A DNA stretch of 53,379 nt from a virus, in the IMG/VR virus record IMGVR_UViG_3300027801_000030, positions 1 to 53,379 of that record; one strand, written 5' to 3'. A model generated the notes under the pieces. That model was not told the origin of the DNA, ran no database searches, and saw only the letters and a program-made list of their open reading frames with translations. Made by a program: the position numbers and the translations under genes. The first letter of the stretch is position 1. Each line of letters opens with the position of its first letter. This document shows, piece by piece, positions 1-53,379 of the stretch.

Positions 1-250
1 CAAATATAGTCGAATGAGATGTTTGTGTGCCTCGCTCGTTGTATAATGCGGCGCCGCCGTATCCACCTGGGTTGTCTGGTCTTGCTGGTAAAACTATCTC
101 TATTAATGAGACTTCTTGTGTTGGATCGGAATCTGTTTCTACAACTGTTGCTCCAACAACAACAACTTCTTCTATCTCGTCTGCCCAAACATTTGTTGGG
201 ACGCCTATCACTATTAGTATACTTAGTGCGGTCAATAATATTTTTTTCAT
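1..250 (-). CDS. Secreted protein of unknown function, cut by left edge
   Basis: The gene starts at an ATG at 248-250 with a good ribosome binding site (AAGAGGAAAG on the minus strand) and is open for 83 codons to the left edge, so the C-terminus is missing. The first ~23 residues form a clear signal peptide (MKKILLTALSILIVIGV..., cleavage likely after VWA). The mature part begins DEIEEVVVVGATV, which resembles the start of TonB-dependent receptor plugs (EEIVVTG-type motif), but there is too little sequence to call a receptor. It lies just downstream of the AAA ATPase terminator, with no recognisable promoter in the 30-odd bases between. The export signal groups it with the many other envelope-directed proteins of this phage. 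Function not recognised. Confidence 0.7.
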   Translation of the reverse strand, partial: MKKILLTALSILIVIGVPTNVWADEIEEVVVVGATVVETDSDPTQEVSLIEIVLPARPDNPGGYGGAALYNERGTQTSHSTIF

Positions 251-276
251 CTTTCCTCTTTAGTTAATGTTAATAA

Positions 277-309
277 TAAAAGGAACACTAGCATAATTGC
301 TAGTGCTCC
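277..309 (-). terminator. Rho-independent terminator after AAA ATPase
   Basis: On the minus strand GGAGCACTAGC and GCTAGTGTTCC form a strong stem around a loop of about six bases, followed by TTTTATTATT. It lies about 30 bases after the stop of the AAA ATPase gene and separates it from the secreted protein gene. Confidence 0.85.
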
Positions 310-338
310 AGTCGAGTTATAAGTTTAGTGTGGGAGAA

Positions 339-1373
339 CTAAAAATCTACAACTCTTTTCATACAGGTGGTAGTTGCTAAGTCCTTCCAAGTGTCCGGGG
401 ACATTTGTTTTAAATCAGAAACCTTAAGTACCATCCTTAATGAAATCTCTCTCAATCTAGTCTGCTTGTCGACCATAAAGTCTACAACTTCTTTATTCCC
501 TTCATCACCAAAGTTGTATTCATCAAGCATACCATCTCTAACAATTTGATTGATTCTTAAAAATCTATCATTAACACTACCCATTTCTAGATCAATGTAA
601 TGACACCTGGACATAAGAGCCGCTAAGTGATCTTTAATCTTCTTGCTACGAACGTTTTCAAAATCAACGTTAGTAATAAAGATACAACCACCTTTAAACT
701 CAAATCTATCAGGAATCCCTTCTCTACGAAGTGCTTGTGATTCTGCCTTCCAACTAATAGTTCTTTTCTTGCCTGAGTCAAGTACTGCTTTCAACATGTT
801 CAAGCAAACTTCATCAAACAACACACTATCACAGTCATCAAATACAAGTATGTTACCTGCGGCTGAATTGTTATATAGTGTCTGGAACAAACCAATTGGT
901 GTCATAGACCCTTTAACAATTTCTGTTCTCGGTGCTTGGTTAGAGAGTTTTGTCATCATGTCATACTCTTCCAACACTTTTTCTACACCAAAACTTTTAC
1001 CAACTCCTGGAGGACCACTAACAATAAGTCCGCGGACTACACCGTTAGCAACTGCATCAGTCATTTGGTCTAAAATCTCAAACCTTTTTGCAATACGGTC
1101 AAGTGCTTCTTCGTCTGTTTCAGCAACTACTTCTTCAGCAACTACTTCATCAGCAACTACTTCATCAGCTGGAACGTAACTTACGTCATTCTCTGATTCA
1201 ATTAAAACGCGGATTGCTTTTTTACTTGGATCAAGAATTTTGCTGGCATCAACTGTTACGAACATGCCTTTCTTGCCATACTGTATTGGTTTAACCAAAG
1301 GAAATACAGTATCCATAATTGGAGCGTTTCTGTATGTACCTTGGAATATTCTTACTTTATTTGTGTTTGTCAT
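339..1373 (-). CDS. AAA-family ATPase
   Basis: A 344-residue P-loop ATPase. The Walker A motif GPPGVGKS lies at about residues 120-127 and a Walker B-like strand ILVFDDCD at about 176-183. The ATG at 1371-1373 was chosen because GGAGG sits 5 nt before it; a longer frame begins six codons earlier without a ribosome binding site. Before the ATPase core there is an acidic Val/Ala/Glu repeat (ADEVVADEVVAEE, residues ~70-85). Marine T4-like phages often carry such ATPases, but the substrate is unknown; a role in remodelling DNA or protein complexes during early infection is an inference. It has its own two tandem sigma70-type promoters and a terminator, so it is a separate early unit downstream of the recombination genes. 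Confidence 0.85.
   Translation of the reverse strand: MTNTNKVRIFQGTYRNAPIMDTVFPLVKPIQYGKKGMFVTVDASKILDPSKKAIRVLIESENDVSYVPADEVVADEVVAEEVVAETDEEALDRIAKRFEILDQMTDAVANGVVRGLIVSGPPGVGKSFGVEKVLEEYDMMTKLSNQAPRTEIVKGSMTPIGLFQTLYNNSAAGNILVFDDCDSVLFDEVCLNMLKAVLDSGKKRTISWKAESQALRREGIPDRFEFKGGCIFITNVDFENVRSKKIKDHLAALMSRCHYIDLEMGSVNDRFLRINQIVRDGMLDEYNFGDEGNKEVVDFMVDKQTRLREISLRMVLKVSDLKQMSPDTWKDLATTTCMKRVVDF
1126..1170. repeat. 15-bp tandem repeat inside the ATPase gene
   Basis: About three copies of a 15-bp unit (agcaactacttcatc on the plus strand, with small variation) encode the repeated VVADE/VVAEE segment of the AAA ATPase N-terminal region. Copy number could vary between related phages. Confidence 0.7.
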
Positions 1374-1410
1374 ATTTGCCTCCCACAGCAATTATTTAAT
1401 TTACTAGTAT

Positions 1411-1438
1411 ATTATAACATCGATTTACTATTTGTCAA
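1411..1438 (-). promoter_or_regulatory. Sigma70-type early promoter (proximal) for AAA ATPase
   Basis: The minus strand reads TTGACA, 16 bases, TATAAT: both hexamers are perfect. The predicted start lies about 30 bases before the ATPase ATG, leaving room for its GGAGG site. Confidence 0.85.
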
Positions 1439-1489
1439 CCATTCAGTTGAACTAGTTAAAATCTTTGTTTAATTCCTAACTATCCAACT

Positions 1490-1517
1490 ATTATAGCAAG
1501 AATCTAGTATTTGTCAA
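1490..1517 (-). promoter_or_regulatory. Sigma70-type early promoter (distal) for AAA ATPase
   Basis: A second perfect TTGACA-16-TATAAT on the minus strand, about 80 bases upstream of the first and overlapping the last codons of acpS. Both copies share the context GGTTGACAAATA, suggesting duplication or a common early-promoter consensus. Confidence 0.8.
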
Positions 1518-1894
1518 CCGGTTTCTAGTACTACAGTTGCTAAAGAGTGCATATTTGTGTCTGAAATAGTGACATGAGTGCTAGTAATTTGCTCATTTTC
1601 CATCAATTCTTTGAGCTTTCCTAGGGGTGTTAGCACGGGTTTTCCTAGTGAATCTCTATGTATTTCCATGTTTGTAAAGATAACTTCGTTCCTAATACCA
1701 GTGCCAAATGCCTTAGAGATTGCTTCTTTGCATACATATTGATTTGCTAAGTATTTGATTGCTTTAGATTCTGACAGATTTTTAAACACATCATACTCAT
1801 ATGCTGTTAGCACTTTTAATGCTAAGTTAGTGCTTCGTTTGTAATCACTTAGTCTACTAATCTCTAAGATGTCGTTTCCGATACCATAAATCAT
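1514..1894 (-). CDS. acpS: Holo-[acyl-carrier-protein] synthase (4'-phosphopantetheinyl transferase)
   Basis: A 126-residue protein of the usual AcpS length. AcpS enzymes move 4'-phosphopantetheine from coenzyme A to a serine of acyl carrier protein. The family motifs are all visible: MIYGIGNDILEI at the N-terminus with metal-binding Asp8; KEAISKAFGTGI with Glu57 and Lys61; and the C-terminal HVTISDTNMHSLATVVLE strand-turn-strand. It is the last gene of the gp32-UvsX operon; its ATG follows the upstream stop by 6 bases and the ribosome binding site is weak, so translation may be coupled. No acyl carrier protein gene is visible in the window, so the target is probably a host or a distant phage ACP. 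A phage AcpS could push host lipid synthesis, but that is inference. Confidence 0.85.
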   Translation of the reverse strand: MIYGIGNDILEISRLSDYKRSTNLALKVLTAYEYDVFKNLSESKAIKYLANQYVCKEAISKAFGTGIRNEVIFTNMEIHRDSLGKPVLTPLGKLKELMENEQITSTHVTISDTNMHSLATVVLETG

Positions 1895-1900
1895 ATAATA

Positions 1901-2362
1901 TTACTCAATAACAATGTCTTCCATACCTGCTGTTCGCAGTCTGGTAATGTGTCCAATTTGCCATTGCTTGACATCTAGGCCTTTCATAATACCGAGGTAT
2001 TGATTACGCAATAGGCTAAATTGATTAGTAAGGTGTGTTAGGTCAATTACATCTTGTTCACTGTCAACAAACTTTTCAGCATCTCTACTGGATAACGCTC
2101 TATTGTAACTTTCTAAATACTTACGGAATGTAATAGAACGTACTTTACGAAGTTCTATGTTAAGGTGTTCGAGGATCGCTTCGATCTCTTGTAACTGATT
2201 AAAGCGATACTCGGTAAGTCCAGGAAGGGAGGAACTAGCTTTTTCTAGGCTCCCTTTGATCCTGCACTCGAACCTGGCTTCTGATAGTTCTTTTTCAAAA
2301 TAAGTAATACTGTCAACAATACTACCTAAATCTCCAACAACTTTATTATACCATGTAGCCAT
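1901..2362 (-). CDS. UvsY-like recombination mediator candidate
   Basis: A 153-residue, largely helical, charged protein with an AAGGA ribosome binding site. The C-terminal third (KFVDSEQDVIDL, then LLRNQYLGIMKGLD and IGHITRLRTAGMED) resembles in pattern the end of T4 UvsY, where a hydrophobic helix is followed by a lysine/arginine-containing tail. UvsY loads UvsX onto gp32-coated single-stranded DNA. Context supports this: the gene lies in the same operon as gp32 and UvsX. The similarity is weak by eye, so the call rests mainly on position, size and C-terminal pattern. The alternative is an unrelated conserved protein of the recombination block. Confidence 0.4.
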   Translation of the reverse strand: MATWYNKVVGDLGSIVDSITYFEKELSEARFECRIKGSLEKASSSLPGLTEYRFNQLQEIEAILEHLNIELRKVRSITFRKYLESYNRALSSRDAEKFVDSEQDVIDLTHLTNQFSLLRNQYLGIMKGLDVKQWQIGHITRLRTAGMEDIVIE

Positions 2363-2373
2363 TTCTTTCTTCC

Positions 2374-2610
2374 TTAGTACTCTGCATCGTCTGAGTCATC
2401 ATCTTCGTCGTAACCTTCATCATAAAAGTTAACGATTGCCGCCTTCATTGATTTATCAAACTCATGAGCGTTATCGTTCAGGTCGGACATCTCAATATGC
2501 TCATCGAAAATTCTAAGTAATCTTTCTGCTTCGTGAAGTCGTTCTTTAGCCGCAATATGCGGTCTAACAGAATCCCAAACTTCATGAAGTAATGCTACTT
2601 CAGGACTCAT
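2374..2610 (-). CDS. Small acidic protein of unknown function
   Basis: A 78-residue protein starting MSPEVALLHEV. The ATG at 2608-2610 was preferred over an earlier in-frame start because GAGGAG lies 7 nt before it, inside the end of the uvsX gene; the two genes overlap by 11 bases, which suggests translational coupling. The first two thirds look helical and the tail is strongly acidic (YDEGYDEDDDSDDAEY). An acidic tail next to gp32 and UvsX genes may mimic DNA or contact replication proteins, but no family is recognised. Confidence 0.75.
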   Translation of the reverse strand: MSPEVALLHEVWDSVRPHIAAKERLHEAERLLRIFDEHIEMSDLNDNAHEFDKSMKAAIVNFYDEGYDEDDDSDDAEY

Positions 2611-3706
2611 CGTTATACTCCTCATCAGTTGGTTCTAATACGTCAGGATCAATATCTTCAATTACTTCTTTCTGTGCAATTGGATTCTGTTCCCACTCGT
2701 CTATAACTATTTGAAGTTTCTCATTAGACCAGCCTTTTCTGAACTCTTTAATTTCTTCACCAGTCACTGGTGATGTATATAAAAGTTTGTTGCCAGTCTT
2801 AACGATAATGCCTTTTTGTTCAAGCATTTCTACCATACCACTGTACGGGTCCATTCCTGTTTCATATGGAATCTTAATCTGCACACCTTCAAAAGGTTTG
2901 CTGTATCTAGACTTCACAACTTTACAAGCGGCTCTAATACCTTGTACTGTAGAAACTTTATTACCGTCCTCATCTTCTTTAAGTTTTAGTTTTTTAATTG
3001 CTACTACAATACTTGATGCATATATAAAACCTTGTCCTCCACTGATTTTATCATCAGGGTCAAACATGTCTTGCGATGCATAAGTGTGGTTGGTTGCTAC
3101 AATGCCAATCGGATAAGGGGCAATCTGGTTAACGGTGTTTCTAACTAAAGACGCTAACGCCTTTGGCTTTCTACCCATATCACCTTTCATGTCACCTTTT
3201 TCAAATTGTGCAACGTCTGTTGGTGTAAGTAACATTCCCAAACTATCAATTACAAATAACAACTTAGGCATATCATCATATTCTAGCTCGCCGTAGTTAG
3301 TTTTATAGTCTTTCATAAATTCACTAATTGCTTTAGCAACATCGTCAATCATAGAAACACTAATTTTTAATAGTTTATCTGGGGTTGTTTCTACATCTAA
3401 TGCTTGTAACCATTGTTCATCCAACGCATTCTCAGAGTCAAACAATACTACTTGACATCCTTTCTTTTGTGCATTCCTAACAATGTTACCTGAACATATA
3501 AATGATTTACCAGAACCAGATTCACCTGCAAACACAGTTACTTTACCGAGGGGAATACCCCCGGCAAAGTCTCCACTAATTAAATAGTCTAGAGTGTGGT
3601 TACCGGTGCTGATCCAATCCCTAGGGTCATGGAATCCTGCACTAATACCACTAATGCTTTTAGTTATACCTGTTCTGAACTTAGTTAAGTCAAATGGCTT
3701 CTGCAT
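2600..3706 (-). CDS. uvsX: UvsX, RecA-like recombinase
   Basis: A 368-residue RecA/UvsX recombinase, which forms filaments on single-stranded DNA and drives strand exchange and recombination-dependent replication. Walker A is GESGSGKS at residues 61-68 and the Walker B strand LLFVIDSLGML puts the aspartate near 154. The glutamate after VVLFDSEN (about residue 92) fits the RecA-fold catalytic position. Length matches phage UvsX (T4 about 390). The AAGGAG site precedes the ATG and overlaps the end of gp32; the C-terminus is acidic, as in RecA proteins. It lies in the order gp32, uvsX, small acidic protein, UvsY-like, acpS from one early promoter. Confidence 0.95.
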   Translation of the reverse strand: MQKPFDLTKFRTGITKSISGISAGFHDPRDWISTGNHTLDYLISGDFAGGIPLGKVTVFAGESGSGKSFICSGNIVRNAQKKGCQVVLFDSENALDEQWLQALDVETTPDKLLKISVSMIDDVAKAISEFMKDYKTNYGELEYDDMPKLLFVIDSLGMLLTPTDVAQFEKGDMKGDMGRKPKALASLVRNTVNQIAPYPIGIVATNHTYASQDMFDPDDKISGGQGFIYASSIVVAIKKLKLKEDEDGNKVSTVQGIRAACKVVKSRYSKPFEGVQIKIPYETGMDPYSGMVEMLEQKGIIVKTGNKLLYTSPVTGEEIKEFRKGWSNEKLQIVIDEWEQNPIAQKEVIEDIDPDVLEPTDEEYNDES

Positions 3707-3715
3707 GATAACTCC

Positions 3716-4741
3716 TTAAGATGTTGATCTGTTACGGATCAAGTTCAGGATGTCATCTGCTGATTTTTTACCTTTGTCTTCTACTTCTGCCACTGGTGCC
3801 ACTGTTGCAACTGGTACTGGAGCAGGTGCAGTTTCAACAACAGGTGCTGTTGTTTCCGCTACTGCTGGTGCCGGTGCTGTTACTGGTGCCACTACTGGAG
3901 TAGGTGCAGGTGCTGTTGCTTGAGCTGGAGCACTTGATGCCTGAACTGCTGTTGCAGGAACTTCAACGCCATATGGCTTGTAGAAGTTACCCCATTTTGC
4001 AGGATCATATAACTCACCATCTACTGAAGCCGCAAACATTTCTGCAATTGCGTTGTATCCTTCGGCAGTTGGTTGTGCTGGTAAGTAGTCGCTTAGATTG
4101 AATAAACCATTGGCATCAACAGCCGCTAGTTGCGTTTCATCTAATGAACTATCTTTACGAGCCCAGTTTGATGTTGAATAATCAGCGTATTGCCCTTTAG
4201 TAGTTTTAGTAACTCTAAAGTCACAACCATTAACATAATCAGTTGGAATATTTTCCATATCTGGGTCCATTAATGCGGACTTAATAATGTTAAAGATTTG
4301 TGGTGAAATAACAAATCGTCTAATTGGGTTTTCAGGTGCTTCCTCGTTTAGAGGACTGTCAATAACAAATCCTTGAAAAATATAAGAACGTTTCTTCCAA
4401 TATTTCCTGCCCATATCTTCTAATGAAGAATCCTTAAACCAAGGCCTAACTTCCGTTAGTACTGGACATGTGTCACCGTACATCTCGCCACAAGGGACTT
4501 GTACTGTAACTGGTTTGTTTTCTCCGCCTACTACACCTGGGAAGGTGAGACGAATCATTTGACGTTCAATCCAAAAGAAAGTATTATTTGTATCACTGTC
4601 AGGTAAGAACCTTAGTGTTACATTTGTACCTTCGTCAATATTCCAATGAGGAAATATTGCGTTATCGGATTGCTTGTTGTTGGAACCGGGTTTGGTTTCC
4701 ATTGATGAGAGCTTCGCTCTGATTTCTGCTAATGAGGCCAT
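3716..4741 (-). CDS. gp32: Single-stranded DNA-binding protein gp32
   Basis: A 341-residue protein matching T4-like gp32, which coats single-stranded DNA and organises the replication and recombination machinery. The start MASLAEIRAKL has AGGAG 8 nt upstream. The OB-fold core includes NVTLRFLPDSD, the FFWIERQMIRLTFPG strands and the cysteine-containing VPCGEMYGDTCPVLTEVRPW segment, which recalls the zinc-binding part of gp32. After about residue 250 there is an Ala/Pro/Val-rich low-complexity linker, then a short lysine-rich and helical tail (KGKKSADDILNLIRNR). In T4 the C-terminal tail is the protein-interaction region; here it is not strongly acidic, which is a difference. First gene of the early operon. 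Confidence 0.92.
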   Translation of the reverse strand: MASLAEIRAKLSSMETKPGSNNKQSDNAIFPHWNIDEGTNVTLRFLPDSDTNNTFFWIERQMIRLTFPGVVGGENKPVTVQVPCGEMYGDTCPVLTEVRPWFKDSSLEDMGRKYWKKRSYIFQGFVIDSPLNEEAPENPIRRFVISPQIFNIIKSALMDPDMENIPTDYVNGCDFRVTKTTKGQYADYSTSNWARKDSSLDETQLAAVDANGLFNLSDYLPAQPTAEGYNAIAEMFAASVDGELYDPAKWGNFYKPYGVEVPATAVQASSAPAQATAPAPTPVVAPVTAPAPAVAETTAPVVETAPAPVPVATVAPVAEVEDKGKKSADDILNLIRNRSTS

Positions 4742-4778
4742 GATGTTTCTCCTATGTTGCCATGTTTGCCATGTTCGC

Positions 4779-4790
4779 CGCAATATTGCG
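4779..4790. promoter_or_regulatory. Perfect 12-bp palindrome at the gp32 transcription start
   Basis: CGCAATATTGCG is a perfect palindrome lying about 10 bases downstream of the -10 box of the gp32 promoter, i.e. about +3 to +14 of the predicted transcript. Its position fits an operator or a translational control site (T4 gp32 is autoregulated at its mRNA leader). Confidence 0.45.
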
Positions 4791-4799
4791 ACTGTTACT

Positions 4800-4828
4800 A
4801 TTATAAATGCCTAGATAAGAAAAGTCAA
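4800..4828 (-). promoter_or_regulatory. Sigma70-type early promoter for gp32-uvsX-acpS operon
   Basis: The minus strand reads TTGACT, 17 bases, TATAAT: 11 of 12 consensus bases with ideal spacing. It lies about 60 bases before the gp32 ATG, and no other promoter is visible before the AAA ATPase. Confidence 0.88.
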
Positions 4829-4880
4829 CCGTTTTTTTAATTTAATATTGACACATTTTTTCTTAACAATAGTATTTAGC

Positions 4881-4908
4881 AAAAAACCCACATAAAGCGG
4901 GTTTTTTT
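4881..4908 (-). terminator. Rho-independent terminator
   Basis: On the minus strand ACCCGC-TTTAT-GTGGGT forms a hairpin flanked by A and T runs on both sides, ending in TTTTTT. It closes the 4932-5477 structural gene and insulates it from the gp32 promoter. Confidence 0.85.
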
Positions 4909-4931
4909 AGGTCTATAAAAGAATTTACTAT

Positions 4932-5477
4932 TTACTGTACTTGATTAATTGTTGGACCACTAAAGAAAACTTCAATTGTAGCTGTACCAGTTGTTGCGCC
5001 GCCTTGAGTAATTTGTGCTAGTATATCTGTTTCACTAGCGTAAGTATAACCTGAATCTATTTTGTATTGTTCGCCGTCTGCTTGAAAGCCTGAGAACAAT
5101 CTATCTGTGTCGCCTGAGTCACCTACTGTAATTTCTGTTGTCGCATTATAAGAAGACCAGTTAGTAGCTTTTGTAACCATTACATTAAGAATTTTTGTAT
5201 TTGCGGCAACTGAAAACAAAAAGAAATTAGCGCCACTGTTATAATTTACAGTTTCTGTAATTGTTTGCACTTTGCTTGACGTTGCTGTATCCATTTGTAA
5301 TTTAGTTACTGCTTGATCATCCGCTGTACCTGCTAAACAATCTACTGGCGAAAGGCTATTATTTGCATTCTTTAATGATATGTCGCTTGCTGAGCCAACA
5401 ATTTTTTTGCCTGCTTTACCAAGCTCAACTGTTGCACTTACTCCTGCAATACCGTAATTTTTTACTGAATCGACCAT
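4932..5477 (-). CDS. Probable virion structural protein
   Basis: A 181-residue protein rich in Thr, Ser, Ala and Gly with beta-strand patterning, no signal peptide and no enzyme motif. It starts MVDSVKNYGIAGVSATVELG. A GGAG site lies just before the ATG and a canonical TATAAATA late promoter ends 12 bases upstream, so it has its own late promoter and terminator: a highly expressed single-gene unit. That expression pattern and composition suggest a capsid decoration or minor structural protein. No family is recognised with certainty. Confidence 0.7.
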   Translation of the reverse strand: MVDSVKNYGIAGVSATVELGKAGKKIVGSASDISLKNANNSLSPVDCLAGTADDQAVTKLQMDTATSSKVQTITETVNYNSGANFFLFSVAANTKILNVMVTKATNWSSYNATTEITVGDSGDTDRLFSGFQADGEQYKIDSGYTYASETDILAQITQGGATTGTATIEVFFSGPTINQVQ

Positions 5478-5489
5478 TTTGTCTCCAAA

Positions 5490-5497
5490 TATTTATA
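5490..5497 (-). promoter_or_regulatory. Late promoter TATAAATA
   Basis: Exact match to the T4 late promoter on the minus strand, 12 bases before the ATG of the structural gene; the predicted leader is only about 6-7 bases. Confidence 0.8.
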
Positions 5498-5501
5498 TTA
5501 G

Positions 5502-7454
5502 TTATAGAATGTCAAATTGTTCTATGAACTGTTCGTATTGATCTTCTACGCTTTCTGCTACACTTACAGGTACTTCATGCTGTTGGTGGGCACCTAATAA
5601 ACAACTTTTGATAGTTGTGTACTCATGTTGTGACATTCTGTCCCCGTTATTGAGCTTCTTGCTAATTCCTGATAAGTAGTTACCTAAATGAGAATTGGTT
5701 ACACTAGTACTCATTTGTCCTACTTGATGTCCTAATTTCGCATATGGTGTTGCAAACTCCATTCCGTCATCTTCAGATAATAAGCTCTTTAGTGATGCAA
5801 ATGTTTCGTTTGTAACTGCCGTATTAATTATGCTTTCAAAACTTGTTCTTCTTGACATTGCTGTTTTAATAGAATCTATTACGTTAGCAACTTTGTTATC
5901 AAAATGTGTTTCAGTAAATTTACTTTCTAGGTCAATGTCATCTTGTAACACTTCTGTATGGGACCTATCTAACACTTGTTCTGTTGCATTAGCATATGAT
6001 TTAACACCTGCTAACTTAGTAAATGATTTTGTTATATAATCAATGTTCTCTACAGCTAATGCCACATAGCTCTCGTTTTCTTCATTTACGAGACCTGACG
6101 TTTTAACATAACGTACAAACTCTCTGAGTTTTCTTTGTTCTGTTGCCATTTCATTAATAGCATTACCAACTGAATCAAACGGCTCTCCGCCATTCTTTAC
6201 ATGTCTTGCCATTGCTCTAGCGGCTTTGAGATTAGTCTCTGCCATTTTAAATCTTTCGTCGCCACGTTGTATAAAGATACTGTGAATATTTCTACTACGT
6301 GATCCTCTAATTTCTTCGTTAACTTCTTTTTTATGTCTTACAATAAGTTTAACGTTGTCTAAGCCTTGATAACTTGTTTTGCTACTGCCTGACATAGAAC
6401 TGAATCCTTCTTTTACGTCTTCAGGTTCTTCAGGACATTCACATCCTGGAACTTTATCAATGTCTAACGTTTCTCCGCCTTTAACTTTACCGCACTTAGG
6501 ACATTTTGTGCCATAATTACTTAACGTAAAATTGCTTTCATCAATATCTGCTTCTTTTGTATTTTTCATATTTTCTTGTCCTTCATATGCCTTATCTTCA
6601 AACATGGAGCCTGGCCAGTTTCTTAAATCGGCTTTAAATGCTTTCAATGCCTCGAATGATTTGTCGCGACTGAGTCCTTGGGTTTGTATTGCTTGAACCA
6701 TTGATTCGTCATCATCAAAATTAGCGAAGAACCAATTTCTTTCTGCTTCACCTAATTGACCCTTTGCCATGTTTATAATAAACGTATAAGCCATTGGGTA
6801 TTTATACGAATGATAACCTGGTAAATCATTTTGAAATTCGTTTAGGTCTGATTCTACTTTAGGATCGTTGCGTAGCTTAGAAATAACTTCACCCGTATTA
6901 CTACATGCCGAACAGCCGTCGCCTTTACACTTAGGACATACTTGTGGATTTCCTCCAACTGGTCTAGTGTGCCTATGTGCTGGGTCGTATTGCTTTTTAT
7001 CTTTGCCAGTACTGTGAGTGCTACTAGTTGTAGGTCGCTTAAATTCTGAAATAGTATCTACTGGTAAACCTGCTAGTTGCTTTAAAGTGTTTAATGCTTC
7101 TAATACGTCGCCCATTGGTTTTTCTGATTTTTGTGCAATGTCTATTGTTTCAGACTTAGGTTTTAGTACCTTGCCAAAAATCTTAAAATCAAAATTCATT
7201 AAATAATCGTTTGCTAAGTGCTTAACTGAATCACGTAAATCGTGGTTGTCAAAGTCTTCTCTAACTCCCATGGATACTGTTTCTGTTGCTTTATCAAGTC
7301 TTACAAGTATATTAGGTTGCTTGATAACAAACCTCGATGCTTCTGTTGGATCAATAACTGTTTCACCAGCGGAATTTAAGCTCAAGATATCATACCCGCT
7401 ACCTGCGAGCAAGTTAAATGCCTTTTCAGCTACTAATTCTATGTTTACAGCCAT
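5502..7454 (-). CDS. Large late protein with zinc-ribbon motifs, unknown function
   Basis: A 650-residue protein with its own late promoter and an AGGAG site (GATAAAGGAGTATTCTAAATG). Two cysteine clusters are visible: CPKCKGDGCSACSNTG (about residue 175), which resembles half of the DnaJ CxxCxGxG zinc domain, and CPKCGKVKGG with a following GCECP (about 320-345). Near the N-terminus there is LNTLKQLAGLPV, a motif that recurs twice in the acidic protein at 9142-9900. The rest is charged and mainly helical. It sits directly downstream of the large terminase. A role in DNA packaging or as a virion core or injected protein is possible, but I do not recognise the family. Confidence 0.75.
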   Translation of the reverse strand: MAVNIELVAEKAFNLLAGSGYDILSLNSAGETVIDPTEASRFVIKQPNILVRLDKATETVSMGVREDFDNHDLRDSVKHLANDYLMNFDFKIFGKVLKPKSETIDIAQKSEKPMGDVLEALNTLKQLAGLPVDTISEFKRPTTSSTHSTGKDKKQYDPAHRHTRPVGGNPQVCPKCKGDGCSACSNTGEVISKLRNDPKVESDLNEFQNDLPGYHSYKYPMAYTFIINMAKGQLGEAERNWFFANFDDDESMVQAIQTQGLSRDKSFEALKAFKADLRNWPGSMFEDKAYEGQENMKNTKEADIDESNFTLSNYGTKCPKCGKVKGGETLDIDKVPGCECPEEPEDVKEGFSSMSGSSKTSYQGLDNVKLIVRHKKEVNEEIRGSRSRNIHSIFIQRGDERFKMAETNLKAARAMARHVKNGGEPFDSVGNAINEMATEQRKLREFVRYVKTSGLVNEENESYVALAVENIDYITKSFTKLAGVKSYANATEQVLDRSHTEVLQDDIDLESKFTETHFDNKVANVIDSIKTAMSRRTSFESIINTAVTNETFASLKSLLSEDDGMEFATPYAKLGHQVGQMSTSVTNSHLGNYLSGISKKLNNGDRMSQHEYTTIKSCLLGAHQQHEVPVSVAESVEDQYEQFIEQFDIL

Positions 7455-7478
7455 TTAGAATACTCCTTTATCAAATAC

Positions 7479-7487
7479 TATTTATCA
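7479..7487 (-). promoter_or_regulatory. Late promoter TGATAAATA
   Basis: Variant late promoter (TGATAAATA on the minus strand) 24 bases before the ATG of the 650-residue protein, overlapping the end of the terminase gene region. Confidence 0.7.
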
Positions 7488-7492
7488 AATAG

Positions 7493-9129
<1,637 letters not shown>

Positions 9130-9141
9130 CGGTAATTGAAT

Positions 9142-9900
9142 TTACTTAAGACGTTGTTGGAGTTTGTCTTTAATAATATTGACTAAAGTTTGCTTTGCAT
9201 CACTCTTGTCGGAAGGTTCTGGATCACCGCATGGTGATTCATCATCACTATCTGGAGAAACAACTACCATTTCATCTTCTGGTGATTCATCATCTGGGCT
9301 AAGTAAGAGCTCTTCTTGTTCTGGCTCATCATTAGCTTCAGGCTCATCATTAGCTGGAGCATTTAAATTAGGAAGTGATAATCCTGCTAGTTGCATGATT
9401 TTTTGTAACTCTTCCATATTGTCTGCACTTGCTTCAATACTTACAGAACCTTTATCAGTATTTTTATGCTGTTTAAATTCTACTGATCCACCTTCTGTAC
9501 TATCTTGAGGTTCTCCGCTAGTAATACCATAAGCATCGCTCATTGCTTCATCAATAGATTCTAATCCTGCTAGTTGCATGATTTTTTGTAGTTCTTCAAC
9601 TGCTTCTTCTACTGTTTCTTCTTTGTCTTCGTCTTTTTTTCCTTTCATTACTCCGACTGCTTTGCTATATCTTCCTTTAGCGTCCTTTATTTTTGCTTTA
9701 TCTTCATCGGTGTCCACATCATCATCTTTCTTGCCGTTCTTTTTATCTTGATATGCTTGTAGTCCTGCAGGTAATTTACCTTCATCTACTGGAGCGTCTG
9801 TAGTAGGCATAACTGGAGTGATTCCGTCAGCTTCGTACATTTCATCAATAATGTTAAGTAACGTCTTACATAAGTCTAGGTCGTTTACTGGATTGCTCAT
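9142..9900 (-). CDS. Acidic repeat protein, possible scaffold or core protein
   Basis: A 252-residue, very acidic protein (long Asp/Glu/Ser/Pro runs) with two copies of ELQKIMQLAGL, at about residues 108-118 and 164-174. A related motif, LKQLAGLP, occurs in the 650-residue protein next to gp17. The two copies share a 29-base exact DNA repeat. The N-terminus NDLDLCKTLLNIIDEMYEADG and C-terminus TLVNIIKDKLQQRLK look helical. It overlaps the upstream gene by 4 bases (ATGA type). Acidic, repeat-containing late proteins near terminase genes can be scaffold or internal head proteins, but this is inference; no family is recognised. Confidence 0.7.
   Translation of the reverse strand: MSNPVNDLDLCKTLLNIIDEMYEADGITPVMPTTDAPVDEGKLPAGLQAYQDKKNGKKDDDVDTDEDKAKIKDAKGRYSKAVGVMKGKKDEDKEETVEEAVEELQKIMQLAGLESIDEAMSDAYGITSGEPQDSTEGGSVEFKQHKNTDKGSVSIEASADNMEELQKIMQLAGLSLPNLNAPANDEPEANDEPEQEELLLSPDDESPEDEMVVVSPDSDDESPCGDPEPSDKSDAKQTLVNIIKDKLQQRLK
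9379..9407. repeat. 29-bp direct repeat, copy 1
   Basis: Exact 29-base match to 9562-9590. It encodes the QKIMQLAGL core of the second motif copy in the acidic protein. Confidence 0.85.
9562..9590. repeat. 29-bp direct repeat, copy 2
   Basis: Exact 29-base match to 9379-9407, 183 bases away and in frame, so recombination between copies would delete 61 codons without a frameshift. Confidence 0.85.
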
Positions 9901-10586
9901 TTTATTCCCCCAGACTGATTAATTGTTGTTACTTCTTTAGAATCGGTGCTTTGTCCCATGTTGCCTGCGTTATTAATAGTGTCCCATATAGGTCGTAAAG
10001 TGTCACCCATTAAGTCATCTTTATCAGGATACTGTCTAAAATAGTCTGCACCTTTTTCTGCTTTAATTTTTTCTAGCTCTGCTAAGAACTTAGCATTGTA
10101 TTCTTCACCAAAACCATATTCTCTGCCTAGTAAATCTTCATCAATTTCGTAATGTTCTTGGTCTTCGCTGTTAAGTAGTGCATCGTCTTCGGTAACACTT
10201 CTGTCTTTATCAGCTTCAACCCTTGATTCTGCTTGTTCTGATTGTAATCGTCTCGGATCTTTAACATCATAACATAAAACTCTATCAGCGTCTAAGCCTA
10301 AGTTTACTGCTACCCAAACTTCAAGTATTCTTGCATTAACAGGATACCCAATTATAACATCAGTAGAACAAACTTCTGATATAAGTCTAACACCTTTAGT
10401 GCTTGTGAACTCTACTGGGTTCTCTGAAATGGGTTTACGTTTAAAATCTGCTACGCTTACTACATTATACTTTGCTAAGGCTTTCTCAATAACTGCAATA
10501 TGGTCTGCAGTACAATCAGCCGCAATTTTAATACGGTAAGAGTATTCTTTGTTTAAACTTTCTGCTAAAAAATCTTTAAAGTTCAT
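9897..10586 (-). CDS. Conserved T4-like late protein, unknown function
   Basis: A 229-residue protein starting MNFKDFLAESLNKEY; the ATG at 10584-10586 was chosen because CAGGAG precedes it and a late promoter lies just upstream, while the longer frame would read through that promoter. The N-terminal half mixes strands and helices (YRIKIAADCTADHIAVIEKAL, VRLISEVCSTDVIIGYPVNA); the C-terminal half is acidic and helical. The short N-terminal motif F-x-x-F-L-A-E is common in T4-like marine phage proteins, some of which are virion-associated. It sits between gp16 and gp17 genes and overlaps the following acidic protein gene by 4 bases, so the two are probably co-translated. Confidence 0.75.
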   Translation of the reverse strand: MNFKDFLAESLNKEYSYRIKIAADCTADHIAVIEKALAKYNVVSVADFKRKPISENPVEFTSTKGVRLISEVCSTDVIIGYPVNARILEVWVAVNLGLDADRVLCYDVKDPRRLQSEQAESRVEADKDRSVTEDDALLNSEDQEHYEIDEDLLGREYGFGEEYNAKFLAELEKIKAEKGADYFRQYPDKDDLMGDTLRPIWDTINNAGNMGQSTDSKEVTTINQSGGIK

Positions 10587-10609
10587 GGTTGAAAATCTCC
10601 TGTTACATG

Positions 10610-10618
10610 TATTTATCA
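10610..10618 (-). promoter_or_regulatory. Late promoter TGATAAATA
   Basis: TGATAAATA on the minus strand, 23 bases before the ATG at 10586 and followed by an AGGAG site. Confidence 0.75.
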
Positions 10619-10630
10619 TCTGACTCAAGA

Positions 10631-10658
10631 AAAAAGGCACAATAAAATGTGCCTTTTT
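10631..10658 (-). terminator. Rho-independent terminator
   Basis: On the minus strand AAAAAGGCACA-TTTTAT-TGTGCCTTTTTT: a GC stem with A and T runs, so it can act in both directions. It ends the 10680-11024 gene. Confidence 0.88.
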
Positions 10659-10679
10659 AATTTTGATTGTAACCTAAAC

Positions 10680-11024
10680 TTAACTTACAACTAAGCCTGT
10701 ACCTAAAGTAACTGTAGCGCCACTAAAATCGTAACTGTTAGCAACCTGAGTACCAATTGCTCTTAATTGTACTTGAACAGATGCCGCATCAAATTGACTT
10801 CCATCAACTATCGCATGAACTTGTCCTGCGGCGGCGGTTGGGATAACATACATTAGAGGTTGTAAAACTCCTAATGTTCGTTCAACTGCTTCACCATATG
10901 CATCGTCTTCTGCTTGAAGGTCTGCGCCTGTGTCAACTAAAACTGCTACAAGGTTATGTCTTGAAATAAGAGTCCCTGTTACAAATTCGGCAACACCGGA
11001 TCCTGATCCTTTTGTTTGTGCCAT
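10680..11024 (-). CDS. Small virion structural protein candidate
   Basis: A 114-residue protein rich in Ala, Val, Gly and Thr, with beta-strand patterning (EFVTGTLISRHNLVAVLVDTG, then VTLGTGLVVS at the end). No signal peptide, no cysteine, no enzyme motif. It has an AGGAG site, its own CATAAATA late promoter and its own strong terminator, i.e. a single-gene late unit of the kind used for abundant head or tail proteins. Head decoration protein is a reasonable guess; no family is recognised. Confidence 0.7.
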   Translation of the reverse strand: MAQTKGSGSGVAEFVTGTLISRHNLVAVLVDTGADLQAEDDAYGEAVERTLGVLQPLMYVIPTAAAGQVHAIVDGSQFDAASVQVQLRAIGTQVANSYDFSGATVTLGTGLVVS

Positions 11025-11040
11025 TTTTATTCTCCTGAAT

Positions 11041-11048
11041 TATTTATG
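11041..11048 (-). promoter_or_regulatory. Late promoter CATAAATA
   Basis: CATAAATA on the minus strand, 16 bases before the ATG at 11024, followed by AGGAG. Confidence 0.65.
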
Positions 11049-11071
11049 AGCAAATTATTTGCTCTATGTTA

Positions 11072-11557
11072 TTATTTATCACTCTTGCCTAAAATTTTGA
11101 GTAGTTCGTTGCGATTAAGCGAAGTTGCACTGAATCCAGCTTCACCATCTTTACTTTTTACCCTGTGATCTAGGCTAGCTTTTTTTAGCATTAAATCTAC
11201 TTGCTTTAATTTTCTATTAATTTTACTGTCTTTAGCCTCTAATGCAATTTTTAACATGTTTGCCGCATTGTTAAATACACTACCAGCCGCCATATCAGTC
11301 ATGTTCATACCAAGACTCATTAACTGCTCGTAACTTTCGATTGCCTGGAGAGCAAGATCATCCATTTCTTTATCATGATGTTCCATTCCTCTTACTTCAG
11401 CTAACGCATTATTAATTTTTTCACTAACACTTATTGCATCTTCTACAGTTTGTATAGTAATAGCGGGTTCAATAGGAGTTTTGACTTCTTGTGATTGAGC
11501 GTCTAAGGCTTCTTCTATTGGCGGGAGATTAAATTCTTCTTCAAGTTTCTTGGTCAT
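11072..11557 (-). CDS. gp16: Terminase small subunit gp16
   Basis: A 161-residue helical protein with the layout of T4-like marine phage gp16: an N-terminal acidic arm (MTKKLEEEFNLPPIEEAL), a central coiled-coil region (DKEMDDLALQAIESYEQLMSLGMNMTD) and SVFNNAANMLKIALEAKDSKINRKLKQVDLMLKK, then a basic tail. gp16 regulates gp17 and recognises DNA for packaging. No Shine-Dalgarno is visible: the ATG lies exactly 5 nt after a TATAAATA late promoter, predicting a leaderless mRNA. It is separated from gp17 by a small structural gene and two other late genes. Confidence 0.82.
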   Translation of the reverse strand: MTKKLEEEFNLPPIEEALDAQSQEVKTPIEPAITIQTVEDAISVSEKINNALAEVRGMEHHDKEMDDLALQAIESYEQLMSLGMNMTDMAAGSVFNNAANMLKIALEAKDSKINRKLKQVDLMLKKASLDHRVKSKDGEAGFSATSLNRNELLKILGKSDK

Positions 11558-11562
11558 ACTAC

Positions 11563-11570
11563 TATTTATA
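11563..11570 (-). promoter_or_regulatory. Late promoter TATAAATA, leaderless arrangement
   Basis: TATAAATA-GTAGT-ATG on the minus strand. T4-type late transcription starts about 6 nt after this box, which would be the A of the gp16 start codon. Confidence 0.78.
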
Positions 11571-12305
11571 TTATTTTTGTAGTATGTCTAATAAAAATGA
11601 TTCATGAAGATCAATAATTTGTTCTGATATTGCTTTTTGTTCGTGAGGGAAAAGATGGTTAGAATGTCGTTTTTCTGGACTCTCATACATATCACCTGGT
11701 AATTTAATATCCATAATTCGAGTATTATTATTATTGTCTAAAAACAAACTTGAGTCTAGTTCACGGCATTCTGTACGAATAAAAAGAATTTTGATTCCTC
11801 GATTTTTACACACATTTACTAGAAAATTTAGATATGCATAACTATCATAATATTTTTTATAAGTAGGTTGGGATAGAAAATACTCATAGGCTATAGCGTT
11901 TTCGTTTTCAGGATAATGCACATTTAAGATTTCTCTATTATTAAAGAAATGCGGATCATCGTAGCCTTTGTCTGCATAATGATAGTTACCAGTTGCTTTA
12001 AGAGAATACATTATTCTAACACTTGCTGTTAAGTAAAAAAATAAAAACTTTACATCGTTATGATTAGTAATATGGTGTATAACTTTAGCTACAGTGGCAT
12101 CTATACTAGCACCCTCCCAACCCAAAGAAGTTCCAGGAGTATTATATTTCTTCATTAGTAATTCTACTGCACTTAGTCCCGGTGCGCCGTCCAAATTAAT
12201 GCGTTTTTTATTTTTGCCGTTTTGATTGTTACTGACTTCGCTGGCAGTATATTGTCCTAAGGGAGTAGTAAATTTACTGAAGCTATCGCCGCCGCATAGA
12301 ATCAT
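11571..12305 (-). CDS. SGNH/GDSL-like hydrolase
   Basis: A 244-residue protein with two hallmarks of the SGNH esterase superfamily: block I MILCGGDSFSKF near the start (Ser8 the likely nucleophile) and a C-terminal block with a candidate catalytic His in HSNHLFPHEQ (about residues 214-223). The middle has YLTASVRIMYS and a VNVCKNRGIKILFIRTEC strand typical of the alpha/beta core. Such enzymes remove acyl groups from lipids or sugars. It follows the gp4 gene by 3 bases in a structural operon and lacks a signal peptide, so it may be virion-associated or modify cytoplasmic glycans. The Asp partner is not certain, so the family call is moderate. Confidence 0.6.
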   Translation of the reverse strand: MILCGGDSFSKFTTPLGQYTASEVSNNQNGKNKKRINLDGAPGLSAVELLMKKYNTPGTSLGWEGASIDATVAKVIHHITNHNDVKFLFFYLTASVRIMYSLKATGNYHYADKGYDDPHFFNNREILNVHYPENENAIAYEYFLSQPTYKKYYDSYAYLNFLVNVCKNRGIKILFIRTECRELDSSLFLDNNNNTRIMDIKLPGDMYESPEKRHSNHLFPHEQKAISEQIIDLHESFLLDILQK

Positions 12306-12308
12306 CTA

Positions 12309-12782
12309 TTAGACTCTTTTCTTAGCAATACGCTTTTTTGGATTACGTTTTTTCTTTGTTTGAAATATTTGATCTTCGTTAATTACTTTAAATCTTATGC
12401 CTTTGCGTTTGCACCACTCTTGTGCGGCAGTCCACTTAGCGGCATTAATGGCTACTTGGATTTGATTCCTTGAACTCTTAGCATTTTCCATTGTTGTTTG
12501 ATTGCTAGGCTTAATTTCTATAAGCTCAACATGTGTTTGTCCACTTCTATCAGTGTATTGTATCATAAAGTCCGGGGTATAGTTGTGGTACTTGCCATCC
12601 ATTGGACTTCTATAAGGTATTTTAACGTTTTCACTTGCCCATTTAATTATATTTGGGTGTGAGTCGCACATTTTCATGAAGGCTAATTCCCAACTACTTC
12701 TATAAGTTGGATTTTTACCACCTATATACTTAGTACGGTTTTCAACAAGGTATTGACCGCTTGCAAATTTCTTGCCGTTCAT
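12309..12782 (-). CDS. gp4: Head completion protein, gp4 (gp50)-like
   Basis: A 157-residue protein matching T4 gp4-type head completion proteins, which have a nuclease-like fold. Visible features: NPTYRSSWELAFMKMCDSHPN, VKIPYRSPMDGKYHNYTPDF with the PDF strand, and ELIEIKPSNQT with the E-x-K pair of the restriction-endonuclease-like core. The C-terminus is very basic (KKKRNPKKRIAKKRV). In T4 this protein acts after packaging, before tail joining. It overlaps the upstream gene by 4 bases. Whether it is an active nuclease cannot be told; the D-(E-x-K) residues are present. Confidence 0.8.
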   Translation of the reverse strand: MNGKKFASGQYLVENRTKYIGGKNPTYRSSWELAFMKMCDSHPNIIKWASENVKIPYRSPMDGKYHNYTPDFMIQYTDRSGQTHVELIEIKPSNQTTMENAKSSRNQIQVAINAAKWTAAQEWCKRKGIRFKVINEDQIFQTKKKRNPKKRIAKKRV

Positions 12783-13213
12783 GGCTGGATGATATTACTG
12801 AATCTAGTGTTTGCTGAATTTTTAATTGCAGTTGTAATACTTACTCTGTTTCCTGTAGGTCTTATGTTGTTCATAGCATCATACCCATCTTGTGTTAACT
12901 TAATTGCTGAGTCTGGATCATCAAAATATACTAACGGGCTAAGTTGTTCTGATTCCGCAACTGCTAATAAAACTTTTGCCATTGTTAATGCCTTAGGCTT
13001 TTTGAATCCTGCAACTATTAACTTTTGTGTTACTTGATCATATAACGCACCGTCTATTGACCCAGTAGTAGAGACATAACCGGCAAGAATGTCGGAAGCC
13101 GCTTCTGGTAAAGGAAAATCAATTGTACTGTTTACTAAGTATGTTCTGATTGTGCCTTCATCGATTCGATATTTTATGTCATTACCGAACGTATCGTATA
13201 AACTTGTTGCCAT
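12779..13213 (-). CDS. Conserved structural-operon protein, unknown function
   Basis: A 144-residue protein starting MATSLYDTFGNDIKYRIDEG with a TAGGAT site upstream. It lies between a tail-tube-family gene and the gp4-like gene, overlapping the latter by 4 bases (ATGA). The sequence mixes helices (KALTMAKVLLAVAESEQ) with polar loops and has no signal peptide or enzyme motif. Position suggests a head-tail joining or baseplate component; I do not recognise a family. Confidence 0.7.
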   Translation of the reverse strand: MATSLYDTFGNDIKYRIDEGTIRTYLVNSTIDFPLPEAASDILAGYVSTTGSIDGALYDQVTQKLIVAGFKKPKALTMAKVLLAVAESEQLSPLVYFDDPDSAIKLTQDGYDAMNNIRPTGNRVSITTAIKNSANTRFSNIIQP

Positions 13214-13230
13214 TATCTATAATCCTACCA

Positions 13231-14373
13231 TTATGGTGTTTTAATTTGGTCTTCTGAACTTACATTCTCATTAATTGCTTCGCCGACCGCAGTTGATACT
13301 TTTGCAACAGCCGTTGATACTATAGCGTCTTTAACATTTTGTCCACGTAAAACTGCTGATAAGGCTGAGTCCGCAACATCACCTAATATGTCTTTAAATA
13401 TACTACCAGAGGAATCTTTTGCGCCTGCCGAACGAGTACCTGTATTTGATGCGGCATAAGTTGCTTCTTCAGCCGATCTAGCAATGGTCTCTGTATCAGG
13501 GTTACCAGGAGTCGTAGTATAGGCTGGCTGAGCAGAACGGTCTCTCTTATCAGCATCTTCTGTGCCTAATAATTTCAACGTTCGTGAAGTTTTCATAACT
13601 TCCGGTAAGTCTTCTTCAAATAAATCACCTGACAATTGAGCTATACTTTCAAATCTACTGAGATCTTCGTCGCCTAAAGCAAAGTTAAGTTCATTGAATA
13701 CCGTAAATCTTTCGTATTCGAACTCCATAGAAAACTCTTGTACCTCACTAGAAGAATAATCAATGCCACCTGGTTTAAAATTTGTCATTACTGGATTAAA
13801 AATACTATACTGTACTCCTTTCCTGCCATGATACAACACATAGTCTATGCGTTCAAAAAATTGTGCTGAAGCATTTAAGTTATAACCTGTCGCATTAGAA
13901 TCAAAACCGTCCTTCATATTGACTAGTCCGCCTTCTCTACCTCGATGACCTGCTATATCTCGGTCATCGCCTTTTTGCAAATTACGAGGGTCCATAAAGT
14001 GATAAGAGAAATATTTCATAAGTGTAGTTAACCACTCATTGCCTACTGTGTCAAACACCGTTATTCCTACTGGGTTATATGTAACACCTGTATTAACTAT
14101 TTTTTTCTTGTTGTATTGATTTTTAGTTTCTGTCTGAAATACAACAGAAGGTAAATCAGCAGTTCTAATTAAACTGCTGATCTCTTTTCTAAAATTGTGG
14201 GTATCTTTAAATTTATCGAATATGTCTCTGTTAAGAATAAAATTTACATATCCTTCAAACTTCTGCCTCGGCGGATTAACACCTGGTACGAGTTGCGACG
14301 CATTTCGGAAGTCCCTTACAAGGAACTTCTTACTGCCGTTTTCGCCGAGAAGATCTAAAAAATCTATGCCCAT
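13231..14373 (-). CDS. Tail-tube-family protein (gp48/gp54-like tube initiator candidate)
   Basis: A 380-residue protein with a GGGGAGT site. Residues ~45-240 show the pattern of the tail tube fold shared by gp19, gp48 and gp54: LIRTADLPSVVFQTET, a strand pair with NTGVTYNPVGITVFDT, then WLTTLMKYFSYHFMDP, and later VQYSIFNPVMTNFKPGGID with VQEFSMEFEYERFTVFN. The C-terminal ~120 residues are low-complexity, Ala/Thr/Ser/Asp-rich. It directly follows the gp19 gene. In T4, gp54 and gp48 start and cap the tube on the baseplate; a role of that kind is inferred from fold pattern and context. A tail terminator is an alternative. Confidence 0.55.
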   Translation of the reverse strand: MGIDFLDLLGENGSKKFLVRDFRNASQLVPGVNPPRQKFEGYVNFILNRDIFDKFKDTHNFRKEISSLIRTADLPSVVFQTETKNQYNKKKIVNTGVTYNPVGITVFDTVGNEWLTTLMKYFSYHFMDPRNLQKGDDRDIAGHRGREGGLVNMKDGFDSNATGYNLNASAQFFERIDYVLYHGRKGVQYSIFNPVMTNFKPGGIDYSSSEVQEFSMEFEYERFTVFNELNFALGDEDLSRFESIAQLSGDLFEEDLPEVMKTSRTLKLLGTEDADKRDRSAQPAYTTTPGNPDTETIARSAEEATYAASNTGTRSAGAKDSSGSIFKDILGDVADSALSAVLRGQNVKDAIVSTAVAKVSTAVGEAINENVSSEDQIKTP

Positions 14374-14397
14374 GGTTGACTCCCCATAGAGCTAATA

Positions 14398-15015
14398 TTA
14401 CGCTCTAAGTGTTGATTCGCCAGCCGCCGGTGCTGGGCTCAATGCCGAACCGTCTACATCATATTGAGTGGCGTTATCATACTTAATTGACATAATGATT
14501 TGAACTGGATCTGTTGCAGTATAGTCTTGATCAGTGTAGTCAACGTTAGTAAGGAAACATCCTTCTAATATCCAATATTCAGTTGCTTCAGTTGAACTAC
14601 CATCTAACACTTCAATCGCTGTTTGGAACTTATAGTCTGATCCGGCGGATGGAGCTGTTTGTTGGAAGTGGTTGAACTGTCTTTGTAACTGTCTACCGAT
14701 TGCTTTTGATGTACCGTTAGTCATATCATCCCTTACAGTAACAGTAATAGGATCCCAAGTATGTTTACCTTGGATATATACTCTTGAATTGTAAGAATCG
14801 ATAACAACTTCTTCATGAGTAATTTTTGGTCTAACTACTGATTGTACGTTTTGTGTAATAACTAAGTTATCACCTGCAACAGCACCACCGAAGCCTTCTA
14901 AAAATGTAACCCTGAATCGATACTTTAGTTTTGGCATTAATATGCCTGTTCCGGTAGTACTGTCGCCTGTCGGTACTCCGAACTTGTTTAATGTTGGTAT
15001 AGCTTCTAGTGCCAT
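14398..15015 (-). CDS. gp19: Tail tube protein gp19
   Basis: A 205-residue tail tube protein (T4 gp19 is 163 residues). Typical features are the N-terminal LMPKLKYRFRVTFL strand, VVRPKITHEEVVIDSYNSRVYIQGKHTWDPITVTVRDD, and FLTNVDYTDQDYTATDPVQIIMSIKYDNATQYD, i.e. the interface strands of tube subunits. It follows the sheath gene, as in T4, and has its own TGATAAATA late promoter and AGGAG site. The N-terminus is longer than in T4 by about 20 residues. Confidence 0.88.
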   Translation of the reverse strand: MALEAIPTLNKFGVPTGDSTTGTGILMPKLKYRFRVTFLEGFGGAVAGDNLVITQNVQSVVRPKITHEEVVIDSYNSRVYIQGKHTWDPITVTVRDDMTNGTSKAIGRQLQRQFNHFQQTAPSAGSDYKFQTAIEVLDGSSTEATEYWILEGCFLTNVDYTDQDYTATDPVQIIMSIKYDNATQYDVDGSALSPAPAAGESTLRA

Positions 15016-15065
15016 TGTATTCTCCTACGTTAATAAAATAATAACGATTATCGTTTATATGCAGA

Positions 15066-15074
15066 TATTTATCA
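15066..15074 (-). promoter_or_regulatory. Late promoter TGATAAATA for gp19
   Basis: TGATAAATA on the minus strand, 50 bases before the gp19 ATG, just after the sheath gene terminator. Confidence 0.72.
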
Positions 15075-15113
15075 CTTTTTGCAAAAAATAGTTAAAGTAT
15101 GTTATTATAACCA

Positions 15114-15140
15114 CAAAAAAAGGCGCCCAGTGACGCCTTT
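15114..15140 (-). terminator. Rho-independent terminator after gp18
   Basis: On the minus strand AAAGGCG-loop-CGCCTTTTTTT, 24 bases after the sheath stop; the loop is 8 bases. Confidence 0.88.
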
Positions 15141-15164
15141 TAGTGTTTTACTGTAAAGTTTAAC

Positions 15165-17984
15165 TTATGCAGTCGAACCAAGAGTATTTTGTACTCTGAT
15201 CGGTATGTAAATAAACTCGATTGCTTTGATAGGCTGTATAGCAATATCAATATGCAATTCGTTTCTATCAATCCTTTCAGCGGTGTTATTTGTAGTGTCA
15301 CAAACTGTAACAAAGTCAAATAAACCTCTTTGAGTAACAAGATTTGATAAGAATCTATCTACTATTGCTTTAGCATCTGCTCTTGTTGACGCATCGTTTG
15401 GTTCAAACAAGAATGGCTTAACCATATCGTCAAGTCTTTCTCTTATGTAAACAACTAAACGTGCAACGTTAACTCTGTCTAAAGCACTTACTGTAGGGCT
15501 TAAAGTCTTTTGTCCAAATACACTAATTCCTTTTCCAGGGAAGTTAGCAACTGGATTAACCTTATTAGTATATAAGGCGTCTCGTTGACCTTCGTTCAAT
15601 GAAACTGCTTTAAATGATCCTGTTTTTCTATCAACATAACCAGTTGAGGTAGCGTTACTAACAGCACCTCTTTGGAAACCAGCTGGGGCAAACCAAGGGA
15701 AAGCAACCTGATCGTTATACGCTAATGTGCGTAAAGCAATCGAACTAGAAGGAATAACAATGTTAGTTCCGTCTAAATTAGTTGACATACCATGTGGGTA
15801 GTAAACAGCCGCGTATGCTGATCCACTTACTAGTCCATCTTCACCGTTTGCTGTTGCAACTGCTGAGTTCTTAGCCCATGCTTGAGTTGAGGTTGAGTCA
15901 CTTGCTAATCCTAAAGGAGCGTCTGCAATAACAAATGCTGTTTCCTTACGATCAGTGTTTAATGTAATCATCTCATCTAAACATTCTGCGTATCCAGGAC
16001 ATGCAATTAGATTGAACCTATTTGTTTCATTTCTAATGTCTTGGTTTGCAGTTAGTGATGCCTGTAATGCTGTAACAACAGCACCCCTTTGTGCTTTTCT
16101 AAGCATTTTAGGTGAACCATCAGCAAAGTTACCACTGTTATCTTCCCATCTAGTGTTAGTTGTTGAATACTTCTTAACATTGCCACCTGATAAACGTTTG
16201 TTCCAACCTAATATACCTAAAGGATATAAAGCAGGATTAGGACAATCAGTGTCCATTGCAACGCCGGCGCCTTGTGTTATAGCAGATCTCATGTCAGCAA
16301 ATATAATTCCTGCTGATGATGTTTTGTCGATGTTCGAAACTAATACCCATCTAGAACCTGCCGCTAAAGCTGAGTTGTACTTGTAGATTTTAGGATAGCT
16401 TTCTAAATCGCTACTATCAATCCATAAGTCACCAGTTACAAGTGAACCTTTATCGCTTTGTACTGTTGGCTCTGTAGCCGCAATGTTTACATCAAATGCA
16501 TATGATTGCCACTTACTGTCAGAACCTTTATAAACAAAATCAATGTTTGTATTATCAACTAAGTTGTCATACCACAATGTATTATTTGCTAAAGTTCCTG
16601 TAGGTGCTGTTGCACTTGAAGTGAAACTCAAGTCTCCCCAGTTACTGTTAGTTTCTGACAGATTTAAATCTGCCGCATTAAAGCCTGAAACAGTACCAGC
16701 AACAATATTAATGTCTGTGCCTGCACTATTAACTAGTGTGACTTTACCAGAAACATTTGAACATGTTATTTTATCTGCCTGTGTATTTACAGCGTTAGCG
16801 CCACTCAAAGCTGAGTTAATCGCTTGTACCATATCATCAATACTTAGATTGCCATCTGAATCGCTATCAAAGTTATACATAGTTACATTAACATATCCAC
16901 TTGCGCCATTAACAGCAAATCTGTCGTTAATGTTAAGTTTAAGTGCAACAGAACCATTAACGTGGCCTGTATATGTTGTAGTTGTATCGGCAATTGCCGC
17001 AGAACTTGAGATAGTTAATGTAGATGCACCACTGTGCCTCTTAAGATTAACTACTGCTGTGTCTGAATTGTACTTGTACCATAAAGATCCAACTGCTGGA
17101 GCACCACTGTAATCAGTGTATGCTTCATGAGAATACTTTCTGTAAGAAGCAAGTTGTGTTGTCCATGCTTTAGTAGTTGAGCTATAAAGTTTTAAACCAA
17201 GAACTGAACCACTGTTCAATGTGTTAGTTTGTAAGTATAAATCACCTGCCGCTAATGATCCGCCGCCACTTTTAGTAGTTGGAACATTAGTATGTCTAGC
17301 AATTTGGAAGTCGCCACTTGTAGCTGAATCCCAACCTGAACTGCCAATCTCATGCCATGCACCTGAAACCTTTTCATAAAGTTTGATGTTTGCCATAGTA
17401 ACGCCAGCACTTGTTTGGTATACAACAGCATAATTGCCATTCACGCCAACACTAGCTTTAGGTGCCGGAGCGGCGCCTGAAGTTACTTGATCTTTATTTG
17501 GTGATAAAGTTGCTTTAATTGCCCATGCAGAACCAGACCATTCTTTAAGACCCCAAGTTGTTGCACTTGAGTCTAACCAGTATGAACCGTTTGATGGAGC
17601 CGCTGTTGGAGCCGTTGTTGAACCAGTAAGTTCTGACAAGTCAATATCAGCTCTAAGGACGTATGCTCTATTGGCAATTCCTAAGAAACTGTATGCCGCT
17701 TGTAAGCCATACTCGTTAAGTTCGTCTCCGTGTAAAGGTGTTGCCCCGCTTTTTCTAAAATCAGGGTTACCGTAGTTTGTAAGTAATTCTCTTTGGCTAT
17801 TGACTAAATATACGTTTCCAGTGTTTGCTTGAGTAGTATATGAAGCAGTTGTAGAACCATCCGGGGCGGTTTTATTTTCTGCTGTTGCAATAACAATAAG
17901 AGGTACTGTGCCTGTGCCAGCCGCCGCGTAAAAACTTTCGTCTGTTACGGTAATGCTAACTCCAGGTGAGGTTAATGTAGCCAT
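15165..17984 (-). CDS. gp18: Contractile tail sheath protein gp18 with large repeat insertion
   Basis: A 939-residue sheath protein, about 280 longer than T4 gp18. The N-terminus (MATLTSPGVSITVTDESF) and C-terminal third (GISVFGQKTL, RVNVARLVVYIRERLDD, RNELHIDIAIQPIKAIEFIYIPI) are classic sheath. Between about residues 115 and 560 lies an insertion with around five divergent copies of a G-x-LW/YL-x(n)-LK-x-W module (e.g. NGSYWLDSSATTWGLKEW, GDLYLQTN, GSLWYKYNSDT, NTLWYDN, GDLWIDSSD), which probably decorates the outside of the sheath. Inside it, DSDSDGNLSIDD at about residues 370-381 matches an EF-hand calcium loop. It has its own late promoter and terminator. Confidence 0.93.
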   Translation of the reverse strand: MATLTSPGVSITVTDESFYAAAGTGTVPLIVIATAENKTAPDGSTTASYTTQANTGNVYLVNSQRELLTNYGNPDFRKSGATPLHGDELNEYGLQAAYSFLGIANRAYVLRADIDLSELTGSTTAPTAAPSNGSYWLDSSATTWGLKEWSGSAWAIKATLSPNKDQVTSGAAPAPKASVGVNGNYAVVYQTSAGVTMANIKLYEKVSGAWHEIGSSGWDSATSGDFQIARHTNVPTTKSGGGSLAAGDLYLQTNTLNSGSVLGLKLYSSTTKAWTTQLASYRKYSHEAYTDYSGAPAVGSLWYKYNSDTAVVNLKRHSGASTLTISSSAAIADTTTTYTGHVNGSVALKLNINDRFAVNGASGYVNVTMYNFDSDSDGNLSIDDMVQAINSALSGANAVNTQADKITCSNVSGKVTLVNSAGTDINIVAGTVSGFNAADLNLSETNSNWGDLSFTSSATAPTGTLANNTLWYDNLVDNTNIDFVYKGSDSKWQSYAFDVNIAATEPTVQSDKGSLVTGDLWIDSSDLESYPKIYKYNSALAAGSRWVLVSNIDKTSSAGIIFADMRSAITQGAGVAMDTDCPNPALYPLGILGWNKRLSGGNVKKYSTTNTRWEDNSGNFADGSPKMLRKAQRGAVVTALQASLTANQDIRNETNRFNLIACPGYAECLDEMITLNTDRKETAFVIADAPLGLASDSTSTQAWAKNSAVATANGEDGLVSGSAYAAVYYPHGMSTNLDGTNIVIPSSSIALRTLAYNDQVAFPWFAPAGFQRGAVSNATSTGYVDRKTGSFKAVSLNEGQRDALYTNKVNPVANFPGKGISVFGQKTLSPTVSALDRVNVARLVVYIRERLDDMVKPFLFEPNDASTRADAKAIVDRFLSNLVTQRGLFDFVTVCDTTNNTAERIDRNELHIDIAIQPIKAIEFIYIPIRVQNTLGSTA

Positions 17985-18024
17985 ATTGTTCTCCCATTTA
18001 TATATAATTTGTTATGGATACATG

Positions 18025-18033
18025 TATTTATGA
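18025..18033 (-). promoter_or_regulatory. Late promoter TCATAAATA for gp18
   Basis: TCATAAATA on the minus strand, 40 bases before the gp18 ATG. A second candidate (TATAAATG) lies about 14-20 bases before the ATG; either could serve. Confidence 0.6.
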
Positions 18034-18104
18034 TAAATCAGATATTAGGCGGTATTATAGAATATTGGGTGTTGTAATAAAAGGGGTTCTAGATAAATAG
18101 ACCT

Positions 18105-18773
18105 TCACACACTATAAAGGCGTGTAGGCTGGTTATTATCCATATCTAGTCGAATTTTAGCAACTTGCTCAGTTAAATTGTCTAAAGTATCATTGTTGCT
18201 TATGATATAATCTACTGGATGACCAACCCAGTTCCATTCACTTTCGTGGACGCTTTTATAACGAGTTTGCATAATCTTTCTATTTACAGCATTTTCGTGT
18301 GCCGTTTTTGCAATGTCATACCAGTCTGGTAGCTCGCCACGTTGTACCCAAACAACAAAACCATTCATTGACTTAACTAATGATAGTTCATTGCGGAATC
18401 TTGCATCACTAACAACTACACAAGGTTGCTCAGTATGTCTCTTCCTCAGTCTATATTCTAAACTGTTAAGCCAAATGTCTTCATGAAAATGATTGCGGAG
18501 TACTTCTGTACCCATGAGTTGTAATGCTAGGCGGGGAGTAAAATTATCTATGTTTAATTTCTTAGTCCAATATAAGTCAGGTGTTTCTCTAAAGTCTCGG
18601 CTCTCAATTGTTTCGCCTGCTAACAAGTGTCTATCCCAACCAAAAATTGTTGAGCATAAATCTTTAAGAGGTGCGGCAAAACTGTCTTGTACGCAACCAT
18701 GATTCTCAACGAACATGTTTGCTACCGTGTCTTTTCCAGAACCTATAAAACCAACCAATCCAATAATGTTCAT
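18105..18773 (-). CDS. gp1: Deoxynucleoside monophosphate kinase gp1
   Basis: A 222-residue P-loop kinase that phosphorylates dNMPs to dNDPs to feed phage DNA synthesis. Walker A is GFIGSGKDT at residues 8-16; LQLMGTEVLRNHFHEDIWL and VVVSDARFRNEL are the family's substrate and lid segments. Length matches T4 gp1 (241). It lies between the neck gene gp13 and the sheath gene, within a late block, although it is a metabolic enzyme; no promoter of its own is visible, so it probably rides on the gp13 transcript. Confidence 0.88.
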   Translation of the reverse strand: MNIIGLVGFIGSGKDTVANMFVENHGCVQDSFAAPLKDLCSTIFGWDRHLLAGETIESRDFRETPDLYWTKKLNIDNFTPRLALQLMGTEVLRNHFHEDIWLNSLEYRLRKRHTEQPCVVVSDARFRNELSLVKSMNGFVVWVQRGELPDWYDIAKTAHENAVNRKIMQTRYKSVHESEWNWVGHPVDYIISNNDTLDNLTEQVAKIRLDMDNNQPTRLYSV

Positions 18774-18813
18774 ACTGTGCCCTGTTTATGTGTGCTAGTG
18801 ATAAAAATAAAAG

Positions 18814-19575
18814 TTAGCCTATTACAAATCCTAAAGGACTATTGCCTTCTTCCATGTTATGTACTGCCATGATAAGAGATTCCAATTCAGCCTGGCCTTC
18901 CTGTTTCATTGCTTCACCGTTTAACACAATGTTGCCGCCTGCTCCTGGAATACCACCCATATATTTACTTCTAGCTTCACCGAGTATTAATTTAGATTGT
19001 GCTAGTGCCCAATCAACTAACCATTTGCCTGCATAAATATCACCTAATAATGTTTTTTCAGGGATAAAGTTATGTACGCCGACTGCAACTTCTTCATCAG
19101 TTTTGATGTTTCGAAGTATTTGTAATACTTTTGTATTTCTATTCCAAAGAAAGTTATATTCACTACCGAATATACGTCCTATTGTTTCTTTGTATTGAGA
19201 GAATGAATCGAATGTTGCTAAACCACCGATTTGGCCTGCATTTAAAAGATACATATTGTTGAATGCTACATCAAATGGATCAAAGTTAGAACCGGTTCCG
19301 GAGTTAGTACCAACCCCTCTACGGTAAAGTCTCTGCACTTCAATAACTTCGTTTGGTAATGTATATTCTGTAACACCGGGTTGTGTTTGAATAAAAATTA
19401 CTGCTTCTTCTACTGCGCCTGAACTAAGTTGTCTATACTTATTTAAAGCTGAGTCAATAGCAATGTCGTAGTGGGCTCTGTCTAATTCCACATCAACGAT
19501 ATCGTCTGCTAACCTAAGTTGCAACTCTCGTACTAGGTCTTCCCTATTATTGTATCCTATTTGATTCTCTGGCAT
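18814..19575 (-). CDS. gp13: Neck protein gp13
   Basis: A 253-residue head-to-tail connector of the T4 gp13 type. Recognisable parts are the helical N-terminus (DLVRELQLRLADDIVDVEL), a TQPGVTEYTLPNEVIEVQRLYR strand pair, and YAGKWLVDWALAQSKLILGEAR with a Gly-rich IPGAGGN loop near the C-terminus. The start was set at MPENQIGY (19575) instead of a longer frame because this ATG stands exactly 5 nt after a TGATAAATA late promoter; no Shine-Dalgarno is present. The partner neck gene gp14 is on the opposite strand at 22446-23501. Confidence 0.88.
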   Translation of the reverse strand: MPENQIGYNNREDLVRELQLRLADDIVDVELDRAHYDIAIDSALNKYRQLSSGAVEEAVIFIQTQPGVTEYTLPNEVIEVQRLYRRGVGTNSGTGSNFDPFDVAFNNMYLLNAGQIGGLATFDSFSQYKETIGRIFGSEYNFLWNRNTKVLQILRNIKTDEEVAVGVHNFIPEKTLLGDIYAGKWLVDWALAQSKLILGEARSKYMGGIPGAGGNIVLNGEAMKQEGQAELESLIMAVHNMEEGNSPLGFVIG

Positions 19576-19580
19576 AACAC

Positions 19581-19589
19581 TATTTATCA
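19581..19589 (-). promoter_or_regulatory. Late promoter TGATAAATA, leaderless arrangement
   Basis: TGATAAATAGTGTTATG on the minus strand: box, 5 nt, gp13 start codon. The same 17 bases occur before gp14 at 22432-22448. Confidence 0.78.
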
Positions 19590-19610
19590 CATTTTAGTGA
19601 GTGTTGGTAT

Positions 19611-20765
19611 TTAAAATGACTTTAATATTATCATGTGTTCATTAAATCTACCATTCATTTTGGTGTCTGTAGTTTTAATTTCTTTAAAGTTCTTGTTACA
19701 TGCCGTCTTGGCTCCTGCGAACATTTTAATTTGTTCTTTAGGCTTTCTAAGGGTTTTTTGTACACTTGTCTGTTCACAATAACCGTGAATTGTGGTGCCT
19801 TTAATTGTTATGCCGCCACCTTCTCGTTTCATGCTCTTAGGATCAGGATGTGTAGATTTGTACACTCCTATCTTTCTAGTTTTAGTATTATATGTCCAAC
19901 ATTCGTTACAATAAACAATTTCTGTAGGTGTAATACTTACTAATCCTAACTCTGGAAAATTAATCTTATACTTTAACTTATCAACTATCTTCTCTTTAGA
20001 CCGTGCTTTAGGCTTACGAGCTTTGCGTGTAGTCGCTTTTGTTTTAATAATAGTATCACAAGCCGTATTAATTGCTTCGTGGTACCCTACATACGCTTTA
20101 CGCATTTTAAGATCAAAGTTACTATATGCTTCTTTCAGGTCTTCGTCTTTCCACTCAAGCACTTCTAAAGATTCTTGATAACAATTTGCAAACTCATCTT
20201 TAATAATTTTAGCATGTGGGCCTTTTACTTCTGGCTGGTACGCAATCATCATTGTGTAAGGATCAAAGTCTTTTATTGATTTCTTATTTTCCACTAACTC
20301 ATCTAGAAAGTATTCCATTTCCCCACATAGCTCTGCTACTTGGTCTTTCATACGTTCTTGTATGCTAATTACTCTCTTTGGCTTTTCATCTGTTTTTGCG
20401 GATTTCTCTTCGACAACTTTTTTACCTTGGCTAATCCATTCAGTTTTTCGCTTCTCAACATGCACAAGGGTTGAGTCTGGTATAAAACCTAATTTTTCCC
20501 AAGAATAAAATGTAGTACTAGTTGCGCCAAAGGCGTAATCAGGACATTTAAGTATTGTCTGAATGTCTGCAGGATCCCAACCAGATTTATTTTTAACCCA
20601 TTCTCTTGTTAAAATAATCTTTTCTTTGTCCTTGATCTCTGTTCGCACAAAGTACTGAACATCCTGGTATGCTTTTACCATTGCATCCTGGTCTGTTATG
20701 CCTGCAAATTTCGTCCAGTCTGGTTCAGGCGTGAAGTATACGTTCTTTGCTTTACGTTTTGCCAT
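19611..20765 (-). CDS. Conserved phage protein of unknown function (early)
   Basis: A 384-residue basic protein. Starts MAKRKAKNVYFTPEPDW; AGGAA lies 9-13 bases before the ATG. The N-terminal 300 residues are largely helical and lysine-rich; near the C-terminus there are YCNECWTYNTKTRKIGVY, HGYCEQTS and KTACNKNF, four cysteines that could bind a metal and recall a small zinc-finger domain. It is transcribed from a sigma70-type promoter with a palindromic operator candidate, so it is an early gene surrounded by late structural genes. Possibly nucleic-acid binding, given the charge and cysteines; family not recognised. Confidence 0.75.
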   Translation of the reverse strand: MAKRKAKNVYFTPEPDWTKFAGITDQDAMVKAYQDVQYFVRTEIKDKEKIILTREWVKNKSGWDPADIQTILKCPDYAFGATSTTFYSWEKLGFIPDSTLVHVEKRKTEWISQGKKVVEEKSAKTDEKPKRVISIQERMKDQVAELCGEMEYFLDELVENKKSIKDFDPYTMMIAYQPEVKGPHAKIIKDEFANCYQESLEVLEWKDEDLKEAYSNFDLKMRKAYVGYHEAINTACDTIIKTKATTRKARKPKARSKEKIVDKLKYKINFPELGLVSITPTEIVYCNECWTYNTKTRKIGVYKSTHPDPKSMKREGGGITIKGTTIHGYCEQTSVQKTLRKPKEQIKMFAGAKTACNKNFKEIKTTDTKMNGRFNEHMIILKSF

Positions 20766-20790
20766 GTTTATAGAGTTCCTTAGTGAAGCG

Positions 20791-20805
20791 ATATGTTAAA
20801 CATAT
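20791..20805. promoter_or_regulatory. 15-bp palindrome overlapping the -10 box (operator candidate)
   Basis: ATATGTTAAACATAT is a perfect palindrome around its central base and overlaps the -10 hexamer of the early promoter at 20802-20829. The placement suits a repressor site. Confidence 0.45.
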
Positions 20806-20829
20806 TAACACATCTTTTAATGCTGTCAA
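20802..20829 (-). promoter_or_regulatory. Sigma70-type early promoter for 19611-20765
   Basis: TTGACA, 16 bases, TAATAT on the minus strand. The -35 is perfect, the -10 matches 4 of 6. Same 16-base spacing as the other early promoters here. Confidence 0.65.
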
Positions 20830-20856
20830 CTACTATATATAAAAATGATGCAAAAA

Positions 20857-21813
20857 TTACGTGATTATATTGGTAATATTCTTAAATTCGGCGTTTTTGC
20901 TATGAATGTCCTTCCAAATAGCAACTGTCCGATCTAGTCCCTCATCAAGAGAAACTTTCGGTTGCCAACCTAACTTTTCTGTGATTTTTGCATTAGAACT
21001 ATTCAGTATAAATATCTCACCTGGACGTTCTGGCTTCTTGTCCCAATGAACTTTTCCTTCCCAGCCAACCTTCTTAGCAATGAGGTCAACATAGTCTGAA
21101 ATCCTTATTGCATTGTCTGGTCCTAAGCAAAATATCTCGCCAGCACATTTTTCTGGATTACGGATAACTGCCTCCCAGGCATCAAGTAAGTCTTCAATGA
21201 AAATGAAGTTACGATATGGCTTACCATAGCCTAAGAATATTTCCTCTGGATTATCTAGCATCTGCCAAATAATTTGTTCTGTTACAAAAAAGTTATTGTC
21301 TTTTCTACCGTATGCATTAGTTTGCCTAATAGCAGTGAACGGTAATCCTAAACTTCTGTGTGCATACTCTAAGTATTTTTCACAGCCATATTTTGCAACG
21401 GCATATGGTGCATTTGGATTAGGTTGTGTGTTTTCAGTAAACGCAAAAATATCTTCTGGGGTATCAGTACCATCTCTGATTACATCACTGATTGGTTGCC
21501 AACCATAAACTTCCATTGTACTTGCAAACACAAAGTTTTGTAAGTTTGGTAAGGTTGCGGCGGCTTCAATTAAGTTTACAGTACCTACATAGTTTACTTC
21601 TGAGAAAACTATTTGTTCATAAAAACTATCTTCTACTTCTGTTCTTGCCGCTAAGTGGACAATAATCTCTGGATTAAACTCATGTAGTTGTGCTTTCACC
21701 TGTGCATGATCTCTTAAATCATATTCAAGAAACCCTAGTTCATGGTCGTTTTGTAAACGTTCAACCATATGTGATCCAATAAATCCGTCGTGCCCTGTTA
21801 TAAAAATTCTCAT
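20857..21813 (-). CDS. NAD-dependent sugar epimerase/dehydratase
   Basis: A 318-residue extended short-chain dehydrogenase acting on nucleotide sugars. The Rossmann motif is GHDGFIG at residues 7-13, followed by the Asp-Leu-Arg of YDLRD. The catalytic set is Ser98-Thr99 in FVFASTMEVYG and Tyr137-x3-Lys141 in PYAVAKYG. The C-terminus (EKLGWQPKVSLDEGLDRTVAIW) is typical of UDP-glucose 4-epimerase and GDP-mannose dehydratase relatives; the exact sugar cannot be set. AGGAA precedes the ATG; it follows the methyltransferase gene by 7 bases. Together with that gene and the distant glycosyltransferase-like gene (36960-38459) it suggests glycan modification by the phage. Confidence 0.88.
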   Translation of the reverse strand: MRIFITGHDGFIGSHMVERLQNDHELGFLEYDLRDHAQVKAQLHEFNPEIIVHLAARTEVEDSFYEQIVFSEVNYVGTVNLIEAAATLPNLQNFVFASTMEVYGWQPISDVIRDGTDTPEDIFAFTENTQPNPNAPYAVAKYGCEKYLEYAHRSLGLPFTAIRQTNAYGRKDNNFFVTEQIIWQMLDNPEEIFLGYGKPYRNFIFIEDLLDAWEAVIRNPEKCAGEIFCLGPDNAIRISDYVDLIAKKVGWEGKVHWDKKPERPGEIFILNSSNAKITEKLGWQPKVSLDEGLDRTVAIWKDIHSKNAEFKNITNIIT

Positions 21814-21820
21814 GTATTTC

Positions 21821-22390
21821 CTATGTTTTAGTTACCCACCAAGAAGAATATGCTTCATCAGTAGTGTGTAAGGTTAAGTTTTCTCGTTCTATAAATTCTG
21901 TTACTGCTGGAATAACACCAAACTCTTCAATGTGACTCCTCGCTATGTAGTCGTGTCCTGCTAGTATGCCGCCAACTTTAACTTTTGGATACCACGCATT
22001 AATTTCAGATTTAACAGACTCGTATTTGTGATCACTGTCTAAATAAACAAAGTCTATTGTGTTATCAGCAAACGTAGGTGCATAGTTGGTGCCCATTTCT
22101 CTTATTATCTTGCTGTTAGTATGACTTAATTCAGTGTTAAATGTTTTAAAGGTTTTCATGACTCTATTGTATAATTCCTCTAAGCTTCGGTTATTTTGAA
22201 ACTCGAGTAGATTAGGTTTATCGGTATATCCTTCGTATATGTCATACGGGTCTACACCATAAAACGTAGTAGGTTGAAGGTTTTTAATTATAGATCTACT
22301 ATAAGAACCTCGCCACACTCCTATTTCAAGTGCAATGTTTATATCGCCTAATTGGTGCTTGATTGTTGTTAGCAGTTGTTCTCTATCCAT
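21821..22390 (-). CDS. Class I SAM-dependent methyltransferase
   Basis: A 189-residue protein of the Methyltransf_24 type: motif I IALEIGVWRGSYSRSI (about residues 17-32), FYGVDPYDIY with the SAM-ribose acidic residue, IDFVYLDSDHKYESV and the KVKVGGILAGHDY strand. This family is common in sugar and natural-product clusters, and the next gene is a sugar epimerase, so a sugar or lipid O-methylation is likely. The ATG lies exactly 5 nt after a GAATAAATA late promoter with no Shine-Dalgarno. Confidence 0.82.
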   Translation of the reverse strand: MDREQLLTTIKHQLGDINIALEIGVWRGSYSRSIIKNLQPTTFYGVDPYDIYEGYTDKPNLLEFQNNRSLEELYNRVMKTFKTFNTELSHTNSKIIREMGTNYAPTFADNTIDFVYLDSDHKYESVKSEINAWYPKVKVGGILAGHDYIARSHIEEFGVIPAVTEFIERENLTLHTTDEAYSSWWVTKT

Positions 22391-22395
22391 ACGTC

Positions 22396-22404
22396 TATTT
22401 ATTC
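22396..22404 (-). promoter_or_regulatory. Late promoter GAATAAATA, leaderless, divergent pair
   Basis: GAATAAATA-GACGT-ATG on the minus strand. It lies back to back with the plus-strand promoter at 22432-22440. Confidence 0.68.
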
Positions 22405-22431
22405 GATACTAATTCGAGTTGCCGTAAGTTC

Positions 22432-22440
22432 TGATAAATA
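22432..22440 (+). promoter_or_regulatory. Late promoter TGATAAATA, leaderless, start of plus-strand operon
   Basis: TGATAAATAGTGTTATG on the plus strand, 5 nt before the gp14 start. It is the only plus-strand promoter seen and probably drives all genes to 27322. Confidence 0.78.
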
Positions 22441-22445
22441 GTGTT

Positions 22446-23501
22446 ATGGGAAAGTTAAAACTATGGAATCCGACTAAGACCAATGACTATAAATTTTTTG
22501 ATAGGGTAGTTGGCGAACATCTCCACGCTGGTGGAACAGGCATTCATGTACACAAATACATGGGTATCCAAGACGTGGGTGCTTCTACAGACCCAACAAG
22601 ACCAAGTACAGACGGTGTAACGTCTGATATATTTATTCAAGACTTACTATTTCTAGAAAACAGAGATAGAAAGTACAGCGAGGATATATTCGAAATGATA
22701 GGTTCTTACCAGTTACAAGAAAGTGACGGGTTCGACTTAACACAATTTGGAGCATTCCTGGCTAACGACACAGTATTCATTAACTTCCACATTGACACAA
22801 TGATGGACACTATAGGCAGAAAATTGATGCCTGGTGATGTATTAGAGCTTCCGCATCTCAGAGATGATGCGTTATTAGGCAGTGACGAAGCTATTAATAG
22901 ATACTATGTTGTACAAGAAGGTGCAAGGCCTGCCGAGGGTTTCGATCCACGTTGGTGGCCTCACTTGTGGAGAGTTAAGTGTGGACCAATAACAGATTCT
23001 CAAGAATACAGAGATATACTCGGTACTGGAGAAGATGAAGGTGACTTACGAAATCTACTCAGCAAGTATCAAGATGAAATTATTATTAATGATGCACTAT
23101 TAGAACAAGCAGAAAATGATGTAGCACAAGACAGCCGAATGTATCAAACTGGTCACTTATATGTTGACCCTAAATCACCAGATAAAGCATACCTCGAACC
23201 AAGTGATGGGTCAGCACCAAACGGATTAAGCCTTGTAGGTAGTGGCGCATCGTTCCCAACTTCAGGTACAAGTGATGGTGATTTTTACTTGCGTACAGAT
23301 TTTTCTCCCCATAGATTGTTTCAAAAGAAAGGAACTAGATGGGTTAAATATGCCGATGACAACAAACGCACATGGGCAACTGCTAATAAAACATTAGCAT
23401 CGTTTATAAATAACGACACTTATACTATTAACAGTGACGGTGAAACTGTTAAAGAAAAAACAAATCTAAGTCAGGTGGTAGCACCTCGTACAGACACATA
23501 G
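22446..23501 (+). CDS. gp14: Neck protein gp14
   Basis: A 351-residue neck protein matching T4-like gp14, which with gp13 closes the filled head and takes the tail. Signature stretches are FFDRVVGEHLHAGGTGIHVHKY, DLLFLENRDRKYSEDIF, FHIDTMMDTIGRKLMPGDVLELPH and WWPHLWRVKCGPITDSQEY. The C-terminal ~100 residues are a Gly/Ser/Asp-rich extension (SGASFPTSGTSDGDFYLRTDFSPHRLF) that resembles the small G-D-x-YL modules seen in the sheath insertion. Leaderless arrangement; first gene of the plus-strand operon, opposite in strand to gp13. Confidence 0.88.
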   Translation: MGKLKLWNPTKTNDYKFFDRVVGEHLHAGGTGIHVHKYMGIQDVGASTDPTRPSTDGVTSDIFIQDLLFLENRDRKYSEDIFEMIGSYQLQESDGFDLTQFGAFLANDTVFINFHIDTMMDTIGRKLMPGDVLELPHLRDDALLGSDEAINRYYVVQEGARPAEGFDPRWWPHLWRVKCGPITDSQEYRDILGTGEDEGDLRNLLSKYQDEIIINDALLEQAENDVAQDSRMYQTGHLYVDPKSPDKAYLEPSDGSAPNGLSLVGSGASFPTSGTSDGDFYLRTDFSPHRLFQKKGTRWVKYADDNKRTWATANKTLASFINNDTYTINSDGETVKEKTNLSQVVAPRTDT

Positions 23502-23510
23502 GAGTAGTAA

Positions 23511-23978
23511 ATGTTTGGTTTAGGAAAAGAACAAATGGACAGAGACTCAGTTTTTGAGCAACTAAAAATAGACGAAGGAGTAGTAAATGAAATTTACCTC
23601 GATCATCTCGGCTATCCAACTTTTGGCGTGGGCCATCTCGTATTGGAAAGTGACGAAGAATTTGGAGCCGAAGTGGGTACTCCAGTCTCAGAGGATAGAA
23701 CAAAAGAATGTTTTGAAAAAGACCTCGATACAGCAATCTCAGAATGTGTTGCTTTATACGGAGAAGGGTTTACTGACTGGCCTGGCGTTGCCCAGGAAGT
23801 CTTGGTTAATATGATGTTTAACATGGGTCGTGGAAGACTTGGTGGATTTAAAAACTTTAGAAAAGCTCTCGAAGAGCAAGATTGGAAACAAGCAGGAATA
23901 GAAGGCAGAGATAGTAAATGGTATAGGCAAGTTACTAAAAGAGCTGAAAGACTAATGGAACGTTTAGAACAGGTATAG
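23511..23978 (+). CDS. T4-type lysozyme, GH24 endolysin
   Basis: A 155-residue muramidase that cuts the glycan strands of peptidoglycan. The T4 lysozyme catalytic triad is in place: Glu22 in KIDEGVV, Asp31 in IYLDHLG and Thr37 in GYPTFGVGHLV. The C-terminal part (VLVNMMFNMGRGRLGGFKNF, then WYRQVTKRAERLMERL) is also family-typical. GGAG lies 6 nt upstream of the ATG, within the gene gap of 9 bases. No signal peptide, so it needs a holin or another exit route; candidate partners are the small membrane proteins at 41759-42378. A virion-associated lysozyme cannot be excluded. Confidence 0.9.
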   Translation: MFGLGKEQMDRDSVFEQLKIDEGVVNEIYLDHLGYPTFGVGHLVLESDEEFGAEVGTPVSEDRTKECFEKDLDTAISECVALYGEGFTDWPGVAQEVLVNMMFNMGRGRLGGFKNFRKALEEQDWKQAGIEGRDSKWYRQVTKRAERLMERLEQV

Positions 23979-23979
23979 T

Positions 23980-24927
23980 ATGACGTACAGACTAAGAGAA
24001 AGCAATTTTTTTAAAATATCGGACGAAAATCGTCCTGATCTTGCTGAGCAGTCTGACAGCCCGTTCCCATCAGAATGGGATACCCGTCATAACCCAGAAG
24101 GCTTTGTGCTTAGTATTGCAAATGCTCCCAGAAGACATCAGGATAACTTAATAGAAGAATATTCAAAAGACAAAACTGTTATAGATTTAGGAGCAGGATC
24201 AGGCTATGCAGGAATTAATGCCTTTAAACATGGTGCAAAATTTGTATATTTTGTAGAATACGATCCGCAGGCTTTCTTAATATTAGATCGTGCATTAGAA
24301 AAATTAGGATTTAGTCAAGAGCAATATCGAGTTATAAACAAAGACATAGAAAGATTAACTGTAGAAGATTTTACAGGGCCAGTTCCAGAAGTAGTGTACA
24401 GCGAATTTTACGGGCCATGTATATTTGACGAAGGTTTTGTATCTTATACTAGGCATTTAGATAAGTTGTTTCCTAATCTTTATTATGCTCCAGAATTTCA
24501 AGCCATGGAAGTTCGTACATGGGACGCTGATTATTCAGTTCCGCCGTGGCCTTACAAACGACCTGAACTATTAGAATCTTTTAAAGTGAAGTTTGCAAAC
24601 TCAGTATGGGCTTCTCAGTCCATGCCTAAGCATGATCCTATGCCTGAACCGACGCTACCTTATACAACACATGGAATGTTTTATTATAATGCAAACACTA
24701 AAAAATTAACTGAAAGTGTTACTGTAGTAACAACAAAACCTGAACAAATGATTGGTTTCTTTCCAATAGAGTTTGGTTGTCATCATGATTATTATTGGAT
24801 TAACCGTCCAAGGATTGGCTGGTGGGTTAACGAACCAGGCACTTATGTAGTCACAATGGATGTAGCTAATGCATTAAATGGTATGCCTAGAATTATATAT
24901 CCGGGAGAATTAAGCAATGGCAGGTAA
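23980..24927 (+). CDS. PRMT-like SAM-dependent methyltransferase
   Basis: A 315-residue methyltransferase. Motif I is TVIDLGAGSGYAG (residues 66-78) followed by the acidic end of YFVEYD. After it comes VVYSEFYGPCIFDEGF (about 138-153), which has two acidic residues (Glu142 and Glu151) spaced like the double-E loop of protein arginine methyltransferases. The C-terminal half is beta-rich, as in PRMTs. It starts 1 base after the lysozyme stop and overlaps gp15 by 11 bases, so it is co-expressed with neck and tail proteins; a virion or host protein may be the substrate. Arginine specificity is inferred from one motif only. Confidence 0.6.
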   Translation: MTYRLRESNFFKISDENRPDLAEQSDSPFPSEWDTRHNPEGFVLSIANAPRRHQDNLIEEYSKDKTVIDLGAGSGYAGINAFKHGAKFVYFVEYDPQAFLILDRALEKLGFSQEQYRVINKDIERLTVEDFTGPVPEVVYSEFYGPCIFDEGFVSYTRHLDKLFPNLYYAPEFQAMEVRTWDADYSVPPWPYKRPELLESFKVKFANSVWASQSMPKHDPMPEPTLPYTTHGMFYYNANTKKLTESVTVVTTKPEQMIGFFPIEFGCHHDYYWINRPRIGWWVNEPGTYVVTMDVANALNGMPRIIYPGELSNGR

Positions 24928-26266
24928 AAATTTAGATTATTGGTATGACGCACAGATAAAACGTTATCTGCTACAACTTGTACGAGTATTCTCAAACTTT
25001 CAAGTTAAAGAAATTGTTAAAGGTGCTGAGCGTCTTAACAGAGTTCCTGCACGATATGGTGATATCAGTAGAATGGTAGCTCATATGTTGAAAAACAATT
25101 CAGAGAATTCTGTTGCTAATGCACCACAAATTACAGTTAGTGTAGCCAGCATAGGGCAGGCTAAAGAAAGAATACAAGATCCATTCCTAGTTGATACTAC
25201 TCAAGTAGCAGAAAGAGAATGGGACGTAGCGTCAGGTAAGTATACTTCCGAGCAAGGAAACTTATATACTACACAACGTTATATGCCTGTTCCATACAAT
25301 CTTAATATACAAGTAGATATTTGGACTACTAATACAGACACAAAATTACAAATACTAGAACAAATATTTGTAATATTTAACCCTGGTATACAGTTACAAG
25401 TTAACGACAATCCGTTGGATTGGACCAGTGTGTTTGAAGTAGAATTAACAGATATAAACTGGAGTAGTAGATCATTGCCAGCAGGAACAGACGAAACATT
25501 AGACATATCAACATTAACATTTGCTGTGCCTATTTGGATATCGCCTCCTGCTAAAGTTAAAAGACAAACAATTATACAACGCATTGTTAACGACATACAC
25601 AATGTAGATAGCCTTGCTGACTTAGGATTTGATGGCAGTTATGCTGACTTCTTTGGATCAATTAACGATACTGCAAGTGTTACTGTTACACCAGGCGAGT
25701 ACAAAGTAAAAGTTATAAGTGGTGGTGCAACATTAGTTAATCCAATGAACGTTGAAGTAAAATGGGCTGACATTATAGAAATGCACGGTGAATTGAGAAC
25801 AACAAGCAGACTAGAGCTTAATATAAGTGCTGACCCTGAAGAAAGAGAGTTATTAGTTATCGGTAGTATAGCGGCTAATCCAGCAAATCCTAACAACTTA
25901 GTATTCAATGTTGATGCTGATACATTACCAACTAACTCATTAGACGCAGTAAATAAAATTATAGACCCAGGTACAAGTAGACCAGGTGATACATTAATTG
26001 CTCAAGCAACCGATCAACGATATTTACTAACAGGACCTATATTATCTACATTTGTTGAATGGGGTGGTATCACTGCAAGTGCTAACGATATTGTTCAGTA
26101 TAATGGTAGTGCATGGTCTGTAGTATTTGATGCTAGTGCAAAAATTGGCACAACTGCACTTGCAACAAATTCACATACATCACAACAGTTTAAATGGACT
26201 GGCGTACAATGGATAAGTAGCTGGCAAGGAACATATAACCCAGGCTACTGGAGATTAATACTTTGA
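24917..26266 (+). CDS. gp15: Tail sheath stabiliser gp15
   Basis: A 449-residue protein; the N-terminal 230 residues match T4 gp15 (272 residues), the ring that caps the tail and joins it to the neck: YDAQIKRYLLQLVRVFSNFQVKEI, LNRVPARYGD, QRYMPVPYNLNIQVDIWT, IFVIFNPGIQLQ and LTFAVPIWISPPAKVKRQ. The C-terminal ~200 residues are an extra beta-rich extension (SARTSRPGDTLIAQ-like and VEWGGITASANDIVQYNGSAW), again a small decoration module. Starts with ATGGCAGG inside the end of the methyltransferase gene after GGGAGAAT. Confidence 0.82.
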   Translation: MAGKNLDYWYDAQIKRYLLQLVRVFSNFQVKEIVKGAERLNRVPARYGDISRMVAHMLKNNSENSVANAPQITVSVASIGQAKERIQDPFLVDTTQVAEREWDVASGKYTSEQGNLYTTQRYMPVPYNLNIQVDIWTTNTDTKLQILEQIFVIFNPGIQLQVNDNPLDWTSVFEVELTDINWSSRSLPAGTDETLDISTLTFAVPIWISPPAKVKRQTIIQRIVNDIHNVDSLADLGFDGSYADFFGSINDTASVTVTPGEYKVKVISGGATLVNPMNVEVKWADIIEMHGELRTTSRLELNISADPEERELLVIGSIAANPANPNNLVFNVDADTLPTNSLDAVNKIIDPGTSRPGDTLIAQATDQRYLLTGPILSTFVEWGGITASANDIVQYNGSAWSVVFDASAKIGTTALATNSHTSQQFKWTGVQWISSWQGTYNPGYWRLIL

Positions 26267-26685
26267 TTACGGCGGCAGGAGTTGTATTTTTAGCTAAAGA
26301 CACAGGCAGATGTTTATTGCAACTTAGAAATAGTGACAAGAGATTTAAACACACATGGGGGTTTTTTGGTGGGCTGATCGACAAAGGTGAGACTCCGTTT
26401 GAAGCACTTCAACGAGAATTAATAGAAGAAATTGGATTTATGCCTGCATTGAATAAACTTAACCCAATTGATGTCTACGAAAGTAGAGACAAACACTTTT
26501 ACTATTATAGCTTTGCGGCAGTTGTTGAAAAAGAATTTTCGCCAACGCTTAATGACGAAAGCTCAGGGTACGCATGGGTAGACATAGGCAGATGGCCTCA
26601 ACCAATGCACCAAGGAGCTAAAGCAACACTAAACAGAAACGGCGGCACCGACAAACTACACAGGATTTTAGAAGTTAATAGTTAA
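26263..26685 (+). CDS. Nudix hydrolase
   Basis: A 140-residue Nudix hydrolase; the family cleaves nucleoside diphosphates linked to another group (such as oxidised or surplus nucleotides, NADH, ADP-ribose or capped RNA). The complete Nudix box G-x5-E-x7-REUxEExGU lies at residues 37-59 (GLIDKGE then RELIEEIGF). The start is TTG, overlapping the gp15 stop as TTGA, with GGAG 9 nt upstream; no ATG lies nearby in frame. The substrate cannot be told from sequence. Presence in a late operon is unusual for a nucleotide-pool enzyme. Confidence 0.9.
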   Translation: MITAAGVVFLAKDTGRCLLQLRNSDKRFKHTWGFFGGLIDKGETPFEALQRELIEEIGFMPALNKLNPIDVYESRDKHFYYYSFAAVVEKEFSPTLNDESSGYAWVDIGRWPQPMHQGAKATLNRNGGTDKLHRILEVNS

Positions 26686-26701
26686 CACGTAGGAGTGTAC
26701 T

Positions 26702-27322
26702 TTGTCAACGATCATAGATTTTATATGTATTAGGATACAGTCTGAGCTTGAAAAATATGCTAAGACAAGTACGTTGCCTGCTGGACTTTTAGACGGTGTT
26801 TTTACTATAGATGATATAGAAGGGTGTATGCAACACTTTACTGCAAGACAAACTAGAATTGCTAGGAAAATAATAAAAGACTACAACAAGCGTACAGGCG
26901 AAAGTTTAGAATCGCTTAAAGAAGCACTTAAAAAAGAATATACTGGCCTAGTAAAAAATGCACGAACTAGAGATCCTCAGTTTTCATTTCCACAAATACT
27001 TAGAAAATACAGGGCAGACATAAATCCAATTAGAGCATTATATTACGACGCAAGAGATATGGTTAGACGTTATGATCCTACTAGTGAACATCACGTATGG
27101 TTAAGTGGAGTAGTAACTGATTTACAGTTTAGTAATGCATTACTTGATGCTTTAGAGTCAGATCTCAAAAAGATAGAGAGATTTATTAAACGATACTACT
27201 GGCCTATCTTACAGCACGACCCATCTATTCCATTAGAACTGTTTCATGCAAGACAAGTAAGCAAAGACGGAAAATTCTATGCACAGTTTTTCTTTGATTT
27301 GCAATCTTGGGAACCTGAATAG
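26702..27322 (+). CDS. Unknown protein at the end of the plus-strand operon
   Basis: A 206-residue, mostly helical, basic protein. The start is TTG (TTGTCAACG) with AGGAG 7 nt upstream; it is the second gene in a row with a TTG start. Stretches include ARQTRIARKIIKDYNKRTG, RALYYDARDMVRRYDP and a C-terminal strand FYAQFFFDLQSWEPE. No transmembrane segment or enzyme motif is visible. It ends 3 bases before the convergent 27326-27661 gene with no terminator between. Function not recognised. Confidence 0.72.
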   Translation: MSTIIDFICIRIQSELEKYAKTSTLPAGLLDGVFTIDDIEGCMQHFTARQTRIARKIIKDYNKRTGESLESLKEALKKEYTGLVKNARTRDPQFSFPQILRKYRADINPIRALYYDARDMVRRYDPTSEHHVWLSGVVTDLQFSNALLDALESDLKKIERFIKRYYWPILQHDPSIPLELFHARQVSKDGKFYAQFFFDLQSWEPE

Positions 27323-27325
27323 TAA

Positions 27326-27661
27326 TTATTTAATACTTTGTAGTATGCTGTATTGCGTTTCATACGCATCATTATGTTTCATCTTTAACACTTTAACAGG
27401 AACATTATTAATATTTAATATATTGTTTACCTGTTCACGATCTTCCTGGAATGGATCAAACCCCATAGCATCCATATTTGTGCTTTGCATATCATCCTGA
27501 CTAACATAGTCATCTTCTAAATGAATGAAATCCAATGCTAATTGTCGATTCTTAGTATGCTTGAATATTACGTTAGCTAAGTCTCTGTGACTTATCCACT
27601 GTTCTTCTTGTAGAGTTTGGGCACTCTCAATGAGGTTAATATATTTTCGCATGTCGTCCAT
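27326..27661 (-). CDS. Small acidic phage protein, unknown function
   Basis: A 111-residue protein starting MDDMRKYINLIESAQ, an N-terminal motif seen in several unrelated late proteins of marine T4-like phages (perhaps a head-targeting tag, which is inference). The rest is polar and helical with MDAMGFDPFQEDREQVNNIL. The ATG is exactly 5 nt after a CGATAAATA late promoter and has no Shine-Dalgarno. The stop faces the convergent 26702-27322 gene across 3 bases. Confidence 0.7.
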   Translation of the reverse strand: MDDMRKYINLIESAQTLQEEQWISHRDLANVIFKHTKNRQLALDFIHLEDDYVSQDDMQSTNMDAMGFDPFQEDREQVNNILNINNVPVKVLKMKHNDAYETQYSILQSIK

Positions 27662-27666
27662 ACTGT

Positions 27667-27675
27667 TATTTATCG
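27667..27675 (-). promoter_or_regulatory. Late promoter CGATAAATA, leaderless arrangement
   Basis: CGATAAATA-ACAGT-ATG on the minus strand; the box abuts the stop codon of the cyclase gene. Confidence 0.68.
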
Positions 27676-29733
27676 TTATTTGCTTGTAGCTATAAATACG
27701 CCATTCCAGTCTTTAGGCAAGTCTTGTGTTAATTGAAATTCACAGCGTTCAATCCACATAGCATAGTAGCCTTTCATTTTGCCTTCAAATGCATCTGTTA
27801 ACTTTTCGCATAAGTTAATTGCTCTATTAAACTCCTGATTGAGATAATGATTATACATGTCTTCGTGCATCTGTTTTGCTTTAGCATACTTAGTTTTCTT
27901 AATATCAAGTACTGTGTATATTTCTATACCGACTGTTTTTCCTTTTACTGCTAAGTCGTCTACTTTTAGATAAAAGAAATCGTTCTTAGTATGCTTATAT
28001 GTGTCGCCGCCCACAAGGAGTAAACAGCCATACTCTTTACATTTGCTTTCTATCCTCGCGGCAGTACTAACTGCATCTCCGAGTATGTCATATGAGTGTC
28101 TTGCAGTAGAGCCCATTTCCCCAATATAGCCGAGTCCAGTATTAATACCAGCACCCATACCAATAGGTGGTCTGCCTTCTTTAACAATTTTATTATTAAA
28201 CTCTTCAACTGCTTTAAGCATTAACAGTCCTGTTTGGACTGCACTCTTAGGATGGTCTGGATCATCCATAGGAGCATTATGTATATGCATACTAGCATCG
28301 CCGATGTACTTAATCACCATACCGTCTGCATCAAGTATAGGTTGTGTTATTGCATCCATATACCCATTCATTATTTCTGTTAACCCTTTAACATCATCGC
28401 CAAAGCTCTCGCCTAGCGGAGTAAAGCCACGCAAATCTGAGAAGCATATACTTACTTCTTTTTTCATTCCGTCTTTGATTAGTCCTGGATTTTCTTGTAG
28501 CATACGCACTACTGTCGGAGAGGCATATCCTGCAAATTGTTTTTGTATCTCGGCTCTTAGTTTAAATTGTACATAGAAGTTGTTAAACGACGTCTGTGTG
28601 AACACTAGGAACCCTGCTAGTACCGGGAAGGTAGCATCAAACAATACTAAGTTTGCTGTATAAGAATGTATACTATAATACACAATTCCTCCTAATACAG
28701 CAATAACAGTTGGCATACTTGCCCATATAGGTGCTTTATATACTACAGTCATGACTAATAGCATAGTCAACAACGCACACAGAAGCTCTGTAACAGCACT
28801 TAGCTGGCTACGGGTTATATTGGCCCCACTTATAATATTCTGTAGCATTTGGGCTTGTATATGCTGTGGATAGAGGTTGCCTCTTGGTGTTGCTACAGGG
28901 TTTGCAATACCTTCTGCTGTTACTCCTACAATAACAAACTTTGCACCCATATCTGGTAAACTGGTCGCATCTGTGTATTCTATTTCTTCAAAAGTATTGT
29001 TAAAGCGAATGTAAGTTGTGCCGTTTGGTTGGGTTACAATAGGATCGTACGGAGGAACTGCAATCTCTTGCACCCCTATTTCTGTTGTTTTAATTATATA
29101 ACTAGGCTTGCCTGAATTTACTCGCAACATCTCTATAGCAAAACTAGGATATAGTTTACCTTCTACTCCTATTGCTAATGGATATGTTCTTGTTTGGTTG
29201 TCTGGCTGTGGTGCAGATGCGTTAACACCGATCCCTTGTGCTGGTTGCTCTAAAAGGTTTATATTCGTTACTAAGTTTGGCCATGTTAAGATAAAGTCCT
29301 GTGCTGGTAAAGGTCCTATTGTGCCTGTACCAATGTGAGGACCTGTAGTTTTGACTCCTTTGGAACTTGGGGTTTGGGATAAAACTATGCCGTTGCCTTG
29401 TATCCATGATGCAAATACCTCGTCTCCGTTGAATCTATCTTGCTCAGGAAACATAATAGTAAATCCTATTATGCCTTGATTCTTTTGCCTGATATCGTGT
29501 AAAAGTTGAGCATACGTTGTTCTAGGAAAAGGATACTGTCCTAGCGTTGCTAAACTTTTTTCACCTAAGTTAATTATAACAACGTCTTTACTGTCTACTA
29601 TAGTATCTAACTGCTGGTAACTGTCAAACACCTGTCCTCTTAGACTTTGTAAGGGGATAGGATCGAATATTTTTAGTACTGTTAGAAGTACTATCGTCAA
29701 GAATACTGCATAACTACTATATAACCATTTCAT
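27676..29733 (-). CDS. CHASE2-domain class III adenylate cyclase
   Basis: A 685-residue membrane cyclase that should make cAMP from ATP. Order: N-terminal transmembrane segment (residues 6-22); periplasmic CHASE2 sensor (about 30-305; VFDSYQQL, VVIINLGEKSLATLGQYPFPR); three transmembrane segments (about 312-381); catalytic domain (425-610). Metal aspartates are Asp433 (CFSDLRGF) and Asp479 (YIGDAS). Lys475 and Asp549 (HSYDILGD) are the adenine-selecting pair, so ATP is the likely substrate. Arg560 of the transition-state pair is present but the usual Asn is Ser556 (GDAVSTAAR), which may lower activity. The ATG lies 5 nt after a CATAAATA late promoter. A full-length sensor cyclase in a lytic-type phage is unusual. 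Confidence 0.9.
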   Translation of the reverse strand: MKWLYSSYAVFLTIVLLTVLKIFDPIPLQSLRGQVFDSYQQLDTIVDSKDVVIINLGEKSLATLGQYPFPRTTYAQLLHDIRQKNQGIIGFTIMFPEQDRFNGDEVFASWIQGNGIVLSQTPSSKGVKTTGPHIGTGTIGPLPAQDFILTWPNLVTNINLLEQPAQGIGVNASAPQPDNQTRTYPLAIGVEGKLYPSFAIEMLRVNSGKPSYIIKTTEIGVQEIAVPPYDPIVTQPNGTTYIRFNNTFEEIEYTDATSLPDMGAKFVIVGVTAEGIANPVATPRGNLYPQHIQAQMLQNIISGANITRSQLSAVTELLCALLTMLLVMTVVYKAPIWASMPTVIAVLGGIVYYSIHSYTANLVLFDATFPVLAGFLVFTQTSFNNFYVQFKLRAEIQKQFAGYASPTVVRMLQENPGLIKDGMKKEVSICFSDLRGFTPLGESFGDDVKGLTEIMNGYMDAITQPILDADGMVIKYIGDASMHIHNAPMDDPDHPKSAVQTGLLMLKAVEEFNNKIVKEGRPPIGMGAGINTGLGYIGEMGSTARHSYDILGDAVSTAARIESKCKEYGCLLLVGGDTYKHTKNDFFYLKVDDLAVKGKTVGIEIYTVLDIKKTKYAKAKQMHEDMYNHYLNQEFNRAINLCEKLTDAFEGKMKGYYAMWIERCEFQLTQDLPKDWNGVFIATSK

Positions 29734-29738
29734 AGTTA

Positions 29739-29746
29739 TATTTATG
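29739..29746 (-). promoter_or_regulatory. Late promoter CATAAATA, leaderless arrangement
   Basis: CATAAATA-TAACT-ATG on the minus strand, directly before the cyclase gene and just after the preceding stop codon. Confidence 0.66.
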
Positions 29747-29748
29747 TA

Positions 29749-30201
29749 TTATTCAACGTCGTTCAGTGGATTTTCTAGTATAGTTGTTATTTTTTCTTCT
29801 AACTCTTTACGCATTTCTCGTTGTTCGGAATCCATCTCTTTAAAACGTGTATTCATATCACGTTCCATAGCATACACATCATTTCTAATTTCTCTTTGTG
29901 TGTCTGCCGATGTCTTTTCAGTTTCCCTTGCTAAGTCCATTGCTACTTTAGTTTCATCTCTTGCGGCATTAATATCTTCCCTTAAATCAGTTTTAATGAT
30001 TTCTGTGAGTTCTGTTAGCCTAACTAACTCTGCCTGAATTGCTTCTGGTTGTAAGTTTGCTAATGTTTCTTCTGCTTCAAGCAAACGACTATAAAGTTCA
30101 AAGCCTCCCCATAGCCCACCAATTAGTGTACCTAGCAACGGAAGTATAAACATCATTTTACTGCCACTCATCTTTACTCCACCAACATCTATCTCTGCCA
30201 T
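29749..30201 (-). CDS. Membrane-anchored coiled-coil protein
   Basis: A 150-residue protein with one transmembrane segment at about residues 14-36 (MMFILPLLGTLIGGLWGG) and a long charged coiled coil behind it (ETLANLQPEAIQAELVRL... to EEKITTILEN). It resembles in layout the small membrane/coiled-coil proteins of the curli-like operon but shares no clear sequence. Its AGGAG site lies inside the end of the 1077-residue gene and the gap is one base, so translation is coupled. Possible roles: scaffold for the neighbouring secreted proteins, or an i-spanin-like or holin-like protein. Not recognised. Confidence 0.75.
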   Translation of the reverse strand: MAEIDVGGVKMSGSKMMFILPLLGTLIGGLWGGFELYSRLLEAEETLANLQPEAIQAELVRLTELTEIIKTDLREDINAARDETKVAMDLARETEKTSADTQREIRNDVYAMERDMNTRFKEMDSEQREMRKELEEKITTILENPLNDVE

Positions 30202-30202
30202 T

Positions 30203-33200
30203 TTAGTTCTCCTGTAATTCTTTATATTGACTGTATATCATTTCTTTTAATTTTTCTTGAGTTTTACCAGCCATCATATAAAAACTCTGAACATTGTCTG
30301 TATTTTTTTGCCCTGGGTACACTTGATCACTACCATACCATTGCTGTTGGTCTGCTAGTTGCATTTGTGATGTGTAATCGCTAAAGCCTGCTGTATATCC
30401 TATATAAGCAACTGCAATAGTTTGGTCACCATATTGTGCTCCATCTCCTGTGCCTTGTTGTACTGCTTGTAATTCTGTTGCTAAGTTTGCCGAAGCAACT
30501 ACTGAACCCATTCTGTCTGCTAAACTTTCTACTGCATCAGTTTGTTTTTGTTCTTGGAATGTCTGTTGTTGCACTTCAAACTGTGTAAATGTAGGTTGTT
30601 CTTGGCTTAAAAATTCAGTAAGACCTGTACCAGAAGCAATAGCATCAGTAAGGTTATCGCCAAAATCTTGTGCTGTTTGTGATAAACCTCCTGAAGATCC
30701 ATCATCAAAACTCTCTATAAACATTTGTGCTTCTTCTTGCTCTGTTTGAGTCTCAGCAAACTCTTCAGCAACATCAAAGGCGCTTAGACTAGGTCCTGCG
30801 TCTATATTTGATATATCTATCGAACTTTGTCCTAGTTGATCTTGAGCAAATAGTAATGAAGTATCGTCGCCTGTTGAACTGCTTTCAACTAACTGTCCAG
30901 TAGATGATGAACTAGATGATGAACTACCGTCATCATTTTGGAAACTACTGCTACCGTCTTGTGATACGCTTCCATCTTGTTGTGAGCTTCCATCCATAAC
31001 TTGCACACTTTCACCTGAACCATCTGCAAGAACTTCTTCCACAATATTTGCTGTTGCTGAATCTGAGAATTCTATTTTCATTTCTGAAACTGCCATGCTC
31101 ATTCCGCCACCCGAAGGTTCCCAACTATTATTACTGCTAAAACTACTGCTACTTCCGGAATCATTAACAACAGATGAACCACTGTTTGATGTAACTGGAC
31201 CTTTTTGTGATGATGCTATATTATTCACTGATTTTGACTGAGATTTTTCTCTTGTATCTTCTCTATCTTCTTCTCTATCTTCTTCTGTCTCAACACGACT
31301 CTCATCTCTTTCTTCATTAATATCAATATCATCTAATCTTTCGTCTGTCTCTGACATTATTAACTCTGCTAATTCTTCTTCGTTAATTAATTCTTCAAAT
31401 GCTTCGTCGTTTAAGAAATCTTCTAATATATCTTCTTCTGTAAATTCTTCTTCTGTGAATTCTTCTTCACGTGCATAGTCTTCATCATACAATTCTGTTT
31501 CGTCTGCATAAAATTCTACGTCCTCGTCATACAGCTCAAAAAAGGCTTCTTCGTCATCATGTTCACGGAAAAAATCTTCCATAGCACACGTTGGGCAATC
31601 CTCAGCACTACGTTCATCTCCTTCTTGAGCAATTAATCCTATAAGGTCGTCATGCTCTGCAAAGCCATCAGCAACTAAGTCATAAGCCATTTCTGCATCT
31701 ATTGAGTAATCATACTCTTCCCAAACTATTGTTCCTGTATCATCAAACGCCACATCTGTACCGTACCATTCGTCAACTTGCTCTTGACCAAATTCAGCAA
31801 CGTCTACTTCATACCAGTCTGCCATAGTCATTGTATCTTCCCAGTTTTCGCCGTATGTGCCTTCCATCTCTGATTGCCACTGTTGTTCTTCTAATGCCCA
31901 CTGAGGATCATTCTCCATAAGCCAATCTTCTTGTGTATCAAACACATCATTATGTACATTGTAGTCATAAGATTCACCTAACTGCTCATCAACTATATCA
32001 CCTGGGTCGTGTCCGTTGAATTGGATAGACGGATCTAAGCCTAATGCAAGTAAATCATCTTCGCCCATTGTTATGAGTACTGCATCTTGTAGACTAAGAC
32101 CTTGGTCAACTAACATTTGTTGTTCAGGGTTAAGATCATCATATTGGATATTCATATCTTCGCGTGGATCGTATCCACATGCGCCGCAATCTTCGTTCTC
32201 TGAGGCATAGGCATCACGACCATCGTCATATCCATTGTATCCAGCATCATCATACAATTCTGTCCCATCTTGTGAACCATCGTCGCCGAGTGAATTATCT
32301 TCATAACCGTATTGATCTTCATGTGCTGTATTTGAATAGCCACCATCATCCATGATATAGTTATCATAATATTCAGGGTCGTCTGTCATCATAGCCATTG
32401 CATCTTGTTGTAATTGTAATTCTTGTGCATAGTAAGGACAGTTAGCATCTGATAATTGATCTATATCGCATTGTTGTTCAAATTGGGTTTCTTCGTAGGC
32501 TTGGGCATACCCAGGACAATATTGCGAGTAATGAACATCATTTACACATTCTATACCAAATTGATAAGCAGAATAGCCTTCACAGTCTTGAGAGAAGCCA
32601 GGATTATTTACACATTCACTAGGCTGACCTTCACCATTTGGGTTATATTTAAGCACACCGCCGTCTTCTAGTGTTCCTTGATCCAGACTATCCCAATTAG
32701 AAGTAGAGTCATTAGTATAAAGTATAGCTTGAATATAATTAGAATCATCAAATTGAGCTCCTACTACAACATTATGATTCTCTATATCAAGTTCTCTGTA
32801 ACGAAACTCAAAAGTGTCTTCATCGCCTTCACAGCACCACGCAGGATCAGTCAACGCAAAATTAGAGCCGTTGTGATCGTTTAATATAACTTCAAAACTG
32901 TTACTTGATGGTCTGTTATATTCTTGCATAAAGTACCAACCAAAAACAACATAATCATCAAATGTTTGATACATCATTTTAGATGCAACAGAGCATTCTT
33001 GTCCTGAAGAATATGACGAGTTACCTGGAAACATCTGGGCACAGGCTCCTGTACCTGTTCCTCGAATAAGGTCTGTCCAGAAAGGATATAAAGTTTCGTC
33101 TTGATAAGGAAGTGCTTGTGGGGTATAATCAGAGCAACTAGAGCCGCCTGAGCTGGAGTCATCCCATCTCAGCAATTTTAGACAACCATTTGTTCCCATT

Positions 33201-33436
33201 ACAGTTCTTGTATATTTCTGGCCTTGCCAGTCAAAGTCAAATCCTATTGAAATAGGACCGCAACTACCATCATCAGCCGAAAAGCATTCTGTTCCTGTAT
33301 TGTAGATATCGTATAAGGTACTGCCATCGTGTCCAATAGTAACTGAACCGCCCATAGTGACATCCGCGTTACTGTTAGGTGATACTAACGCTATTAGTAG
33401 CAATACTGCAAGAGATGTTAGATGTTTGATTGCCAT
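30203..33436 (-). CDS. Giant secreted acidic protein with NIDO-like N-terminus
   Basis: A 1077-residue exported protein. Signal peptide residues 1-24 (MAIKHLTSLAVLLLIALV). Residues ~25-270 look like a NIDO (nidogen) domain: LPYQDETLYPFWTDL, DYVVFGWYFMQEY, NSFEVILND and VVGAQFDDSN. Residues ~275-345 are cysteine-rich with a repeated C-x(n)-YSQ-x-CPGY pattern. Then follow a long Asp/Glu/Tyr-rich region, a polar helix-forming EEFTEEEFTEED stretch, a Ser/Gly-rich linker and a C-terminal helical domain ending in KTQEKLKEMIYSQY. NIDO domains occur in extracellular adhesion proteins. The net charge is extremely negative. It overlaps the Asn/Thr-repeat protein gene by 19 bases. Function unknown; a secreted matrix or cell-surface protein is inferred. 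Confidence 0.8.
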   Translation of the reverse strand: MAIKHLTSLAVLLLIALVSPNSNADVTMGGSVTIGHDGSTLYDIYNTGTECFSADDGSCGPISIGFDFDWQGQKYTRTVMGTNGCLKLLRWDDSSSGGSSCSDYTPQALPYQDETLYPFWTDLIRGTGTGACAQMFPGNSSYSSGQECSVASKMMYQTFDDYVVFGWYFMQEYNRPSSNSFEVILNDHNGSNFALTDPAWCCEGDEDTFEFRYRELDIENHNVVVGAQFDDSNYIQAILYTNDSTSNWDSLDQGTLEDGGVLKYNPNGEGQPSECVNNPGFSQDCEGYSAYQFGIECVNDVHYSQYCPGYAQAYEETQFEQQCDIDQLSDANCPYYAQELQLQQDAMAMMTDDPEYYDNYIMDDGGYSNTAHEDQYGYEDNSLGDDGSQDGTELYDDAGYNGYDDGRDAYASENEDCGACGYDPREDMNIQYDDLNPEQQMLVDQGLSLQDAVLITMGEDDLLALGLDPSIQFNGHDPGDIVDEQLGESYDYNVHNDVFDTQEDWLMENDPQWALEEQQWQSEMEGTYGENWEDTMTMADWYEVDVAEFGQEQVDEWYGTDVAFDDTGTIVWEEYDYSIDAEMAYDLVADGFAEHDDLIGLIAQEGDERSAEDCPTCAMEDFFREHDDEEAFFELYDEDVEFYADETELYDEDYAREEEFTEEEFTEEDILEDFLNDEAFEELINEEELAELIMSETDERLDDIDINEERDESRVETEEDREEDREDTREKSQSKSVNNIASSQKGPVTSNSGSSVVNDSGSSSSFSSNNSWEPSGGGMSMAVSEMKIEFSDSATANIVEEVLADGSGESVQVMDGSSQQDGSVSQDGSSSFQNDDGSSSSSSSSTGQLVESSSTGDDTSLLFAQDQLGQSSIDISNIDAGPSLSAFDVAEEFAETQTEQEEAQMFIESFDDGSSGGLSQTAQDFGDNLTDAIASGTGLTEFLSQEQPTFTQFEVQQQTFQEQKQTDAVESLADRMGSVVASANLATELQAVQQGTGDGAQYGDQTIAVAYIGYTAGFSDYTSQMQLADQQQWYGSDQVYPGQKNTDNVQSFYMMAGKTQEKLKEMIYSQYKELQEN

Positions 33437-34974
33437 TTGTCCTCACAATAGCCTTTACTTTTTTTCGGTTTTTTCCCTGATTTCTTAGTGCATGTTCTCA
33501 TAAACTCATCAAAGTCTTTACCGCCGTTTAACTCTTTAGCATCTTCCGCCGGTCTTTTAGAAATCTTTTTTCTGCCAAACCAACCTGTTTTAGCGTCTGC
33601 CCTTTCATCGCTGTTATCAGCCCAGGCTACTGTAGCTTCAGCACCAATGGCACCCATGTAAGGACATGGTGTTCCAGCCATTTCCATTGCTTTAAATACA
33701 CGTTCGTCTTGACACATTAAACTAACTGCCGCTACTTTCATGCCCATATCGTATATAGTTTTAGAAAGTTTAATACGTTCACAGTTCATGTCTCTAACTG
33801 ACTTACCACCACTTAGTCCAAATACTTGTCCTTGAAAAGCACCTGATATACCAGTTGTACATAAGTCTTGAGAATAACTTGACCCAATGCTTGGTGCTAT
33901 AGCACTAGCCGGTGGAGCCTTTGTTGTTATCTCTTGCTTAATAGTTTGGTTAGTTTCATTTTTGTTAATGTTTTCGTTCTTGTTGTTATTGTTATTCGTG
34001 TTATTATTGGTATTGGTATTGTTTGTTTCTACTTTACTATCACTAGTACTGGTGCTAGTATTGGTGTTATTATTATCGTTTGTATTACTGTTGGTGTTGG
34101 TGTTGTTACTGGTCGAATCTGAAGTTGAATTGTTGGTGTTCGTATTATTATTCGTGTTGCTGTTCGTATTGGTATTATTGCTATTTACATTTTGGTCAAT
34201 GGTACTATTGTTTGTATTATTATTAGTATTGGTGTTATTTGCAGAACTATTGACTGTTGAATTGTTTGTGTTGGTGTTATTGTTGGTACTGGTTGAGGTA
34301 TTATTGTTCGTATTATTATTCGTGTTGCTGTTGGTGTTATTCGTTCCACCAGATGAAACATTATTGTTGGTATTGGTACTATTGTTTGTATTACTGTTGG
34401 TGTTGGTGTTATTATTGGTGTTCGTATTGGCGTTCGTATTATTATTCGTGTTGGTACTGGTTGAGGTATTATTGTTCGTGTTATTATTCGTGTTGGTGTT
34501 GGTGTTGGTGTTGGTGTTCGTATTGGCGTTCGTGTTATTGTTGGTACTGGTGTTCGTATTATTATTCGTGTTATTATTCGTATTATTATTCGTGTTATTA
34601 TTGGTATTGGTATTGGTGTTATTGTTGGTACTCGTGTTGGTGTTCGCGTTTGTATTATTATTGGTGCTAGTATTCGTGCTAGTGTTGGTGTTGGTGTTGT
34701 TATTGGTCGCCGTACTGGTATTGGTGTTCGTATTATTATTCGTGTTGGCGTTCGTATTGGTATTCGTATTGGTATTCGTATTATTATTCGTGTTGGTACT
34801 CGTGTTGGTACCAGTAGTATTCGTAGTCGTGGTATTCGTAGTAGTGGTATCACTTGTACTAGCTTCACAATATTCTGTTCCTGCTGTACATGTACCTGTT
34901 GCCTGACCTTCTGCTGTAATAGGTAAACCAAAAAAGACAATCATGCCCATGACTGATAAAAGTTTTTTCATCAT
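33418..34974 (-). CDS. Secreted Asn/Thr-repeat protein with conserved C-terminal domain
   Basis: A 518-residue exported protein. The start was moved from a longer frame to the ATGATG at 34969-34974, which has GGAG just upstream and a late promoter about 80 bases away. Signal peptide residues 1-22 (MMKKLLSVMGMIVFFGLPI). Residues ~35-338 are almost pure Asn and Thr (NTNTNNNTN patterns), a low-complexity, prion-like or fibre-like stalk. The C-terminal ~170 residues are an ordered domain (APPASAIAPSIGSSYSQDLC, GLSGGKSVRDMNCERIKLSK, MGMKVAAVSLMCQDERVF, AGTPCPYMGAIG) with paired cysteines, a pattern I have seen in other marine phage proteins of unknown role, and a lysine-rich tail. It may be a surface or matrix protein; function not recognised. 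Confidence 0.8.
   Translation of the reverse strand: MMKKLLSVMGMIVFFGLPITAEGQATGTCTAGTEYCEASTSDTTTTNTTTTNTTGTNTSTNTNNNTNTNTNTNTNANTNNNTNTNTSTATNNNTNTNTSTNTSTNNNTNANTNTSTNNNTNTNTNNNTNNNTNNNTNNNTNTSTNNNTNANTNTNTNTNTNTNNNTNNNTSTSTNTNNNTNANTNTNNNTNTNSNTNNSTNTNNNVSSGGTNNTNSNTNNNTNNNTSTSTNNNTNTNNSTVNSSANNTNTNNNTNNSTIDQNVNSNNTNTNSNTNNNTNTNNSTSDSTSNNTNTNSNTNDNNNTNTSTSTSDSKVETNNTNTNNNTNNNNNKNENINKNETNQTIKQEITTKAPPASAIAPSIGSSYSQDLCTTGISGAFQGQVFGLSGGKSVRDMNCERIKLSKTIYDMGMKVAAVSLMCQDERVFKAMEMAGTPCPYMGAIGAEATVAWADNSDERADAKTGWFGRKKISKRPAEDAKELNGGKDFDEFMRTCTKKSGKKPKKSKGYCEDKWQSNI
33960..34870. repeat. Asn/Thr-codon low-complexity repeat, about 0.9 kb
   Basis: A run of short degenerate repeats of AAC/AAT and ACC/ACG/ACT codons on the minus strand (gttattattcgtgttggta-like on plus). 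It opens long false frames on both strands. Length variation by slippage or recombination is likely. Confidence 0.9.
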
Positions 34975-35050
34975 TTTCTCCGTGCAAGGGCAAGTGTTTT
35001 GTTTGGGTAGCTTGTGTAGTGCGTGTGTCGTCGTACCCTGTTTGTATATG

Positions 35051-35059
35051 TATTTATCA
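35051..35059 (-). promoter_or_regulatory. Late promoter TGATAAATA for the secreted-protein cluster
   Basis: TGATAAATA on the minus strand, about 77 bases before the Asn/Thr-repeat gene; probably drives 34974 down to 29749. Confidence 0.75.
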
Positions 35060-35087
35060 AAAATGAGACCAGTCTCAGTTTTAACCA

Positions 35088-35115
35088 TAAAAAAAGGGCA
35101 GTTTACACTACCCTT
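35088..35115 (-). terminator. Rho-independent terminator
   Basis: On the minus strand AAGGGTAG-TGTAAA-CTGCCCTTTTTTT. It follows the -1 frame stop at 35150 by about 35 bases and so closes the lipoprotein transcript including its frameshift extension. Confidence 0.85.
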
Positions 35116-35149
35116 AATTAGTTCATAATATTATCTTGAAAGAATATTA

Positions 35150-35547
35150 CTACGAGTCGCACTCTGCAGGATTGTCGTTACAGTATATCATGATACTTTT
35201 TACAAGTGCCTTGATATCCTGATCCGCCTGTTTCTCATCTGCCCTTTTCGAGAACAGGCGAGCTACTTTCCCGCTGAGTCGTCTTTATCTTTTTGAAGTT
35301 CGTCAGTTTGTTTATCAACTTGGTCTGCAACTGTGTCTATTGCGCCGGTTGTAATATCCGTTGCTACTGTTGCTATGTTAATAACGTCATCTGAAACTGC
35401 TGTTACCATTGTGGCGGCTCCGCCTACAATTGCATCAACTGTTCCTGTGACAATCTCTGTTCCTGCGTCCCAGGCCCCTCCAACTGAGGCGCATCCTACA
35501 ATACTTGAACAAAGTACTACTACGAAGAACGAAATCAAATTTTTCAT
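35150..35547 (-). CDS. Predicted -1 frameshift product of the lipoprotein gene (132 aa)
   Basis: This is the extended form of the lipoprotein. At 35266-35272 the 0-frame reads GCG GGA AAG TAG; G GGA AAG is a classic -1 slippery heptamer (the one used in the lambda tail G/GT gene). Five bases later an 11-bp stem with one bulge (35225-35260) could stall the ribosome. The -1 frame then stays open for 38 codons (VARLFSKRADEKQADQ, ALVKSIMIYCNDNPAECDS) and stops at 35150-35152, before the terminator. The added tail is charged, helical and ends with two cysteines. A separate gene is unlikely, as this frame has no ATG near its start and no ribosome binding site. Not tested; the call is from sequence. 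Confidence 0.6.
35225..35272 (-). other. Programmed -1 frameshift signal: slippery heptamer, spacer and hairpin
   Basis: GGGAAAG at 35266-35272, spacer of 5 nt holding the 0-frame TAG, then CGCCTGTTCTC (35250-35260) pairing with GAGAAACAGGCG (35225-35236) around a 13-nt loop. No T run follows the hairpin, so it is not an intrinsic terminator. Confidence 0.65.
35263..35547 (-). CDS. Outer-membrane-type lipoprotein (0-frame form)
   Basis: A 94-residue lipoprotein. The signal peptide MKNLISFFVVVLCSSIVGC has a lipobox SIVGC with the lipidated Cys19, followed by Ala, not Asp, so outer-membrane sorting is expected. The mature part is Ala/Val/Thr/Asp-rich and helical (DAIVGGAATMVTAVSDDV, ATVATDITTGAIDTVADQ), then a charged tail. 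Layout recalls small o-spanin-like or entericidin-like lipoproteins; a spanin role would suit a phage but there is no proof. AGGAG precedes the ATG and a TTGATAAATA late promoter lies about 55 bases upstream. A -1 frameshift extension is predicted at its 3' end. Confidence 0.82.
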   Translation of the reverse strand: MKNLISFFVVVLCSSIVGCASVGGAWDAGTEIVTGTVDAIVGGAATMVTAVSDDVINIATVATDITTGAIDTVADQVDKQTDELQKDKDDSAGK

Positions 35548-35599
35548 GATTAACTCTCCTTTTATAAAGTTATAAAGCCAACTGCTATTATAACATATA

Positions 35600-35608
35600 T
35601 ATTTATCA
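35600..35608 (-). promoter_or_regulatory. Late promoter TGATAAATA for the lipoprotein gene
   Basis: TGATAAATA on the minus strand, 52 bases before the lipoprotein ATG. A TATAAT lies about 10 bases further downstream, so the gene might also have weak early expression. Confidence 0.7.
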
Positions 35609-35632
35609 ACTTGTTAGTACATACTAACCGGA

Positions 35633-35842
35633 TTATGACAAATAATCTGCATTATTATACTCTTTATTTGCGATATCATATAATTCATAGTGTGTTAAAA
35701 CTATAAACATTAGGAATATAAACAGTAAGATAGAACTCACAATTAGATAAATTATAAAAGGAAAGAAGAATGTAAATATTGATATGTGTGCAAACAATAT
35801 TGAGTAGACGTAAAATTTAAGGCTGTTACTGTATTTCTTCAC
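35633..35842 (-). CDS. Small two-helix membrane protein
   Basis: A 69-residue protein with two hydrophobic helices (about residues 10-32, FYVYSILFAHISIFTFFFP, and 33-52, IYLIVSSILLFIFLMFIVL) and a short polar tail (YDIANKEYNNADYLS). The start is GTG at 35840-35842; no ATG lies upstream in frame. It overlaps the end of the 35826-35996 small gene by 17 bases, so translation is probably coupled. Phage small membrane proteins of this size can be holins, antiholins or superinfection-exclusion proteins; no family is recognised. Confidence 0.6.
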   Translation of the reverse strand: MKKYSNSLKFYVYSILFAHISIFTFFFPFIIYLIVSSILLFIFLMFIVLTHYELYDIANKEYNNADYLS

Positions 35843-35996
35843 TGGTTGATGTAAGGTTTTCTAAGAAATCAGCCCTATGCCAAGAGTAATCAACTAAAAT
35901 ATCAATCGTAAGGACTATTAAGACTAATGTCATGATTATTGATAGATATATGTTTATGGCCGCGGTTATCTTTAACCACTTGATCATATGTTTCAT
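35826..35996 (-). CDS. 56-aa single-helix membrane protein
   Basis: A short gene of 56 codons. The product MKHMIKWLKITAAINIYLSI... has a basic N-terminus, one transmembrane helix (about residues 10-34) and a polar, acidic C-terminus ending TSTSEEIQ. The ATG lies 7 bases after the TATAAT of a perfect sigma70-type promoter, so the mRNA has almost no leader. It shares that promoter with the next small membrane protein. An early-expressed membrane protein pair could alter the host envelope or exclude other phages; this is inference. Confidence 0.6.
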   Translation of the reverse strand: MKHMIKWLKITAAINIYLSIIMTLVLIVLTIDILVDYSWHRADFLENLTSTSEEIQ

Positions 35997-36003
35997 AAGT
36001 TAT

Positions 36004-36031
36004 ATTATACACGCTTTATAAAACGTGTCAA
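36004..36031 (-). promoter_or_regulatory. Sigma70-type early promoter with near-palindromic spacer
   Basis: TTGACA, 16 bases, TATAAT on the minus strand: both hexamers perfect. A 20-bp inverted repeat (ACACGCTTTATAAAACGTGT, one mismatched pair, 36009-36028) fills the spacer between the boxes, an ideal site for a repressor. Confidence 0.82.
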
Positions 36032-36036
36032 CCGGT

Positions 36037-36960
36037 TTAGTCGCCTTGGGTTATACTAATCGAACAGCCGCCAACAGTTACACAGGATTGGGTAAGTGTA
36101 TAACTTTGATTTGTAGTGCCTTGCTGAAGTAAATCTAGTGTTGTAGGATTGGTTCCGTCTAGAGAAATTGTAGCAGAATGGGCGCCGGCGCTCTTTTGTT
36201 CGATGTCAACTATGTTGCTGTCATTGTTTATTGTTAGATTAAGTGTTTTGTTACCATTGGCCCATTGCTGAGCAAATACATCGTTGCTGTTACTATATAA
36301 GTTTACAGTCATACTATGATTAGTACTACTGCTATCCATTTTTTGAGAACCACTAAAATCATTGTTACTACCGTGAATGTCTAACCTGAGAAAGTTGCCG
36401 CCGGGTTCGTAGTTATCATAATCAAATGTTGTATCGTCGGTGCTGGATAGATAATATCCTTGCCCAAATAGAACATCGTTGTTATTGCCCGATATATGGA
36501 ATTGAGCATCGTTTGCGTTACATGTTGAAAAACTACATTTTTGTCTTATTTCTATATCGTTATTGTTGCCGTCTAAGTCTCCGCCCCAAGAATAGCCCGA
36601 CCCCCATGCATCTGTCCAGCCGATATCGTTATTCTTACCTTCTTGTTGTAGGTATATAGTATTATTGTTTCCGCCTACACTGAAGTAAACACTATTGTCA
36701 TTGCCTACCTGTACAACACTAAAAGTGTTGTAAGTATCGCTTGTTACTAATCCCAATTTAACGTCAACACTATTATCGTATCCGCCTTGGGCTATATCAA
36801 TAGCTACATTGTTGCCTGTTTGTGTTATCATAACATCGTTCTCATTGCCTGCTTGGGCACTAAGTGGTATTAATAAAAACATTCCCAATATTATATACCC
36901 TAATACTAATAACGGGGTGTCTTTAGGTTTCATATTATTAAGTTTATCGTCTATATTCAT
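36037..36960 (-). CDS. Curlin-like repeat protein B
   Basis: A 307-residue exported protein with curlin-type repeats of the pattern N-x-x-x-I-x-Q-x-G-x-x-N, e.g. NDVMITQTGNNVAIDIAQGG, VVQVGNDNSVYFSVGGNNN and TIYLQQEGKNNDI, as in amyloid CsgA/CsgB. The signal sequence is KPKDTPLLVLGYIILGMFLL, cut near SAQA. The middle carries longer inserts between repeats; the end is YTLTQSCVTVGGCSISITQ with two cysteines. The ATG overlaps the stop of the glycosyltransferase-like gene (TAATG). The shape fits a substrate exported by the CsgG homologue in the same operon. Amyloid formation itself is not shown. Confidence 0.75.
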   Translation of the reverse strand: MNIDDKLNNMKPKDTPLLVLGYIILGMFLLIPLSAQAGNENDVMITQTGNNVAIDIAQGGYDNSVDVKLGLVTSDTYNTFSVVQVGNDNSVYFSVGGNNNTIYLQQEGKNNDIGWTDAWGSGYSWGGDLDGNNNDIEIRQKCSFSTCNANDAQFHISGNNNDVLFGQGYYLSSTDDTTFDYDNYEPGGNFLRLDIHGSNNDFSGSQKMDSSSTNHSMTVNLYSNSNDVFAQQWANGNKTLNLTINNDSNIVDIEQKSAGAHSATISLDGTNPTTLDLLQQGTTNQSYTLTQSCVTVGGCSISITQGD

Positions 36961-38459
36961 TAGAATAAGTCTCTCCACGTAGATGTAGTTAGATCACCGG
37001 AGTGTTCTCTGCGAATTCTTTGTGCATTAGCCTCTATAATAGGTGCTATGCCATTCCTCCATTGGCGCCATTCGTCGTCTGTAAAACTATTTAGCCTTTT
37101 AAGTTCATTAATAACCATTTGCATACGCTTGTCATCGTCAGTTTCATTGTCATAACTTTCATCAATGTAGGGTTCAAACGTTTGCCAACCTATACCTTTT
37201 AAGTATTTTAATAAGCCAGGAACTGCAATAACCATGAATGCTTGCTTAAACCAGAAAGGTTTGTATGTTTTCTCTGTAAAAAATACTCCTCCCCGTAAGT
37301 AGTCGGACGTACTATCCCTAGGTTCCTCATTGTCACTTTGATATATTGTTTCTGTAACAATTGATAACTGTGTGTTCATATGTAATTGTGTATCATTGTT
37401 ATCTGGAAATGCTATATGTCTAAGTCGCTCAGCACCTTCGTTAATATATAACGGTAAATTATTCTTTAGCCAGTCAGTCGCAACAGGATGTGACTTGTCA
37501 AGTCCTAATTGATCTGAATGGCCTGGTTCGTTATGTCTTAAACTAACTAAACCATCTTTTAGTAAATCATTATGAACTAACTCTGTAACCAGTTTGGTTC
37601 TGTGCCATCTAGGAACATTGTTAAAGCATAAAAATGTTTTTGCTGGCATAAACTCTGGATCAAATGCTGGTACAGATACAATATCCTCAACTGGCATCCA
37701 AGATGTGTTCCACCATGTTTGATCATACCAATTTCCTGACATAATACTAATAGGATTATCTATTTGGTTCTCTTTACAGAAGTCTTTCCACGGTATTTGC
37801 ATGTTAGCCGCGGAAGTAACATATATAAAATCTGCAGGATTTATCTCTGGCATTGCAGTTGCTAGTAACTGTATGCGTAATAGACCGTCTGTTTGAATTG
37901 TTTCCATTAAGTTATAACAAAGAAACTTAGTAGTTCCGTGTTTTTTTAACACATTAACATATTCCACTAGCTCTGATACGCACATATGGGCAACTGAGAT
38001 ACCATGTTCCGGGCCTGCATACAATATTCCTGTCTTGTCGACAAAGTTTGAACGTATAAGGTCTGGCCAAACTCGGCTCATTTCTTTCCAACAGTCAACT
38101 AGATAGTTAAAACTCGGTAATCTTGAATGACTAACTTGTTTCCAGCCAAGATATGAATCATATCTTTCGTATGGAATATTTTCTAAGAGGTCATTTACTG
38201 TAAGTAAATTAAATGCAACAGATGAACTAACTTGTACTGTAGTACCAAAGAATATAACAGTATGTGCCCAAGCAAGAGGTTCTTTATACTCCATATTTAA
38301 ATGTAGTATAATGTTTTCTGTTTCTAAGTGCCTAACATCTAATCCTGCTGATGCTAAAGCGTTAGCTAAGTCAAGTTTGGGTTTTTCCGAGACAATTAAT
38401 ACTCGTGTGCCTAATTGCTTTGCTTTTTTAACATAAGCAATTATATAATCTGGATGCAT
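36960..38459 (-). CDS. Glycosyltransferase-like protein
   Basis: A 499-residue cytoplasmic protein without signal peptide. The C-terminal part has GGVFFTEKTYKPFWFKQAF, VIAVPGLLKYLKGIGWQTF and YIDESYDNETDD, a run typical of GT10-like (fucosyltransferase-type) nucleotide-sugar-binding domains and of a large group of marine phage proteins. The N-terminal half has Rossmann-like strands (RVLIVSEKPKLDLANALASAGLDVRHL). The ATG lies 6 bases after the FecR gene and the stop overlaps the curlin-like B gene. Sitting between two exported-protein genes, it might glycosylate an exported protein or a surface glycan. The sugar and acceptor are unknown. Confidence 0.55.
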   Translation of the reverse strand: MHPDYIIAYVKKAKQLGTRVLIVSEKPKLDLANALASAGLDVRHLETENIILHLNMEYKEPLAWAHTVIFFGTTVQVSSSVAFNLLTVNDLLENIPYERYDSYLGWKQVSHSRLPSFNYLVDCWKEMSRVWPDLIRSNFVDKTGILYAGPEHGISVAHMCVSELVEYVNVLKKHGTTKFLCYNLMETIQTDGLLRIQLLATAMPEINPADFIYVTSAANMQIPWKDFCKENQIDNPISIMSGNWYDQTWWNTSWMPVEDIVSVPAFDPEFMPAKTFLCFNNVPRWHRTKLVTELVHNDLLKDGLVSLRHNEPGHSDQLGLDKSHPVATDWLKNNLPLYINEGAERLRHIAFPDNNDTQLHMNTQLSIVTETIYQSDNEEPRDSTSDYLRGGVFFTEKTYKPFWFKQAFMVIAVPGLLKYLKGIGWQTFEPYIDESYDNETDDDKRMQMVINELKRLNSFTDDEWRQWRNGIAPIIEANAQRIRREHSGDLTTSTWRDLF

Positions 38460-38464
38460 GTGTG

Positions 38465-39649
38465 TTATCCGCTTTGTTGTCTAATAATAATATTTATGCT
38501 TCCGCCCGAGCCTACTGTTATTAAGCCGGTCTTTCCGTCAACGTCTGTTTCAATACTTGCATTAGATGATATCGGTAATCTAATACTAATTATACCGCTG
38601 TTATCTCTGTAAAACCATATTGTTCCTGCACCTTTATCTATTATAGTGTTAAAAGATGTCTCTTTATCAAATCCTGGAGAGGTACCTGTTATTAGTGCGC
38701 CATCAAATGCGGCTACACCTGATCTACCTTTTGATTTCATGTCTACTGACACTTCAAGTACACTCAATAAGTCTTGTAGCAGATCTACATCAAGAAAATT
38801 TATGTCAAGTTCAGTAAACTCTAGATCTGCATCAGGGTCTTCTTCTAATATATTTTCTTCTAATAAGTCTACATCTAAATCTGTGAATGCAAGGTAGTCT
38901 GCTCCGCCATTTGCTTCTGCTTTTTGTTCAGCAACTGCTTCTGTAATTTCTGCTGGTTCACTTACAATAAACATATTGTCTATCATATTAAGATCAATAT
39001 TTGTTAGGATAACAGGATCTGTAGGACTTGTCTCAAATGTACTAACCATAGCACTCATGTATGCTTCGTCAAGTGTTACTACTCCGCCTGCGTTTGTAAT
39101 TGTTATGCTACCACTAGGCGCACAACCTTCTTCTAGTGCTACTTTATCAGTGCAATCTTCATCAGGTAATAATATAACTAAACTTCTGCCGAGTTCATCT
39201 ACTGTTGTTGTGAAATCAGTGCCACGGATACCAATTGTGGCAGTAGGCGTATGGATTGTTATGTTCTGCTTTGGAACTAATCCTAGTCCACCAGTAGCAA
39301 ATCTGGCGGTGCCTTGTATAAAGTTAAGGGACATTTTGCTTTTGTTTGGATCTGGGTCATAAACATATTCGTTTATTTCCATAAAAGTGTGTTCTGTAAG
39401 ACTAACTTGAGTTTTGTCAAGAAACTCAATTTTTAGTCTGCCGTTCTCTGTTTCGATATTGTCGAGGCTTTCAATTCCACCAGAAAGGGTCGCTATCAGG
39501 TTTTCACCTGTCTTACGTTCTATTGAACCTGGGGTGCCGTTTAGCTCTGAGACTGTGCCTATCTGGGCACTGACTCCGAAACTACATATAACACACAACA
39601 ATCCAATAACATATTTATTAATCTGTTTGCGTAATTGTAACTGTAGCAT
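38465..39649 (-). CDS. FecR-domain periplasmic protein
   Basis: A 394-residue exported protein. Signal peptide about residues 1-28 (RKQINKYVIGLLCVICSFGVSA). The FecR domain follows: IGTVSELNGTPGSIER, TENGRLKIEFLDKTQVSLTEHTFMEI, LNFIQGTARFATGG and ITIHTPTATIGIRGTDFTT, the standard FecR core. The C-terminal half is acidic (DLDVDLLEENILEEDPDADLEF), then a beta-rich domain. The ATG at 39647-39649 was chosen over an earlier TTG; either way it overlaps the upstream gene by about 30 bases. In E. coli FecR is a sigma-factor regulator, but stand-alone FecR domains in other bacteria occur beside CHASE2 cyclases, as here. Confidence 0.88.
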   Translation of the reverse strand: MLQLQLRKQINKYVIGLLCVICSFGVSAQIGTVSELNGTPGSIERKTGENLIATLSGGIESLDNIETENGRLKIEFLDKTQVSLTEHTFMEINEYVYDPDPNKSKMSLNFIQGTARFATGGLGLVPKQNITIHTPTATIGIRGTDFTTTVDELGRSLVILLPDEDCTDKVALEEGCAPSGSITITNAGGVVTLDEAYMSAMVSTFETSPTDPVILTNIDLNMIDNMFIVSEPAEITEAVAEQKAEANGGADYLAFTDLDVDLLEENILEEDPDADLEFTELDINFLDVDLLQDLLSVLEVSVDMKSKGRSGVAAFDGALITGTSPGFDKETSFNTIIDKGAGTIWFYRDNSGIISIRLPISSNASIETDVDGKTGLITVGSGGSINIIIRQQSG

Positions 39650-40343
39650 TTTCGCTATCAATATCTAGGTTCATTTCGCTATAACACGAAGTTATACCTG
39701 TTGCACATGTTCCTGAGCTTTGAGTTAAACTGTAATTTGCTCCACTACCATCATGTAGCACAATCATTTTATGATATGCTCCATCTGTTTGGCTAGTTAC
39801 CCAAGTATTGTTACTTCCAGTTATATCAAAATCCCACTTAGCATCATCTGACTCAATATCAATAGAAGTAAATACATTTGTACTTCCTAGTATATCAAGG
39901 TCAAAATCTAACCTTTCTGCGGAAACTGATCCACCTATGTCGATATCAAAAGTGTTAGAACTACCAGCAACGTCAACTAAAAAGTTGGCGTAGTCTGTGC
40001 TACCGCTTGCACCTAAGTTCCAATCCCATATATTACTGTCGCCAGTAAATACAGCATTAATAGTAGCATTATCACTTATAAGCGGTCCATAGAACTTGTT
40101 CAAGTTACCTGCTTGATCTAAGTTAAATGTAACTGTTGCTCCAGTAATTAAGAAATCTGTTGACGACGCCGCGTTTCCACTAACTTTGTTACCATAACCA
40201 ATTTGGTCAATAGTTAAAATTAGTGTCGTGCCTTGTTGATCAAGCAAAATTTCGTTATCCGTTGTGCCTGCCGCTGAAATCGGCTGTGTAATAACCAATC
40301 CAACTCCTAGCATACCAATTAATAATAATTTATTAATTTTCAT
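39618..40343 (-). CDS. Curlin-like repeat protein A
   Basis: A 241-residue exported protein directly after csgG. Signal peptide residues 1-24 (MKINKLLLIGMLGVGLVI, cut near ISAA). Repeats of the type I-x-Q-x-G-x-x-N are visible: LILTIDQIGYGNKV, VTFNLDQAGNLNKF, then diverged copies with G-S-N-T-F/V/W (VAGSSNTFDIDIGG, ILGSTNVF, ITGSNNTW), and a YSLTQSSGTC end that matches curlin-like B. AGGAG precedes the ATG; the gene overlaps csgG by 11 bases. It is the most likely primary CsgG/CsgF-dependent substrate. The repeats are weaker than in E. coli CsgA. Confidence 0.75.
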   Translation of the reverse strand: MKINKLLLIGMLGVGLVITQPISAAGTTDNEILLDQQGTTLILTIDQIGYGNKVSGNAASSTDFLITGATVTFNLDQAGNLNKFYGPLISDNATINAVFTGDSNIWDWNLGASGSTDYANFLVDVAGSSNTFDIDIGGSVSAERLDFDLDILGSTNVFTSIDIESDDAKWDFDITGSNNTWVTSQTDGAYHKMIVLHDGSGANYSLTQSSGTCATGITSCYSEMNLDIDSENATVTITQTD

Positions 40344-41277
40344 TTCTTTCTTCTCCTATTTGGCTTTCTACTGTGTTAGTTTTTATAGGCGTAAATACGA
40401 TTTCTTCGTAGTGTTCGTTTGCTGGATAATTCAGCGTCCAAAACCCTCGGAGATCTCCTTGTTCAATCATTGCCAATACTGCGGCTTCGACTGCACTTCT
40501 TACTGCCCATGTAACACTTTCGTTTTGTGTAACACCTGTTTCAAGCTCTAATAATTTAGTATCCATATCAAGGAATCGGAAAACATCTGCTCCCATTCCT
40601 ACACTTAATATTGTCTTGTATGTCTGTACGTTGAGTAACACTTCGCCTGTTAATGTACTAACTGCTCTTAGTGATACTACAACAGAGTCGCGTCTATATT
40701 GGGCACTACCGCCGATACCTAAGTACCTTGCGCCATTACCGCCTGTTTCTACGTTGCTATCATACCCAACAATGCCACCTTCTAGAATCATTCCTGCAAA
40801 CAACATAGGTTCGAGTCCTTTTTCTTTCTCATTATTAGCTTTAGCGTACTCTGTTCTTGTAGACCTTACAATCTGTCGTTCTCTGACAAGATTATCTAGT
40901 CCCAAGCCTCTTTCTACCACACGGAACCAAGTACCGTTACCGGTGTCTCCTGCTCCTGCGGCTTTTAGTGCATCAATTAATAAAGGTTTAGCACCTTGAG
41001 TAACTGCTGTACTAAACAAGGCAATGTTATCTTTCTGTTTACGTTGCCCTGTTAAATCTGTAAATTGGTAAACTGCTACCACTGGCATAGTTTTCGCTGG
41101 CGGTAAAGCTCTTAACTTCGCATACGTTGGAAGCTCAACTTGGACTGGATCTTCGATACACTCCATAAAACTATCTTTACACCAGTCATCTTTAACTATA
41201 TTAGTAGGTATGGCAATACTCGCACAACCGCTAGTAATCAGGCCTAAAACTAAGATAGGCAAAAATATTTTAAACAT
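40333..41277 (-). CDS. csgG: CsgG-type outer-membrane curli secretion lipoprotein
   Basis: A 314-residue CsgG homologue, which in bacteria forms a nonameric outer-membrane pore for curli subunits. Lipobox LITSGC with Cys18. Hallmarks: LPPAKTMPVVAVYQFTDLTG, STAVTQGAKPLLIDAL, WFRVVERGLGLDNLVRER, MILEGGIVGYDSNVETGG with GARYLGIGG, and TILSVGMGADVFRFLD, all as in E. coli CsgG. Slightly longer than the family (about 277 residues), with an added basic KANNEKEKG loop and C-terminal tail. Start overlaps the csgF stop (TAATG). Presence of complete motifs implies a working pore. Confidence 0.95.
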   Translation of the reverse strand: MFKIFLPILVLGLITSGCASIAIPTNIVKDDWCKDSFMECIEDPVQVELPTYAKLRALPPAKTMPVVAVYQFTDLTGQRKQKDNIALFSTAVTQGAKPLLIDALKAAGAGDTGNGTWFRVVERGLGLDNLVRERQIVRSTRTEYAKANNEKEKGLEPMLFAGMILEGGIVGYDSNVETGGNGARYLGIGGSAQYRRDSVVVSLRAVSTLTGEVLLNVQTYKTILSVGMGADVFRFLDMDTKLLELETGVTQNESVTWAVRSAVEAAVLAMIEQGDLRGFWTLNYPANEHYEEIVFTPIKTNTVESQIGEERNEN

Positions 41278-41762
41278 TATCCTATATTTCCTACACCAAC
41301 CGGAATGTCAATTGTTGTTATTGACCCGTCGGCATCTACGATGGTTAATCGTATAATTGCTATACCATCTTCTCCTATTATGCGTTCGTATGTTACAGTA
41401 TTGCCTTCAATAGTAAACACGCCATAGTCTGCACCTTCTTCGTTACCAAACATATTATCAACCAACTGTTTAGATAACTGAGAATAAATTCTACTTTCTA
41501 AGTTTCTTAAAAACTTGTTTAACGTTGAATTATCTTCTTCTCGTTTTAATCTTAAAAGCTCTGCTTCTATACTTTCTTTAATTTTATCCTTTCTGCTTTT
41601 TTCTTGATTCTCAATAGTTAAATAATGACTTGAAGTACCTACTCCCGAAAAGGATGGATTTTTAAACTTCATTACAAGTTCGTCAGCCTCTAATGTTTGG
41701 CTTGCAAAAAACAATACCATAACGGCTATACCTAAATGAGTTCCTGTAATTTTCATTTTCAT
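41277..41762 (-). CDS. csgF: CsgF-type curli assembly factor
   Basis: A 161-residue exported protein. The signal peptide is followed by DELVMKFKNPSFSGVGTSSHYL, which matches the mature CsgF N-terminus (F-x-F-x-N-P-x-F-G-G), the part that plugs into the CsgG pore. The C-terminal strand region TYERIIGEDGIAIIRLTIVDADGSITTIDIPV also fits CsgF. CsgF anchors and extends the CsgG channel at the cell surface. The start overlaps the previous stop (ATGA) and the stop overlaps csgG, so the three are tightly coupled. About 20 residues longer than E. coli CsgF (138). Confidence 0.9.
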   Translation of the reverse strand: MKMKITGTHLGIAVMVLFFASQTLEADELVMKFKNPSFSGVGTSSHYLTIENQEKSRKDKIKESIEAELLRLKREEDNSTLNKFLRNLESRIYSQLSKQLVDNMFGNEEGADYGVFTIEGNTVTYERIIGEDGIAIIRLTIVDADGSITTIDIPVGVGNIG

Positions 41763-42082
41763 TTTTTATCCCCTATCGATGACTGTATGCTTGATAATTC
41801 ATGCGTCATGCTTTCTAATTTTTCTTTCTTCGCCGCGTCTTCTATAACTTTTTGGCGTTCTCTATACTCTAAAACTACATTAACTTTTTGTTGCAGTCTA
41901 ATCATATCTTGATCAAGCATTCTTGTTTGATCTATCACTTTAATTAATGCAAAGTGCATTTTTTCAAGTTCAGGCTCTATATGTTCGCTGATAAAATGCC
42001 AGATAAAATATATAAAGTACCCGAGTCCTACCATCATTACAATAGGGAATCCGTACTCGTTAACTATCTGTGCAAAATCCAT
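41759..42082 (-). CDS. Small membrane protein, holin-like (2)
   Basis: A 107-residue protein with an N-terminal transmembrane helix (IVNEYGFPIVMMVGLGYFIYFIWHFI, residues ~6-31) and a coiled-coil tail (ALIKVIDQTRMLDQDMIRLQQKVNVVLEYRERQ). The ATG at 42080-42082 overlaps the upstream stop as TGATG. The NEYGFPI-x(n)-G motif followed by charged coil recalls YvrJ/BhlA-type holin-like proteins, and similar small proteins accompany csgF/csgG in marine phages as far as I recall. Could be a holin or an inner-membrane partner of the pore. Confidence 0.72.
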   Translation of the reverse strand: MDFAQIVNEYGFPIVMMVGLGYFIYFIWHFISEHIEPELEKMHFALIKVIDQTRMLDQDMIRLQQKVNVVLEYRERQKVIEDAAKKEKLESMTHELSSIQSSIGDKK

Positions 42083-42378
42083 CAATCTCGCCTAGCGTCT
42101 ATTTTACCATCTTCCATAAAATTTTCTGCTCTTGCAATTCTATCGATATCTGGTCTTAAATCTAACGCACTACTAACTAGCAAGTCTATTTTCATCATTT
42201 CATTACTCATTGTTCTTGCCCTATTTTCTAGACTAGTACAAAACATAGTTAATGTTTTAATCTGATCCACAATGCCGTTTAAGATTTGCTTAATAACAGT
42301 AAAAATGAAGAATCCCATTACGAGGCTTCCGGCGATTGGTGCTCCAACTTCAGCAATCAAAACAAATATTTCTTCCAT
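42082..42378 (-). CDS. Small membrane protein, holin-like (1), first gene of curli-like operon
   Basis: A 98-residue protein: one N-terminal transmembrane helix (LIAEVGAPIAGSLVMGFFIFTVI, residues ~7-29), then a coiled-coil region (SLENRARTMSNEMMKIDLLVSSALDL). It shares the V-G/Y-x-x-P-I-x(n)-G-x-F-I helix and the D-M/I-x-x-L coil pattern with the next gene, so the two look like diverged paralogues. AGAAGG lies 8 nt before the ATG. Driven by the late promoter at 42475-42483. Holin or assembly factor; unproven. Confidence 0.72.
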   Translation of the reverse strand: MEEIFVLIAEVGAPIAGSLVMGFFIFTVIKQILNGIVDQIKTLTMFCTSLENRARTMSNEMMKIDLLVSSALDLRPDIDRIARAENFMEDGKIDARRD

Positions 42379-42474
42379 GACTGTACCTTCTGCGGTTCGA
42401 ATAGCAAATTAATTTACTATAGACTTAGTGTCTGTTTAAGTTTCTAAAAAGTAGTCCTACCTACTAGTAACAAC

Positions 42475-42483
42475 TATTTATCA
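42475..42483 (-). promoter_or_regulatory. Late promoter TGATAAATA for the curli-like operon
   Basis: TGATAAATA on the minus strand, 96 bases before the first gene. No other promoter is visible before 36037, so the eight overlapping genes are probably one late transcript. Confidence 0.75.
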
Positions 42484-42520
42484 GTTCTATGCTATGTTTT
42501 CGTGCATAGAAAAATTATTC

Positions 42521-42548
42521 AAAAAAAAGCACTCCGGAGAGTGCTTTT
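42521..42548 (-). terminator. Rho-independent terminator after tail fibre
   Basis: On the minus strand AAAAGCACTC-TCCG-GAGTGCTTTTTTTT: 10-bp stem and T run, about 25 bases after the fibre stop. Confidence 0.92.
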
Positions 42549-42572
42549 AAATAGGTTTCTAAACTTTTTTTA

Positions 42573-45500
42573 TTACATTAAGTTAATAAGTACTTCAATA
42601 ACTGCTTCGCCACCTTCTGAAGAGCCAACTGCTTTACCAATTATTCTTCCTGACTGTGCATTGTTATCTGTTTTAGCATGTCCACTCATTCCTGAACTAA
42701 CCATTAAGTCTCCAGGAGCAACTGGGCCAGTAACCTTAGTAGGTACTCTTCCTGTTAATGCTACTGCAACACCTTCTGCGTCTGCGTTCATTAAGTAAGC
42801 TGGATCTGTACTAACAACACCTGCTACTGCGTGACAACTTTCCATGCCACATGCTGTAACTTCTGCATCGCCGCCAAACATAACAACTGTTCCTGCATCT
42901 ATGTCAGCATCTGCTGAGTAAACCTCAGCCAAATCCGCATATCTTGCCGTTGTTGCTGTTGCTGTAATAACGCCTGCCGCAAAGTTACCTGATCCATCTC
43001 TTGCTACAACTTTACTTGCTGTGTTAGCCGAAGTTGCGTCTACATTTAATGTAACGCCTCCACTTGCACCGCCACCTGATAAGTAATCGCCTGCTGTAAC
43101 ACCAGTGATGTCACCAACACTAGTTGTATACCCTGCGTCATTACTAAAACCTGAGATTGCAATACTGCCTTTAGTAAGTTTTCTGCTGTTGCCTGAATCG
43201 TCTACAACTACAAAGTGATCTCCGTCTCCATTAGTAGTAGATGTGCTTAGTTCGTTACCGTCAAATGCTATTGAAATAGTTCCTGAACTTGTAACTGTTC
43301 CTCCGCCACTAATACCTGTGCCTGCACTTACGGCAACACTTGTAACTGTACCAGTTGTTGTCGAGTATCCTAATCCTGTAACGAAATCATATACATGATC
43401 ACCAGTTGGGATAGTTGATGCACCATTTGTTACTGCGGCTGTGTTTACATTTAATGTAATGGCACCACTTGCGCCACCACCAGTTAAACCAGTACCTGCT
43501 GTAACACCTGTAATATCACCGACATTACTTGTCCAACTGTTATCGTTGTTAAAGTCACTTAGTGTAATTTCACTAACAAGTTTTCTTGACTGTACGCCAC
43601 CGTCTAGTATTACTAGTTCATCTGCTGATCCTGTAACATCCGCTGTCATATCTGGAAGTTCTGAAAGGTCTACGTTTAATGTAACTGTACCATCTGTGCC
43701 GCCACCGTCTAACAATGTACCTGCTGTAACACCTGTTACATAACCTGTATCTGTTAAACTAATTGCTCCGCTACTATATGTAATACCTGTTCCGCCACTA
43801 AATAAGCCTGTAATGTAACTGGAATCTACTGTTAATGTTGCACTACCTGATGTAGCTCCGCCATTTAAACCAGTTCCAGCAACTACGGCTGTAATATCGC
43901 CTGTTGTAGTTGAGTATCCGTATGCTTCAATCTTATCAGCAATCGCTTTTGCTGTCATCAATACTGCGTCTGAATCAGCAAATGATTCTGAACTAATTTG
44001 CAAACTGCCTGCCGCTAATTCTGAAACTGTTAATCCGCTTACGTTAACTGTAACAGTACCTGATGTACCGCCTCCACTTAAACCAGTACCTGCTGTAACG
44101 CCTGTTACATAACCTGTATCTGATAAACTAATAGCACCAGAACTAATATTAATACCAGTTCCTGCACTAAAGTGAGCTCTTGTCTCACTAGCACTTGGAC
44201 CTGTGTAAGTAATTGTACCACTGCTGTAAGCAAGACTTCCGTCTCCGCCTGCATCAGTAACTGTAATGGCACCTTGTGCATCTGAATCTGCGTATTGTGT
44301 AATAGTTGTAGCAAATGCGCCACTACTAAATGTCATACCAGTTCCTGCACTTAGATGTGCTCTTGTTTCTGCCGCACTTGGACCTGTGTAAGTAAATACA
44401 CCGTTACTGTAAGCAAATGATCCATCGCCACCTGCATCTGCGGCACTAAAGAATGCTTTAATTTCTGATTCTATTGGTAATGTATACCAAGCTGATCCGT
44501 CTCTTGTTTGTTGCCAAACATCTGCACTTTCGTCCCATTGTAGTTTAACGTTAGTTGATGTTCCACGTTCTATCTCAATACCAGCATCTGCACTTGGAGT
44601 ACCTGTTTCGTTGTTATTGAGAACAATTAAGTTATCATCTACAGTTAAAGTTTCTGTATTAAGAACAGTTTGTGTACCATTAACAGTTAAGTTACCGTTA
44701 AATATTGCATTATCTGAGAATGTTTTAGCACCTGCAACAGTTTGGGCGCCAGTAGTTCTAACTACTGTAGCATCTACGCTTAAGGCTCCACTAGCTATTG
44801 CAACACCGTTACTAGCACTAAAGTGAGCTCTTGTCTCACTAGCACTTGGACCTGTGTAAGTAATTACACCAGATGTACTGTTGTAAGCCGCACTTCCGTC
44901 TCCGCCAGCGTCTGTAACACTAATATGTGCTCTTGCTTCTGCGGCACTTGGGCCTGTGTAAGTAATTACACCTGTTGTATTGTTATAAGCAAGACTTCCG
45001 TCACCACCTGCATCAGTTACACTAACGCTGTCTAACGCAATTAAGTCTTTGTATGATGAACCATCGTTTGTATACTGCCATCCGTCACCTGATTCGTCCC
45101 ATCTAAGTTGAACATTAGTAGAATCGCCTCTTTCAACAATAATGCCAACGTTATCAGAAGGGGTGCCTGTTGCGTCTGCATTTAAAGTTATTAAGTTATC
45201 TGCAATTTCTACTGAACTACCAGTTGCCGCTAATGCGCCACTAAGTGTAGTTGTTCCTGAGAATGTCTTGTTGCCTGCAATAGTTTGAGTGCCAGTAGTT
45301 CTAACTACTGTAGCATCTACTAAAATTGTTCCTGAAGTATTTGTAATACCGTCGCCACCTGTTATATAGGTTGCTCCGTCTACATAAGCCTTAGATGCGG
45401 CATCTGTTGCCACACTAGGTGCGGCTAAGTTGTTAATGTGGTTACTGTTAACATTAATGTTTGAACCAAACTTAACACCACCACTTGAAGTAATAGTTTT

Positions 45501-46325
45501 AGCCGCTGTTAGTACAACGTCTGTTTTAAGTTGGATGTCGCCACCTGAAGTTAATTCAATATCACCAGTTCCTTGTGATAAGATACTAATGTTCTGGTTA
45601 CTATCAGCTGATATTTGGATTGTTCCTGAGTTATCTTCAATAACTTTTTGTCCATTAACATATAATGATCCTGGTCCAATGTAAACATCTTTCCACATTC
45701 TCGCCGCAGTACCTAGTGTATAAGTATTGTCAGCGGCAGGAATAATATGTCCTGCAAGTGTGCCAGCGGCTAAGAAAGTTTGTACTCTAGCATTTGTATA
45801 ATAAAGGTTAGATGAACCTTCTGTCATTTCATCTGTATTATCTTTTGTTGCTATTTGTGAAGTAACATAAGCCTTAATACTTTGCTGTGATGCAACTTTA
45901 GTAGCACTATCTGAAGCAAAGTTATCTTCATCTAAAAATGCTGTACCACTTACGCCAGTATTTAATACTGGTGAAGTTAAAGTTTTGTTTGTTAAAGTTT
46001 GCGAACCTGTTAAAGTTGCTACTGTACTATCAATTGCTATATCATTTGCGTTTGCAGTAATACCTGTTCCGCCTATAACATTAATTGTTGCTGATCCTGA
46101 AGTTGCACCGCCAGTTAGACCTGAACCTGCTACTATACCAGTAATATCACCCGTTGCCGCTGATGCTACTTCTGAATAAGTTGCTAGTCTAAATCCGCCT
46201 GCTGTACTACCATTGTGGACGATGATTGTATTTAAATCTGTATCTATCGTAATCTCACCAGCTAATCCAGTAAATGAACTATGCTGGGAAGTAGTACCTC
46301 GACGCCTTTGAATTGCTGTTGCCAT
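42573..46325 (-). CDS. Tail fibre-like structural protein with repeats
   Basis: A 1250-residue fibre protein. It is built from small repeats common in marine T4-like phage fibres: G-T-G-L-T-G-G-x-T-S-G, NTLTGSQTLTNKTL-type and four copies of TDAGGDGS-x-AY-x(n)-TYTGPSA-x-E-x-RAH. The N-terminal MATAIQRRRGTTSQHSSF is typical of the first residues of such proteins. The C-terminal ~110 residues (RYADLAEVYSADADIDAGTV, HAVAGVVSTDPAYLMN) match the end of the fibre at 48870 closely. AGGGGAA precedes the ATG and there is a late promoter 50 bases upstream and a strong terminator. It likely takes part in host recognition or fibre assembly. Confidence 0.85.
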   Translation of the reverse strand: MATAIQRRRGTTSQHSSFTGLAGEITIDTDLNTIIVHNGSTAGGFRLATYSEVASAATGDITGIVAGSGLTGGATSGSATINVIGGTGITANANDIAIDSTVATLTGSQTLTNKTLTSPVLNTGVSGTAFLDEDNFASDSATKVASQQSIKAYVTSQIATKDNTDEMTEGSSNLYYTNARVQTFLAAGTLAGHIIPAADNTYTLGTAARMWKDVYIGPGSLYVNGQKVIEDNSGTIQISADSNQNISILSQGTGDIELTSGGDIQLKTDVVLTAAKTITSSGGVKFGSNINVNSNHINNLAAPSVATDAASKAYVDGATYITGGDGITNTSGTILVDATVVRTTGTQTIAGNKTFSGTTTLSGALAATGSSVEIADNLITLNADATGTPSDNVGIIVERGDSTNVQLRWDESGDGWQYTNDGSSYKDLIALDSVSVTDAGGDGSLAYNNTTGVITYTGPSAAEARAHISVTDAGGDGSAAYNSTSGVITYTGPSASETRAHFSASNGVAIASGALSVDATVVRTTGAQTVAGAKTFSDNAIFNGNLTVNGTQTVLNTETLTVDDNLIVLNNNETGTPSADAGIEIERGTSTNVKLQWDESADVWQQTRDGSAWYTLPIESEIKAFFSAADAGGDGSFAYSNGVFTYTGPSAAETRAHLSAGTGMTFSSGAFATTITQYADSDAQGAITVTDAGGDGSLAYSSGTITYTGPSASETRAHFSAGTGINISSGAISLSDTGYVTGVTAGTGLSGGGTSGTVTVNVSGLTVSELAAGSLQISSESFADSDAVLMTAKAIADKIEAYGYSTTTGDITAVVAGTGLNGGATSGSATLTVDSSYITGLFSGGTGITYSSGAISLTDTGYVTGVTAGTLLDGGGTDGTVTLNVDLSELPDMTADVTGSADELVILDGGVQSRKLVSEITLSDFNNDNSWTSNVGDITGVTAGTGLTGGGASGAITLNVNTAAVTNGASTIPTGDHVYDFVTGLGYSTTTGTVTSVAVSAGTGISGGGTVTSSGTISIAFDGNELSTSTTNGDGDHFVVVDDSGNSRKLTKGSIAISGFSNDAGYTTSVGDITGVTAGDYLSGGGASGGVTLNVDATSANTASKVVARDGSGNFAAGVITATATTARYADLAEVYSADADIDAGTVVMFGGDAEVTACGMESCHAVAGVVSTDPAYLMNADAEGVAVALTGRVPTKVTGPVAPGDLMVSSGMSGHAKTDNNAQSGRIIGKAVGSSEGGEAVIEVLINLM
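42787..42968. repeat. Fibre C-terminal domain DNA shared with 49087-49268
   Basis: Two 44-base blocks (42787-42830 and 42925-42968) are identical to 49087-49130 and 49225-49268, at a constant offset of 6300 bases, with more diverged sequence between. Points to duplication with gene conversion. Confidence 0.85.
44166..44212. repeat. ~47-bp internal direct repeat, copy 1
   Basis: Near-exact match to about 44816-44863, encoding the YTGPSASETRAHFSA module of the tail fibre. Confidence 0.75.
44816..44863. repeat. ~47-bp internal direct repeat, copy 2
   Basis: Second copy of the fibre module repeat at 44166-44212; recombination between copies would change fibre length in frame. Confidence 0.75.
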
Positions 46326-46374
46326 TACATTCCCCTAAAATTTGATATGGTAATCGTTAAATTTGTATAACACA

Positions 46375-46383
46375 TATTTATCA
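46375..46383 (-). promoter_or_regulatory. Late promoter TGATAAATA for the tail fibre
   Basis: TGATAAATA on the minus strand, 49 bases before the fibre ATG at 46325. Confidence 0.75.
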
Positions 46384-46386
46384 TAA

Positions 46387-47748
46387 TCACCTAATTAACG
46401 TGAGTTCTAACTCATCATTTATGTTTTTTAACACAATCCAGTTCGGATTAGTTAATTGCCCTTTGTAGACCGGTGTTGTTCCTACTAAACATACCACTGC
46501 CCACTCCTGTCTATCGTTCCTGTTCTTGTACTCTCTGCCTTCTTCAAATACTATACCGTTTGGCAGATTCCTGTATAATGCAGATCCTTCGCTGTCTGTC
46601 TGAAATTCAATTGCATTTTCAGGCAATGCCATAGCAGGATCTAAACTTGTTTTGAAATAACTTTCTAACTTAGTTGTTTCATTCTCTAACCACTCTACAA
46701 TATTGTATTGTGATTTTGCTTCTTCATTAAACTTATCTGTGTAAAATTTACTTTTCCAATAAGTTTTTTCGTTACCTATAACTGCGGCATTTTTAACAAC
46801 TACCCCAATTACTGTGTCTCCTTCATCTGCAACAACTAACATTCCGTTTGTGTCAACTGCAACAGTAAAACCTGATCTATCTTCTTCTTTATGATTACCA
46901 TCTGCCCATTCAAAAAATTCTGCATATCCTACTTTATTTGAAAAGTAAGACTTTGCTGTGAATAATGAGCCTTCGCCATCAACGTTAAAAATTTCTGTTT
47001 TGCTAATATCATCATTGCCTGCTTCAGCATTTACTGTTATTGCATTCCAGTTTTTAGAAAATGTTGCCGCTGTATCTAACTCTAGAATAGCATTATCTTC
47101 AAATGCTTTAGACTTTGCTGAAACACTCAACCCAGGCATGTCATTAAATCTGTGATAAACACCTAGTGTAGCATCATTAACCTTGTCCATAGAACCTAAT
47201 GTTAGCGATCCATCTGAATGGATATTTGTTCCTTGCCTATTCATTCTACTTGCGGCTTTAAAGACAAATGTTTTTTCATCATCTCCATCGCCTTCAACTA
47301 TTAATCCTCTTGTACTGCCATCTCCACTTGTAGGTATGTCTGATTCACTTGGCTCTCCTGCCTTAAAGTGGACACTTCCTTTGCCAACTGTTCTTGGCGA
47401 CTTAGTACCTGTGGATAAAGTACCAACTCTAGAAATTTGTAAAACTGTATCTTCTAATCTTTTAAAGCCTAAACCGTAAGTATCTGCTACAACTGAATAT
47501 CCTACGTCACCACCAACAAGTGCTATTTCATCTTTCCTGTCGCTTGTTGCAATTTTAATTTGTTGTAATGCTACTTGCAATTTTCCTTCTACCTCTGCTA
47601 TTAAACGTTTTGTAACGTCAGCTGTAATTTTTTCTGTCAATGCTTCTACGTCAATTTCCTGTTTAACTGGTTTAACCTGTTTAACTGGTTTCTTAATAAG
47701 GGCCGATGCTTCTATTTTCGTACCTGCCTTTGTTAATTTTTTTGCCAT
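46387..47748 (-). CDS. Fibre/appendage protein with Peptidase_G2-type self-cleaving domain
   Basis: A 453-residue protein. The start has a Lys/Thr-rich helix and coiled coil (DVTKRLIAEVEGKLQVALQQ), then a beta-rich shaft with TRGLIVEGDGDDEKTFVFKA. At about residues 275-330 there is VGYAEFFEWADGNHKEEDRSG with FTVAVDTNGMLVVADEGDTVIGVV, the hallmark of Peptidase_G2 (intramolecular chaperone auto-processing) domains of phage fibres, which guide trimer folding and then cut themselves off. WKSKFYTDKFNEE fits the same domain. The start has only a weak GGAA site and follows the upstream gene by 22 bases. Confidence 0.78.
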   Translation of the reverse strand: MAKKLTKAGTKIEASALIKKPVKQVKPVKQEIDVEALTEKITADVTKRLIAEVEGKLQVALQQIKIATSDRKDEIALVGGDVGYSVVADTYGLGFKRLEDTVLQISRVGTLSTGTKSPRTVGKGSVHFKAGEPSESDIPTSGDGSTRGLIVEGDGDDEKTFVFKAASRMNRQGTNIHSDGSLTLGSMDKVNDATLGVYHRFNDMPGLSVSAKSKAFEDNAILELDTAATFSKNWNAITVNAEAGNDDISKTEIFNVDGEGSLFTAKSYFSNKVGYAEFFEWADGNHKEEDRSGFTVAVDTNGMLVVADEGDTVIGVVVKNAAVIGNEKTYWKSKFYTDKFNEEAKSQYNIVEWLENETTKLESYFKTSLDPAMALPENAIEFQTDSEGSALYRNLPNGIVFEEGREYKNRNDRQEWAVVCLVGTTPVYKGQLTNPNWIVLKNINDELELTLIR

Positions 47749-47770
47749 TGTGTGTGTTCCATGTGTGTTA

Positions 47771-48748
47771 TTAGCTTACTATTGCTCTGTCTGTAATTCT
47801 ACGCCAGTTAGACCCGTCACTAAAAGCCATTGTGGCTCCGCCAGTTTCGTTACTAACAAAAATCATTTGCCCAGTACCACTTACTGACGGTAATGCTGAT
47901 ACTAAAAATATATCATGTGCATTGCCGTGATTTTTAATTATGTGTTTAAAGTCGCCAATGGTGGTATCGCCATCTGCTACTTGACCGTAATCTATAGTTA
48001 TATTAGCTGTTGTGGCTATAGAGCCGTAATCACTAATAGGTTCAAATAAAACACCTTTTACTACACCTGTCTGTAAAGTATCTGTTGCTTTATCAAATGT
48101 AAGAGATGCATCGGCACCTGCTGAACCACCATTATTAAATTGAATTTGTGTGTTACTGCCTGCTGGATCTACACTTACTGCTCCAAAACTTAACGTACCA
48201 GAACCATTAGTCTTTAAAAATTGATTAGCTGTACCGTCGGCGGACGGTAATGTATAAGCATTATTAATTGTGGTTGATGAGCCGTCTACTTTAAAAACTT
48301 CTGCACTATTACTAGCATTGTAAATTTTAAATACTGGATCAGTGCCGCTTGAATTATCTCTAATACGAATATTGGTGGCTGAACCATTACTATGTCTTAG
48401 ATCTAAGTAAGCACCGGAGTATTGTAAACTAGGATTTGTTCCTAATCTTAAATTACCATTTACAAAAAGTTTTTCATTCGAACTTACGGAGCCAATAGAA
48501 ACAGTATCATTTGTACTGTTAACAACTAATGTGGTAGTATCAACTGTCAAGTCTGGCAGATTTGCACTTAGGTTTTCCCAAGCAGAACCTGTATACACCT
48601 TTAAGGTAGTATTTGAAGCATCAATAAAGATGTCACCTGTTGATTGTCCGGAACTAGGAGCAGTTCCTGTTGAAATTTTACTTCCGGTACTCTTTCCGAT
48701 CTTAAATTCAGAAGTAGTGGTACCTTTGAAATTACCAAATATAGCCAT
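47771..48748 (-). CDS. Virion structural protein (short fibre/tail appendage)
   Basis: A 325-residue protein starting MAIFGNFKGTTTSEFKIGKS, an N-terminal signature common in marine T4-like phage appendage proteins. The body is beta-rich with GDIFIDASNTTLKVYTGSAW, a GNLRLGTNPSLQYSG stretch and LPSADGTANQFLKTNGSGTL repeats, ending in a small domain with QMIFVSNETGGATMAFSDG and NWRRITDRAIV, seen at the end of other fibre proteins. GGAG precedes the ATG; a late promoter lies about 80 bases upstream. Likely part of the fibre network with its neighbours. Confidence 0.72.
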   Translation of the reverse strand: MAIFGNFKGTTTSEFKIGKSTGSKISTGTAPSSGQSTGDIFIDASNTTLKVYTGSAWENLSANLPDLTVDTTTLVVNSTNDTVSIGSVSSNEKLFVNGNLRLGTNPSLQYSGAYLDLRHSNGSATNIRIRDNSSGTDPVFKIYNASNSAEVFKVDGSSTTINNAYTLPSADGTANQFLKTNGSGTLSFGAVSVDPAGSNTQIQFNNGGSAGADASLTFDKATDTLQTGVVKGVLFEPISDYGSIATTANITIDYGQVADGDTTIGDFKHIIKNHGNAHDIFLVSALPSVSGTGQMIFVSNETGGATMAFSDGSNWRRITDRAIVS

Positions 48749-48828
48749 TTTATCTTTCTCCGCACTCGTTCAGAAGTTGTATAACCGCTGTCAGTAACTA
48801 TTGTCGTTACTGTCTTGTACGCAATAAG

Positions 48829-48837
48829 TATTTATCA
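48829..48837 (-). promoter_or_regulatory. Late promoter TGATAAATA
   Basis: TGATAAATA on the minus strand, 80 bases before the 48748 start. The predicted leader holds an inverted repeat (CAGTAAC, 7-nt loop, GTTACTG, 48792-48812). Confidence 0.74.
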
Positions 48838-48869
48838 CTTTGTGGGAATATAGTTAGTCTTAGTGTATT

Positions 48870-51800
48870 TTAAACTATGATTTCAATAACACCAGAGCCT
48901 GCATCAGTTTTATTTGATAACGCTCTACCTATTATTTGTAACGGACTTAGTATTGTAGGATCTGGTGCCACCATTGCAAAGCCTGGGGCTCCACTAGTAA
49001 TTAACACATCACCTTTATTAACATTTCCTATTACTTTACATGGTACTCTACCACGTAATGCTACTGCAACACCTGTTGTATCTGCATTCATTAAGTAAGC
49101 TGGATCTGTACTAACAACACCTGCTACTGCATAACTGCCTGGTTGATCTGTAACTGTAACTTCTGTTTGGCCGCCTATAATTAAAACAGTACCTGCTTCG
49201 TAGTCAGCATCTGCATGATATTTTTCAGCCAAATCCGCATATCTTGCCGTTGTTGCTGTTGCTGTAATGACGCCTGCCGCAAAGTTACCTGAACCGTCTC
49301 TGACCACGGCTTTACTTGGCGTATTTGTACTTGTATATACTGCTGTATCTGTTAAATCTGTATTAAAAGTTACTTGGTCACTGTTAGCGACGTGTGTTAA
49401 ACTTATTCCAGTGCCGCCAACTAACGATAATATATCATTGTGGTTAAAAGGAGAAGTATTCCCGGCGGCTGATATTGACCAATTAGACATATAACTATAT
49501 GATTCAATTTTGTCTTTTATTGCCGCTGATGTCATTAATACTGATTCTGAATCAGTAAAACTTTCTGAACCTAGTTGTAAACTGCCTGCGGCTAATTCTG
49601 CAACTGTTAATCCACTAACATTTAAAGTAACTGCACCACCTGTACCACCTCCAGTTAAACCTGTTCCTGCTGTAACGCCTGTGATGTCACCAGTTTCTGT
49701 TGTATATCCGTAACTTAGAATCTTATCTTGAATTGCCGCTGACGTCATTAATGACGTATCATTATCTACAAATGATTCTGAACCTAATTGTAGACTGCCT
49801 GCCGCTAATTCTGATATTGTTAATCCTGTTACATTAAATGTTGTTCCACTTAAATTTAATCCTGTGCCGCCTGTATATGTTGTATCTGTCCATGGAACAT
49901 TAACAAACATCTTACCACTTGATAATTCAATTGGATAATTTTTACCACTTTCTGTGAAGCCAGTTTTTACACCACCAAATAGTGATGATGTTGCTTCTAT
50001 AACATCAAGTGTGACTGCACCTGACGTGCCGCCTCCACTTAAACCTACGCCGGCTGTAACACCTGTAATGTCTCCTGCATCATTAGTAAAACTAATAACA
50101 CCAGTACTACTGTTATATGCTAAGTCGCCGCCTGCACTAATTAATCCTCTAATATGAGATGTATCTACTGCAATATCGTTTGCATTAGCAGTAATACCTG
50201 TTCCGCCTATAACATTTAATGTAGCTGATCCACTTGTACCGCCGCCAGTTAAACCTGTTCCTGCCACAACTTCTGTTATGTCACCTACTGTAGGTGTTGC
50301 AAAAACTACACCACCAGAGCCATCTGTTGTTAGAACTGCGCCAGCACTACCGTCTGCTGTTGGGAAAGTAAATGCACCGTTAATACTTAGTTGGTTTATT
50401 CTTGTTGTTCCTGCAATAGTCTGTCCGCCAGTTGTTCTTAAAACTGTGCTGTCAACTGCTATATCATCTGCGTTAGCAGTAATACCAGAGCCACCTACAA
50501 CATTAAGTGTAACTGCCCCTGAATTGCCGCCGCCAGTTAAACCTGCGCCGGCTGTTACAGCTTCTAAGTCTGCTGAATTATCATTTCTAATTGTAACCGT
50601 GTTACCTGTATTAGTAACTGTAATATTTGTACCGCCAACAAATGAAAGTACTTCGCCACTGCTAATTGCTTCGTCGCCACCTACACCTGTATCTGTTCTT
50701 ACAGTAAAACTTGAATAGTTATCTGCTGTTGTAGTTATTGCACCAGTACTACTGTTATAAGCAACTAAGCCTGTAGCACTAAGATTACTTCTAACCTGAG
50801 CGGCAGTAATACCTGAATATGTAAATTGTCCTGTACCGTTGTTATATGAGAAACTTCCATCGCCTGCTGAGTCAACAGCACTAAATAATGCTCTCACGTT
50901 TGAATCTGATCTAAATGCATCTGTTGTAACTGTTACAACGTTTCCTGTTTCTGCAAGTGTAACACCTGTTCCGCCTGCTAAACTTTTAATAGCGTGGTAT
51001 GTTGTTGAACCAGATACTCTAGCACCAGCATAAATGTTTGTGCCACTAGCACCGACATCTTCTACTGTGCCAACACTTGATGCTGGTGTAATTTCTTGTG
51101 CCGAACCATTAACATAAACGTATGCCTTACTTGCCGAGTTGTCAATATATATAGCACCGTTAGTTGCTGTCGCACTTCCTGGAACAATAAGTGCTCCAGT
51201 GAATGTTTTAGTTCCTGTAACTGTTTGGTTTGCTGTTGATGATACAAAAATTGTACTTGGTACTCTGCTTAGTTCGTATGTACTATCGTTGTACATAGCA
51301 ACTTTACCAGTGTCTGCTGTTGTATTTCTTAAAGGTGAAATATAAGTTGCACCTGCTGTTGCGGCCGCTGGGTATGGAAAAGCACTATCACCTGCTCTCA
51401 GTACAATACTGTCTGCGGCTTGGCTAGTTTCACCTGCTTTATGTCCAATAGCAATGCTATAATCGCCTTGAGTTGTTTCACCTGCTTCAACACCAATTGC
51501 AATACTGTATGCCTTCTGTCCAGTTTCACCTGCTTTTCTTCCTATAGCAATACTATGTTCTTGTTGTTGTACTCTTCCTGATGCTGAACCAATTGCAACG
51601 GCATATTGGCCTTGATTTGTATAACCGGCAGTAGTACCTATAGCAACTGCTGAACCTGTTCCGCCTGAGTCACCACCTGCAATGGTTCTGCCACCTTGGT
51701 TATTCCAACCTGCTTTCCAACCTAGAGCAACACCGGCATCTATTTGACTTGTTTTACCTGCTTCGAGACCTACTGCAACTCCACCTGATTGTTGTGTAGT

Positions 51801-53379
51801 TGTACCAGCCATGTTACCTATTGCAATACTGTTTGCTTCACTAACGGCAAATGTTCCTGCACTTGGGCCAATACCAATACTGTTTGCATCAAACTTAACA
51901 TGCCCTTGTGTAAAGTTAATTATTGTCGGTACTGTTGTTAATGATATCGCGCCGCTACTTATAGCTATTGCAGTTCCGGCACTAAAGTGAGCTCTAACAT
52001 TACTTGCTGAATTATCTATATGAGTTTGTACTTCTGCGGCACTTGGTCCTGTAAATGTCAATACACCTGTGCTGTTATTGTATGCTAGTGAGCCATCGCC
52101 ACCTGTATCAGTAACACTAATTGCCGCTCTGGCTAATGCATCAGTATATTGTGTAATTGTTGTTGCAATAGCGCCATTACTAAATGTAATACCTGTGCCT
52201 CCACTAAAGTCAGACATAAGTAACATGTTATTATTTGTTGAACCGTTGTTACTAAACATCCATCTATCTGATGTTTCGTTCCATCTTAATGTAACATTTG
52301 AACCTGCGCCTGTTCTGTCAACTTCTACTCTGGAAGCGTCTGCCGCCGAGCCGCCGCCAACATTTAAACTTAAAACCCTAGTTGTAATAAATGAATCTGT
52401 CTGTGTTGCAGAATTCAAATTACCAACAATAGTCATAGCACCTGTAACGTTTAAGTCACCTGTAATCTGTGAGTTTCCTGCAATATTTGAAATTACCGGA
52501 TTTGTTAATGTTTTGTTTGTTAAAGTCTGAGAGCCTGTTAATGTTGTAACAGTATTATCAATATTAAATGTTCTCGAAGCGGCAATAGTACCACCTCCAG
52601 TTAAACCAGTTCCTGCTGTTAGTGTTACACCTGAGTGATCAATGTGCTCGTTTGCTACAAAACCACTTAAACTGTCATGCACTATATCTGCATCAGTTGT
52701 AGTTAGTGTATATGTATTGGCTCCATCGTTGTAAGTTTTTGTTATACCTGTTCCTGCAACAATTAATCCGTTAACTCTGTCGTCAACTGCTTCACTAAAA
52801 TCTGTAATTTGTGTACTTGGTACTGCAATGTTTACGTCGGCCGAAGCAGTTAATTGTCCTTGTGCATTAACTGTAAATGTTGGTATTGCTGTTGCACTAC
52901 CATAACTTGCTGGTGTAATTGATGCTATGTTTGTTACACTAATTGCGCCACTGTTATATGTAATTCCTGTGCTACCTGTTAAGTAGGCATCTATATCTGT
53001 TCTAGTATTTGCCTGAGTTGCAAATTTATTTGTTGAACCTTCGACAACGAGGTCTGAAGTAAATTCTGTGAAGTCAACTGCTATTGTGCCCGCTGTTAAA
53101 CTTATACCAGTTCCACCACTAAAGTGAGCTCTTGTCTCTGTAGCACTTGGGCCTGTATATGTAAATACACCTGTTGAGTTATTATATGCAAATGATCCAT
53201 CGCCGCCTGCATCTACATGACTTACTAAACCTCTAATATGGCTTCCTGAAATTGCTACATCTGCCGCCGCTGTTAATTGTCCATCTATATTTACTGTGAA
53301 CGTTGGTATTGCTGTTGCACTACCATAACTTGCCGCTGATACGCCTGTATTATCTAGTGCGGCATTTAAAATAATATTT
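48870..53379 (-). CDS. Giant tail fibre, 5' end cut by right edge
   Basis: At least 1503 codons remain open to the right edge; a GTG near 52682 is only an internal codon, since the frame continues upstream with clear fibre repeats (TDFSEAVDDRVNGLIVAGTG). Built of the same modules as the fibre at 42573. Between roughly 51330 and 51900 there are about nine SIAIG-x-x-AG-x(n) repeats (NSIAIGNMAGTT, AVAIGSASG, SIAIGRKAGET, SIAIGVEAGET), a YadA/Hep_Hag-like left-handed beta-roll, as in trimeric adhesin heads. The C-terminus (RYADLAEKYHADADYEAGTV, AVAGVVSTDPAYLMNAD) matches the other fibre. Probably the long host-recognition fibre. Confidence 0.85.
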   Translation of the reverse strand, partial: NIILNAALDNTGVSAASYGSATAIPTFTVNIDGQLTAAADVAISGSHIRGLVSHVDAGGDGSFAYNNSTGVFTYTGPSATETRAHFSGGTGISLTAGTIAVDFTEFTSDLVVEGSTNKFATQANTRTDIDAYLTGSTGITYNSGAISVTNIASITPASYGSATAIPTFTVNAQGQLTASADVNIAVPSTQITDFSEAVDDRVNGLIVAGTGITKTYNDGANTYTLTTTDADIVHDSLSGFVANEHIDHSGVTLTAGTGLTGGGTIAASRTFNIDNTVTTLTGSQTLTNKTLTNPVISNIAGNSQITGDLNVTGAMTIVGNLNSATQTDSFITTRVLSLNVGGGSAADASRVEVDRTGAGSNVTLRWNETSDRWMFSNNGSTNNNMLLMSDFSGGTGITFSNGAIATTITQYTDALARAAISVTDTGGDGSLAYNNSTGVLTFTGPSAAEVQTHIDNSASNVRAHFSAGTAIAISSGAISLTTVPTIINFTQGHVKFDANSIGIGPSAGTFAVSEANSIAIGNMAGTTTQQSGGVAVGLEAGKTSQIDAGVALGWKAGWNNQGGRTIAGGDSGGTGSAVAIGTTAGYTNQGQYAVAIGSASGRVQQQEHSIAIGRKAGETGQKAYSIAIGVEAGETTQGDYSIAIGHKAGETSQAADSIVLRAGDSAFPYPAAATAGATYISPLRNTTADTGKVAMYNDSTYELSRVPSTIFVSSTANQTVTGTKTFTGALIVPGSATATNGAIYIDNSASKAYVYVNGSAQEITPASSVGTVEDVGASGTNIYAGARVSGSTTYHAIKSLAGGTGVTLAETGNVVTVTTDAFRSDSNVRALFSAVDSAGDGSFSYNNGTGQFTYSGITAAQVRSNLSATGLVAYNSSTGAITTTADNYSSFTVRTDTGVGGDEAISSGEVLSFVGGTNITVTNTGNTVTIRNDNSADLEAVTAGAGLTGGGNSGAVTLNVVGGSGITANADDIAVDSTVLRTTGGQTIAGTTRINQLSINGAFTFPTADGSAGAVLTTDGSGGVVFATPTVGDITEVVAGTGLTGGGTSGSATLNVIGGTGITANANDIAVDTSHIRGLISAGGDLAYNSSTGVISFTNDAGDITGVTAGVGLSGGGTSGAVTLDVIEATSSLFGGVKTGFTESGKNYPIELSSGKMFVNVPWTDTTYTGGTGLNLSGTTFNVTGLTISELAAGSLQLGSESFVDNDTSLMTSAAIQDKILSYGYTTETGDITGVTAGTGLTGGGTGGAVTLNVSGLTVAELAAGSLQLGSESFTDSESVLMTSAAIKDKIESYSYMSNWSISAAGNTSPFNHNDILSLVGGTGISLTHVANSDQVTFNTDLTDTAVYTSTNTPSKAVVRDGSGNFAAGVITATATTARYADLAEKYHADADYEAGTVLIIGGQTEVTVTDQPGSYAVAGVVSTDPAYLMNADTTGVAVALRGRVPCKVIGNVNKGDVLITSGAPGFAMVAPDPTILSPLQIIGRALSNKTDAGSGVIEIIV
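49087..49268. repeat. Fibre C-terminal domain DNA shared with 42787-42968
   Basis: Partner of the block at 42787-42968; same orientation, encoding RYADLAE and VSTDPAYLMNAD segments. Confidence 0.85.
51330..51900. repeat. YadA-head-like repeat block in the fibre gene
   Basis: About nine repeats of 42-60 bases encoding SIAIG-x-x-AG units. They form a beta-roll adhesin-like domain. Confidence 0.8.

Follow-up and report, generated by a model that had tools for sequence, protein, structure and literature searches.

The window, by which is meant the whole stretch of 53,379 nucleotides of marine phage DNA analysed here, carries on its minus strand a small gene for a predicted lipoprotein, followed in the -1 frame by an open extension (Table 1). 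The gene is preceded by two frames for small proteins, s56 and s69, and the resulting three-gene unit looks self-contained, because a promoter-like site stands before it and a terminator-like stem after it. The perfect match to the sigma70-type consensus lies inside a curli cassette, before s56. The s56 protein, whose start is (M)KHMIKWLK, is nearly invariant and still adjoins the lipoprotein gene away from curli cassettes.

Table 1. Features of the lipoprotein locus, in window coordinates
Feature	Position	Strand	Remarks
Sigma70-type promoter-like TTGACA-16-TATAAT	36004..36031	minus	12/12 consensus match only; 5' of the three-gene unit
s56, small one-TM protein (MKHMIKWLK...)	35826..35996	minus	directly 5' of the lipoprotein gene in many clades
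s69, another small hydrophobic protein	35633..35842	minus	found in part of the relatives
Shine-Dalgarno-like AAAAGGAGAG (AAGGAG)	35554..35563	minus	5' of the lipoprotein start
0-frame lipoprotein ORF	35263..35547	minus	94 aa; signal peptide, lipobox IVGC (Cys19); ends ...SAGK-stop
Slippery heptamer G_GGA_AAG	35266..35272	minus	P-site GGA, A-site AAG; kind kept in 76/83 members
0-frame stop TAG	35263..35265	minus	abuts heptamer
-1 extension	35150..35266	minus	38 codons + TAG (35152-35150); predicted helix
Putative stimulatory stem-loop	35224..35261	minus	12-13 bp, one bulge, spacer 4-5 nt
YCNDNPAEC, conserved Y-C-x2-N-P-x-E-C motif	35159..35185	minus	two cysteines
Intrinsic terminator-like stem + T run	35094..35115	minus	3' of the -1 stop; consensus match only

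The lipoprotein gene and its surroundings

The protein is inferred to be a lipoprotein from its signal peptide and lipobox. Cys19 is invariant among the homologues and their N-terminus is hydrophobic, so the lipobox criterion of a bacterial lipoprotein is met; lipidation and location are themselves inferences from sequence alone. An outer-membrane location, as had been proposed earlier, is unproven and rests on the lipobox only. No family of Pfam or NCBIfam, the Csg families included, scored above cut-off for the lipoprotein, and PHROGs gave only weak matches, either well under the cut-off or with families whose function is unknown. In PHROGs neither the lipoprotein nor s56 matched a spanin. 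The AlphaFold model of the 0-frame protein consists of one low-confidence helix (pLDDT 52); it is unreliable and was not used.

Only the neighbouring genes match curli families, namely CsgG (E 5e-48), CsgF (5e-16) and the curlin repeat, together with FecR and a CHASE2-adenylate cyclase. The order in most relatives whose flanking sequence is long enough is CsgF-CsgG-curlin-FecR-curlin-s56(-s69)-lipoprotein-cyclase. The relatives that lack the extension carry the gene on the opposite side of the curli cassette, before CsgF. In several clades the available flanking sequence contains no curli genes. The lipoprotein gene of these clades comes after s56 or, for L068, L074 and L085, after a spanin pair, and L068 has separate matching spanins.

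Some further features of the window deserve mention. The CHASE2-adenylate cyclase (27676-29733) ends the curli cassette, and the use that a phage makes of cyclic AMP/GMP is unclear. A frame of 556 codons (33418-35088) encodes a long Asn/Thr repeat (TNTNNNT...), and its end matches phrog_20531, of unknown function. The large terminase subunit (7493-9103) is nearest to those of PA5oct-like jumbo Pseudomonas phages, with 58% identity, and the window may therefore come from a genome of much greater size. Among the relatives, the contig L197 measures 250 kb.

The slip site and the -1 extension

On the minus strand the 0-frame ends GCG GGA AAG TAG. The slip motifs that work most efficiently in E. 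coli are C_CCA_AAG, G_GGA_AAG and A_AAA_AAG (PMC4066793). Reading on in the -1 frame adds the residues VARLFSK...YCNDNPAECDS, for a total of 132 aa. AlphaFold predicts a helix for the extension alone (pLDDT 82), plus a short second helix at the cysteines.

A sequence-only reading of the locus had claimed this 0-frame end with its heptamer, an 11-bp stem with one bulge five bases further on (35225-35260), and a -1 frame open for 38 codons to a stop just before the terminator, giving two forms of 94 and 132 aa. The heptamer is seen in the sequence as claimed. The stem also held, the fold giving 12 bp at 35224-35261, and the reading frames held, while the products are unproven. Its description of the extension as a charged helix with two cysteines holds as a prediction (AlphaFold helix, C-x6-C).

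The slip-site arrangement exceeds chance. As a control, 423 ORFs of at least 90 aa were collected from the window and 42 related loci. In 29 of them the stop was preceded, at a distance of 0-1 codon, by a canonical heptamer, and 25 of these 29 are the lipoprotein gene. The heptamer stood in place in 4 of the other ORFs (about 398), none of which also had an open -1 extension of 36 codons; the combination of heptamer and an open -1 extension of at least 36 codons was thus confined to the 25 lipoprotein-gene ORFs.

Conservation among relatives

The relatives were gathered from IMG/VR, the queries being the lipoprotein and alignments built on it, the extension peptide by itself, and a deeper alignment. 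This gave 93 distinct relatives that differ around the slip site, most of them from uncultivated contigs. No relatives were found in alignment searches of GTDB cellular genomes or by tblastn of 50,697 GenBank phage records with four diverse members.

The extension, out of frame and ending in C-x6-C, is present in 83 of the 93 relatives. A canonical X_XXY_YYZ heptamer lies 0-1 codon before the 0-frame stop in 76 of these 83 (AAAAAAG in 50, GGGAAAG in 17, CCCAAAA in 7, CCCAAAC and GGGAAAC in 1 each), and a near-canonical G_GAA_AAG in 3 more; first triplets of the G_GA_ type are also known from other systems (PMC5009743). The -1 frame is open through C-x6-C in 79 of the 83, and the remaining 4 use the +1/-2 frame. 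An in-frame fusion of lipoprotein and extension occurs in none of the 83. The earlier frameshift interpretation is supported by these counts, having survived refuting conditions set in advance, which were homologues that lack the heptamer or whose -1 frame is interrupted by stops. The lysine codon at the A site is AAG in 66 of 73 cases, as compared to 15% of the other Lys codons in the same genes.

The strongest single test is the search with the extension peptide alone, a query that carries no lipoprotein information. What it added were lipoproteins whose divergence had put them beyond the reach of the first lipoprotein searches, and in these too the extension is out of frame. The heptamer is absent from all 10 relatives without the extension. 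L233 and L132 are identical at 82 of 91 residues (90%), yet AAAAAAG has become AAACAGG in L233 and the extension is gone. L233 and L239, compared with L132, represent a recent joint loss of heptamer and extension among close relatives.

A sequencing error or a pseudogene was considered and rejected, because the arrangement recurs in 79 distinct sequences.

The RNA signal

In the window, the minimum-energy fold of the 58 nt after the heptamer pairs 35261-35250 with 35236-35224 (12 bp, one bulge, spacer of 4 nt, -16.2 kcal/mol), with z scores of -1.8 for 58 nt and -2.7 for 45 nt. RNAalifold on mixed clades gave a poor consensus because MAFFT misaligns the loops, and it was replaced by per-sequence folding with a position control. 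For 45-nt segments of 28 representatives, folding z averages -2.35 directly behind the heptamer, as compared to values between -0.05 and -0.85 at ten other offsets, and z falls below -1.5 after the heptamer in 20 of the 28. The stem arms vary widely between clades yet still pair (CCTTTTCTCT/AGAGAAAAGG, CTCTATCTTC/GAAGGTAGAG, GCCATTC/GAATGGC), and the spacing stays at about 3-7 nt. The position of the stem-loop is conserved though its sequence changes. Rfam had no match in 34900-35700.

The signal is not uniform. In the CCCAAAA clade and a few others folding is no better than that of shuffled sequence, so that the stimulator in these cases is either weak or of another kind. The L155-L161 and L150-L154 clades have only a weak near hairpin; in them GCTCAT, immediately 3' of the slip site, can base-pair with ATGAGC some 70 nt further on, with a small hairpin between the two. 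The extension of L027, L067, L068, L069, L080 and L087 contains a further conserved hairpin (AGAAGCAGA...TCTGCTTCT), about 100-150 nt past the slip site; in L085 its arms are changed and still pair. The alignment of the CCCAAAA clade places this second hairpin about 110 nt downstream. It is possible that it acts as a distal stimulator.

Coding nature of the extension

The extension evolves as a protein under purifying selection. Its dN/dS is 0.20-0.28 in four clades, 0.30 in the large clade and 0.54 in the CCCAAAA clade, as compared to 0.15-0.29 for the 0-frame gene, with the caveat that synonymous sites are saturated in two sets. Y-C-x2-N-P-x-E-C is nearly invariant across extensions, and conservation begins right at the junction. 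In the CCCAAAA clade, pS is 0.32 in the extension versus 0.52 in the gene, and this lower synonymous divergence suggests an extra constraint at the RNA level. In 17 of 79 members the -1 frame has no ATG, GTG or TTG ahead of the first conserved Cys, and separate initiation of the extension is therefore impossible there.

The four members in the other frame (L150, L152, L153 and L154) are divergent sequences whose extension occupies the +1/-2 frame with respect to that of the lipoprotein and whose slip region reads GAA AAG AAG TAR. Purifying selection acts on their extension too (dN/dS 0.21). With a plain -1 shift only a few residues would be added before a stop, and no recognisable classical slip site is found in any of the four. 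This frame-switched clade is unexplained, and it counts against a uniform classical -1 account.

Comparison with known systems

The tail assembly chaperone G/GT of lambda shares with the present gene the G_GGA_AAG heptamer, a stop soon after it and a C-terminal extension of the minority form. It is a cytoplasmic chaperone of the tail module, whereas here the product is a lipoprotein encoded beside curli-type genes and a strong stem-loop follows close behind the heptamer; the two have no sequence relation. Nor is the positional criterion of a tail chaperone met, namely a gene just upstream of the tape-measure gene, as this gene lies between curlin-like genes and the CHASE2 cyclase. The -1 frameshifts of dnaX and of the IS3/IS911 family (A_AAA_AAG with a 3' structure) belong to the same class of slip motif and have a short-spaced 3' hairpin. 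They concern a polymerase and transposases, whereas the lipoprotein gene has a 0-frame stop abutting the heptamer and an exported product is predicted. T7 gene 10A/10B is likewise a phage protein with a short and a -1 extended form, but it is a capsid protein with another slip site and a long-range stimulator.

With respect to gene order, the curli operon of pelagimyophages (HTVC008M) and Melnitz phages has the same CsgF-CsgG-curlin-FecR-CHASE2 cyclase arrangement (PMC7029224). The HTVC008M and Melnitz isolates carry the curli cassette and no relative of the lipoprotein detectable by tblastn. The function of the pelagimyophage cassettes has been called unclear, and neither a lipoprotein nor a frameshift was mentioned (PMC7029224).

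Proposed mechanism

It is very likely (probability about 0.9) that the lipoprotein gene yields two proteins through classical bacterial -1 programmed ribosomal frameshifting, although no trans-frame peptide or reporter data are available. Every defining feature that can be tested by comparison is met: the heptamer, the positioned short-spaced 3' structure and a coding -1 frame without a start of its own are shown, as is the joint loss of heptamer and extension. That the slippage is ribosomal and not that of a polymerase is inferred, because 26 members have no long A run.

According to this mechanism, most ribosomes would read GGA AAG TAG and terminate, releasing the 94-aa lipoprotein precursor. 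In some of the ribosomes that stand on G_GGA_AAG and face the hairpin, the tRNAs of the P and A sites would re-pair one base back, on GGG AAA. The shifted ribosomes would then read GTA GCT... and add 38 residues, predicted to form a charged amphipathic helix with two cysteines, six residues apart, at its end. It is inferred that both forms are produced and lipidated, the long one as a minority subunit, and that the two extension cysteines form a disulphide in the oxidising envelope. The earlier suggestion that the two forms stand in a fixed ratio is unproven.

Alternative explanations and possible function

The extension could be a separate small overlapping gene, with its own start or with re-initiation after the 0-frame stop. 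Such genes are common in phages and the window has an ATG at extension codon 26, but the 17 members without a start codon and conservation that begins at the junction make this explanation very unlikely, and it leaves unexplained both the slippery heptamers and their loss together with the extension. Slippage of RNA polymerase on an A run might instead produce a shifted message, as A_AAA_AAG gives a run of six or seven A in 50 members. However, the run is too short in the 26 members with GGGAAAG, CCCAAAA, CCCAAAC or GGGAAAC, which bear the same extension, and the stem-loop stands at the spacing of a ribosomal signal, with AAG favoured at the A site; this alternative is hardly tenable. Equally improbable is the view that the frameshift only delivers ribosomes to the downstream gene or past the terminator, the added peptide being irrelevant. 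The next gene does start at or near the -1 stop in some relatives (TAATG in L011 and L020), but the extension is under purifying selection with its nearly invariant cysteine motif, and a terminator directly follows it in the window and many relatives.

As regards function, it is inferred that the two lipoprotein forms may act together on or beside the phage curli-type (CsgG/CsgF) secretion machinery at the outer membrane, a reading held with clearly lower confidence than the frameshift itself; any tuning of this secretion or adhesion system by the gene is likewise inferred. A role of the pair in host lysis or envelope disruption, as for spanins, remains possible: the gene adjoins Rz/Rz1-like spanin genes in one deep clade (L068, L074, L085), s56 is a small one-TM protein, and curli genes are not seen within the available flanks of several clades. 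Against this, the same deep clade already has a separate complete spanin pair, in the window and most relatives the gene has curlin-like genes on one side and the CHASE2 cyclase on the other, and the relatives without the extension also adjoin CsgF/CsgG. Returning to the curli-type reading, a bolder form of it can be entertained as no more than a possibility. A widespread family of marine phages would use frameshifting to set the proportions of two lipoprotein forms in the outer membrane, and would in this way build or gate an export machine of the curli type encoded by the phage; one branch (L150, L152, L153, L154) would have switched from -1 to +1/-2 while keeping the same extension under purifying selection.

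Significance

Well-documented phage frameshifts are found mostly in tail chaperone and capsid genes. The mechanism proposed here, classical -1 frameshifting, is itself known; what is new is the gene family, undescribed as far as could be found. The sequence-only reading knew of no phage lipoprotein regulated in this way, and none is described in the open-access literature searched (subscription papers were outside its scope). The locus offers a deeply conserved case of frameshifting in a predicted exported lipoprotein. It also brings to light the conserved Y-C-x2-N-P-x-E-C domain, which ordinary annotation discards because it is out of frame. The natural series of slip sites and stems, with the co-loss as a control and the frame-changed branch, lends itself to the study of how recoding evolves, and the lipoprotein gene provides an entry point to the curli cassettes of marine phages, which are unexplained.
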